Positions 1 through 38,245 of a DNA stretch of 38,245 bases are shown piece after piece. Position 1 is the first letter of the stretch; the number at the start of each line of letters is the position of its first letter. The notes beneath the pieces were generated by a model. It was not told where the DNA came from. It searched no databases and was given only the letters and a program-made list of their open reading frames with translations. The DNA is taken from the NCBI GenBank assembly GCA_937120965.1, contig CAKZKA010000053.1, positions 1 to 38,245 on the forward strand, in the 5' to 3' direction. The translations under genes and the position numbers were made by a program. The stretch is from an uncultured Chloroflexota bacterium (GTDB lineage Bacteria > Chloroflexota > Chloroflexia > Chloroflexales > Chloroflexaceae).

Positions 1-55
1 TGGGCAGCACAACGCCTGAAATCGCTTCAGGCAATGCGGCATCATCAACGGTAAT
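1..55 (-). repeat. 55-bp dispersed repeat, copy 1
   Basis: The reverse complement of this stretch matches 20519-20573 at 52 of 55 positions. The other copy lies in the ftsL-ftsI gap about 20 kb away. The three differences cluster in the middle, and similarity stops sharply at both ends. Read as protein, the differences would be non-synonymous, so this does not look like a conserved coding fragment. It also contains a 7-bp hairpin (GCCTGAA/TTCAGGC). Function unknown. Confidence 0.8.
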
Positions 56-82
56 TGGTATTAGACGGTCATGCGCGAGGCG

Positions 83-245
83 CACAATGCCAGAATGAAC
101 ATGCTTTGTTTCTGGAGGGCTACGCCCTCCCACACCCTCCCGCTGGCGGCTTGTTTCCTCGGAGGGCGTAGCCCTCCCACATCCTCCCGGTGGGGAGGGC
201 TTGCCACCCCGCGGGCGGGGATACGGGGGAACCCGGTTTCCAGCG
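83..245. repeat. composite intergenic repeat cluster upstream of malic enzyme
   Basis: This stretch holds the modules seen throughout the window: a GCGCACAATGCCAGAATGAA segment, two GGAGGGC-nnn-GCCCTCC hairpins (about 115-129 and 161-177), and a GGGGGAACCCGGTTTCC palindrome near 227-243. No gene is convincing before the ATG at 457. Long open frames crossing this region translate the repeat and are not credible protein extensions. Confidence 0.7.
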
Positions 246-456
246 CATTGCGCGCTTCCCACAGGCATGGTACCATACGCGAATGCGCCGTCGCAGGGTT
301 GTGCGACGAGCGTTTTTGTATCGGGAGCCCCGCGAAGCGGTGGGGCAGGCACGCAACGCTTGCGAGCAGGAGACGACGCCAGCCTGCTTGCCGGGAGGCC
401 TGGTTCCACTGGTTCGCGGGCACTCGTTTGTATACAGGATCAGAGAGAGGTTGCCT

Positions 457-1881
457 ATGTCGATGGGAGTGGCCTATACCCTTACGCTACGCTGTCAGAT
501 CGAAAATCGCCCTGGAATGCTTGGTCGGCTGACCACTCGCATCGGCGAGGTAGGCGGCGACATCGGCGCGATTGACATCGTCCGGGCCGAGCGCAGCGTA
601 CTGGTACGGGACATCACCGTCCGCGTGCAAGATGAGGAGCATGGGGCCACCCTCGTTGCCGCGCTCAACGACCTTGGGGGGATCCACGTGCTACAGGTGA
701 GTGACCGGGTCTTTCTCGCGCACCTGGGGGGCAAGCTGGCCATGCAGAGTCGCGTGCCGTTGAAGACTCGTGATGATCTGTCGATCGCCTACACGCCGGG
801 GGTCGCGCGGGTGTGCAAAGCGATTGCCGATGAACCCGAGAAGGTCTTTGCGCTCACGTGGAAGGCCAACAGTGTGGCGGTGGTGAGCGACGGGAGCGCG
901 GTGCTGGGATTGGGCAACCTGGGGCCGGAGGCGGCGCTGCCGGTGATGGAGGGAAAGGCCATTCTCTTCAAGGAGCTGGCGAACATTGACGCGGTGCCGA
1001 TCTGTCTGCGTTCGCAAGATCCCGAGGTCATCGTCCAGACGGTCGAGCAACTGGCCGCGAGCTTTGGCGGCATCAACCTGGAGGATATTGCCGCGCCGAA
1101 CTGCTTTCTGATCGAAGGGCGCCTGCACGAGAGCCTGGATATTCCGGTGATGCACGACGACCAGCACGGCACGGCGGTGGTGGTGCTCGCGGCGCTGAGC
1201 AACGCGCTGCGCCTGGTGGGCAAGCGCCTCGGCGACGTGCGGGCAGTGGTAAACGGGGTTGGCGCCGCTGGAACGGCGATCATCCGCGCCTTGCTCGAAG
1301 CCGGTATCGGCGAGATTACCGCCGTGGATCGGTATGGCATCCTGCGCGAGGGTGACGACGCCGTGCAGACCCCGATGCAGCGCATTGTTGCCTCGCAGAC
1401 GAACCGCGACCGCCGCCGCGGGCACCTGCGCGAGGCCCTGGAAGGCGCCGATGTGTTTATCGGGGTTTCCCGGGGCAACCTGCTCACCCCGGAGATGGTG
1501 CGGGGGATGGCCGGCGATCCAATTGTCTTTGCCCTCGCCAACCCTGTTCCGGAAGGTGACCCCGAGATGTTGCGCCAGTATGCCCGGGTCGTGGCGACGG
1601 GCCGCTCGGACCAGCCCAACCAGATCAACAACGTGCTGAGCTTCCCCGGCATCTTCCGTGGCGCCCTCGATGTGCACGCCCGGCATATGACCACGGAGAT
1701 GCGGCTGGCGGCGGCCGAGGCCCTGGCCGGCGTGATTCCACCTGAGGAGATCAGCGAGGAATACATTATTCCAAGCGTCTTTAACCGCCACGTGGCGCCG
1801 ATCATCGCCGAGGCCGTGGCCCGCGCGGCGATCAGGGAGGGCGTGGCGCGTCGCGACCATTTGCCCGCCGGGGGAGACTAG
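457..1881 (+). CDS. ACT domain-containing NAD(P)-dependent malic enzyme
   Basis: This 474-residue protein should oxidatively decarboxylate malate to pyruvate in the cytoplasm. Residues about 6-85 form an ACT domain (ENRPGMLGRLTTRIGEVGG), a fold that usually binds small effectors such as amino acids. The malic enzyme part follows: YTPGV with the likely catalytic Tyr112, MEGKAILFKE with Lys167, a metal-binding EDIAAPNC stretch and MHDDQHGTA. A Rossmann domain with NGVGAAGTA comes next. The ATG at 457 is preferred because an AGAGAGG Shine-Dalgarno sits 6 nt upstream and the protein then begins directly at the ACT domain. The frame stays open back to 190, but only through intergenic repeat. NAD versus NADP preference cannot be judged. 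The gene stands alone, on the opposite strand from the division cluster. Confidence 0.93.
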   Translation: MSMGVAYTLTLRCQIENRPGMLGRLTTRIGEVGGDIGAIDIVRAERSVLVRDITVRVQDEEHGATLVAALNDLGGIHVLQVSDRVFLAHLGGKLAMQSRVPLKTRDDLSIAYTPGVARVCKAIADEPEKVFALTWKANSVAVVSDGSAVLGLGNLGPEAALPVMEGKAILFKELANIDAVPICLRSQDPEVIVQTVEQLAASFGGINLEDIAAPNCFLIEGRLHESLDIPVMHDDQHGTAVVVLAALSNALRLVGKRLGDVRAVVNGVGAAGTAIIRALLEAGIGEITAVDRYGILREGDDAVQTPMQRIVASQTNRDRRRGHLREALEGADVFIGVSRGNLLTPEMVRGMAGDPIVFALANPVPEGDPEMLRQYARVVATGRSDQPNQINNVLSFPGIFRGALDVHARHMTTEMRLAAAEALAGVIPPEEISEEYIIPSVFNRHVAPIIAEAVARAAIREGVARRDHLPAGGD

Positions 1882-2014
1882 TGGTCTGCCACGATAATTG
1901 TGATGAGCGTGGCGGGAGGGGGCGTGGGAGGGCTTCGCCCTCTCCGCAAAAAACTATCGTTCAAGATCGCCTGCACCCCTCCACAACGCTCCACTGGCGG
2001 TCCTGAAGCGGGCT
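1882..2014. other. intergenic DNA with GAGGGC hairpin downstream of malic enzyme
   Basis: The gap after the malic enzyme gene contains GAGGGC-TTC-GCCCTC (1928-1942), followed on the plus strand by an A-run rather than a T-run. It belongs to the window-wide hairpin module and is not a classical intrinsic terminator. No coding sequence was recognised here. Confidence 0.5.
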
Positions 2015-2239
2015 TCAGGCCGCATTGATGCGCCGGGGCGGGCGTAGGGCCCGCGGCGCGCTTTCGCGGCGCTCGAGGGCAGCCGCCGCCTGCGGGTTCG
2101 CAGGCTTGATGATCAGCCCTTGCTCCAGACGGGTGCGCCCTGTCCAGCGCCAGTAAGCCTGGTCAGGCAACGGACGCACCGGCGGCGGTGTGGGGTGCGG
2201 GTTGAGCTCGCGGCTGCTGTACCAGCGACGTGGCTTCAT
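2015..2239 (-). CDS. small basic hypothetical protein
   Basis: This is a possible 74-residue, Arg/Pro-rich basic protein beginning MKPRRWYSSRELNPHP. I recognise no family. In its favour, the ATG at 2239 is preceded by GTGGAG at a normal distance, and about 90 bp further upstream the minus strand carries a promoter-like TTGTCA-17-GATACA in an AT-rich patch. Against it, short open frames arise easily in DNA of this GC content, and the C-terminal half is low complexity. An in-frame ATG at 2266 lacks a ribosome site. Treat as tentative. Confidence 0.35.
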   Translation of the reverse strand: MKPRRWYSSRELNPHPTPPPVRPLPDQAYWRWTGRTRLEQGLIIKPANPQAAAALERRESAPRALRPPRRINAA

Positions 2240-2330
2240 CGGGGAACTCCACGATACTGCGAACACCGGGACACCGGACGATACGCCGTTGTAAACACTT
2301 TACACTATACGAACCGGGATACTACGAAGT

Positions 2331-2359
2331 TGTATCGTACCACTCACTTAAGGTGACAA
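2331..2359 (-). promoter_or_regulatory. putative sigma-70 promoter, minus strand
   Basis: On the minus strand, TTGTCA (2359-2354) and GATACA (2336-2331) are separated by 17 bp. The region 2280-2350 is much more AT-rich than its surroundings. It also contains the palindrome GTAAA-CAC-TTTAC (2291-2303) and an inverted GATAC/GTATC pair (2318-2322, 2332-2336) that could bind a regulator. The likely target is the small ORF starting at 2239. Confidence 0.4.
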
Positions 2360-2389
2360 CGGGGAGGGGTTTTCACCCCTCCCCGTTGT
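2356..2389. terminator. perfect 15-bp hairpin
   Basis: The arms 2356-2370 and 2375-2389 pair perfectly over 15 bp around a TTTC loop. The stem is very GC-rich. No clear U-tract follows on either strand, so termination is plausible but not typical. It overlaps the -35 box of the putative promoter at 2331-2359, so a cruciform or regulatory role is also possible. Confidence 0.5.
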
Positions 2390-2487
2390 AAAGTTGGACG
2401 TGTATTATAGCGAGCCATAGCGGCGCTGTCAAGGGGTGTTTCCGTATGTGGCGTCCCCACGCCCGCTCCCCCCTCTGCCGATCAGGG

Positions 2488-2738
2488 TTTAAGGGCTCAC
2501 AGAGCCTATGCACGCCGACGGACGTTATGGCGTTAGGATGCACTGGTTGGTCCTCACCCCCGGCCCCCTTCGACAGGCTCAGGCTTCGCCCTGAGGCTCA
2601 GCCCGAAGGGGCGGGCCGCTCCAGCTTCGCTGGAGAGCCTGCGCTGAGCCTGTCGAAGCGGGGAGACCAGAGCCGTGCGCGGGGGCGTTCCAATGTGGTA
2701 TAAGCCACGTTGGCTCGGATGTTCTGTCCGCCCTTAAA
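2488..2738. repeat. MITE-like dispersed element, copy 1
   Basis: This is an element of about 250 bp. Its ends form an imperfect inverted repeat: TTTAAGGGCTCACAGAG on the left, and GTTCTGTCCGCCCTTAAA on the right (2721-2738). The right-hand 77 bp (from about 2663) match the copy near 32060-32135 with only four differences seen by eye, and the left part matches 31975-32027 more loosely. An internal segment has a second inverted pair, CTTCGACAGGCTCAG (2569-2583) and CTGAGCCTGTCGAAG (2644-2658), absent from the other copy. No open frame of note is present, so any movement would need a transposase in trans. Confidence 0.65.
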
Positions 2739-2771
2739 CTCTCCCCGGCTCCGCCCTCGGCAATAGCGACC

Positions 2772-3938
2772 TCACCGGCGGTTGCGATTGCGCAGGAAGG
2801 GCGGGATGTCGAGATCGTCACTGCTGCTGAAACTGGGGGCAACGCGCGGCTGCGGGGCCGGTTGGGGCTGGCGCGCTACCGGATTGGGCTGCGGGTGGTG
2901 CGCCGTGGCATGGCCCGAGCTGGTGGCAGCAGTGGGGTATGAACGGGAACGCTGGGCATTGGCGCCGGGCTTGCTCAGGTCGAAGCCGGTAGCGATCAGC
3001 GTGACCTTGATCTCGCCGGGCGGGTAGGTCGGGTCAATCACCGCGCCGACCATAATGTGGGCGTCGGGATCCACCTGCTTGGCGACAATGTCGGCGGCTT
3101 CGTAGACTTCAAGAATGCCCAGATCCTCGCCACCGGTGACATTGAAGAGCACCCCCTTGGCGCCATCTATGCTGACTTCGAGCAACGGGCTGGCAATGGC
3201 CTGGTTGACCGCGTCAACGGCGCGGCTGTCGCCCTTGCCGTAGCCAATGGCCATCAACGCCGATCCCTGCTGGGCCATGATCGTCTTGACATCGGCGAAG
3301 TCCAGGTTAATCAGCCCGCGCTGGGTGATCAGGTCGGCAATGCCCTGGATGCCCTGGCGCAGGACGTTGTCGGCCATCTGGAAGGCCTGAGTGAAGGAGG
3401 TGTTCTTGCTGGCCATCTGGAGCAGGCGATCGTTGGGAATAACGATCAGCGTGTCCACCACAGGGCGCAACTGGTCAATGCCGGCCTCGGCCAGTTTGCG
3501 GCGGTGGTTGCCCTCGAAGGTGAAGGGGCGCGTCACCACGCCCACCGTTAGCGCGCCGAGGTCGTGGGCAATGCCGGCGATGATCGGCGAGGCGCCGGTG
3601 CCGGTGCCGCCACCCATCCCGGCGGCCACAAAGACCATATCCGCCCCTTTGAGCTGCTCGTAGATGTCTTCCTGGTTCTCTTCGGCGGCCTTCTGGCCGA
3701 TCACCGGGTTGCCCCCCGAACCGAGACCGCGGGTAAGTTTGTCGCCGATGCGGATGCGCGTCGGCGCGAGGGAGTGCATCAGGGCCTGCACGTCGGTGTT
3801 GACGGTGATGAACTCCACCCCCTGCACGCCATCGGCAATCATGCGATCCACGGCATTGCTGCCCCCGCCACCGACTCCCACGACCTTAATCTGGGCAAAA
3901 TCCTCGAGTGTCAGGCCATTGCTGGTGCGGTCAACCAT
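2772..3938 (-). CDS. ftsZ: cell division protein FtsZ
   Basis: FtsZ is the tubulin-like GTPase that polymerises into the Z ring at mid-cell. This 388-residue protein has the N-terminal [10 protein letters not shown] loop (21-30) and the GTP-binding signature GGGTGTG (109-115). A low-complexity Gln/Pro linker follows, then a conserved C-terminal tail [15 protein letters not shown], which in other bacteria contacts FtsA and other partners. The ATG at 3938 is chosen because AGGAGG lies 6 nt upstream. The longer open frame back to 4097 only translates repeat DNA. It is the last gene of the division cluster and lies 134 bp after ftsA. That gap contains two copies of the window's palindromic repeat, so ftsZ expression may be tuned separately from ftsA. 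Confidence 0.97.
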
Positions 3939-3950
3939 GTTTCTCCTCCT

Positions 3951-4072
3951 GATGTGAAATAGGGAACACCGGGTTTCCCCACGCCCCTCCCTGCCGGGGC
4001 GCCAGGCGGCGCCCCCAACACCGGTTGGGGGATGGGGAAACCGGGTTTCCCCACGCCCCTCCCTGCGGGGAG
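3951..4072. repeat. two-copy palindromic repeat between ftsA and ftsZ
   Basis: Two units of about 70 bp each carry an ACCGGGTTTCCCC palindrome followed by CACGCCCCTCCCTGC. The ftsZ-proximal end reads TTCACATC on the minus strand and runs straight into the ftsZ Shine-Dalgarno (3950-3945). The array resembles the ddl-murB array at 7475-7690. Confidence 0.75.
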
Positions 4073-5323
4073 CTACGGGAGAAACTCCCGCAGCCAACCC
4101 TTGAAGCGTTCGTAGACATTACCCCAACCTTGCCGCTCCTCCGAACGGTGGGTGGGTCCGAGCATCGAAAGTCCGTGGCGCGAACCCCAGCGCAGCAGGC
4201 CCACGCCGGTGGCATAGGTCGGGCTGTCGAGGGAATCGGCCAGGCCGCTGAGATCGGTGGGCACGCCGATCCGCACCGGCATGCCAAGCATTTCGCGCAC
4301 CAGCTCGTCGAAGCGGCTCAACTGGGCCGCTCCTCCGGTAAGGACGATGCCCGCGGGGAGCAGGCCCTCGTAGCCACTACGCTTGATCTCGTTGTATATC
4401 AGTTCCACCACCTGCTCGGCGCGAGCCTGAATGATTTCGTTGAGCAGGTGCCGGCTTATTTTCTGCTTTTCGCCCACCGTCAGAGTGTCGATCTCCACCA
4501 GGTCGCCCTCTTCGCCCTCGCGCAGCGGCTCTTCGGCGATGGCGCTGCCATAGCGGATCTTCAAGTATTCGGCGGTGTTGTGGGGCGTGTGCAAGACATA
4601 GGTGATATCGTTGGTGAAGTGGTTGCCGCCCACCGAGATGACACTGGTGTGCCAGACACCGCCCTGCACGAAGATGGCGATGTCGGTGGTGCCGCCGCCG
4701 ATATCCACCAGCATCACCCCGCGATCCTTGTCCTCCGCCGTGAGCACAGCCTCGCCGGAGGCCAGGGGTTGCAGCACCAGGTCGTCGATCTCCAGTCCCG
4801 CCTTCTGCACGCTGCGGATGAGGTTCTGGATCGCCATCACCTCGCCGGTGACGATGTGGGTCTCGACCTCAAGACGGAAGCCGCTCATGCCGATGGGATC
4901 GCGGATGCCTTCGTTGCCGTCCACGACATAGGCGCGCGGGATGACGTGGATAATCTCGCGCTGGGTAGGAATGGCGACCGCCTGGGCCGACTCAACCGCC
5001 CGCGCGACGTCGTTGCGGGTGATCTCGCGGTCGGGTCGCTGCACCGCCACCACGCCCCGGCTGTTGAGCGAGGAGATGTGGCGACCGCTCACGCCCACGA
5101 AGGCCGTAGCGACCCGATAGCCGCTCAGGCGTTCGGCTTTCTCGACGCTGGCGGTGATTGCGTTGACGGCGTCATCTATGTTGACCACCACCCCCTTGTC
5201 GAGCCCTTTGCTCGGGGTGAGGCCGACCCCGAGGATATTGAGCTTGCCCACGTCAGATACCTGGGCCACAATGGTGCAAACTTTGGTGGTGCCGACATCG
5301 ATTCCAACGATGGTTCGTTGCAT
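4073..5323 (-). CDS. ftsA: cell division protein FtsA
   Basis: FtsA is the actin-fold ATPase that tethers FtsZ filaments to the membrane. This 416-residue protein starts with the phosphate-1 motif [11 protein letters not shown], has the phosphate-2 motif [13 protein letters not shown] near residue 210, and the adenosine motif [11 protein letters not shown]. It ends in a short amphipathic helix ([14 protein letters not shown]) suited to membrane targeting. The ATG at 5323 follows a GAGAG ribosome site and puts the fold at the very N-terminus. An upstream in-frame ATG (5383) would add 20 unrelated residues. It lies 71 bp downstream of ftsQ. Confidence 0.96.
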
Positions 5324-5394
5324 AGCGTTCTCTCGTCTTTTCGCAGTTGACGCGCAACCGCGGAAAGGGTTGCCCTCTTCCACGCCACAGGACT

Positions 5395-6279
5395 CTACGG
5401 CGCCGGAGCGCCGACCGGGGCCGGCGCGGCGGGCGCCCGGTTCTGGTAGAAGGGGTTCGATGGTCGCAGATCAAGATAGGTAAACGCAGTTTGATCTTGC
5501 AACACTACGTTTAATATAGCCAGCTTACGATCAAGGTTCTCACTCCGCCCAAAGACGATCGTCTGCCCGAGGGGAGCACGGACAAACACGCCCAGGCCGT
5601 AGTCCCAGCCGATCTGGGCCGGGGTAAAGCCCAGTTCCACCGGCAGGCGCAGGGCCAGTTCCTGGGCCAGGTGCACCGCATCAACGTCCACCAGGTCATT
5701 GGGTTTCAGCTCCAGGTGCGAGGTGTCGGCGATGACCAGCGCGTCGTCGGGAGCGCTTTCGCGGGCCAGGCCGAGGACCTTGCCGCTTCCGTCCACCAGG
5801 TAGTGCGCCCCGCCGGCCTGCCAGCGCACCTCGGGGCGGCGTTCGACGATACGGATGCGCATAACGTCGGGCAGGGCCAGATCTACCGAGGCGGAGGCGA
5901 TGTAGGCGTTCTCGCGTAACCGGGCAGCAACGGCTGCGGGTTTCACGAACCAGATCGGCCGCCCGAGGGCGTCGGCCAGCCCGGCCACCTGTTCGGCCTC
6001 GAGGATCCGGTTGCCCTCGACGCGGATCTGCCACACGCTGAAGCGCGGGGAGGTGAGGGCATAGGCCAGAATGCCGACGGTGACGACGCAGAGCGCCAGG
6101 CTGAGGAGCCGGCCATTCGCCAGCCAGGAGGCCAGGGAGCGACGCAGACCCGGCACGGCCTGCTGGCCTGGCCCCGGGGTGGCCGGTGGCCGGCGAGGGG
6201 GCGCAGCGGACGGCGCTGTGCGCCGTTGCTGGCGCCGCGCGGCGATGCGTTCTCGAGTGTTGGGGGTGTTGTACTCCAT
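5395..6279 (-). CDS. ftsQ: cell division protein FtsQ/DivIB (POTRA domain)
   Basis: FtsQ is a bitopic membrane protein that links early and late divisome components. The 294-residue product has a basic, Pro/Ala-rich cytoplasmic tail (1-55) and one membrane segment (about 57-76). A POTRA domain follows (about 80-150, starting FSVWQIRVEGN), then an FtsQ beta domain. The C-terminus is Ala/Pro-rich. The start is uncertain: neither the ATG at 6279 nor the one at 6312 has a clear ribosome site. I chose 6279 because the longer form adds only a non-conserved leader. Identity rests on the POTRA pattern and the position between ddl and ftsA. Confidence 0.88.
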   Translation of the reverse strand: MEYNTPNTRERIAARRQQRRTAPSAAPPRRPPATPGPGQQAVPGLRRSLASWLANGRLLSLALCVVTVGILAYALTSPRFSVWQIRVEGNRILEAEQVAGLADALGRPIWFVKPAAVAARLRENAYIASASVDLALPDVMRIRIVERRPEVRWQAGGAHYLVDGSGKVLGLARESAPDDALVIADTSHLELKPNDLVDVDAVHLAQELALRLPVELGFTPAQIGWDYGLGVFVRAPLGQTIVFGRSENLDRKLAILNVVLQDQTAFTYLDLRPSNPFYQNRAPAAPAPVGAPAP

Positions 6280-6372
6280 AGGCGTTGTACCATTCGTGAT
6301 TGCCGGCCCCATGCGGCTTTGCCGTACACTACGGGGACGAAAAGCAGGCGTTTTAACGTTACAAGGGCAACC

Positions 6373-7461
6373 TCACCCGGAGCGCCCGGGGGGACGTTGC
6401 TGATGCCGTTCAAGCGCCAGTTGAATGAGCCGGTCGAGGAGCTGGGGGTAGGCCAGTCCGCTGGCGGCCCACAACCGGGGATACATACTGATCGGCGTGA
6501 AGCCGGGCATGGTGTTGACCTCGTTCACCCAGAGCGCGCCGGTCTCGCGGTCGAGCAAGAAATCCACCCGCGACAGGCCGGCGCCGTCAATCGCCAGAAA
6601 CGCCTCCAGGGCCAGGGCGCGCGCCCGTTCGGCCAGATCGGCCTCGAGCGGGGCGGGGATCAACAACTGCGAGGCGTCAGCGAGATACTTGGCGGTGTAG
6701 TCGTACCACTCGCCCGAAGGCGCCACCTCGCCGGGCACGCTGGCCGCAGGCGCATCGTTTCCGAGCACGCTGACCTCGATCTCGCGCGCCGGGATCCCCT
6801 GCTCCACAACGATGCGCCGGTCGTAGCGAGCCGCCTCGGCCAGGCCCGCCCGGAGGCCCGCCCGGTCCTGCGCCTTGCTGACGCCGACGCTGCTGCCCAT
6901 GTTTGCCGGCTTGACAAAGACGGGGTAGGGCAGCGCCGCTTCGACCCGCGCACAGACAGCCTCGCTGTCGGCCAGCAGGTCCACACGGCGCACCAGGAGC
7001 CAGGGGAGCACGGGCAGGCCAGCGGCGGCGAAGGCGGCCTTCATCAGGGCCTTGTCCATGCCCACTGCGCTCGCCGCGACGCCGCAGCCGACGTAGGGCA
7101 GGCCCGCCAGTTCCAGCAGGCCCTGCACCGTGCCGTCCTCGCCCATCGGGCCGTGCAGCACCGGGAAGACCACGTCAATCCGGCCAGCGGCGTGCAGGAG
7201 GTCGAAGTCTTCGATCAGCGGGCCGGCATCGGTTGAGAGGGTTACGCCCGTTGGCAAACGGTCGCGGTCGGCTGCGGCGACCAGGGCGGCATGGGCGCCT
7301 GCGCCGGCCAGCCAGCGACCCGTTCTGGTGATCCCCACCGGCAACACCTCGTAGCGCTCGGGGTCCAGCGTTTGCATGATCCCGTGGGACGAGACCAGGG
7401 AGACCTCGTGTTCGCCGCTCTGGCCGCCGAAGAGCACGGCGACGGTCATCTTGCCGGGCAT
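6373..7461 (-). CDS. ddl: D-alanine--D-alanine ligase
   Basis: This 362-residue ATP-grasp enzyme joins two D-alanines to make the dipeptide that MurF adds to the peptidoglycan precursor. Typical motifs are [16 protein letters not shown] at the N-terminus, [17 protein letters not shown], the lid region [14 protein letters not shown], and the metal-binding end [12 protein letters not shown]. The ATG at 7461 follows AAGGAG by 7 nt. The ribosome site abuts the GTTCACATC end of the repeat array in the ddl-murB gap, so the repeat forms the immediate 5' context of ddl. Confidence 0.97.
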
Positions 7462-7474
7462 AGCGCTTCTCCTT

Positions 7475-7690
7475 GATGTGAACGTATGGGGGAACCGGGT
7501 TTCCCCACACCCCTCCCTGCCGGAGCGCCATGCGCCCTCAACACCGGTTGGAGGATGGGGAAACCGGGTTTCCCCACACCCCTCCCTGCCGGAGCGCCAT
7601 GCGCCCTCAACACTGGTTGGAGGATGGGGAAACCGGGTTTCCCCACGCCCCTCCCTGAGGGGAGGATTTGGGAGGGCGACGCCCTCCCAG
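7475..7690. repeat. 69-bp tandem palindromic repeat array between murB and ddl
   Basis: Three units each contain an ACCGGGTTTCCCCAC palindrome. The TTCCCCAC marks fall at 7501, 7570 and 7639, giving an exact 69-bp period. The first two units are nearly identical, including the spacer CCGGAGCGCCATGCGCCCTC. The array is bounded by GATGTGAAC (7475-7483) on the ddl side and a GGAGGGC/GCCCTCC hairpin (7671-7688) on the murB side. A transcript through this cluster would contain several consecutive hairpins. Confidence 0.85.
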
Positions 7691-7759
7691 GAATAACCAT
7701 GTTCATGCAGGTGTTGTGCAACGCAGCCGCATGGACGGCTGCGGGTTGTTTCACCGGCG

Positions 7760-8659
7760 TCACACCACGCAGACTTCTAACTCCAGCGCGATGCCGAACT
7801 GGCGCAGCACTTCGCTCCGGGCCAGATCGATCAGGGCCAGGATGTCGGCGGCGGTGGCAGCGCCGGTGTTAACGATGTAGTTAGCATGAATGGGGCTGAT
7901 GATCGCCTCGCCCACCGCGCGCCCCTTCAGCCCTGCCCGCTCGATGAGGCGCCCGGCGCTGTCGCCGGGCGGGTTCTTGAACACGCTGCCGCAGGAGCTA
8001 CCAGCGGGGGTTTTGCGCTTGCGTTCGGCAGCAATGCGTTGCATGGCAGCCATCAGCGCCGCCGGGTCGTCGCGGGTGAGCCGGAAGGAGGCCGACAGCA
8101 CCAGGGGCGGGAGCGCCCCCGGCGCCACGCGGGCCGCTTTCAGGGCGCTGGTGCGGTAGGCGTAGGCCAGCCGCTCCACGGGCCAGGTTTCAACCACGTC
8201 GTCCACCAGCACGTCGGCGCTGAGCAGGACACCGGCGGTATCGCCGCCGTAGCATCCGGCGTTGCCGACCACGGCCCCACCCACAGTGCCAGGCAGACCC
8301 TCGGCCCACTCCAGGCCGGCCCAGCCCATCGCGGCGAGCCGGCGGGCCACTCCGGCCATCGGAGCGCCAGCCTCGACGGTCAACGTAGCCGTGTCGCTGT
8401 GTTCGTCGATCCACCACTGCTGCGCGCGGTACATGGCGATCAGGCCGGGATAGCCCGCGTCGCGCACCAGGAGGTTGGTGCCGCGCCCTATCCAGATCAG
8501 GGCGAGACTGTGGGCCCGCGCCCAGGCTGCCAGGGCCAGCGCCGCGGCGCGGTCGCCCGGTTCGGCGTAGTAGCGCGCGACGCCGCCGGCGCGCCAGGAA
8601 GTATGGCGGTCCATTGGCTCGTTCTCACGGATGGGGAGCGGGGCGTTTGTGATGTCCAT
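7760..8659 (-). CDS. murB: UDP-N-acetylenolpyruvoylglucosamine reductase
   Basis: MurB reduces UDP-GlcNAc-enolpyruvate to UDP-MurNAc with FAD and NADPH. The 299-residue protein shows the usual order of motifs: [17 protein letters not shown], an FAD-binding stretch [35 protein letters not shown], and [20 protein letters not shown] containing the catalytic serine region. The C-terminal [13 protein letters not shown] is also typical. The ATG at 8659 is chosen on fold grounds, as no strong ribosome site is visible. The frame stays open to 8794 only through repeat DNA. Confidence 0.95.
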
Positions 8660-8694
8660 AGCTGGCGTTGATCGTGCATCCGGCAAATGTATGA

Positions 8695-8866
8695 AGATGG
8701 GGAAACCAGGTTTCCCCATCCCCCTGCCCGCGGGGGGTGGCAAGCCCTCCCGGTCCTCTCTCGCAGGAGGTCTGGGGAACCCGGTGTTCCCCACCTGCGA
8801 TGAGGGCGAGCCGGTTGTATTGCGCCCCTCCCGGCGGGAAGGGCTGGGAGCGAGGGCCGGTCGGGA
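8695..8866. repeat. palindromic repeats between murC and murB
   Basis: The 207-bp murB-murC gap holds two palindromes of the window-wide family: GGGGAAACCAGGTTTCCCC near 8699-8717, and GGGGAACCCGGTGTTCCCC near 8773-8791. GC-rich spacer lies between them. No gene was recognised. Confidence 0.7.
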
Positions 8867-10276
8867 TCATCCTTCACGTAAATGCTCCAGCAGCCGCAGC
8901 CCGACGCGGTCACCATCGCCAGCGCCGAGGGTCAGCACGACGTCGCCGGGTTGCACCTCGGCGGCAAGAAGGCGAACGGCGGCCTCGATATCGCCAGCGT
9001 AGCGCGCGTCGAGGCCGAGGGCGGCAACCCGTTCGGCCAGGGTGCGGGCCAGGGCCGGGGCATCGCCCTGCTCGCGGGCAGCGTACACATCGCCCACCCG
9101 CACCAGGTCGGCGGCGCGACAGGCCGCGGGCCAGGCATCGAGCAGGGCCGTGGTGCGGCTGAAGGTGTGCGGTTGCAAGTAGAGCACCAGCCGCCGCCCC
9201 GGAAAGCGCAGCCGCGCCGCTTCCAGCGTCGCCCGGGCCTCGGTCGGGTGATGGGCGTAGTCATCAACCACCATGACGCCCGCGGCTTCGCCCTTAATCT
9301 CGAAGCGTCGCGCCGTGCCGCTGAAGGCGGCGAGGGCGCGCGCAGCCGCGTCGAGCGGAACCTGGAGCAGTCCGCAGACAGCCAGGGCAGCCAGGGCATT
9401 GCGGACGTTGTGGCTTCCCGGCAGGCGCAGGGTGAGGCTACCGAGGCGCTGCTGAGCGAAGCGGCGCCGGTGGTAGCGCCACAGGTCGAAACGCGCGCCG
9501 CCCTCGGCGGTGGGCGCCACGCCGCTCGCCGACCAGTCGAAGGGCGCCAGGCGGCACGAAACCGGGTCGCTGGCCAGAGCCTCCTCGATGCCATAGCGTG
9601 TCGCGCCGCTCAGGCCGAGGGCCACGGCGCCCGGATCATCGCTGCAGATCACCACGCGCTCAGGGGCCGGCGCCAGGGCGGCGAAGCGAGCAAAGGCGGC
9701 GGTGTAGTCTTCCGCCGAGGGGTAGATATCGGGATGATCCCACTCCACATTGGTGATCACCGCAACGGCGGGGCGAAGGGCCAGGAACACCCGGTCGTAC
9801 TCGTCAGCCTCGATCACCAGGGGCGCGTCGGGGCGGCCCCAGGCAGCGTTACCACCCAGGTCGGGCACTGCGGCGCCGATCAGGTAGCCGGCCTCGACAC
9901 CGGTCCCACGCAGCGCCACGGCGACCATAGCGCTGGTGGTCGTCTTGCCGTGGGCGCCCGCCACGGCTACCACCGGGCGCTGCTGCGACCACTCGCGCCA
10001 CAGGTCAGCCCGACTGAGGACGGGAATGCCCGCGGCGCGGGCCGCAACCAGCTCCAGGTGGTCGGGGCGCACAGCGGCGGTCGCCAGCACCGCATCGGCG
10101 CCGGCCACGTGGGCCGGCGCGTGGCCCTGGTAGATCGTCGCGCCGCGAGCGGCCAGAGCAGCGGTGAGGCGGTTGGCGCTCGGGTCCGACCCGCTGACCG
10201 TGTGGCCCTGGTCGAGCAACACTGCGGCGATGGCGCTCATACCTGACCCGGCGATGCCGATGATATGGTAGTGCAT
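8867..10276 (-). CDS. murC: UDP-N-acetylmuramate--L-alanine ligase
   Basis: MurC adds L-alanine to UDP-MurNAc, the first ATP-dependent ligation of stem peptide synthesis. The 469-residue product has a Rossmann-like N-terminal domain ([14 protein letters not shown]), the ATP-binding loop AGAHGKTTT (about 106-114), the central-domain motif [14 protein letters not shown], and the C-terminal DDYAHHPTE. The ATG at 10276 begins exactly at the fold, with GGTGAG upstream. It lies within the division cluster between the CvpA-like gene and murB. Confidence 0.97.
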
Positions 10277-10309
10277 GGCTGCGGCTCACCCCTCAGGGAT
10301 GCAACGTGA

Positions 10310-10390
10310 TTCTCCTGGGAGGGCTGCGCCCTCCCAGACCCTCCCCTCAGGGAGGGGGTTGGGGAAACCCGGTTGCCCCATCTGTTCATA
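10310..10390. repeat. hairpin and palindrome modules upstream of murC
   Basis: This is a single composite repeat: GGGAGGGC-TGC-GCCCTCCC (about 10317-10335), CAGACCCTCCCC, then GGGGAAACCCGGTTGCCCC (about 10361-10379), ending with a TGTTCATACAGGCA variant of the module end. It fills the gap between the CvpA-like gene and murC. Confidence 0.7.
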
Positions 10391-10401
10391 CAGGCAGCTT
10401 C

Positions 10402-11058
10402 TCAGGGCTTCCAGACCTTTGGAAAATTGACCACCACCAGAATGATCAAGATCAGGAAGAAGATCGTAATCAGCGACGGGATGAACACGCTTACATCGGG
10501 CAGAGTATTCAGAAAGCGTTCCAGCGGATCGACCAGGATCCCGCCGGCATCTCGGTACTCTCTCCAGAAGCTCACCGCCGCATTGGACCAGAGCAGAACC
10601 ACCAGGGCGCCGACAAAGAGGCCCAGGGGCTGGGCCAGTGGCTCCTTGGGGCTGGGATTGCCGCGCCAGGCGGCGGTCTTGTTGAAAAAGAAACCCAGGA
10701 ACACCAGGGCCGTAAAGGTAATCACCCGAAAGAAGAGCGGGATCTGCAAGGTCGGACTGATCAGCGGATCGAGTTCGGGGGCGGCGTTGGGGTCCTGGCC
10801 GAGCAAGAAGGCAATCAGAGCGGGGCCATTCTGCCAGAGACGGTTAATAACCCCGATGATAAAGTTACCGCCCTGCACCGTGAGAATATAGGCGGCAATC
10901 GTCCAGAGCGCCACGGTGAGCATGTTGCGGAACCCTTGCTGGAAGCCCCAGTAACCGCCAATCGCCAGCACAATCAACAACAGGGCCACCCCCGTCAGGG
11001 TCACGGTGATCGTAGCCTGAGCGAGAGGTATGAGTTGGCCTGCTCCAGTGAGATCCAT
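10402..11058 (-). CDS. CvpA-like multi-pass membrane protein
   Basis: This 218-residue integral membrane protein has about five hydrophobic segments (roughly 20-40, 45-62, 108-126, 143-158 and 193-211). The first two are joined by a GYWGFQQGFRN stretch that resembles the G-x-x-x-G-x-x-R-x pattern of the CvpA family. That resemblance is from memory and not decisive. Its ATG overlaps the murG stop by one base (TGATG), which implies translational coupling. The position between murG and murC suggests a role at the membrane in division or wall synthesis, but no function can be assigned. Confidence 0.85.
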   Translation of the reverse strand: MDLTGAGQLIPLAQATITVTLTGVALLLIVLAIGGYWGFQQGFRNMLTVALWTIAAYILTVQGGNFIIGVINRLWQNGPALIAFLLGQDPNAAPELDPLISPTLQIPLFFRVITFTALVFLGFFFNKTAAWRGNPSPKEPLAQPLGLFVGALVVLLWSNAAVSFWREYRDAGGILVDPLERFLNTLPDVSVFIPSLITIFFLILIILVVVNFPKVWKP

Positions 11059-12257
11059 CAGCCACCCCTCCTTGCAGCGAGACCGAGCAGCGCATCGGCC
11101 AGGTTTCGCGCGGCATCGGGCCGGGCCAGTTCCCGGCTCCGGGCGGCCATCCGCGCTCGTTCTGCAGGATCGTGAACAAGGCGGATAATCGTCTGATAAA
11201 GAAGCCCTGCCTGCGGCGGCCCGCTGCCGAGCATTGCCGCGTCAGGCACCTTGACCGCGGCGCCCCGGCGCACCAGGTAATCGGCGTTTTCGTCTTGATG
11301 AACATACGGGTACGGCACCAGAACCGCCGGCAATCCCGCGGCCGGCAGTTCCGCCAGGGTGGAGGCGCCGCTCCGACACACGGCCAGGTCAGCCGCGCCA
11401 AGGGCGCAGAGCATGGAGCGTGGCCCGGCGTCACTGCCGAGGTAGGGGTAGAGCCGGTACCGCGCCTGCAACGCCGCGGGCAGGCGCCCTGCGGCATCGC
11501 GCAGCCAGACCTCATCGCCTTCGCGGCCACACACGTGGATCATCTGGCAGTGGGCGAGCAGATCGGGCAGCAGGGCCTCGATTGCCCGGTTGAGACTGCG
11601 CGCGCCGCGACTCCCGCCGTAGACGATCAGCACGGGGAGATCGGCATCCAGCTCGAAGGCCCGCCGGCAGGTCGCCCGGTCCTGAGCGAACAACTCCGGC
11701 CGCACGGGGTACCCGGTCACCAGGGCGCGGGGATGACCGGGGTGCAGGCCCAGGCGCGGCAGGGCGTCTTCGACGCTGGTTGCGGTGAGGGTTGCGATGC
11801 GCGAGAGGAGGCGCACAGCCAGACCGGGGACGACATCGGGCAGATAGATCAGCGTGGGCACGCCCCGGCTGCGGGCGGCGAGGAACAGCGGCACGCAGAC
11901 GTAACCACCGGTGCCGAGAATGGCGCCCGGGCGCAGCTCGGCCAGCAGGCGCCGGGCCGCGCTCACGCCGACGGCCATCGTCACCGCGCCGCGGGCCAGG
12001 CCCAGCGGCCCCCGTCCGCGTAGGGCCGCGGCGGGCAACCCCCTGAAGGGCAACTGGCTCTCGCTCGCCACGATCCGTTCCTCCATGCCACCGATGCTCC
12101 CCACGTACACCAGTCGCGGCGCGTCATCGCCCGGCTTAGCGGCGGCGATAGCTGCGGCGACCGCCAGAGCCGGGTACACGTGACCGCCCGTGCCCCCGCC
12201 AGACAAAACGATGCTGCAGGGCGAGGAAGGTAGGGATACGCCGAAGGGGCGGGGCAT
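11058..12257 (-). CDS. murG: UDP-GlcNAc:undecaprenyl-PP-MurNAc-pentapeptide GlcNAc transferase
   Basis: MurG adds GlcNAc to lipid I to form lipid II on the inner face of the membrane. The 399-residue GT-B protein has the N-terminal loop SGGGTGGHVYPAL (about 19-31), LGTGGYVCVP, and the C-terminal donor-binding region GASTLAELPAAGLPAVLVPYP followed by HQDENADYL. The ATG at 12257 is well supported by AGGAG 7 nt upstream. This start lies 122 bp inside the 3' end of ftsW in a different frame. Family members usually begin a few residues before SGGGTGGH, so the overlap appears genuine. Confidence 0.96.
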   Translation of the reverse strand: MPRPFGVSLPSSPCSIVLSGGGTGGHVYPALAVAAAIAAAKPGDDAPRLVYVGSIGGMEERIVASESQLPFRGLPAAALRGRGPLGLARGAVTMAVGVSAARRLLAELRPGAILGTGGYVCVPLFLAARSRGVPTLIYLPDVVPGLAVRLLSRIATLTATSVEDALPRLGLHPGHPRALVTGYPVRPELFAQDRATCRRAFELDADLPVLIVYGGSRGARSLNRAIEALLPDLLAHCQMIHVCGREGDEVWLRDAAGRLPAALQARYRLYPYLGSDAGPRSMLCALGAADLAVCRSGASTLAELPAAGLPAVLVPYPYVHQDENADYLVRRGAAVKVPDAAMLGSGPPQAGLLYQTIIRLVHDPAERARMAARSRELARPDAARNLADALLGLAARRGG

Positions 12258-13395
12258 CGGTAATCTCCTGAGACTGGTGCTGAACCGTGTGTTTCGAGAT
12301 GTTCAACAGAATGCCAACGGCGATCATGCTCGTGTAGAGCGACGTATTGCCGTAGGAAAGAAACGGCAGCGTCAGGCCGGTGAAGGGCGCCAGCGAGGTG
12401 GTCACGGCGATATTGATCAGCGCCTGGAGGCAGATCCAGCTCGTGATGCCCACGGCCACCAGGGCCGCAAAGGGGTTAGGCGCGCGCCCGGCGATGCGAA
12501 AGCCACGATACGCGAAGACCACGAAGGCCGCTACCACCGCCAGCGTGCCGATCAGCCCCAGTTCTTCGCCGATGATGGCAAAAATTGTATCGGTGTAGGC
12601 CTGCGGCAGCCACTGGAACTTCTGGCGCGCCTGACCCAACCCCTGGCCGAAGATCCCGCCGCTGCCCAGGGCCAGCATCGCGTGGATGGGCTGGAAGCCA
12701 AAGGTGTCGTAGTACTTCCAGGGATCGAGAAAGGCCAGGATGCGGTAGTTCCGCACGCCCATCACGAAAACGAGGAACCAGAAGGCCCCGGCGCCGATTA
12801 CGGCCGCGCCGGCCACGTGCCAGAGATTGGCCCCGGCAGCGAAGTAGATCACCCCGCCGATCAGCACCAGCACGACGGTGGTGCCCAGGTCGGGCTGCAG
12901 CATCACCAGCCCGCAGACCAGGCCGAGCATCACGCTGAAGGGGATCAGGCCGTAGGTTACGTTCCCCAACTTCTCGCTGCGCCGCGACAGCCAGTCGGCA
13001 AAGTAGATGATAATCGCCAGTTTCGCCAGCTCGGCGGGCTGGACGCTCACCAGGCCCAGCACGCCCTCGCCGAAACGGATCCACGAACGCGAGTTATTGA
13101 CCCTGGTCATCGAATCGGGCAGGATCAGCACCAGGAAGAGCAGGAAGAGCGCCGCTCCCATCAGATGCACCGAATAACGTCGCCAGATTCGATAATCGAT
13201 TCGAATAGCGGCAAGCATACCGATCGTTCCGATGATCGCCCCGATGGTCTGACGCACCAGGTAGTAGTACTGATTATCGTGGTCGCGGAACGCCTCGATA
13301 AAGCTCGCGCTGTAGACCATCACCAGGCCAAGGGCCACCAGTGAGCCCACTGTGGCGAGCAAGACATAATCTGGTCTGGAGGTGCGTTCGGTCAC
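12136..13395 (-). CDS. ftsW: SEDS family peptidoglycan glycosyltransferase FtsW
   Basis: FtsW is the SEDS glycosyltransferase that polymerises septal lipid II together with its cognate FtsI. The 419-residue product has about ten hydrophobic segments and typical motifs: MVYSASF near the N-terminus, VQPAELAKL, MLQPDLGTT, FGQGLGQ, EELGLIG and GLTLPFLSYGNTS. The start is a GTG at 13395 with AGGGGG upstream, 27 bp after the rhomboid gene. The last 40 residues (Arg-rich, after the last membrane helix) are encoded in DNA that also encodes the start of MurG, so that tail may be poorly constrained. Confidence 0.95.
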   Translation of the reverse strand: MTERTSRPDYVLLATVGSLVALGLVMVYSASFIEAFRDHDNQYYYLVRQTIGAIIGTIGMLAAIRIDYRIWRRYSVHLMGAALFLLFLVLILPDSMTRVNNSRSWIRFGEGVLGLVSVQPAELAKLAIIIYFADWLSRRSEKLGNVTYGLIPFSVMLGLVCGLVMLQPDLGTTVVLVLIGGVIYFAAGANLWHVAGAAVIGAGAFWFLVFVMGVRNYRILAFLDPWKYYDTFGFQPIHAMLALGSGGIFGQGLGQARQKFQWLPQAYTDTIFAIIGEELGLIGTLAVVAAFVVFAYRGFRIAGRAPNPFAALVAVGITSWICLQALINIAVTTSLAPFTGLTLPFLSYGNTSLYTSMIAVGILLNISKHTVQHQSQEITDAPPLRRIPTFLALQHRFVWRGHGRSRVPGSGGRRSYRRR

Positions 13396-13422
13396 AGATT
13401 CCCCCTGCGTGCCCGGCCGCGC

Positions 13423-14244
13423 TCACCTGGCCCCTGGCAGGAGCACGGCGAGCGCGATCAACCCGGCGAACAGCGTCACCACAGCCCCCCAGCCCCATGG
13501 CGGCGCATGGCGCACCAGAAGCGGCGGGTGGAAACGCACATCGAGCGTCAGGCGCGGCGCCAGGGCCAGCGCTGCCAGCGCGCCCGCGATCAGCCCGCCC
13601 AGGTGCCCCCAGTTGTCAATCACCCCGGCGGACGAAAAGCCAATGATCAGGTTGATGAAGGCGATTGCGATCATACTCTGCAATTGCGCGCGCCCGAACT
13701 CGCCGAGGATGGCGCGGTTCAGGTAGTAGAAGACCCCCAGGCCGCCGATCAGCCCGAAGATCGCCCCGCTGGCGCCAACGGCGGGTGGGGGGGAGAGCAG
13801 GTACGATGCGATGCTGCCCCCGATCCCGGCCAGGAAGTAGAGGACCAGGAAGCGCAGGGCGCCGTAGATCCGTTCGCTCTCCGGGCCGAGGGCGTAGAGA
13901 GCGAAACTGTTGAAGAAGATATGGACCAGGTTGGCGTGCAGAAACATGGCTCCAAGCAGGCGCCAGTACTGGCCCGCGTCGATCAGGCGGTTATCCTTGG
14001 CGCCCAGGGCCTGCAACACCTGCGCATCGGGCTGGAACAGCGAGCCGCTCAGCAGGACGCTCAGGCCATACATAACCAGGATCGCCACCAGTAACACCCA
14101 CACGGCTCGTGGCTGCCTGGCCAGCAACACCGGCGTGCGGGGCGGAAGTGGCGGCGGGGCCTCCGGGCCTCCAGGGTCGCTTCTCGGCACAGCGCGTTGG
14201 CGCACCCCGTCCGGGTCGTTGGGTTCGTCAGGTAGCTGCATCAT
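13423..14244 (-). CDS. rhomboid family intramembrane serine protease
   Basis: This 273-residue polytopic membrane protein has the rhomboid hallmarks: YWRLLGAMFLHANLVHIFFN (His103, His108, Asn112), the catalytic GASG with Ser159, and the second catalytic residue His214 in NWGHLGG. The catalytic dyad is therefore intact. A Pro-rich cytoplasmic tail of about 45 residues precedes the first membrane helix. Rhomboids cleave membrane proteins within or next to their membrane segments; the substrate here is unknown. It lies in the same orientation between murD and ftsW, 27 bp before ftsW, and is probably co-transcribed with them. The start may be 14244 or the next ATG at 14241. Confidence 0.92.
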   Translation of the reverse strand: MMQLPDEPNDPDGVRQRAVPRSDPGGPEAPPPLPPRTPVLLARQPRAVWVLLVAILVMYGLSVLLSGSLFQPDAQVLQALGAKDNRLIDAGQYWRLLGAMFLHANLVHIFFNSFALYALGPESERIYGALRFLVLYFLAGIGGSIASYLLSPPPAVGASGAIFGLIGGLGVFYYLNRAILGEFGRAQLQSMIAIAFINLIIGFSSAGVIDNWGHLGGLIAGALAALALAPRLTLDVRFHPPLLVRHAPPWGWGAVVTLFAGLIALAVLLPGAR

Positions 14245-14430
14245 AGACGCCTATGTGGCCTCGCCGCACACTGCCGCGATGAATAGAGGGCTGCGCCCTC
14301 TCACACCCTCCCGGTGCAGAGGGCGCGTCACCCCGATGGGCCGGGGCGTGGGGAAACCCGGTTTCCCCGGTGTTCGCATCAGACCACAGGATAGCCGGAA
14401 CGGGGAGCTGCGGCAAGCAGTCAGATGGTA
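14245..14430. repeat. composite repeat between murD and rhomboid gene
   Basis: The gap carries CCGCACACTGCCGCGATGAAT, an AGAGGGC-TGC-GCCCTCT hairpin (about 14284-14300), and GGGGAAACCCGGTTTCCCC (about 14350-14368), in the usual module order. No gene was recognised. Confidence 0.7.
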
Positions 14431-15903
14431 TTACAACGCGCCCACCAGGCGTCGAAACTCCTCGCCGCGATGGAACTCATTGCGGAACATACCGAAGCTG
14501 GCGCAGCCAGGCGAGAGGAGCACGGTATCGCCGGGCGCGGCGAGGGCGCGGGCCGTCCGAAGCGCCGCCGCCAGGTCGCTATACGGCCCGCTGATGAGCG
14601 GCGGGCCGGGGGCCGCGGCGCTAACTGCCTCGAGCAGGCGCGGCGTGGCGTTTCCCTCCAGTAGCACCAGGGCCTTGACCCGCCGGGCAATGGCCGCGCC
14701 CAGGGCGGTGAACTCGAGGTTCTTATCGGCGCCGCCAGCAATCAGCACCACCGGGGGAGGAACCGTCTCCAGCGCGGCAAGGGCAGCCGCCGGATTGGTG
14801 GCGGTGGTATCGTTCACATAGCGCACGCCATCGAGTTCGCGCACCAGTTCCAGGCGGTGCTCGACGACGCCAGAGCCGCGCAGCGCGGCGCGGAGCGACC
14901 CGGCATCCACCCCGAAGCCCCGCGCCAGGGCGGCGGCCATCATCGCATTGGCGAGATTATGGGCGCCCGGCAGCCGCACCTCGTCGCGGCTGAAGAGCGG
15001 CTCGCCCCCGGGCGGCGAAGGCAGGCCAAAGGCCCCCGATGGGTCGTCCCAGATCACCCACTCGTCGCGCAGCGCCACCGTCGCTGCCGGGGGCGCTGGC
15101 GGCGGGGGGTAGCGACAGGCGGCCCGCGACCATTCCGGGCCGGCGCAGACGCGGATCAGCCGGCCCCCGTGGGCAGGAGGCGGAAAATACGCCACCGACG
15201 TATCATCGGCCCCATTCAGCGCCACCACCCCCGCTGCGGACTGGTGCCAGTAGATCTGGCGCTTGGCGGCCGCGTAGGCCTCCATCGAGCCGTGCCAGTT
15301 GAGATGGTCGGGCGAGAGGTTGGTGATCAGCGCGTAGCGCGGGCTGAGGCCGGCAGCCCCCAGACGCTCAAGCTGAAAGCTCGACAGTTCCAGCACCACG
15401 GGCGTGGTCGCGCCGATCCTATCGAGGGCCGCCAGGGCCGAGACGCGCATATTCCCGGCCACCACCGTGTCAGGGAAGCGCTCGCGCAGCATCGCGCCGA
15501 GCAGCAAGGCCGTGGTCGTCTTGCCCTTGGTGCCGGTAACCCCCAGAATGGGACCGGGGCAGGCGCGGAAGAAGAGGGTCATCTCCGTCTCGACCGGCAC
15601 TCCGGCGGCGCGGGCCAGCGCCAGCCAGGGCGAGTCGGGCCGAACGGCGGGATTGGCGACCACCAGATCGTGGGTGGTAAAATCCTCAGCGCGGTGCTCG
15701 CCGAGCGTACAGGCCACCGCGACGCCAGCCTGCGCGGCGGCGGCGTGCAGCATAGCCAGAGGATCGGCCAGCGCCTCGGGCGAGGCCAGGTCGGTGACCG
15801 TAAGCGCTGCCCCCTGGCGCAGCAGCCACAGCGCAACGCCCAGACCGCCGCCATGAACCCCCAGGCCCATCACCAGGACACGCTTGCCGCGAAGGTCAAT
15901 CAT
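14431..15903 (-). CDS. murD: UDP-N-acetylmuramoylalanine--D-glutamate ligase
   Basis: MurD adds D-glutamate to UDP-MurNAc-L-Ala. The 490-residue protein has an N-terminal Rossmann-like domain (VLVMGLGVHGGGLGVALWL), the ATP loop GVTGTKGKTTT (121-131), TNLSPDHLNWHGSMEAYAAAK, the LPGAHNLANAMMAA motif, and HRLELVRELDGVRYVNDTTA with the conserved Asp-Thr-Thr-Ala-Thr-Asn-Pro. It is slightly longer than average, with an insertion around residues 240-285. Its ATG shares a base with the mraY stop (TAATG), so the two are probably translationally coupled. Confidence 0.96.
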   Translation of the reverse strand: MIDLRGKRVLVMGLGVHGGGLGVALWLLRQGAALTVTDLASPEALADPLAMLHAAAAQAGVAVACTLGEHRAEDFTTHDLVVANPAVRPDSPWLALARAAGVPVETEMTLFFRACPGPILGVTGTKGKTTTALLLGAMLRERFPDTVVAGNMRVSALAALDRIGATTPVVLELSSFQLERLGAAGLSPRYALITNLSPDHLNWHGSMEAYAAAKRQIYWHQSAAGVVALNGADDTSVAYFPPPAHGGRLIRVCAGPEWSRAACRYPPPPAPPAATVALRDEWVIWDDPSGAFGLPSPPGGEPLFSRDEVRLPGAHNLANAMMAAALARGFGVDAGSLRAALRGSGVVEHRLELVRELDGVRYVNDTTATNPAAALAALETVPPPVVLIAGGADKNLEFTALGAAIARRVKALVLLEGNATPRLLEAVSAAAPGPPLISGPYSDLAAALRTARALAAPGDTVLLSPGCASFGMFRNEFHRGEEFRRLVGAL

Positions 15904-17000
15904 TACGGGTTGGTCTCGACCACAAGAGTGGTGGGGGTCTGCTCGGCCTGTTTCGGTGTCGGAGTCGCGAAGATAATCGCCAGCGAGATACCGATCATCG
16001 CCGCGACCGCGGCGATCAGCACGAACCGCTGGGTGACCTGCACCTGGCTCCAGCCGAGCAACTCGAAGTGATGGTGGAGCGGGGCCATCTTAAACACCCG
16101 ACGCCCCTGACCGTAGCGCCACCGGGTCCACTTGAAATAGCCGGTCTGGATGATCACCGACAGCGCCTCAATCACGAAAACGAAGCCAACCACCGGCAGC
16201 AAGAGCCACTGCTGGGATTGCAGGGCGACCACGGCCAGAGTCGCGCCGAGGGCCAGCGCGCCGAGATCGCCCATAAAGACCTGGGCCGGATGGGCATTGT
16301 ACCAGAGGAACGCCGCGCAGGCCCCGACCAGGGTAAAACTGAAGGCCATCAGGTTGGTCAGGCGCGGCTCGGCGAGGAAGGTCATCACACCGTAGGCGCC
16401 GAAGGCCAGGGTCAGGTTCCAGCCGGCGAGGCTATCGAGGCCATCGGTCAGATTCACCGCGTTGGCGATAAAGACGATAATCAGCGTAGCGATGGGGATA
16501 AAGAAGACCCCGATATCACGCTTGCCGATGAAAGGGATCTGCAACTGCCCTTCGTGACCAAGGCCGAACGGCGGCGGCAGGTAGAGCGCCAGCGAGGCGA
16601 TGAAGGCCACGGCCATCATCAGCCAGAACTTATAGCGAACGGTAAAGCCGTAGGTTCTGGACTGCGAACCGGTCAGGGTCATCCAGTCATCAACCCCGCC
16701 GAGCACGGCGAAGCTCAACAGCACCGCCAGGGGCAGCAGCATTGACCAGCGATCCACCAGATTGAAGAGCACCGTCAGCACCACCACGGTACTGACGACC
16801 ATGATCCCGCCCATAGTCGGCGTGCCCGTCTTGGCCAGGTGGCTCTGGGGGCCATCGGCACGGATCTGCTTGCCAAGCTTGTGCCGGCGGGCAAACGGCA
16901 CGTACCACGCGCCGACGATCAGGGTCAGCACGAACGCGGCTGCGGCGAGGATCAGCGCCCGCGCCATATCCTGCACCAGCACCGCACGTAAGACGTCCAC
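15903..17000 (-). CDS. mraY: phospho-N-acetylmuramoyl-pentapeptide transferase
   Basis: MraY transfers phospho-MurNAc-pentapeptide to undecaprenyl phosphate to make lipid I. The 365-residue membrane protein carries KTGTPTMGG, the VDDWMTL aspartates, NLTDGLDSLA with the catalytic aspartate, and the substrate-binding APLHHHFELLGW. I chose a GTG start at 17000 because GGAGG lies 6 nt upstream and overlaps the murF end. The next in-frame ATG (16967) is possible but has no ribosome site. The stop overlaps the murD start. Confidence 0.96.
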   Translation of the reverse strand: MDVLRAVLVQDMARALILAAAAFVLTLIVGAWYVPFARRHKLGKQIRADGPQSHLAKTGTPTMGGIMVVSTVVVLTVLFNLVDRWSMLLPLAVLLSFAVLGGVDDWMTLTGSQSRTYGFTVRYKFWLMMAVAFIASLALYLPPPFGLGHEGQLQIPFIGKRDIGVFFIPIATLIIVFIANAVNLTDGLDSLAGWNLTLAFGAYGVMTFLAEPRLTNLMAFSFTLVGACAAFLWYNAHPAQVFMGDLGALALGATLAVVALQSQQWLLLPVVGFVFVIEALSVIIQTGYFKWTRWRYGQGRRVFKMAPLHHHFELLGWSQVQVTQRFVLIAAVAAMIGISLAIIFATPTPKQAEQTPTTLVVETNP

Positions 17001-17001
17001 C

Positions 17002-18483
17002 TCACTCCTCCTCCGGTCGCCGTTGCAGCGCTGCGACGATACGTTCCATCTCCATAGCCCGCGAGCCTTTAACCAGCGCGCTGGCACCCGCGGTCAGCAG
17101 TGGGCGTGCGGCAGCGATAACTTCTTCGTGGCGGCTACAGACGAGCACTTGTTCGGGCGACATACCGGCTGCCAGGGCTTCAGCCGCGATCCAGCGCGCC
17201 CGCGGCCCCAGAGTAATCAGCCGTTCGGCAACCTGCGCGACCCGGCGCCCGACGAGGCGGTGCCCTTCTTCTTCAACCGGGCCAAGCTCCAGCATATCGC
17301 CGAGAATAGCGATGCGCGGACCATCAAGGTCAGCCAGCACATCAAGGGCCGCGAGGGTCGAGACCGGCGCGGCATTGTACGTATCGTCAATCACCGTTGC
17401 GCCAGTAGGGGTTGCGACAACACTGACGCGCGACGCGGCTTGCAGGTCACAGAGCCCCTCGAGGATCTCGTGCCAGCTCAGACCGAGCACCAGGCCGGCG
17501 CTCGCCGCAGCCAGGGCGGTATAGACGTTGTGCCTGCCGATCATGGGCAAGCGGAGCGGCACGCTGGCGCCGGCGTGATGGGCGACAAAGGCGATACCGT
17601 TCAGACCAGCACTGACGATCGCATCGGCTCGCAGGTCAGCATCGGCGGAGCAGCCGTAGGTAAACACGCGCGCAGGCGTATCGGCGGCCATTGCCCGCAC
17701 ACGCGGATCATCGGCATTGAGAATGGCCCAGCCCTCAGCGGGCAGACTCTCGGGCAACTCGCTCTTGGCCCAGCCAATAGCCTCCAGGGTGCCCAGGCGC
17801 TCCAGGTGGGTCGGGCCGACATTGGTCACAATCCCGACCTGGGGCCGGGCAAGCGCCGCCAGAAAGCGGATCTCGCCCGGCGCCCACATCCCCATCTCCA
17901 GCACGGCGACATCGTGGTCGGGCGTTAACCGGAGCAGGGAGGTCGGAAGAGTGGCCTCGCTATTAAAACTGCGTTTACTTTTTAAGGTTCGGAAGCGACG
18001 GCTCAACACAGCCGCCACGACCTCCTTGGTGGAGGTCTTGCCCACGCTTCCGGTGATACCAACAACGGTAGGCGTGAGCTTTCGACGATGGTAGACGGCC
18101 AGCCGCTGGACAGCCATCAGCGGGTCGTCTACGGCGATGAGCAGGCACGCATCGGGCGGCGCATCAGCCAGGCCCTCGCCGGTGGCCGGCTCAACGATGA
18201 CCCAGGGGCGGGTGGCCCCGGCGAGGGTCGCGCGTCGAGCCTCGACCGCCGCGCGGGTGACCAGGGCCCCCCGCGCGCCGCGCGCCAGCGCATCGGCCAG
18301 AAAATTGTGTCCATCGGTGCGTTCGCCCGCCAGGGCGAGGAAGAGCATTCCCGGCTCCACCTCGCGCGAATCGGTCACCACTTCGCCGAAGCTCACCGTT
18401 TGCCAGGCGTCCGGGAGCGGCGGTATTGTGCGCGACCAGCGCGGCTGCACCCCAATCAAGACATCAATCAACGGCAGCACCAT
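17002..18483 (-). CDS. murF: UDP-N-acetylmuramoyl-tripeptide--D-alanyl-D-alanine ligase
   Basis: MurF adds the D-Ala-D-Ala made by Ddl to complete the precursor. The 493-residue product has the N-terminal substrate-binding DSREVEPGMLFLAL, the ATP loop GITGSVGKTSTK (142-153), EMGMWAPGEI, TNVGPTHLERLG, and the C-terminal DDTYNAAPVS and LGDMLELG. The ATG at 18483 follows GGAGG closely. A short run of AT-rich codons (about 17965-17990, around residues 166-175) stands out against the gene's GC-rich usage. It lies directly after ftsI, where murE would often be found. Confidence 0.96.
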   Translation of the reverse strand: MVLPLIDVLIGVQPRWSRTIPPLPDAWQTVSFGEVVTDSREVEPGMLFLALAGERTDGHNFLADALARGARGALVTRAAVEARRATLAGATRPWVIVEPATGEGLADAPPDACLLIAVDDPLMAVQRLAVYHRRKLTPTVVGITGSVGKTSTKEVVAAVLSRRFRTLKSKRSFNSEATLPTSLLRLTPDHDVAVLEMGMWAPGEIRFLAALARPQVGIVTNVGPTHLERLGTLEAIGWAKSELPESLPAEGWAILNADDPRVRAMAADTPARVFTYGCSADADLRADAIVSAGLNGIAFVAHHAGASVPLRLPMIGRHNVYTALAAASAGLVLGLSWHEILEGLCDLQAASRVSVVATPTGATVIDDTYNAAPVSTLAALDVLADLDGPRIAILGDMLELGPVEEEGHRLVGRRVAQVAERLITLGPRARWIAAEALAAGMSPEQVLVCSRHEEVIAAARPLLTAGASALVKGSRAMEMERIVAALQRRPEEE

Positions 18484-18602
18484 GCCCTCCGAACCCCATA
18501 TGCGCCAGGGTAAAGCCGAGGGCAATTATAGTCCATGTTCTCCTTCCCATTCACCGCGGCAGGGCCGCGCCTGATGAGAACAAGCTGATAAACCGGCGCC
18601 CT

Positions 18603-20414
18603 CTACGATTGCCCCGGGTCAACCAGGGCCGGATCGGGCGGGAGACGTTCGTAGCGCAACAGTTCGTCCATCACCTTGTAGAAGACGGGGATTGCCGTGC
18701 TGACACCCCAGAGATCGTCTCTGGGCCGATCAATCTTCACCAGCACGGCGAAATGGGCATCATCAAGCGGCCCAAAGCCCAGCACCGAGCCGATGGTATA
18801 GTTGGGATCGTAACCTCCGCCCTCAATCGGGATGCTGGAGGTGCCGGTCTTCGCCCCGACGCGATAGCCGGGCACCAGCCAGGCATCGGCGTAACTGCCG
18901 GTGATCGGCGCCCACACCACCGGCGCGTAATGGTTGGCGGAGTGCATCAGCATCCGCCGCACCGTCCATGCCACCCCCGGCTCCACCGGTCGTCCCACCT
19001 CCACCGGCTCGGTATCGGAGCAGACGGCGCCATCGCAGCGGCGCTCGACGATGTAGGGCTTCATCATCACGCCATCGTTGGCAATGGTCGCCATGGCCTG
19101 CACCATTTGTAACGGGGTGACGGAGATCCCCTGGCCGTAGGCGTTGGTGAGAAAGTTCAGATCGTTGTAGGTCGGGCTGCCCCAGCTATTGACAAGCCCC
19201 TGCTCCTCGCCGCCGAGTTCAACCCCGGTGGGGCGTCCGAAGCCGAAATCGCGAAGGAGGGCATAGAACTTCTCGGGACCAGTCAGTTCGTTCAGTTGCA
19301 GTGCCCCGACATTGCTTGAGAAGTACAGCACCCCTTCCGGCGTGAGCGGGCCATTGGCGCCACTGTTCCAGTTGCTGAGCGAGTAGCCGTAGCGGTAGAT
19401 CACGCCAGTATCGTTTACCGTGGTATCGGCGGTAAAGGCCCGCGCCTGTAGCCCGACGGCTACGGTAACAATCTTGAACGTGCTGCCCGGCTCGTACAGG
19501 TTACTGATCGCCGGATTCCGGCCGTAGACCTCGGGGGCATAATCCCCGTAGCGGTTCGGGTCGAAGATCGGCCAGCTCGCCATACCCAGAATGGCCCCCG
19601 TGCGCGGGTTCATAACGATAATCGTGCCGCCGTCGGCATTGTGCTGCTCCACGGCCTGTTTAAGCTCGCGCTCGATCAGGTACTGCACAAACGGGTCGAG
19701 AGTGGTCTGAATGTTAATCCCGTGGCGCGGCGGCACGGTGCGTGAGGGAGCGATGGCGATGGGGTTGCGGGCGCCGTCGAACTCGGCCTCCAGGGTGCCG
19801 GTGATACCCTTGAGTTGGGAGTTGTAAAAGGCTTCGATCCCGCTGATGCCATCGCCATTAAAATTGACCGCCCCGACCACATGGGCCGCCAGCGTTCCCT
19901 GCGGGTAGACGCGGCGCGGCTCATACTCCAGCCGCAGGCCCGGTTCGTTGAGCGTCTCGATCTGGGCGGCCACCTCGGGTTCGAGCCAGCGGGCCACCGG
20001 CAACCAGTAGCGGTCGGTGGCGGTGAGGGCGGCCAGGATCTCCTCGGCGGGCCTGCCAACCAGGGTCGAGAGGGTCAGCGCGAGCCGCGGCGCCCGTTCC
20101 TGGTTCACCTGCGACGGCACCACCCACAGGCTCTCGCGATCCACATCAATCGCCAGGACGTTGCCCAGGCGATCGGTGATCACGCCCCGGGTGGGCATCA
20201 GGGTGATCTGCTGGGCGATCTCGCGGTTGGCCAGATCGCGTAATTCGGCATGGCGCAGCACCTGCAATTCGCCAAGGCGCAACACGACGCGGGCCATTAA
20301 CACCAGGCAGAGCAGCAGCAGCGCGTTGATGCGCCAGCGCGACAGGCGCACCCACGGTCGGCCGGTGGCAACGGCGCTGTACTGGTTGGCGCGCAATGTG
20401 CTCCGGGTACTCAT
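18603..20414 (-). CDS. ftsI: peptidoglycan D,D-transpeptidase FtsI / PBP2 family
   Basis: FtsI cross-links septal peptidoglycan. The 603-residue class B penicillin-binding protein has one N-terminal membrane segment (about 29-47) and a dimerisation/pedestal domain starting near MPTRGVITDRLGNVLAID. The transpeptidase domain has SxxK at Ser311-Lys314 (EPGSTFKI), SSN at 366-368, and KTGT at 522-525, so all catalytic motifs are intact. No good ribosome site precedes the ATG at 20414, and the start could be slightly different. About 200 bp with a dispersed repeat separates it from ftsL. Confidence 0.95.
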   Translation of the reverse strand: MSTRSTLRANQYSAVATGRPWVRLSRWRINALLLLCLVLMARVVLRLGELQVLRHAELRDLANREIAQQITLMPTRGVITDRLGNVLAIDVDRESLWVVPSQVNQERAPRLALTLSTLVGRPAEEILAALTATDRYWLPVARWLEPEVAAQIETLNEPGLRLEYEPRRVYPQGTLAAHVVGAVNFNGDGISGIEAFYNSQLKGITGTLEAEFDGARNPIAIAPSRTVPPRHGINIQTTLDPFVQYLIERELKQAVEQHNADGGTIIVMNPRTGAILGMASWPIFDPNRYGDYAPEVYGRNPAISNLYEPGSTFKIVTVAVGLQARAFTADTTVNDTGVIYRYGYSLSNWNSGANGPLTPEGVLYFSSNVGALQLNELTGPEKFYALLRDFGFGRPTGVELGGEEQGLVNSWGSPTYNDLNFLTNAYGQGISVTPLQMVQAMATIANDGVMMKPYIVERRCDGAVCSDTEPVEVGRPVEPGVAWTVRRMLMHSANHYAPVVWAPITGSYADAWLVPGYRVGAKTGTSSIPIEGGGYDPNYTIGSVLGFGPLDDAHFAVLVKIDRPRDDLWGVSTAIPVFYKVMDELLRYERLPPDPALVDPGQS

Positions 20415-20518
20415 ACTGCTGCTGGGTGGCGGCGATGCCGCAGGCTCACACCTGCTTCGACACCTGCCGCTACGCTTGCTGCTACCTTAATCATATCCAG
20501 ACGCGCGGTGCGCCACTT

Positions 20519-20573
20519 ATTACCGTTGATGATGCCGCATTGCTTAAAGCGGTTTCAGGCGTTGTGCTGCCCA
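20519..20573 (+). repeat. 55-bp dispersed repeat, copy 2
   Basis: This matches the reverse complement of 1-55 at 52 of 55 positions. It lies in the 201-bp ftsL-ftsI gap (20415-20615), which holds no other recognisable gene. The adjoining DNA (20574-20610) is AT-rich by local standards and may be degenerate. Confidence 0.8.
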
Positions 20574-20615
20574 GTGTGGCAATCCGCAATCCAAAATCTA
20601 AAACCAAAAATGGTA

Positions 20616-21020
20616 TTACTCATCGCCAGCCGGAGCGGAACCGCCCTCAGGAACGACCGGCGTTCTGTCCAGCGAAGCGGGCAGTTCGATATAACGGATC
20701 TGGCGCTCCTGCACAGGCCACATCCCGATTTGCTCGGCACGGCGGCGGATGCGCTCCAGCGACTGGGCGCGGGCCTGCCGTTCCTGAAGCCGGGTGCGTT
20801 CGCGCAGCAGGCTCACTTTTTGCGCCTCGAGGGTGCTGATGGCATACCCCCGGGTAGCAACCACGCCGGTCTGCACCAGAACGATCAGGCTCATCAGGCA
20901 GAGGAGAATCACCAGCCCGAGCAGGTAGCGCGCCCCATCGAGGCGCAGGTAGCGAGGCAGGGCCAGGCGCCGGGCGCGGGCGCCTTCGATCGAAGAGATG
21001 CGGCGAGAGTTGACGGCCAT
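20616..21020 (-). CDS. ftsL: FtsL-like divisome protein
   Basis: This small bitopic protein of 134 residues has a basic N-terminus, one membrane segment (about 33-52), and a charged, Arg/Glu/Leu-rich helix (about 60-98) likely to form a coiled coil. A Pro-rich tail follows. This architecture, and the position between rsmH and ftsI, is that of FtsL, which forms a complex with FtsQ and FtsB/DivIC. FtsL sequences are poorly conserved, so the name rests mainly on topology and context. The ATG at 21020 follows AGGAG by 7 nt. A longer frame to 21113 overlaps rsmH and is unlikely. Confidence 0.82.
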   Translation of the reverse strand: MAVNSRRISSIEGARARRLALPRYLRLDGARYLLGLVILLCLMSLIVLVQTGVVATRGYAISTLEAQKVSLLRERTRLQERQARAQSLERIRRRAEQIGMWPVQERQIRYIELPASLDRTPVVPEGGSAPAGDE

Positions 21021-21054
21021 CTGCAAGCTCCTGTCTCCAGTACCTGAGCGGCGC

Positions 21055-22116
21055 TCAAGCGCGACGTTCGGCAACCCGCAGGCGGGCGCTGCGGGCGCGG
21101 GGGTTGGCAGCAATCTCGGCCGCGTCGGCCTCGATGGGCTTACGGGTGATGATGGTCAGGCGCGGGGGACGCGCAGCGGCGCTGCCGCCGTACCCCGACT
21201 CGGCACGAAAAAACTGCTTCACGATGCGATCCTCGAGCGAATGGAAGCTGATCACCGCCAGCCGGCCACCGGGCCGCAACAGCTCCACAGCCTGAGGCAG
21301 GGCCGCTTCAAGCTGCTCAAGTTCGCGGTTCACCGCAATGCGCAGAGCCTGGAAGGTGCGCGTCGCCGGATGAATGCGCTCACGCCCGCCTCGCCCAACG
21401 GCGCGGCGCACGAGGGCCGCCAGGTCAGCGGTGGTCGTAATCGGCGCCTGGCGTCGCCGCTCGACGATCAGCCGCGCAATGCGGCGCGAGGCGCGCTCTT
21501 CGCCATAGCGAAAGATCAGCTCGGCCAGCTCGCGCTCATCGAGCCGATTGACCAGATCGGCGGCGCTCGGGCCGCCAGTCGGGTCGAGGCGCATATCGAG
21601 AGGCCCCTCGGCGGCGAAGCTGAAGCCGCGTTCAGGCGTATCGAGCTGGTGCGACGACACGCCCAGGTCGAAGAGCACGGCGTCAACCTCGGCGAAGCCA
21701 TGGGCTGCCGCGATGGCCTGAAGGTCGGCGAAACGCCCGTGGTGGAGCACAAAGCTGCCTGGCGGCAGGTCGGCGGCGCTGAGGCGCGCGTGGGCCGCCG
21801 CAAGCGCCGCGGGATCGGCATCGATCCCCAGGAGCCGGCCACCGGGTTGCGCCGCGCGGAGCAGCGCCAGCGCATGCCCTCCACCGCCAACTGTCGCGTC
21901 GATCAACGTGGCGCCCGGCGCGGGGCGCAGCGCCTCCAGCACCGCCTCCAGCAGCACCGGCACGTGGTGAAATGCGACCGGCTCGGGCTGGTCCAGCGCC
22001 CACCTGACCCGGGGGCGCGGTAGCGGCCAGGGCGCGCAGGCATACGCCGGCCGCATCGCCAGAACGCGATGGACGGCGAGCGCAGGCTCCCAGCAATTAC
22101 CTCTGACCAGCACCAT
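21055..22116 (-). CDS. rsmH: 16S rRNA (cytosine(1402)-N4)-methyltransferase
   Basis: RsmH (MraW) methylates C1402 in the decoding centre of 16S rRNA. The protein shows [14 protein letters not shown], the S-adenosylmethionine motif [33 protein letters not shown], and [15 protein letters not shown]. As drawn it has 353 residues, with about 48 residues before HVPVLL that are not typical of the family. The true start may be nearer, for example the ATG at 22056, but ribosome sites are weak throughout. It lies between mraZ and ftsL, the usual order. Confidence 0.93.
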
Positions 22117-22184
22117 ACGACCCTTTCACGTGTGACGCCCATCCACATCCCGCGAGCCACCGACGCCCTGCCGTTCGTGGAAGC

Positions 22185-22495
22185 GCGTGGGGAACGTCGG
22201 CTTCCCCGGAGCTGAGGTTATACCAGTACTGCTCGATGGCATCATATTGACAATTCCACAGCTTCACACCGGCCTGTGTGGCAGTAGAGCACTGCTGGAG
22301 ATGCCACCGAGCCATGCGGTGTCGCCAGTTCCATCTGGCATTAGACATCCATGCGGCTGCGCCGCACAACGCCAGAATGAAAATACGTGTTCTTGGGAGG
22401 GCTTCGCCCTCCCAAACCCTCCCCGCTGGCGGGTTGTTTCCTGGGAGGGCTTCGCCCTCCCAAACCCTCCCGCGGGCGGGCTATTTTCGCCTCAG
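22185..22495. repeat. composite repeat region between mraZ and rsmH
   Basis: This fills most of the 375-bp gap. It contains a GGGGAACGTCGGCTTCCCC variant (about 22190-22208), a GCGGCTGCGCCGCACAACGC segment (from about 22352), and two GGGAGGGC-TTC-GCCCTCCC hairpins (about 22395-22413 and 22442-22460). It ends in TTCGCCTCAG (22486-22495). That last element overlaps the mraZ stop codon, so the repeat junction lies exactly at the end of mraZ. Confidence 0.75.
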
Positions 22496-22923
22496 ATCCC
22501 CAGGTCTGCGTAATGCTCAGCAATCGCCGCGCCATTGTCAACCAGATTAGACTGCACATCGCGCCAGCGCGCGCTCGACCAGAGTTCGAAGTAGGTGTTC
22601 ATGCCGGTGATCACCACCTGCTCGGCCAGCTCGGCGTATTCGCGCAGGTTCTGGGGAATGAGGATGCGGCCCTGACGGTCGATCTCCACTTCGGCAGCCG
22701 ATCCGAACAGGATACGGCGCATATTGCGCGCCTCGGCACTGGAAATCGGCAGGCTGCTGATCCGGGCGGAGAGTTGCTGCCAGATCGGGCGCGGGAACGC
22801 CTGCAAGCACACATCGAAGCCCCGCGTCAACACAAAGCCCTCGCCCAGCTCCTCGCGGAAGCGGGCCGGAATGGCAACGCGCCCCTTCTCATCAATCGTA
22901 TGCTCGTACTCGCCCAGGAACAT
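22492..22923 (-). CDS. mraZ: transcriptional regulator MraZ
   Basis: MraZ is a SpoVT/AbrB-fold DNA-binding protein that represses the dcw operon. The 143-residue length is typical. Two tandem DxxGR-type motifs are visible (HTIDEKGRVAIPARFRE at 8-24 and VEIDRQGRILIPQNLRE later). The start MFLGEYEHTID is the usual one. An upstream in-frame ATG (22947) adds eight atypical residues. The sequence upstream carries an array of GTGGG boxes with 10-bp spacing over a strong promoter, matching how MraZ is known to bind its own promoter. Confidence 0.96.
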   Translation of the reverse strand: MFLGEYEHTIDEKGRVAIPARFREELGEGFVLTRGFDVCLQAFPRPIWQQLSARISSLPISSAEARNMRRILFGSAAEVEIDRQGRILIPQNLREYAELAEQVVITGMNTYFELWSSARWRDVQSNLVDNGAAIAEHYADLGI

Positions 22924-23035
22924 TGACCTGGCCTCGAACGCGCGCAACCTTGCCCCACAACTCCGGCTCGCACACCCCGCCGGGAAGATCTGTGTCCTGC
23001 GTCGCGGGTCATAGTAATGCGAACGTGTGTGCTAT

Positions 23036-23092
23036 CCCCACTTTATCCCACTTTTCCCCACTGCGCCCCACATTATAACCCACTGCCCCCAC
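23036..23092 (-). promoter_or_regulatory. MraZ operator: GTGGG direct-repeat array
   Basis: On the minus strand, six GTGGG boxes start at 23092, 23083, 23071, 23061, 23051 and 23041. The last four are spaced exactly 10 bp apart, one helical turn, so they face the same side of the DNA. They cover the -10 element and the predicted start of the mraZ promoter. MraZ proteins studied elsewhere bind short G-rich direct repeats of this kind upstream of mraZ. This array is longer than the three to four boxes I recall. Confidence 0.85.
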
Positions 23093-23100
23093 CATTTCAA
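23072..23100 (-). promoter_or_regulatory. promoter of the mraZ/dcw cluster
   Basis: On the minus strand, TTGAAA (23100-23095) and TATAAT (23077-23072) are separated by exactly 17 bp, close to the sigma-70 consensus. Transcription would start near 23065 and give a leader of about 140 nt before mraZ. This is the best promoter in the window and the likely entry point for the whole 20-kb cluster. Confidence 0.85.
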
Positions 23101-23142
23101 GCGTTTTTCCGCAACAATTGCCGCTCAGATGCAAATGTCATC

Positions 23143-23171
23143 TTTACACGGTAACGATGGCAGATCGTAAT
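23143..23171 (+). promoter_or_regulatory. putative promoter of the response regulator gene
   Basis: On the plus strand, TTTACA and CGTAAT are separated by 17 bp in a locally AT-rich stretch. It faces away from the mraZ promoter about 45 bp to its left. The leader to the ATG at 23520 would be about 340 nt, with no other recognisable gene in it. Confidence 0.35.
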
Positions 23172-23519
23172 TCGTAATAAGACGGTTGGTTCCGCTATCT
23201 CCCAATGCGCGTCGGGGATTCTCCAGTTCACGGCCCACCGCCAGCGGTGGTATCATAACCATCGGGCATCGTTTCAGAACGGGCCGTCCTGGCCTGACTG
23301 TGGCTCTGGTGGCTCACGGCGATGACGCGCCTCCCGGGGATGTGATGGCTGACGAGGGCCGAACGCGCCTGCCTTGCATCAGCCCTGTGCGGGCGCCCCT
23401 TTGCCCGCATGAACGCGGATGCGGGCATGGGTGGTTGCCTCGACGCTGAACGCACGCGCGGAGAGGGCGCGTGGGGGAGTGACGGCCCGCCCTGCTGCAG
23501 TTTCTTTGAGGATCTAGTT

Positions 23520-24188
23520 ATGACGACGAGCAGTGAGACGATCACTATTCTGATTGCCGATGACCACACCATGTTTCGCCAGGGGTTGCGCGAGTTGCTC
23601 GAGCGCAAGGGCGGCTTCAAGGTGGTGGCCGAAGTGAGCGATGGTCTTGCCGCAGTGGCCCGGGCGCGCCAGCACCGGCCTGACATCGCCGTCCTCGACA
23701 TCTCCATGCCCGGCATCACCGGCATCGAGGCGGCCCGCCAGATTGCTGCCGTTAGCCCGCGCACCCGCACCGTCGTGCTGACGATGCACCGCGATGAGCG
23801 AACAGTCCTCGAAGCCCTGCGCGCCGGGGCCAATGCCTACCTGCTCAAAGATGCCGATTCGAGCGAGTTAATCGAGGCCATTCAGGTGGTTCATCGCGGC
23901 GAGGCGACCCTGGCCGGCAGCGCCGCCGCCCGCGTGCTCGACCTGCTCCGCCGCGGCGATACGGCCCCGGCCTCCGCCGATCTGCTCACCCCCCGCGAGC
24001 GCGACATCCTGGCCCTTGTGGCCCAGGGCGACGATAACCGGGCTATCGCCCTCAAGTTGAGCCTGTCCGAGAAGACCGTGGGCAATCGCCTGAGCGAGAT
24101 CTTTCAGAAGCTCGGCGTCAGCAATCGCACCCAGGCGGCTATCGTCGCGGTGCAGCGCGGTCTGGTTCCCCCCCCGGATATGCTTTGA
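23520..24188 (+). CDS. NarL/LuxR-type response regulator
   Basis: This 222-residue two-component response regulator has an N-terminal receiver domain (8-125) with acidic pair Asp14-Asp15, phosphoacceptor Asp60 (VLDISMPG), Thr in VVLTMH and Lys in YLLKDA. A C-terminal LuxR-type helix-turn-helix (about 155-215) contains LTPRERDILALVAQG and NRAIALKLSLSEKTVGNRL. The ATG at 23520 follows GAGGA by 7 nt. The longer frame to 23409 has no ribosome site. No histidine kinase gene adjoins it, so its partner and target genes are unknown. Confidence 0.95.
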   Translation: MTTSSETITILIADDHTMFRQGLRELLERKGGFKVVAEVSDGLAAVARARQHRPDIAVLDISMPGITGIEAARQIAAVSPRTRTVVLTMHRDERTVLEALRAGANAYLLKDADSSELIEAIQVVHRGEATLAGSAAARVLDLLRRGDTAPASADLLTPRERDILALVAQGDDNRAIALKLSLSEKTVGNRLSEIFQKLGVSNRTQAAIVAVQRGLVPPPDML

Positions 24189-24192
24189 ACTC

Positions 24193-24217
24193 AGGGGCAC
24201 AGCAGCGCTGTGCCCCT
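24193..24217 (+). terminator. hairpin after response regulator gene
   Basis: AGGGGCACAGC (24193-24203) and GCTGTGCCCCT (24207-24217) form a perfect 11-bp stem with an AGC loop, 5 bp after the stop codon. No U-tract follows, so its efficiency as an intrinsic terminator is uncertain. Confidence 0.55.
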
Positions 24218-24540
24218 CCCTGGCGTCAACCTCGGCGAACCTGCGGTTTCCTATCCTCCGACCCATGGGCAACGTGTGAGATTCTCCCCCCGGGGTGGGG
24301 GTAGGGGCGCTCTTCTGGCACTCGCGCGTGTGAGATATATTGTGATTGTTGGTCGTGTCAGCCGTCCGTGCGGCTGCGCTGCACACGCAGGGAATGCACA
24401 GGGGTTGTTTTCGAAGGGCGGCGCCCTGCCAGACTCGCCCCGCCAGGAGGAGCACGGCAAAACCCGGTTTCTCGACCAGTGTCGGGCGCGGCTTGACTCC
24501 CATAGCAAACAACCTGACCTTCCCTGTGTTGCGCTAGAGA
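24218..24540. repeat. degenerate composite repeat upstream of htpX
   Basis: The gap contains a diverged copy of the modular repeat: GCGGCTGCGCTGCACACGCA (about 24370-24389), a GGGCGGCGCCCTGCC segment, and AAAACCCGGTTTCTCG (about 24460-24475). It is less conserved than other copies. No gene was recognised. Confidence 0.5.
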
Positions 24541-24555
24541 GTGTGGAGTAGTGCT

Positions 24556-25440
24556 ATGCAAATCTGGAACACCTTTAAGACAACTATTCTGCTGGCCGGG
24601 TTGACGGCGCTGTTCATTGTCATTGGCGGCGCCCTCGGCGGCCAGGTTGGCATGATCATTGCCCTGGTCTTCGCCGTGGCAATGAATATGGGCGCGTGGT
24701 GGTTCTCCGACAAGCTGGCGTTGCGCATGAGCGGCGCTCAGGAGGTCAGCCCGGCGGAGGCGCCGGAATTGCATGAGATGGTTGAGGTGCTTTCGCTGCG
24801 GGCGGGTATTCCCAAGCCGCGGGTCTACATTATCGAGAGTGAGACGCCCAACGCGTTTGCCACGGGGCGCAACCCCGCCAACGGCGCGGTCGCTGTGACC
24901 ACCGGCATCGCCCGTCTACTGACCCGTGATGAACTGGCGGGGGTCATTGCCCACGAACTGGCTCACATTAAGCATCGTGACACCCTGGTTTCCAGCATTG
25001 CCGCAACGATCGCCGGCGCTATCACGATGCTCGCCGATATGGCCATGTGGGGCATGATGTTCGCCGGTCTCACCGGGCAGAGCGATGAAGATGATGGTGG
25101 CGGGATTGCCGAGATGGTCGGTGGCATACTGATGATGATCCTTGCCCCTATCGCGGCGGTGATCATTCAGATGGCCATCTCGCGCTCGCGCGAGTACCTG
25201 GCTGACGCGGGTGGAGCGCGCATCCTCGGCGATCCGTTGCCCCTGGCCAGCGCCCTGGAGAAGCTGGAGTGGGCTGCCGGACGGCTCCCGATGGAGACAA
25301 GCCCGGCCACTTCGCACCTGTACATCGTCAACCCGCTGGTTGGAGGGTTGGCCGGGTTGTTCCGCACCCACCCCGACACCAGTGAGCGGATCGCTCGACT
25401 GCGCAGCATGGCCACGCGCAGCCCGATGATGGCTGCCTGA
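24556..25440 (+). CDS. htpX: HtpX family membrane zinc metalloprotease
   Basis: HtpX degrades damaged or misassembled membrane proteins in concert with FtsH in well-studied bacteria. The 294-residue protein has two N-terminal membrane segments (about 9-48), the zinc motif HELAH at 133-137, and a likely third ligand Glu in SREYLADAGG. Further hydrophobic segments (about 150-210) lie between. The ATG at 24556 follows GGAG by 7 nt. A GTG at 24541 also opens the frame but has weaker support. It is monocistronic in appearance, with repeat DNA on both sides. Confidence 0.95.
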   Translation: MQIWNTFKTTILLAGLTALFIVIGGALGGQVGMIIALVFAVAMNMGAWWFSDKLALRMSGAQEVSPAEAPELHEMVEVLSLRAGIPKPRVYIIESETPNAFATGRNPANGAVAVTTGIARLLTRDELAGVIAHELAHIKHRDTLVSSIAATIAGAITMLADMAMWGMMFAGLTGQSDEDDGGGIAEMVGGILMMILAPIAAVIIQMAISRSREYLADAGGARILGDPLPLASALEKLEWAAGRLPMETSPATSHLYIVNPLVGGLAGLFRTHPDTSERIARLRSMATRSPMMAA

Positions 25441-25483
25441 GTTTTGCCAGGATGGGCGTTTCGCCACGATAGGGCAATGGCTT

Positions 25484-25660
25484 CGGGAGGGCATAGCCCT
25501 CCCAAATCTTCAGGGAGGGGCGTGGGGAAACCGGGTTTCCCCATAGGTTCACGTCAGGCGCCCATGCGGTTGCGCCGCACAACGCTAGAATAAAAATAAC
25601 TATTCTTGGGAGGGCGCAGCCCTCCCGAACCTTCCCGCGGGCGGGCTATATTCGCCTCAG
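25484..25660. repeat. full-length composite intergenic repeat
   Basis: This is the most complete example of the modular repeat. It holds GGGAGGGC-ATA-GCCCTCCC (about 25485-25503), GGGGAAACCGGGTTTCCCC (about 25524-25542), GGTTCACGTCAGG (about 25546-25558), a GCGGTTGCGCCGCACAACGC segment, a second GGGAGGGC-GCA-GCCCTCCC hairpin (about 25608-25626), and a terminal TTCGCCTCAGG. The other copies look like subsets of this arrangement. Confidence 0.8.
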
Positions 25661-25664
25661 GACT

Positions 25665-25701
25665 AAAACGGCTTTCGCGCCTCTCGGGCGAAAGCCGTTT
25701 T
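25665..25701. terminator. bidirectional intrinsic terminator-like hairpin
   Basis: AAAACGGCTTTCGC (25665-25678) pairs perfectly with GCGAAAGCCGTTTT (25688-25701) around a 9-nt loop. A GC-rich core with A's on one flank and T's on the other fits an intrinsic terminator on either strand. It would end htpX transcription before the next gene. Confidence 0.7.
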
Positions 25702-25712
25702 GCGTGTGGTAG

Positions 25713-25718
25713 TATACT
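25713..25718 (+). promoter_or_regulatory. possible -10 element
   Basis: TATACT lies about 40 bp upstream of the glycosidase-like gene, directly after the hairpin. No good -35 match exists at the right distance, so support is weak. Confidence 0.3.
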
Positions 25719-25759
25719 GACCGGTACGAGCGGCGCATGCCCTGATCAGAGGAGGCCCT

Positions 25760-27265
25760 ATGCGCGCATGGCATACCTTCCGCAGCGCCCGTCTTACACC
25801 CCTGGCGATCGCCTTCTTGCTCCTCGCGATCATGCTCTCCCCGTTCACGGCCCGCCCGGTCGCGGCGCAGGCACCCCTGGCGCAACTGCGCGCCTTCTGG
25901 GTGGATAATCTCAACCCGGGCTTCTACAACCACCCCCAGGTTGACGAACTGGTCGAGAATGTCGTGCGCGCCGGCGCCAACGCGATCTTCGTGCAGGCCC
26001 GTCGCCACGGCGACGCCTGGTACAATCGCGCCTTTGAGCCGCGGGGCGCCGACCCGCGCCTCGCCCCGGCCCACGAATTTGACCCCCTCGAGTACCTGAT
26101 CGAAAAGGCCCACTCGCGGGGCGTGCAGGTCCACGCCTGGCTGGTGATCTCGGTGACCTGTCGCCCGTCTGACCGGCTCTGGAACCATCCGCAACACGTT
26201 TGCACCGCCCACGGCCCGCAGGCCAGCGGCGCCGAACGCTGGACCACGGCGACCTACAACGGCGTGCAGGTGGGCGATCTGGATTTCGGGCATCCTGCTT
26301 CGATCGCCTACCTGGAGCGGCTGGTCCAGCATCTGCTGCGGGCCTACCCCGCTCTGGACGGCATCCATTGGGACTATATTCGCTTCGCTGGTAGGGAATA
26401 CGGCTACAACCAGGTGAGCCTCGAGCGTTTCAACCAGGCCCAGGGACGCCCGCTCAACAGCCGCCCCGCACCCGATGACCCCGCCTGGTCGCAGTGGCGG
26501 CGCGACCGGGTGAGCGAGCTGGCCCGGCGGCTGTACATCCGCGCCAAGGCCGAAAACCCCGCCATTCAGGTCAGTGCGGCGACCATCGCCTGGGGCGGCC
26601 TGGGCAACAACGGCGAGTGGTGGCGCTCGGCGGCTTACGACCGTGTCTTCCAGGACTGGCCGGCCTGGCTCGAGGAGGGCATTCTCGATTTCGCGGTGCC
26701 GATGTACTACTTTGCCGAGGGCGATCCGCGTTCGCGAGACTGGTACGACGGCTGGCTGCGTTTCAGCCGCGAGCGCGCGGGGCGCCGGGCGATTGTGCCC
26801 GGTATCGGGGCCTGGCTCAACACGCCTGAGCAGAATATCAGCCAGGTGCAGCGGGCGCTGGCCGCCGATGGGCAGGGGCGCGGCACCGCAGGGGTGGCGT
26901 TCTTCTCCTACGCCAATGCTATTGCCGGGATCAACGACGAAAAGCGGCGGACGTTTATGGATCAGTTGCGCGCCACCGTGTTTGCGCAACCGGCAGTGGC
27001 GCCCGCCTGGCCGTGGATCGCCGCGCCCACCGGCGGCCACCTCCAGGGCATCGCCACCATTGATGGGCAGGTCATTCCCGGCGCAAAAGTCACACTCTTC
27101 CACAACGGCGCGTGGCTCCGTGACCTGACCGCGTCAGGCGATGGCTGGTTCGGAGCCGTCGAAGTGCCGCCCGGCCTCTACACTCTCGCCATCACCCACC
27201 CCGACGGGCGCCAGGTCTGGCGCGAGGGAGTGGAGGTGCGCCCGGGTCTGGTTACCAGCCTGTAG
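25760..27265 (+). CDS. secreted glycoside hydrolase-like protein (DUF187/GHL10)
   Basis: This 501-residue exported protein has a signal peptide (1-37: basic start, hydrophobic core, likely cleavage after VAAQA). The main domain (about 40-395) shows a TIM-barrel pattern seen in the DUF187/GHL10 family: LRAFWVDNLNPGFYN, VRAGANAIFVQARRHGDAWY, VHAWLVISV, GIHWDYIRFAG and FAVPMYYF. A C-terminal beta domain (about 408-495, starting GIATIDGQVIPGAKVTLF) resembles carboxypeptidase regulatory-like folds. The substrate is unknown; a cell-envelope or extracellular polysaccharide is likely. The ATG at 25760 follows GAGGAGG by 4 nt. Confidence 0.9.
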   Translation: MRAWHTFRSARLTPLAIAFLLLAIMLSPFTARPVAAQAPLAQLRAFWVDNLNPGFYNHPQVDELVENVVRAGANAIFVQARRHGDAWYNRAFEPRGADPRLAPAHEFDPLEYLIEKAHSRGVQVHAWLVISVTCRPSDRLWNHPQHVCTAHGPQASGAERWTTATYNGVQVGDLDFGHPASIAYLERLVQHLLRAYPALDGIHWDYIRFAGREYGYNQVSLERFNQAQGRPLNSRPAPDDPAWSQWRRDRVSELARRLYIRAKAENPAIQVSAATIAWGGLGNNGEWWRSAAYDRVFQDWPAWLEEGILDFAVPMYYFAEGDPRSRDWYDGWLRFSRERAGRRAIVPGIGAWLNTPEQNISQVQRALAADGQGRGTAGVAFFSYANAIAGINDEKRRTFMDQLRATVFAQPAVAPAWPWIAAPTGGHLQGIATIDGQVIPGAKVTLFHNGAWLRDLTASGDGWFGAVEVPPGLYTLAITHPDGRQVWREGVEVRPGLVTSL

Positions 27266-27387
27266 CGCCACGCCCGACGGGCGCCAGAAAGCGGGACAAC
27301 CCGGTTGCCCCACTCCCCTCGTCCGCGCGCGGGAGAGGGCTGCGTGCGCCTGCGTTGCATCGGCCCTGAGACACGCACAACGTTCTG

Positions 27388-27416
27388 TTCACAGATTGTT
27401 AATTATGGTTTAAAAT
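27388..27416 (+). promoter_or_regulatory. putative sigma-70 promoter
   Basis: TTCACA (27388-27393) and TAAAAT (27411-27416) are separated by 17 bp within a strikingly AT-rich patch (27387-27422). It could drive the zinc-ribbon gene starting at 27696, giving a leader of about 270 nt that contains two strong hairpins. Confidence 0.5.
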
Positions 27417-27555
27417 TAAAAACATGGGGTATGGAAGGTCCAGCCCTGCATTCCGCTCCACAGTGGTACGGATGCCACAACACGTTCCGGGAGTGTCAGT
27501 AGCGCCACAAGATACTGTCTTGGCGAGGGTGTGAGGGGCCTGCGGCCTCCGAAAC

Positions 27556-27626
27556 CCCTTTCCGGTACGCGGCGGTTGCGCCGCGCACCGGAAAGGGACG
27601 CGCGGAGGGGCTTCGCCCCTCCGCGC
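27556..27626 (+). other. two consecutive strong hairpins in a leader region
   Basis: The first hairpin (27556-27597) pairs CCCTTTCCGGT and CGCGGCG with CGCCGCG and ACCGGAAAGGG, with one A-C mismatch and a GTTG loop. The second (27600-27626) pairs GCGCGGAGGGGC with GCCCCTCCGCGC around a TTC loop. They lie between the putative promoter at 27388 and the gene at 27696. They could be an attenuator, a small RNA, or a variant of the intergenic hairpin family. The region 27266-27555 holds one ACAACCCGGTTGCCCC repeat variant and no gene. Confidence 0.6.
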
Positions 27627-27695
27627 CTTCCAGAAGCAGAAGTCTGGCTGGAGTACCGACTGCCCGGTGCAACCGACAGAAGGGGGTTCAAGAGC

Positions 27696-28052
27696 ATGAG
27701 GGTCACGCGCGAGCATCATGTTATGCGGCGAGCAGGAGTGAACGAGACAGGCGCCGAAGAGTGGGTGTGCCCCCATTGTGGCCACCGGCTGGAGCTTCGG
27801 CTTCGACCGGTGTTGCAGGTCGAGGTGCTGGCGATGGGTGATGCGTGGGCCACGCACTGCGGCGGTCTGAACAGGATGGCAGGCGGGCCATTGCTCCTCG
27901 CTGCTGAATCCAGCCCATTCGCGGCGACCGAAGATCTCCCTTCCAGTGGTGGCGCCAATCTGGAGAACGATCAGGCGCTCGACTGGCTTCGCCCCTGGCT
28001 CAAGGCGCTCAACGCGCTCGAGGATGAGGGCCTGAGTCTCCCTGATCTGTAG
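27696..28052 (+). CDS. small zinc-ribbon hypothetical protein
   Basis: This 118-residue protein has one clear zinc-binding knuckle, EEWVCPHCGHRLELRLRP (about residues 22-39). A second cysteine in ATHCGG (about residue 53) may help complete a site. The C-terminal half is acidic and Leu/Trp-containing. No family is recognised. The start is uncertain: the ATG at 27696 has AAGGGGG rather far upstream, and the ATG at 27723 gives a shorter form beginning closer to the zinc knuckle. The upstream open frame passes through hairpin DNA and is discounted. Confidence 0.6.
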   Translation: MRVTREHHVMRRAGVNETGAEEWVCPHCGHRLELRLRPVLQVEVLAMGDAWATHCGGLNRMAGGPLLLAAESSPFAATEDLPSSGGANLENDQALDWLRPWLKALNALEDEGLSLPDL

Positions 28053-28144
28053 ACCCCGGAACAGCCTGCTGCTGAACCTGCGGGGGCGCGGGGAGACCGC
28101 TATGGCCCGCCCCCCTTTCGGGGTGCACTGATTCGTCTCATTCC

Positions 28145-28440
28145 CCTGGCTGTCAGCGCCGGGAGGGGTGCGGGGAAACCAGGTTTTCCCGCATGTTCAC
28201 ATCAGGCCCCATGCGCGGAGCGCACAACGCCGCGATGAATATGGGGCGTCTTTGGGAGGGCCGCCCCCTCCCTGGCCCTCCCCCGCTGGGGGAGGGAACC
28301 GGGCTCCTCCCCACAGGGAGGGGATTGGGGAAACCTGGTTTCCCCATGTCCCACCTGCTGGTGGGAGCGGCTGGCGCCCCCCACAGGCAGGGGTGCGGTT
28401 CGACAGGCTCACCGCAGGTGGGGAAACCCGGTTTTCCCGT
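28145..28440. repeat. composite repeat cluster downstream of the zinc-ribbon gene
   Basis: This stretch contains GGGGAAACCAGGTTTTCCC, GCATGTTCACATCAGG (about 28190-28205), a GCGCACAACGCCGCGATGAAT segment, GGGAGGGCCGCCCCCTCCC, GGGGAAACCTGGTTTCCCC, and a final GGGGAAACCCGGTTTTCCC. The gap from 28053 to 28445 has no convincing gene. Its last 49 bp form one arm of the perfect inverted repeat listed separately. Confidence 0.7.
28386..28434 (+). repeat. left arm of a perfect 49-bp inverted repeat
   Basis: These 49 bp (starting GGCAGGGGTGCGG, ending GGGGAAACCCGGTTT) are the exact reverse complement of 29607-29655. The two arms bracket the helix-hairpin-helix gene at 28446-29549, with 11 bp between this arm and its stop codon. 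Confidence 0.9.
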
Positions 28441-28445
28441 ATTTT

Positions 28446-29549
28446 TCAAGGAAGCACCCGCAAGCGCGGCCCTGCAACAGCGGCCAGCGCCGTCGCACCG
28501 GAGAGCATCGCGACCAGCAGCGTGTGGTAGCGCCCAACCATCGGCAGTTCGAAGGTCAGTTCCAGCGGCACGTCCTGGATGGGAGGGGCCACCTGCCCGC
28601 TGGCGCTCTGGAGCACGGTTGTGGCTCCGCTCTCCAGATCGGAAGCGACCATAACGGCAGTGTAGGCGACCGGCGCGTCGACGCCATCGCCAGTCGCCGC
28701 AATGTGGAGGGTCGAGCGGGCGCATAACCGGGTCACACCAGCCGGTGATGGGGTGGGCAGTTGCTCCAGAACGAGTTCGTCGAGGAACAATTCGTACAGG
28801 CTGCCTTGCGCCGGTTCGGGCAGTGGCGGCGCCGGATGTACGAAGAAGCGCACGATCTGCCCTTCACCGGGCAGGGGTTCCGGCGCAGGCGGCTGGCCCT
28901 CGCGAATGATGCCCAGGTCGAGCACCTCGCCGTTCGCGTCGAGGCGCACTTCGACCACCGCGGCTGCCTCGCCTGGCCGGTCGGATGAAAGCGTTGGCGG
29001 AACAGGCGCTTTGCCGGCCTCTGCCAGGATCCGGGCCTGTTCGATCCAGCCACGTTTGACGATGGACTCAGCCGGTCGTTTGAGTAATTCGCCCAGCTCC
29101 TCGGCTGAAGAGCCGGCCAGTTGGGCGAAGGTGCTGATCCCGGCCTTGCGCAGCCGTTGCGCCGTCGTGGGGGTGATGCCGTTGATGCGGGTCAGGTCAT
29201 CAACCGGCGCCTCCGGCGCAGCTTCAGCCGTCTCATCGGTCGGGGCAGGCGGCATCGCGCCGGGCGCCTCGGCTGGCGGCTGACCGGCGCCTGGGGGTTC
29301 GCTCAGACCAACCACGCTGATCATCCAGTCCAGCAACTCCTGACCGGGCATGCCCGGCCAGGTCATCGAGATGCCACGCTCTTCCTGATCGGCCCGGGTC
29401 TCCCAGATCAGCCCTTCCCCCTCACCGGTCGCCGAGTGGATCGTAACGTGGAACGCAGCGCGCTCGCGCCAGGCCAACGGTGGCCGATTGCCGCTCTCGG
29501 GTGGGTTCGAACCGGCCTGAGAGGGTGTTGCTCCCTCGGATTCGCTCAT
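28446..29549 (-). CDS. helix-hairpin-helix domain protein of unknown function
   Basis: This 367-residue protein has no signal peptide or membrane segment. Residues about 25-82 form a conserved-looking N-terminal domain (LAWRERAAFHVTIHSATGEG), followed by a Pro/Ala linker. A helix-hairpin-helix pair (about 117-178) contains DDLTRINGITPTTAQRLRKA and ISTFAQLAGSSAEELGELL, a type often found in DNA-binding or scaffold proteins. The rest (about 190-367) looks beta-rich. The ATG at 29549 follows AGGAG by about 6 nt. It lies downstream of a trypsin-like protease gene in the same orientation and is bracketed by a perfect 49-bp inverted repeat. I recognise no overall family. Confidence 0.8.
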   Translation of the reverse strand: MSESEGATPSQAGSNPPESGNRPPLAWRERAAFHVTIHSATGEGEGLIWETRADQEERGISMTWPGMPGQELLDWMISVVGLSEPPGAGQPPAEAPGAMPPAPTDETAEAAPEAPVDDLTRINGITPTTAQRLRKAGISTFAQLAGSSAEELGELLKRPAESIVKRGWIEQARILAEAGKAPVPPTLSSDRPGEAAAVVEVRLDANGEVLDLGIIREGQPPAPEPLPGEGQIVRFFVHPAPPLPEPAQGSLYELFLDELVLEQLPTPSPAGVTRLCARSTLHIAATGDGVDAPVAYTAVMVASDLESGATTVLQSASGQVAPPIQDVPLELTFELPMVGRYHTLLVAMLSGATALAAVAGPRLRVLP

Positions 29550-29604
29550 TGCAGACTCCTGTTGGCACATATGTAGCTCACGCTGCCCGAGTACGAAAGA
29601 GGAA

Positions 29605-29770
29605 GGAAACCGGGTTTCCCCACCTGCGGTGAGCCTGTCGAACCGCACCCCTGCCCGTCGGGGCGCCAGACGAACCCTGCCGCGGTTGGGTATGGGGAAA
29701 CCGGGTTTCCCCATACCCCTCCCTGAGGGGAGGGTTTGGAAAGGCTGCGCCCTCCGATGAACCCCTTGTT
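29605..29770. repeat. composite repeat between the protease and HhH genes
   Basis: This includes the right arm of the perfect inverted repeat, a second palindrome GGGGAAACCGGGTTTCCCC (about 29694-29712), CCCTCCCTGAGGGGAGGG, and a GGCTGCGCCCTCC remnant. The 278-bp gap has no gene. It separates the protease and helix-hairpin-helix genes, so they may not share one uninterrupted transcript. Confidence 0.7.
29607..29655 (-). repeat. right arm of a perfect 49-bp inverted repeat
   Basis: This is the exact reverse complement of 28386-28434. Other members of the repeat family in the window differ from each other at several positions, so perfect identity over 49 bp suggests a recent event or ongoing homogenisation. 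Confidence 0.9.
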
Positions 29771-29827
29771 CATCACGGTAGTGTGCGTTGCAGCCGTATG
29801 GACGGCGGATAATATAATCTCCAGCCT

Positions 29828-30832
29828 TCAGGCCAGGTCCACCTCCAGCGCATCGAGGACCGCCTGCATATCCATGCCCTGGGCGCGAGTGCCATCGCGC
29901 AGGCCGGCATAATGGACGGCGACCGCTTGCCCCGTGGCAGCATCGAGCCACCACGAGCCGGAGTCACCCGGCATGCTGACCAGGGCCGTGCTGCGGTCCA
30001 GCGGGTAGCGGCTGATGGTGACGACCCGCTCGATGAGTCGCAACCAGTTGCCCTGGTAGGTCATCTTGTTGAACCCTTCAATGCCGGTGACCACGCCGAA
30101 GGTCTTGCCGCTGGTCAGTCCGGATTTGACCACCTGCATTCCTAGCTGTGCCCCGGTCACGCCGGTGACCCTGCCAACCTCGAGTTGGAGATTCTCCCAG
30201 CGCTCCGGCCGCGGATCGACCAGTTCGGCCACGGCAACATCCAGGCACAACTGGCCCGGCGCAGGCACCGAGAGGCGCTCTCGCGCAGCGCGGGCAACAA
30301 TGGGCGTTCGAGGGCCAGACGAACGCAAGATCGGTTGATGGATGGGCTGGCCCGCGCGGGCGTTGCGCGTGGCATACAGTACGTGCCAGTTGCTCAGGAT
30401 CATAGCCGCGCCATTCTGGCGGTCGCGGACGACCCCGCCAAGGGTGCCGTAAATATCAGCAAAGGCCGAAATGCCCAATCCGCCGCATAGCCGCGTACGC
30501 GGCGCGGTGCGCGGGCCAGACGGCGCCTCGGCCAGTAGTGGCACGCCGTATTCGGCCTCGATCACGTCGGTCTCAAACTGCCCGATACGCCGGGGCAAAA
30601 CTTTGAGCTTCAGGGCCTCAAGCTCGTCCAGGGTGTATTTTTTCGTGACGTGAAAGCGCAGGCTTACGCTGTCGGCGTCCCAGTACCGCTTCCGTGTGAC
30701 GGAGTCAGTGCGCCGGGGAAAGCCGAAATCAATCAGTCCAATGCTGTACTCAGGGCTGAGGAGGTAGTCCTGAATCATGCTTCGCAAGCTCAGGCGGGCC
30801 CGTTCAATCAGGCGCGGGTCAACACGTATCAT
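29828..30832 (-). CDS. trypsin-like serine protease without signal peptide
   Basis: This 334-residue protein has a trypsin-like fold with an intact triad: His150 (ILSNWHVL), Asp198 (QLCLDVAVAEL) and Ser291 (MPGDSGSWW). The N-terminal 110 residues (containing VSLRFHVTKKYTLDELEAL and ETDVIEAEYGVP) resemble the extra domain found in some cytosolic-looking bacterial and plant NAL1-type proteases; that comparison is from memory. No signal peptide or membrane anchor is visible, which is unusual for this fold. The ATG at 30832 follows AAGGA. The longer frame to 31033 lacks support. Neighbours are a protein of unknown family upstream and a helix-hairpin-helix protein downstream. Confidence 0.88.
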   Translation of the reverse strand: MIRVDPRLIERARLSLRSMIQDYLLSPEYSIGLIDFGFPRRTDSVTRKRYWDADSVSLRFHVTKKYTLDELEALKLKVLPRRIGQFETDVIEAEYGVPLLAEAPSGPRTAPRTRLCGGLGISAFADIYGTLGGVVRDRQNGAAMILSNWHVLYATRNARAGQPIHQPILRSSGPRTPIVARAARERLSVPAPGQLCLDVAVAELVDPRPERWENLQLEVGRVTGVTGAQLGMQVVKSGLTSGKTFGVVTGIEGFNKMTYQGNWLRLIERVVTISRYPLDRSTALVSMPGDSGSWWLDAATGQAVAVHYAGLRDGTRAQGMDMQAVLDALEVDLA

Positions 30833-30978
30833 GGTTCGGTTCCTTATGATGCTGCTGGCAAACCCCGCGTCGTCCACAGCGGGTGCGCGAGCGCCTCGCC
30901 CGTATGCGGGCCGGAGCCCGTGTGCCCGGGTTCGCCAGCGGTAATCTCTCCTTGCCCCATCGCGCCTCCCACTCCTCC

Positions 30979-31009
30979 GCCCTCCTCTCCCGTTGAGGGA
31001 GAGGAGGGC
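30979..31009 (-). terminator. perfect 13-bp hairpin between two minus-strand genes
   Basis: GCCCTCCTCTCCC (30979-30991) pairs with GGGAGAGGAGGGC (30997-31009) around a 5-nt loop, 28 bp downstream of the gene ending at 31037. There is no U-tract. It may attenuate transcription into the protease gene or protect the upstream message. Confidence 0.5.
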
Positions 31010-31036
31010 AGCGGCAGCACGCTGGCGATGCACCGC

Positions 31037-31669
31037 TTAGCGGTAGACGTCGAAGCGCACCGGACCCTGGTAGCGCGAGTGCGAACCGAGGGTGAAGAGC
31101 GAGCTGTCGAACTCGTAGACCAGGGTGGCATAGCCAGCGAAGGGAGGCGCCAGCTCGCCGTTGCAGCCGGTGATGCGGCCACGCAGGTTGACCTCGTGGA
31201 TGCCTTCGTGCTCGGGCTTGAGTTCGATGATGTACACATACCAGGCCTGGCCGGGCACGAAGTGGCTGGTATGCGAACCGGACAGGGCAAGCTCCTTGGA
31301 CAGGCTGGTGACGTTGTTGGTATCCCACGAGATCGTGTAGGGCAGGCCGAAGTTGGCAAGGATGGAAGCGGAGGTCGGCACCGGGAAGAACTCATTCAGG
31401 TACAGGATCGAGGCGATGTACACCGTCTCTCCCAGTCGCACAACCTGGTTGGGGGCCGGGAAGGGCGGAATTGGCGCCTTGAACGGACCGTAGGCGTACA
31501 TGTCCCACCACAGAGCCGGGCCAGCCGTCTGTGGCACTGCCTTCGCCATCATTTCATCATGGACGGCCTGCAACTTTGCTTCGAGCGCGGCGCGGATCTG
31601 CTCCACGGACACCTCGATTGCGCCACTCCGACTCACCGCCATCTCGCCACGGGTTACCACTGCTGTCAT
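31037..31669 (-). CDS. hypothetical protein, unknown family
   Basis: This 210-residue protein has an N-terminal region with a predicted amphipathic helix (about 18-43: VSVEQIRAALEAKLQAVHDE). An aromatic, beta-rich body follows, with features such as ALWWDMYAYGPFKAP, NQVVRLGETVYIASILYLN, WYVYIIELKPEHEG and GYATLVYEFDSSL. No signal peptide or membrane helix is present. The pattern suggests a beta-sandwich, but I recognise no family. The ATG at 31669 is firmly placed by GGAGG 7 nt upstream. It is the first of three minus-strand genes, followed by the trypsin-like protease and helix-hairpin-helix genes, so it could be a substrate, inhibitor or partner of the protease. Confidence 0.85.
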   Translation of the reverse strand: MTAVVTRGEMAVSRSGAIEVSVEQIRAALEAKLQAVHDEMMAKAVPQTAGPALWWDMYAYGPFKAPIPPFPAPNQVVRLGETVYIASILYLNEFFPVPTSASILANFGLPYTISWDTNNVTSLSKELALSGSHTSHFVPGQAWYVYIIELKPEHEGIHEVNLRGRITGCNGELAPPFAGYATLVYEFDSSLFTLGSHSRYQGPVRFDVYR

Positions 31670-31880
31670 CGCGACACCTCCAGATAGGCTAGGTCTCGAA
31701 CGACGCCCGCTGCGTCGTTCCGACGGAAGCCAGGATAGGCTCCCCCGCTCACCCGTAGCTCAGATTCTTTGCTAACCGCCGCACAAATCTGACTCCTGCC
31801 GCAGCCGGGCGCAGCGGTGAGCGGCGATCCATGCCTGCGTGCGGCGCCTGAGGGCTTCGCCCTCCCAAGCCCTCCCCGCC

Positions 31881-32220
31881 GGCAGGGGTGTGGGGAACTC
31901 CGGCTTCCCCATGTCCCACCCGCTGCTGGGAGCGGCTGGCGCCCCCACCGGCAGGGGAATGGGGCGGACAGAACGTATGAGCGCCGATGGGCGTTATGGC
32001 ATTGGGATGCGCCGCTTGGTCCTCACCCCCTCCCCCTCTCCAGCTTCGCTGGAGAGGGGAGACCAGAGCCATGCGCGGGGGCGTTCCAATGCGGTATAAG
32101 CCACGTTAGCCCGGATGTTCTGTCCGCCCTTAAACCGGCAGGGGCGTGGGGAACGCCGGCTTCCCCATGTCCCACCCGCTGCTGGGAGCGGCTGGCGCCC
32201 CCACCGGCAGGGGAATGGGG
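31881..32220. repeat. 84-bp direct repeats flanking a MITE-like element
   Basis: The segments 31881-31964 and 32137-32220 match at about 82 of 84 positions, with a 256-bp period. Each carries GGGGAACnCCGGCTTCCCC, CCCACCCGCTGCTGGGAGCG and CACCGGCAGGGGAATGGGG. The MITE-like element lies exactly between them. Together with a composite repeat at about 31850-31880 and a final ATGTTCACCTCAG (about 32239-32251), they fill the gap 31670-32527, which has no convincing gene. Confidence 0.8.
31962..32129. repeat. MITE-like dispersed element, copy 2
   Basis: This 168-bp element has perfect 13-bp terminal inverted repeats: GGGCGGACAGAAC (31962-31974) and GTTCTGTCCGCCC (32117-32129). An internal perfect 12-bp hairpin, CCCCTCTCCAGC-TTC-GCTGGAGAGGGG, lies at 32033-32059. 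The right half is nearly identical to the end of copy 1 (2663-2738). It has no coding capacity of note. Confidence 0.75.
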
Positions 32221-32527
32221 AAACCCGGTTTCCCCGTATGTTCACCTCAGAGTTTGCCGCATGCGCCGCCCTATCTGCCCGGCCAGACGAGTTTTGATTG
32301 GGCAGTTTCTGATCAGCCTGTGAGCGGCCTCATAGCACCCGTTGAGTCTGGAATGAGCACCAGATAACCGCGGCACAATCGGTAACTCCGCGCTCAGCGA
32401 ACCAGGAGCGGAGCCACGAGCACTCAGGGATCGTATGGGCAGGTGATGTGTGAACGCGTGGCGAGCGTGGCCGGGAGAGCTGGGGAGGAGGGTGTGGAGA
32501 GGGGCGGATAAAAGGCCCGCGAGGGAA

Positions 32528-34240
32528 CTATTCGACCGCAACAACCTGGCGGTAGAACCGTTCGAGTTCAGGGGAGGGATCGAGTCCTAACTCGGTGCGC
32601 AGGGCATTGACGCAGACCTGGTACTGGCGCACTGCCAGATGGCGCAGGCCCTGGGACAAATAGGCGCGCATCAGCAGCAGGTGCGCCTCCTCATCACAGC
32701 GCTCCTGGGCCAGAATGCGCTGCGCGTAGAGGACCGCCGTGGCAAACTCGCGCTGCCCGGCATAAAAACTGGCCAGACGATGGAGGGCCTCGCTGAGCAT
32801 GGCCTGATAGGTGTGGCGCAACTCTTCGGCCCAGGCTTCGTAGCGCTCTTCCTCCAGAAACTCGCCACGCACCAGATCCACCGCGGTAGCGTAGGCGTTC
32901 ATGGCCGCCGCCTGCTCGCCTGTAGCGTAGTGCGCCCGGGCCACGTTGATCAGGCGCGTAAACTCCTCGCTGTCAACCCACATCGTCGCCTCGGGGTTGA
33001 GGTAATAGCAGTCGTTGGCAAACATGACGATCGGCAGGTCTGGCGCAACCCGCTTGAGCGACTGGCGCAGACAATAGATCGCCTGATGCAGGCTGCGCCG
33101 GGCGAGATCAGGCTCCGACTCGTGCCAGAACAGCTCGGCCAGCAGGTCTTTCGGCGCTGGCGTGTGCCGCCGGACAGCCAGGTACTTGAAGATGGTCCGG
33201 GCGCGGTTACTCTCCCATCGCTCCACCGGCTGGTCGTCAATAGTGACCCGGAAGTGCCCGAAACACGTAACGGCGATCCTGGCGCCCCCGTGCGGCTCCG
33301 GCGGCAGATGCGGCTCGCCGTCAGGCGCCGGGCCGGCGCCGGGGTCGGGCGGAGGAGGGGGGGGCACGTTGATCTGGGGCGTCGGGAGGGGTTCGGGAGC
33401 GAGCAATGAGGCTGGCGCCGACGTTGCCGGCTCTGAGGCCAGGGGTGAGGCGTCGCGCTGCGGCAGCGCCAGAGAGGGGTAGGCTGGCGGCGCGATCGGC
33501 GGCGAGGGCGGCAGGGGGAGGCGCCCTGCCCGCAAGCTGCGCCACCAGTGCACCACCCGCTGTCCGAGCGAGGCGGTCTGCGACAGCAACTCGGAGGCAG
33601 GCGCCGACGCCAGCGTGAGCATAGGAAGCTGGATCGACCAGAGACGCTCGCCGGTGTAGGCGCGTAGATCGGTAGCCGCCTGGATCAGCCGTGTCCGCAG
33701 ATCGCGTTGCACGGCCTGAATAACCTCCGCAGCGGTACTGTGTCTGGCAAGCCCCTGCCGAAGCAGATCCTTCCAGCGCAGGATTTCCAGGCACAGTTGC
33801 GCCGCAGCTTTCAGATCGGATGCCTGCGACGCAGCGCTAAGCATCTCCAGCCCACGCGCCGCGTGCGCCAGCCACTCAGCGCCATGGCGATAGTCCCCTT
33901 GCTCAACCATGAGCGCTGCCACCTGCCAGGCAGTCAACCCGAGGCCCAGCACGTCGTGAGCGGTTTCGGCGGCGCGTATGGCTGCCGATGCGCGGGCAAC
34001 GGCCAGCGCCGCGTCACCCGTGTGCCAGTGCACCATCACCTGACCGCTCAAGGATCGCCACAACCCCTGTTGATCGTCGTGCGCGCGAAACTCCGCTTCG
34101 GCGACCGCTAGCGCTCGCAACGCCTGCAACCAGTCAGCACGTTCAAGAAGCTCTAAGGCCCGTTGGTAATGCTCCCATCCCGGATGATGCCAGAGTTCCT
34201 GCCGGTCCACTGGAACGCGCAACCACGGTTCGTCGCTCAT
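32528..34240 (-). CDS. BTAD/SARP-like transcriptional regulator with N-terminal TPR region
   Basis: This 570-residue cytoplasmic regulator has four parts. Residues about 20-195 form an alpha-helical, TPR-like region (GWEHYQRALELLERADWLQALRA). Residues about 241-318 are a Pro-rich linker. A winged-helix DNA-binding domain (about 320-415) starts RIAVTCFGHFRVTIDDQPV and includes KDLLAELFWHESEPDLARRSLHQAIYCLR. A BTAD domain (about 420-567) ends ALRTELGLDPSPELERFYRQV. The DNA-binding and BTAD parts resemble SARP activators, but these normally start the protein, whereas here they end it. The ATG at 34240 follows GAGGAGG by 5 nt. Targets are unknown. Confidence 0.92.
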   Translation of the reverse strand: MSDEPWLRVPVDRQELWHHPGWEHYQRALELLERADWLQALRALAVAEAEFRAHDDQQGLWRSLSGQVMVHWHTGDAALAVARASAAIRAAETAHDVLGLGLTAWQVAALMVEQGDYRHGAEWLAHAARGLEMLSAASQASDLKAAAQLCLEILRWKDLLRQGLARHSTAAEVIQAVQRDLRTRLIQAATDLRAYTGERLWSIQLPMLTLASAPASELLSQTASLGQRVVHWWRSLRAGRLPLPPSPPIAPPAYPSLALPQRDASPLASEPATSAPASLLAPEPLPTPQINVPPPPPPDPGAGPAPDGEPHLPPEPHGGARIAVTCFGHFRVTIDDQPVERWESNRARTIFKYLAVRRHTPAPKDLLAELFWHESEPDLARRSLHQAIYCLRQSLKRVAPDLPIVMFANDCYYLNPEATMWVDSEEFTRLINVARAHYATGEQAAAMNAYATAVDLVRGEFLEEERYEAWAEELRHTYQAMLSEALHRLASFYAGQREFATAVLYAQRILAQERCDEEAHLLLMRAYLSQGLRHLAVRQYQVCVNALRTELGLDPSPELERFYRQVVAVE

Positions 34241-34379
34241 AAAAGCCTCCTCTGGCGATGGAGCGACACTCCGGCCGTATCGCCGGACGACTCGACCAGT
34301 TGATATCCGTGCTGTCATCAACGTGCAGGAAAGGCTGCGAATGTTTACCTGTTTTCCACTGAACGGGAGGGGGGAATTC

Positions 34380-34645
34380 ACGGGAGAGTGCAGCCCTCCC
34401 AAACCTTCCCCTCAGGGAGGGATTGGGGAAACCCGAGTTCCCCTTTTCCCAACCGCGGTTGGGAGCGGCTGGCGCCCCCACCGGCAGGGGGTTGGGGAAA
34501 CCCGGGTTCCCTATGTCCCAAGAACGGCTAGCACCCCCACCGGCAGGGGGTTGGGGAAACCCGAGTTCCCCATTTCTTAACCGCGGTTGGGAGCGACTGG
34601 CACCCCTACAGGCAGGGGGTTGGGGAAACCCGGGTTCCCCCTATG
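34380..34645. repeat. tandem array of palindromic repeats upstream of the BTAD gene
   Basis: Four units carry GGGGAAACCCGnGTTCCC palindromes (near 34426, 34494, 34555 and 34622), separated by GGGAGCGGCTGGCGCCCCCA-like spacers and CACCGGCAGGGGGTTGGGG. Unit spacing is about 61-68 bp. The array ends with ATGTTCATATCAG (about 34634-34650), the usual module end. The second and third units look like recent duplicates. Confidence 0.8.
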
Positions 34646-34950
34646 TTCATATCAGTCACTGGCAAAACGATCTGAAACTTTAAACGTGGGATCTCAGAAG
34701 GTTTCGGAACGATGTTCGTTTCGCAACGTCTGAAACAAGCCGGAACGACGCAGCTTTTCCAGGCCTGTGTGGCTGCTTCCAGAAACTGCATATGGCGGGG
34801 CACATGGATCAAGTACCCCGGCGGCCCCATCTCTTACAGTTGGCCGCCCTGCGGCTGTACCGCCCGGCAGCAGGGAACCGGACGCCTGCCCCCGGCGAGG
34901 GGAGGCTGGGAAGGGGGCCGAGCGCGCCAAACCCTCCCCGCTGGCGGGCT

Positions 34951-35272
34951 ATGTTCACCTCAGAGTCAGCCACGCCGCTCGCATTCGTTTATTCGTTTCC
35001 CATTCGTTGGCCCATTTCCCCCCCCGTGTCCCAGGAAGCCCATTCCAGAGCAGGTGAAACCCGTTGCAGGGCTGCGCCCTACCACACCCTCCCCGCGGGT
35101 GGGCCAGGTTCACCTTAGAGTCAGCCACGCCGCTCGCATTCGTTTGTTCGTTTCCCATTCGTTGGCCCATTTCCCCTCGGCGTCCCAAGAAGCCTATCGC
35201 AGAGCAGGTAAAACCGGTTGAAGGGCTGCACCCTCCCAGACCCTCCCGCGGGTCGGCTATGTTCACCTCAGG
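34951..35272. repeat. 154-bp tandem repeat with TTCACCTCAG boundaries
   Basis: The start points ATGTTCACCT (34951), AGGTTCACCT (35106) and ATGTTCACCT (35259) define two full units of 153-155 bp and the beginning of a third. Each unit holds AGTCAGCCACGCCGCTCGCA, TTTCCCATTCGTTGGCCCAT, an AGAGCAGGTnAAACC segment and a GGGCTGC-ACCCT hairpin module. The unit body is unlike the other repeats, but its ends are the same module. No gene was recognised in 34646-35342. Confidence 0.8.
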
Positions 35273-35295
35273 CATGCCCCCCTTCACAGCTCCCG

Positions 35296-35301
35296 TATAA
35301 T
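35296..35301 (+). promoter_or_regulatory. -10 element upstream of the alcohol dehydrogenase
   Basis: A perfect TATAAT lies about 40 bp upstream of the ATG at 35343, just after the tandem repeat. No recognisable -35 box is at the proper distance, so an activator or a weak promoter is possible. Confidence 0.4.
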
Positions 35302-35342
35302 GGACTCACGGTATGACGCAGTGAGCCAAAGGACGGTGGGGT

Positions 35343-36497
35343 ATGCAGGAGTTTTTCGAGTTCGGCCTGAGGGCGCGGGTGCAATATAAGGCGGGACTGG
35401 CGCGGGAGCTGGGCGCGCTGGTCCAGGAACTCGCCGCGGAACGCGCGTTTATCGTCGCCGATAAGGGGGTGGTGGCCGCCGGTTTGCTCGAGCCGGTGCT
35501 GGCGGGAATCGAAGGCTTTGCCGAAGTGGTGGGCATCTACGACAATGTGCCCCCCAACTCGTCGCTGGCAACCGTCAACGAGGCCACCGAGGCGGCCCGC
35601 GCGGCCCGCGCCGATTTGATCATCGCCCTCGGTGGCGGCAGTCCTATCGATACGGCAAAGGGTTTGCGGATCTTGCTGACCCTCGGTGGCGAGATTCCTC
35701 AGTATGAGGGCTACAATACGATCATTCAGCCGCTGACGCCGATGATCGCCGTTCCGACCACCGCCGGCACCGGCAGTGAGGTGACCGTGGTCGCCGTGAT
35801 CAAGGACGAGGACGAGAACCGCAAGATCAGCCTCGCCAGTCGCTACCTCATGCCCGATATTGCGGTGCTCGACCCCGAGTTGACCCTCACGCTGCCCCCG
35901 CGCCTGACGGCTGCCACCGGGATGGATGCCCTCTCCCACGCCATCGAGTCCTACGTTTCAACCGAGAACAATCCCTTCAGCGATAGCCTGGCCCTGGCTT
36001 CGATTGACATTATTGCCAACCATCTGCGCGACGCGGTACACCACGGCAGTAACCTCGAAGCGCGCAGCCAGATGCTCCTGGCCTCGTGTATGGCCGGCGT
36101 GGCGTGCTCGAATAGCTGGTTCGGCGTGGTGCATGCTATCTCCCACGCCATTGGCGCGCACTACCCCGTGCATCACGGGACGCTCAATTCGATTATTCTG
36201 CCCTACGGCATGCAGTTTAATGCCCCGGTGGCGCCCGAACGCTATGTGCGCATCGCCCGGGCTATGGGCGTTAACACCGGTGGACGCAGTGACGAAGAGG
36301 TGATTGCCGACGGGATCGCCGCGGTGCAGAAGCTGGCCGCCGACTGCGGCCTGCCGCTGCGCCTGCGTGACGTGGAGATCCCCGAGTCGGCTCTGCCTGA
36401 ACTCGCCGCCCTCTCCGTCGTCGAGGCGGCGATGTTCTGGAACCCGCGCGATGCTACCGAGGAGGATCTGCTCAACCTGTTGCAGCAGATGTGGTAG
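35343..36497 (+). CDS. iron-containing alcohol dehydrogenase
   Basis: This 384-residue group III (iron-type) alcohol dehydrogenase should interconvert alcohols and aldehydes with NAD(P). The N-terminal Rossmann-like domain has GGGSPIDTAKG (97-107) and VPTTAGTGSEVT (138-148). The C-terminal helical domain supplies likely metal ligands Asp195, His199 (TGMDALSHAIESY), His264 and His278 (VHAISHAIGAHYPVHHG), all present. The natural substrate cannot be deduced. The ATG at 35343 has GGTGGGG just upstream. It has no operon partners; repeat DNA lies on both sides. Confidence 0.95.
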   Translation: MQEFFEFGLRARVQYKAGLARELGALVQELAAERAFIVADKGVVAAGLLEPVLAGIEGFAEVVGIYDNVPPNSSLATVNEATEAARAARADLIIALGGGSPIDTAKGLRILLTLGGEIPQYEGYNTIIQPLTPMIAVPTTAGTGSEVTVVAVIKDEDENRKISLASRYLMPDIAVLDPELTLTLPPRLTAATGMDALSHAIESYVSTENNPFSDSLALASIDIIANHLRDAVHHGSNLEARSQMLLASCMAGVACSNSWFGVVHAISHAIGAHYPVHHGTLNSIILPYGMQFNAPVAPERYVRIARAMGVNTGGRSDEEVIADGIAAVQKLAADCGLPLRLRDVEIPESALPELAALSVVEAAMFWNPRDATEEDLLNLLQQMW

Positions 36498-36569
36498 CAG
36501 GGTGAGGACAAAGCCGCCTGAGTTGCCCTCAACCGCTCCATGGGTCCATAGGATTGCTGGCGCTCAGGG

Positions 36570-36850
36570 GTGGGCAGGTCCTCACCCCCCCATCCCCCCT
36601 CTCCACCGCCCGCGTCGCGACGGTCAAACACGACCCGCTCAACGTGGGCAGGTCCTCACCCCCCCATCCCCCCTCTCCACCTACGGTGGAGAGGGGGGCG
36701 GGAGCAGCCTGATCCTCCGCTCCAGCATGGCATCCTGATGCGCTCCGCAAAAAGCTGCCCCTGAGCAAGAGGGCACAGGAGCGAGGGCCTCCAGGGCGTC
36801 CCCGGGCCCCAGCTTCCGCCTGCGCCCACGTGTTCTGTCCGCCCCTGAAT
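36570..36850. repeat. 38-bp direct repeat and degenerate MITE-like remnant
   Basis: A 38-bp sequence starting GTGGGCAGGTCCTCACC occurs at 36570 and again at 36644. The second is followed by a 14-bp perfect hairpin (36668-36681 with 36685-36698). The TCCTCACCCCC start and hairpin recall the interior of the MITE-like element, and the stretch ends at GTTCTGTCCGCCC (about 36832-36844), identical to that element's right end. It may be a decayed third copy. The gap 36498-36870 has no gene. Confidence 0.55.
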
Positions 36851-36870
36851 ACCAGCCCCCCGGCGTTTGA

Positions 36871-37956
36871 TCATCCCCTGAGAATGCTCCCTGGCGCGAT
36901 CACCGCCCCGTCGGGAACATGTACACCCCGCGCCAGCACGGCGCCCCGGGTGCTGAGCTGCGCGCGACTCAGCACACCCCGGGTCTCAGCCACGGGGCGC
37001 GCGTCCTCGAATACCCGCGCCTCCAGCTCGGCGCCCGCGCCGACGCGCGCTCCGTCATCGAGCCACGAGTAGTGTACTCGCGCCCCGGGGCCCACCACCG
37101 CCCCCGCGCCAAGTACCGAGGCCGCAACCACTGCCCCGGCGCGCACCACGCAACCCGCGTCAATCGCCGTTGGTCCGATGATCTGCGCCCCGGGCTCCAC
37201 CCGCGCCTCGGGGTGCAGCCAGACCCCCTCCGCGCCCCCCTTCGTTAGCAAGAAGTGCGCCGCGCTCAACGCTTCCCACGGCGTGCCTACCGGAACCCAG
37301 TGGCCCGAGCACAGGTGGGCATGCACCGGTTGCTCCGCCGCCAGTGCGCCAATCAGGTCCGTCAGTTCCAGCTCCCCGCGCGGCGAGGGCGCGATCCCCT
37401 CCAGCAGCCGGAAGACGGCGCCATCAAAATGGTACACTCCGGCATTGGCAAGGGCATCGGGCGGCGGGTCGGCCGGCTTTTCAACAATCCGGCGCACCGT
37501 TCCGTCCACAAGCTCCAGTACGCCAAAGGAACGGGCGTCAGCCACGCGCAACCCGGCCACGCCATAGCGCCAGCGACACACGCCGACCACATCTTCGTGG
37601 GCCACCAGATTATCCCCGTAGAGCAGAAAAAACGGCTCGTCAATCGGGCCAGCCGCCAGCAGCGCCCCGGCAGTGCCGTTCATCACCTCCTGCCGGGCGT
37701 AGCGCAGGGTCATGCCGCGGTAGGCTGTCCCGAACGCAGCCTCAACCATCTCGGCGCGATACCCCACAACCAGGGTTACTCGCTCAACCAGACCTGCCAG
37801 CGCATCGAGGATATGGGCCAGGAGCGGGCGACCGAGCAGCGGGATCAGGGGTTTCGGGCGGTGCAGCGTAAGCGGACGGGTGCGGGTCGACTCGCCAGCG
37901 GCCAGGATCACGGCATGGCGTGTCAGACAGGGTTGGCTTGGGGCGATGTGAGCCAT
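36871..37956 (-). CDS. sugar-1-phosphate nucleotidylyltransferase with beta-helix domain
   Basis: This 361-residue protein likely makes a nucleotide-activated sugar. The N-terminal nucleotidyltransferase domain (14 to about 235) begins AVILAAGESTRTRPLT, a variant of the usual AAGxGTRLxPLT, followed by RPKPLIPLLGRPLL, the metal-binding YGDN and NAGVYHF. The C-terminal region (about 245-361) has imperfect hexapeptide repeats of a left-handed beta-helix (IGPTAIDAGCVVRAGAVV and similar), as in GlmU-like enzymes. The sugar and nucleotide are not evident; mannose, glucose or GlcNAc phosphates are all possible. The ATG at 37956 follows AAGGAG by 6 nt. Confidence 0.9.
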   Translation of the reverse strand: MAHIAPSQPCLTRHAVILAAGESTRTRPLTLHRPKPLIPLLGRPLLAHILDALAGLVERVTLVVGYRAEMVEAAFGTAYRGMTLRYARQEVMNGTAGALLAAGPIDEPFFLLYGDNLVAHEDVVGVCRWRYGVAGLRVADARSFGVLELVDGTVRRIVEKPADPPPDALANAGVYHFDGAVFRLLEGIAPSPRGELELTDLIGALAAEQPVHAHLCSGHWVPVGTPWEALSAAHFLLTKGGAEGVWLHPEARVEPGAQIIGPTAIDAGCVVRAGAVVAASVLGAGAVVGPGARVHYSWLDDGARVGAGAELEARVFEDARPVAETRGVLSRAQLSTRGAVLARGVHVPDGAVIAPGSILRG

Positions 37957-38137
37957 GGTCGTCTCCTTCGCATCGTTCTGCGAAGTGAGCATACCATACC
38001 TGCAATCGCCCGCACGTTTACAACATAGTGAAAGAACAGGGAGAACATGTTCACGAGCGGCCCGACCGCCACCCGGCGGGGCTTAGTTGCCGAGCGGGCT
38101 GTGCCTGCTCCGGCCTCCTCCCGCCATGTCCGTGCCG

Positions 38138-38245
38138 TCAGACGCTCAACTGCCTGGCGAGCAAAATCGCCTGTGCCACCTCGCGCATCGTCTTGCGACT
38201 GTTCATCGCCAGTTGCTGGATCTTGCGGAAGGCCTCCGCCTCACT
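38138..38245 (-). CDS. ANTAR domain protein, 3' end only
   Basis: The minus strand is open from the window edge to a TGA at 38140-38138. It encodes about 35 C-terminal residues reading SEAEAFRKIQQLAMNSRKTM and then REVAQAILLARQLSV. This is the helical pattern of an ANTAR domain, an RNA-binding antitermination module usually attached to a response-regulator receiver or GAF domain. The upstream part is outside the window. The 181 bp before the nucleotidyltransferase gene show nothing further. Confidence 0.7.
   Translation of the reverse strand, partial: SEAEAFRKIQQLAMNSRKTMREVAQAILLARQLSV

What the first reader, a model, noticed from the sequence alone, without database searches (positions are those of the whole stretch)
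28446..31669. Three-gene set: unknown protein, intracellular-type trypsin-like protease, HhH protein
Three minus-strand genes encode a beta-rich protein of no recognised family, a trypsin-fold protease with an intact His150-Asp198-Ser291 triad but no export signal, and a helix-hairpin-helix protein with unassigned flanking domains. Cytosolic trypsin-like proteases are uncommon and have been linked to conflict or regulated-proteolysis systems. The set may be a protease-activated pathway, with the first protein as substrate or inhibitor. It is the most likely undescribed system here.
Basis: inference. Interest (0 to 1): 0.6.

Follow-up and report, generated by a model that had tools for sequence, protein, structure and literature searches.

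The report
Bacterial gene cassette with swappable enzyme
The three genes are a real, conserved unit: a cell-internal relative of the plant leaf-width protease NAL1 sits between two new partner proteins, and related bacteria keep the same partners but exchange the protease for other, unrelated enzymes, which points to an undescribed bacterial system of unknown purpose.

Summary
Gene A (31037-31669), protease B (29828-30832) and HhH protein C (28446-29549) are real and form a conserved operon. In the class of the window, 14 genomes carry an ortholog of B and all have A beside it; C follows wherever the contig continues. Two MAGs named Gammaproteobacteria carry A; the one examined has the whole set. 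B is NAL1-like: its profile hits rice NARROW LEAF 1 (E about 1e-9). The triad is intact in 15 orthologs, and no signal peptide was found.

The set is larger than three genes. A BTAD regulator (F), a small CPxCG protein (D) and, in many relatives, a stand-alone copy of the protease's N-terminal domain (E) belong to it. The enzyme is interchangeable: related loci keep F, C or Ig-like proteins but carry V8/trypsin-type proteases, an M36 metalloprotease fused to C, or a vanadium bromoperoxidase; two have none. So co-occurrence holds, but A is unlikely to be a substrate or inhibitor specific to this protease; E is the better regulator candidate. Best model, partly inferred: an Ig-like scaffold holding a cytosolic enzyme under a dedicated activator. 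Function is untested. I found no earlier description.

The parts
31037..31669 (-). Gene A: 210-aa protein, N-terminal helix (22-42) plus Ig-like beta-sandwich (about 50-210); no Pfam, NCBIfam, PADLOC or PHROGs family
29828..30832 (-). Gene B: 334-aa NAL1-like trypsin-fold serine protease; N-terminal domain (about 1-100) then protease domain with H150, D198, S291; no signal peptide
28446..29549 (-). Gene C: 367-aa protein: small beta-beta-beta-alpha domain X (about 30-82), HhH (about 115-180), degenerate second X (about 195-245), C-terminal Ig-like domain (250-366)
32528..34240 (-). Gene F: BTAD (PF03704) transcription regulator with winged-helix and TPR-like part; a related gene adjoins most loci of this type
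27696..28052 (+). Gene D: 118-aa protein with one conserved CPxCG knuckle, convergent with C; found almost only in genomes with the cassette

Best explanation
The genes are one version of a modular cassette. Shown: a shared core, made of a BTAD regulator (F), a small CPxCG protein (D), an Ig-like protein (A or a different Ig-like family, A2) and an HhH/X/Ig protein (C), is linked to an interchangeable enzyme. Here the enzyme is a NAL1-like serine protease without export signal. Inferred: F switches the operon on; A and C form an Ig-like scaffold that holds the enzyme in the cytosol and presents it to its target; the enzyme then acts on other molecules, not mainly on A or C. In most NAL1-type relatives a stand-alone copy of the protease's N-terminal domain (E), often overlapping the B stop codon, tunes assembly or activity of the protease. 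The most likely use is a regulated effector for stress or conflict in these (mostly filamentous) bacteria; that last step is the weakest.
For: Co-occurrence: A, B and C are adjacent in the 12 genomes first found, as far as contigs reach, and identity matrices correlate at r 0.83-0.91. L067, a MAG named Gammaproteobacteria, carries F-A-B-E-C. Swapped enzyme with the core kept: L072 has F, C, a V8/trypsin-like protease, an A paralog, a second C and a second such protease. L086 has F, an A paralog, an M36 metalloprotease fused to HhH-X-Ig, and D. L111 and L117 have F, an Ig-like A2 protein and a vanadium bromoperoxidase, with C in L111 and D in L117. E is the N-terminal domain of B (hhalign 96.8%, E 2.7e-10); its ATG overlaps the B stop by 4 bp in five Roseiflexaceae loci, and no E was found in loci with another enzyme. 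F: only 9 BTAD genes in the 5.18-Mb genome, so about 0.02 would be expected within 5 kb by chance. No signal peptide in A, B, C, D or the swapped enzymes tested. NAL1 of maize is found in nucleus and cytoplasm and degrades a specific regulator (PMC12915138).
Against: No protein complex, substrate or phenotype has been tested. The scaffold role rests on Ig-like folds (models of moderate confidence, pLDDT 73-75) and on persistence across enzymes. M36 and vanadium haloperoxidases are usually secreted enzymes (own knowledge), which fits a cytosolic effector poorly. There is no PADLOC hit and no defence island around the window locus. Some loci have no enzyme at all (L115, L118). Each non-NAL1 enzyme type is known from only one or two loci, mostly MAGs.
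Confidence: 0.4

Rival explanations
1. Non-classical export or packaging cassette: A, C and D carry or coat enzymes that act outside the cell but lack signal peptides, and release happens by lysis or an unlinked machine.
For: M36 (with FTP propeptide and P-domain) and vanadium bromoperoxidase belong to families usually secreted (own knowledge), yet here they have no signal peptide. C is fused to the M36 enzyme.
Against: No secretion or injection gene was recognised at any locus read. A contractile-sheath gene (PF04984) is found in 11 of 15 A-positive genomes but also in many A-negative ones, and is absent from G082, which is 99% complete. NAL1 of maize is intracellular (PMC12915138).
Confidence: 0.25
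2. Ordinary regulated proteolysis: B is a specific processing protease for an endogenous regulator, with A and C as substrate adaptors, comparable to plant NAL1 and TOPLESS; no conflict role.
For: NAL1-like family, triad intact in all orthologs, dedicated regulator F, chromosomal site near dcw genes.
Against: Patchy distribution within one genus (G056 has none), a probable transfer to another phylum, and replacement by an M36 metalloprotease or a bromoperoxidase do not fit a conserved processing step.
Confidence: 0.2
3. Protease-activated pathway: B cleaves A or C, and the cleaved product is the effector or an inhibitor is destroyed.
For: Adjacent partners with correlated divergence; long unstructured linkers in C (pLDDT<50 at 83-112 and 181-194) could be cut.
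Against: The same partners occur with a metalloprotease, with proteases of another S1 subfamily and, in the case of C and Ig-like A2, with a bromoperoxidase that cleaves nothing.
Confidence: 0.12

Closest known systems
NARROW LEAF 1 (NAL1) serine proteases of plants and their bacterial and phage relatives (Pfam Nal1_C PF25819; PHROG 20754)
   Same: N-terminal domain followed by a trypsin-fold domain with His-Asp-Ser; no signal peptide; profile match to solved rice NAL1 over both parts; PHROG 20754 'protease' E 8.2e-21.
   Different: B itself has no Pfam Nal1_C hit; it is embedded in a multi-gene cassette with Ig-like partners and, in relatives, a stand-alone N-domain (E), which the remote solo relatives L026 and L027 lack.
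VMAP/vWA-MoxR ternary conflict systems with Trypco1/Trypco2 (PMC7159879)
   Same: Small partner protein next to a trypsin-fold protease; variable effector enzymes; multicellular bacteria including Chloroflexota.
   Different: No MoxR, vWA, VMAP or Trypco gene recognised among the window proteins scanned; the core here is BTAD + CPxCG protein + Ig-like + HhH/X/Ig.
Nuclease-protease pairs of AVAST, Hachiman, Lamassu and canu systems (PMC12799240)
   Same: A protease (trypsin-like, or a caspase in canu) in a compact operon with partner genes; canu loci also carry Ig-like folds.
   Different: No MBL-fold nuclease and no protease fused to a defence enzyme; the protease is NAL1-like and can be replaced by a non-protease.

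Membership tests
NAL1-like serine proteases | Catalytic His-Asp-Ser in a trypsin fold | tested here: met
   H150, D198, S291 invariant in 13 aligned homologs and kept in L067, L084, L085; the fold is inferred from homology, B was not modelled
NAL1-like serine proteases | Sequence homology to NAL1 over N-terminal domain and protease domain | tested here: met
   hmmsearch E 9.7e-10 to 8pme_A, two stretches, query 35-154 and 220-321
NAL1-like serine proteases | Match to Pfam Nal1_C PF25819 above its cut-off | tested here: not met
   B: no Pfam hit; the B ortholog in L085 18.6 bits against a cut-off of 26.1; remote solo relative L026 26.8 bits, met. So B is called NAL1-like by homology, not a Pfam member.
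NAL1-like serine proteases | Intracellular, no signal peptide | tested here: met
   Hydropathy scan with secreted and membrane controls; location itself was not measured
NAL1-like serine proteases | Oligomeric assembly and proteolytic activity | not testable with these tools
   needs purified protein
VMAP/Trypco conflict systems | Trypco1 or Trypco2 partner beside the trypsin | tested here: not met
   A has no Pfam, NCBIfam or PADLOC match; caveat: I did not check that each of these libraries holds a Trypco model
VMAP/Trypco conflict systems | MoxR ATPase and vWA protein in the operon | tested here: inconclusive
   No such hit among the 10 window proteins scanned or seen in the gene list of the window; flanking genes of the other loci were not all scanned
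Nuclease-protease pairs (AVAST, Hachiman, Lamassu, canu) | MBL-fold nuclease upstream of the protease | tested here: not met
   The gene upstream of B is A, an Ig-like fold with no Pfam match
Known anti-phage defence systems | Match to a PADLOC model | tested here: not met
   A, B, C: none at E<=1
eCIS cargo | Occurrence together with a contractile sheath gene | tested here: inconclusive
   PF04984 in 11 of 15 A-positive genomes and 55 of 158 overall; absent in G082

The most novel reading that the evidence does not exclude
A previously undescribed class of system: a common carrier module (BTAD activator, CPxCG protein, Ig-like protein, HhH-X-Ig protein) that deploys interchangeable toxic or degradative enzymes (NAL1-like and V8-like proteases, M36 metalloprotease, vanadium bromoperoxidase) without signal peptides, as a lineage-specific weapon or self-destruct device of Chloroflexales, spread to at least one other phylum.
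Probability: 0.35. Interest if true: 0.8.

Novelty: new variant of a known kind. Interest (0 to 1): 0.6.

Why it matters
A shared core with interchangeable enzymes is what one sees when a delivery, activation or scaffold module is selected independently of its enzyme. If the core is shown to hold or deliver its enzyme, it would give a new way by which bacteria control dangerous hydrolases and oxidases. It would also place the NAL1 protease family, studied in rice and maize for yield and flowering, in a bacterial setting where its N-terminal domain occurs as a separate gene; that makes the role of that domain directly testable.

Tried and rejected
(1) Chance neighbours: rejected by strict co-occurrence. 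(2) Exported protease: no signal peptide found. (3) Phage or plasmid origin of A: none in viral contigs or in plasmid records. (4) Obligatory link to eCIS: not supported. (5) A and the C-terminal domain of C as sequence relatives: hhalign 0.4%; both are Ig-like folds, but homology is not shown. (6) Remnant of gene E between B and C in the window: none. (7) Fold search: A matches generic Ig-like domains (VIA Z at most 9.5) and C 250-366 matches GH2-type and Brr2 Ig-like domains (Z at most 11.2), no specific family; domain X was barely tested, and no gasdermin or other named toxin fold appeared in the lists. (8) Searches of a sample of other phylum members with A and C profiles found none outside the class; the G232 and G121 hits look like antisense noise. 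(9) Other Ig-like A2 hits in G010, G070, G123 and G372 are solo genes without F, D or C. (10) A first scan of genome contigs with B alone gave nothing. (11) Paper searches found no description of this cassette.

Full report
What is there. The window is one whole contig (C53, 38,245 bp) of a 5.18-Mb genome G000. Its relatives include Roseiflexus MAGs and Chloroflexi bacterium OHK40, so it belongs to the Chloroflexales (inference). The three minus-strand genes exist as described. A is 31037-31669. C is best started at ATG 29549. A and B have no Pfam match at E<=1; C has an HhH domain only. None of A, B, C has a PADLOC match.

Conservation. B was found in 14 of 150 genomes of the class, 12 as close orthologs and 2 as remote relatives. 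A was found in 12 of 150, the same 12 genomes and always beside B. C is beside them in those genomes as far as the contigs reach. A wider profile of A over all 158 genomes of the class found 15. Two of the three new genomes carry A with a NAL1-like B (G371, G373); the third (G377) carries A with another enzyme. Pairwise identities of A, B and C correlate across 12 loci (A/B 0.91, A/C 0.90, B/C 0.83); shared ancestry of the genomes contributes to this. G056, of the same genus and 99% complete, has no hit for A or B, so the set is accessory. A scan of GTDB genomes with the A profile also returned two MAGs named Gammaproteobacteria. In L067 the order is F-A-B-E-C; L068 was not read in detail. Misbinning of these MAGs is possible and was not excluded.

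What B is. The profile of B matches rice NARROW LEAF 1 in the PDB (E 9.7e-10, two stretches covering the N-terminal and protease parts). A remote relative in the same class reaches the Pfam Nal1_C cut-off, and a phage family called protease matches B at 8.2e-21. B is therefore NAL1-like, although B itself has no Pfam hit. All 15 orthologs read keep the triad. No hydrophobic N-terminal segment is present, while a secreted and a membrane protein of the same window score clearly. Maize NAL1 is found in nucleus and cytoplasm and degrades a specific corepressor (PMC12915138).

The unit is larger. All-against-all comparison of the neighbourhoods and profile annotation show three more genes. F, a BTAD regulator (window 32528-34240), adjoins most loci; only 9 BTAD genes exist in the whole 5.18-Mb genome, so about 0.02 are expected within 5 kb of a given place. 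In the complete genome L019 no F was found near the set, so F is usual, not universal. D, a small CPxCG protein (window 27696-28052, plus strand), occurs in 14 of 158 genomes, 12 of them A-positive. E, an 80-residue protein between B and C, is a stand-alone copy of the N-terminal domain of B (hhalign 96.8%, E 2.7e-10). Its start codon overlaps the B stop codon by four bases in five Roseiflexaceae loci (coordinates). E is missing from the window and from L015 and L016, without a trace.

The enzyme is swapped. In G048, of the window's genus, a second locus (L072) reads F, C-type, V8/trypsin-type protease, A paralog, C-type, second such protease. The two proteases show no meaningful BLAST similarity to B; the first has Asn in place of the catalytic Asp, the second is intact. 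In G377 (L086) the order is F, A paralog, then one 1063-residue protein made of an M36 fungalysin with HEYTH motif, a P-domain and an HhH-X-Ig tail, then D. In G148 (L111) and G149 (L117) the enzyme is a vanadium bromoperoxidase (L111: PDB match 1.8e-101; L117: by sequence resemblance) with a different Ig-like protein, A2. L115 and L118 have F, D, A2 and C but no recognised enzyme. Thus regulator, CPxCG protein, Ig-like protein and HhH-X-Ig protein are the recurring part, though not every locus has all four; the NAL1-like protease is one of at least four exchangeable enzymes. No E was found in the loci with another enzyme.

Structures. A is predicted as a helix (22-42) and an Ig-like sandwich (50-210), pLDDT 73.5, with only generic Ig-like matches (Z up to 9.5). 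C is predicted with a beta-beta-beta-alpha domain X, the HhH, a degenerate X and an Ig-like domain 250-366 matching GH2-type and Brr2 Ig-like domains at Z up to 11.2. HhH domains of this type are appended to other Chloroflexales proteins, so here they are more likely protein contacts than DNA-binding (inference).

How it may work. Because A-family proteins stay while the protease changes family, and because C and similar Ig-like proteins stay beside a non-protease, A is unlikely to be an inhibitor or substrate designed for this protease. A scaffold or presentation role is the simplest reading. E, tied to NAL1-type loci and overlapping B, is the natural candidate for tuning B. Whether the enzymes act inside the cell (effector for stress or conflict) or leave it by a route not encoded here is open: M36 and bromoperoxidase families are usually extracellular (own knowledge), yet have no signal peptide here. 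A test for dependence on contractile injection systems was inconclusive. I put 0.40 on the cytosolic effector scaffold, 0.25 on non-classical export, 0.20 on ordinary regulated proteolysis, 0.12 on cleavage of A or C.

Known or new. The defining parts of the trypsin-containing conflict systems that I could test are not met: no PADLOC hit, no Trypco-type partner recognised, no MBL nuclease beside B. No paper found describes the cassette; most subscription papers could not be searched. The enzyme family itself is known; the cassette is not, as far as the held libraries show. I file it as a new variant of modular enzyme-effector cassettes and leave open that it is a new class.

Noticed in passing
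window, 16 sites including 4035, 7558, 14351, 25525, 28328, 29695, 32218: Palindromic repeat GGGAAACCNGGTTTCCC, 16 matches with up to one mismatch against 0 in shuffles, in several of the gaps between genes, including around C.
   Followed up: partly
window 2772-23031: Complete-looking cell-division (dcw) cluster on the minus strand (apparently ftsZ, ftsA, mur genes, mraY, ftsI, mraZ); names from sequence reading, not tested.
   Followed up: no
L072:8659-9729: V8/trypsin-like protease near an A paralog with Asn instead of the catalytic Asp (HNYGAI), so possibly inactive, with an intact paralog in the same locus.
   Followed up: partly
L134-L141 (G372, G010, G123, G070): Solo Ig-like proteins of the A2 family, most ending in GPELQFY, with no regulator, D or C gene nearby.
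   Followed up: partly
L054 and L056: An HhH domain of the same type at the end of an unrelated protein in L054, just before a GvpN-like AAA gene; a similar AAA gene adjoins the HhH hit in L056. This suggests a lineage-wide contact module.
   Followed up: no
L026:5294-6409 and L027:9126-10259: Solo NAL1-like proteases elsewhere in the class, without A or C.
   Followed up: partly
L116:9003-9263: A D-type CPxCG protein alone in a stretch of small unassigned genes of G002, possibly a mobile element.
   Followed up: no
L118:6772-7971: 399-aa protein of no Pfam family next to F, D, C and A2; could be another kind of enzyme for this cassette.
   Followed up: no
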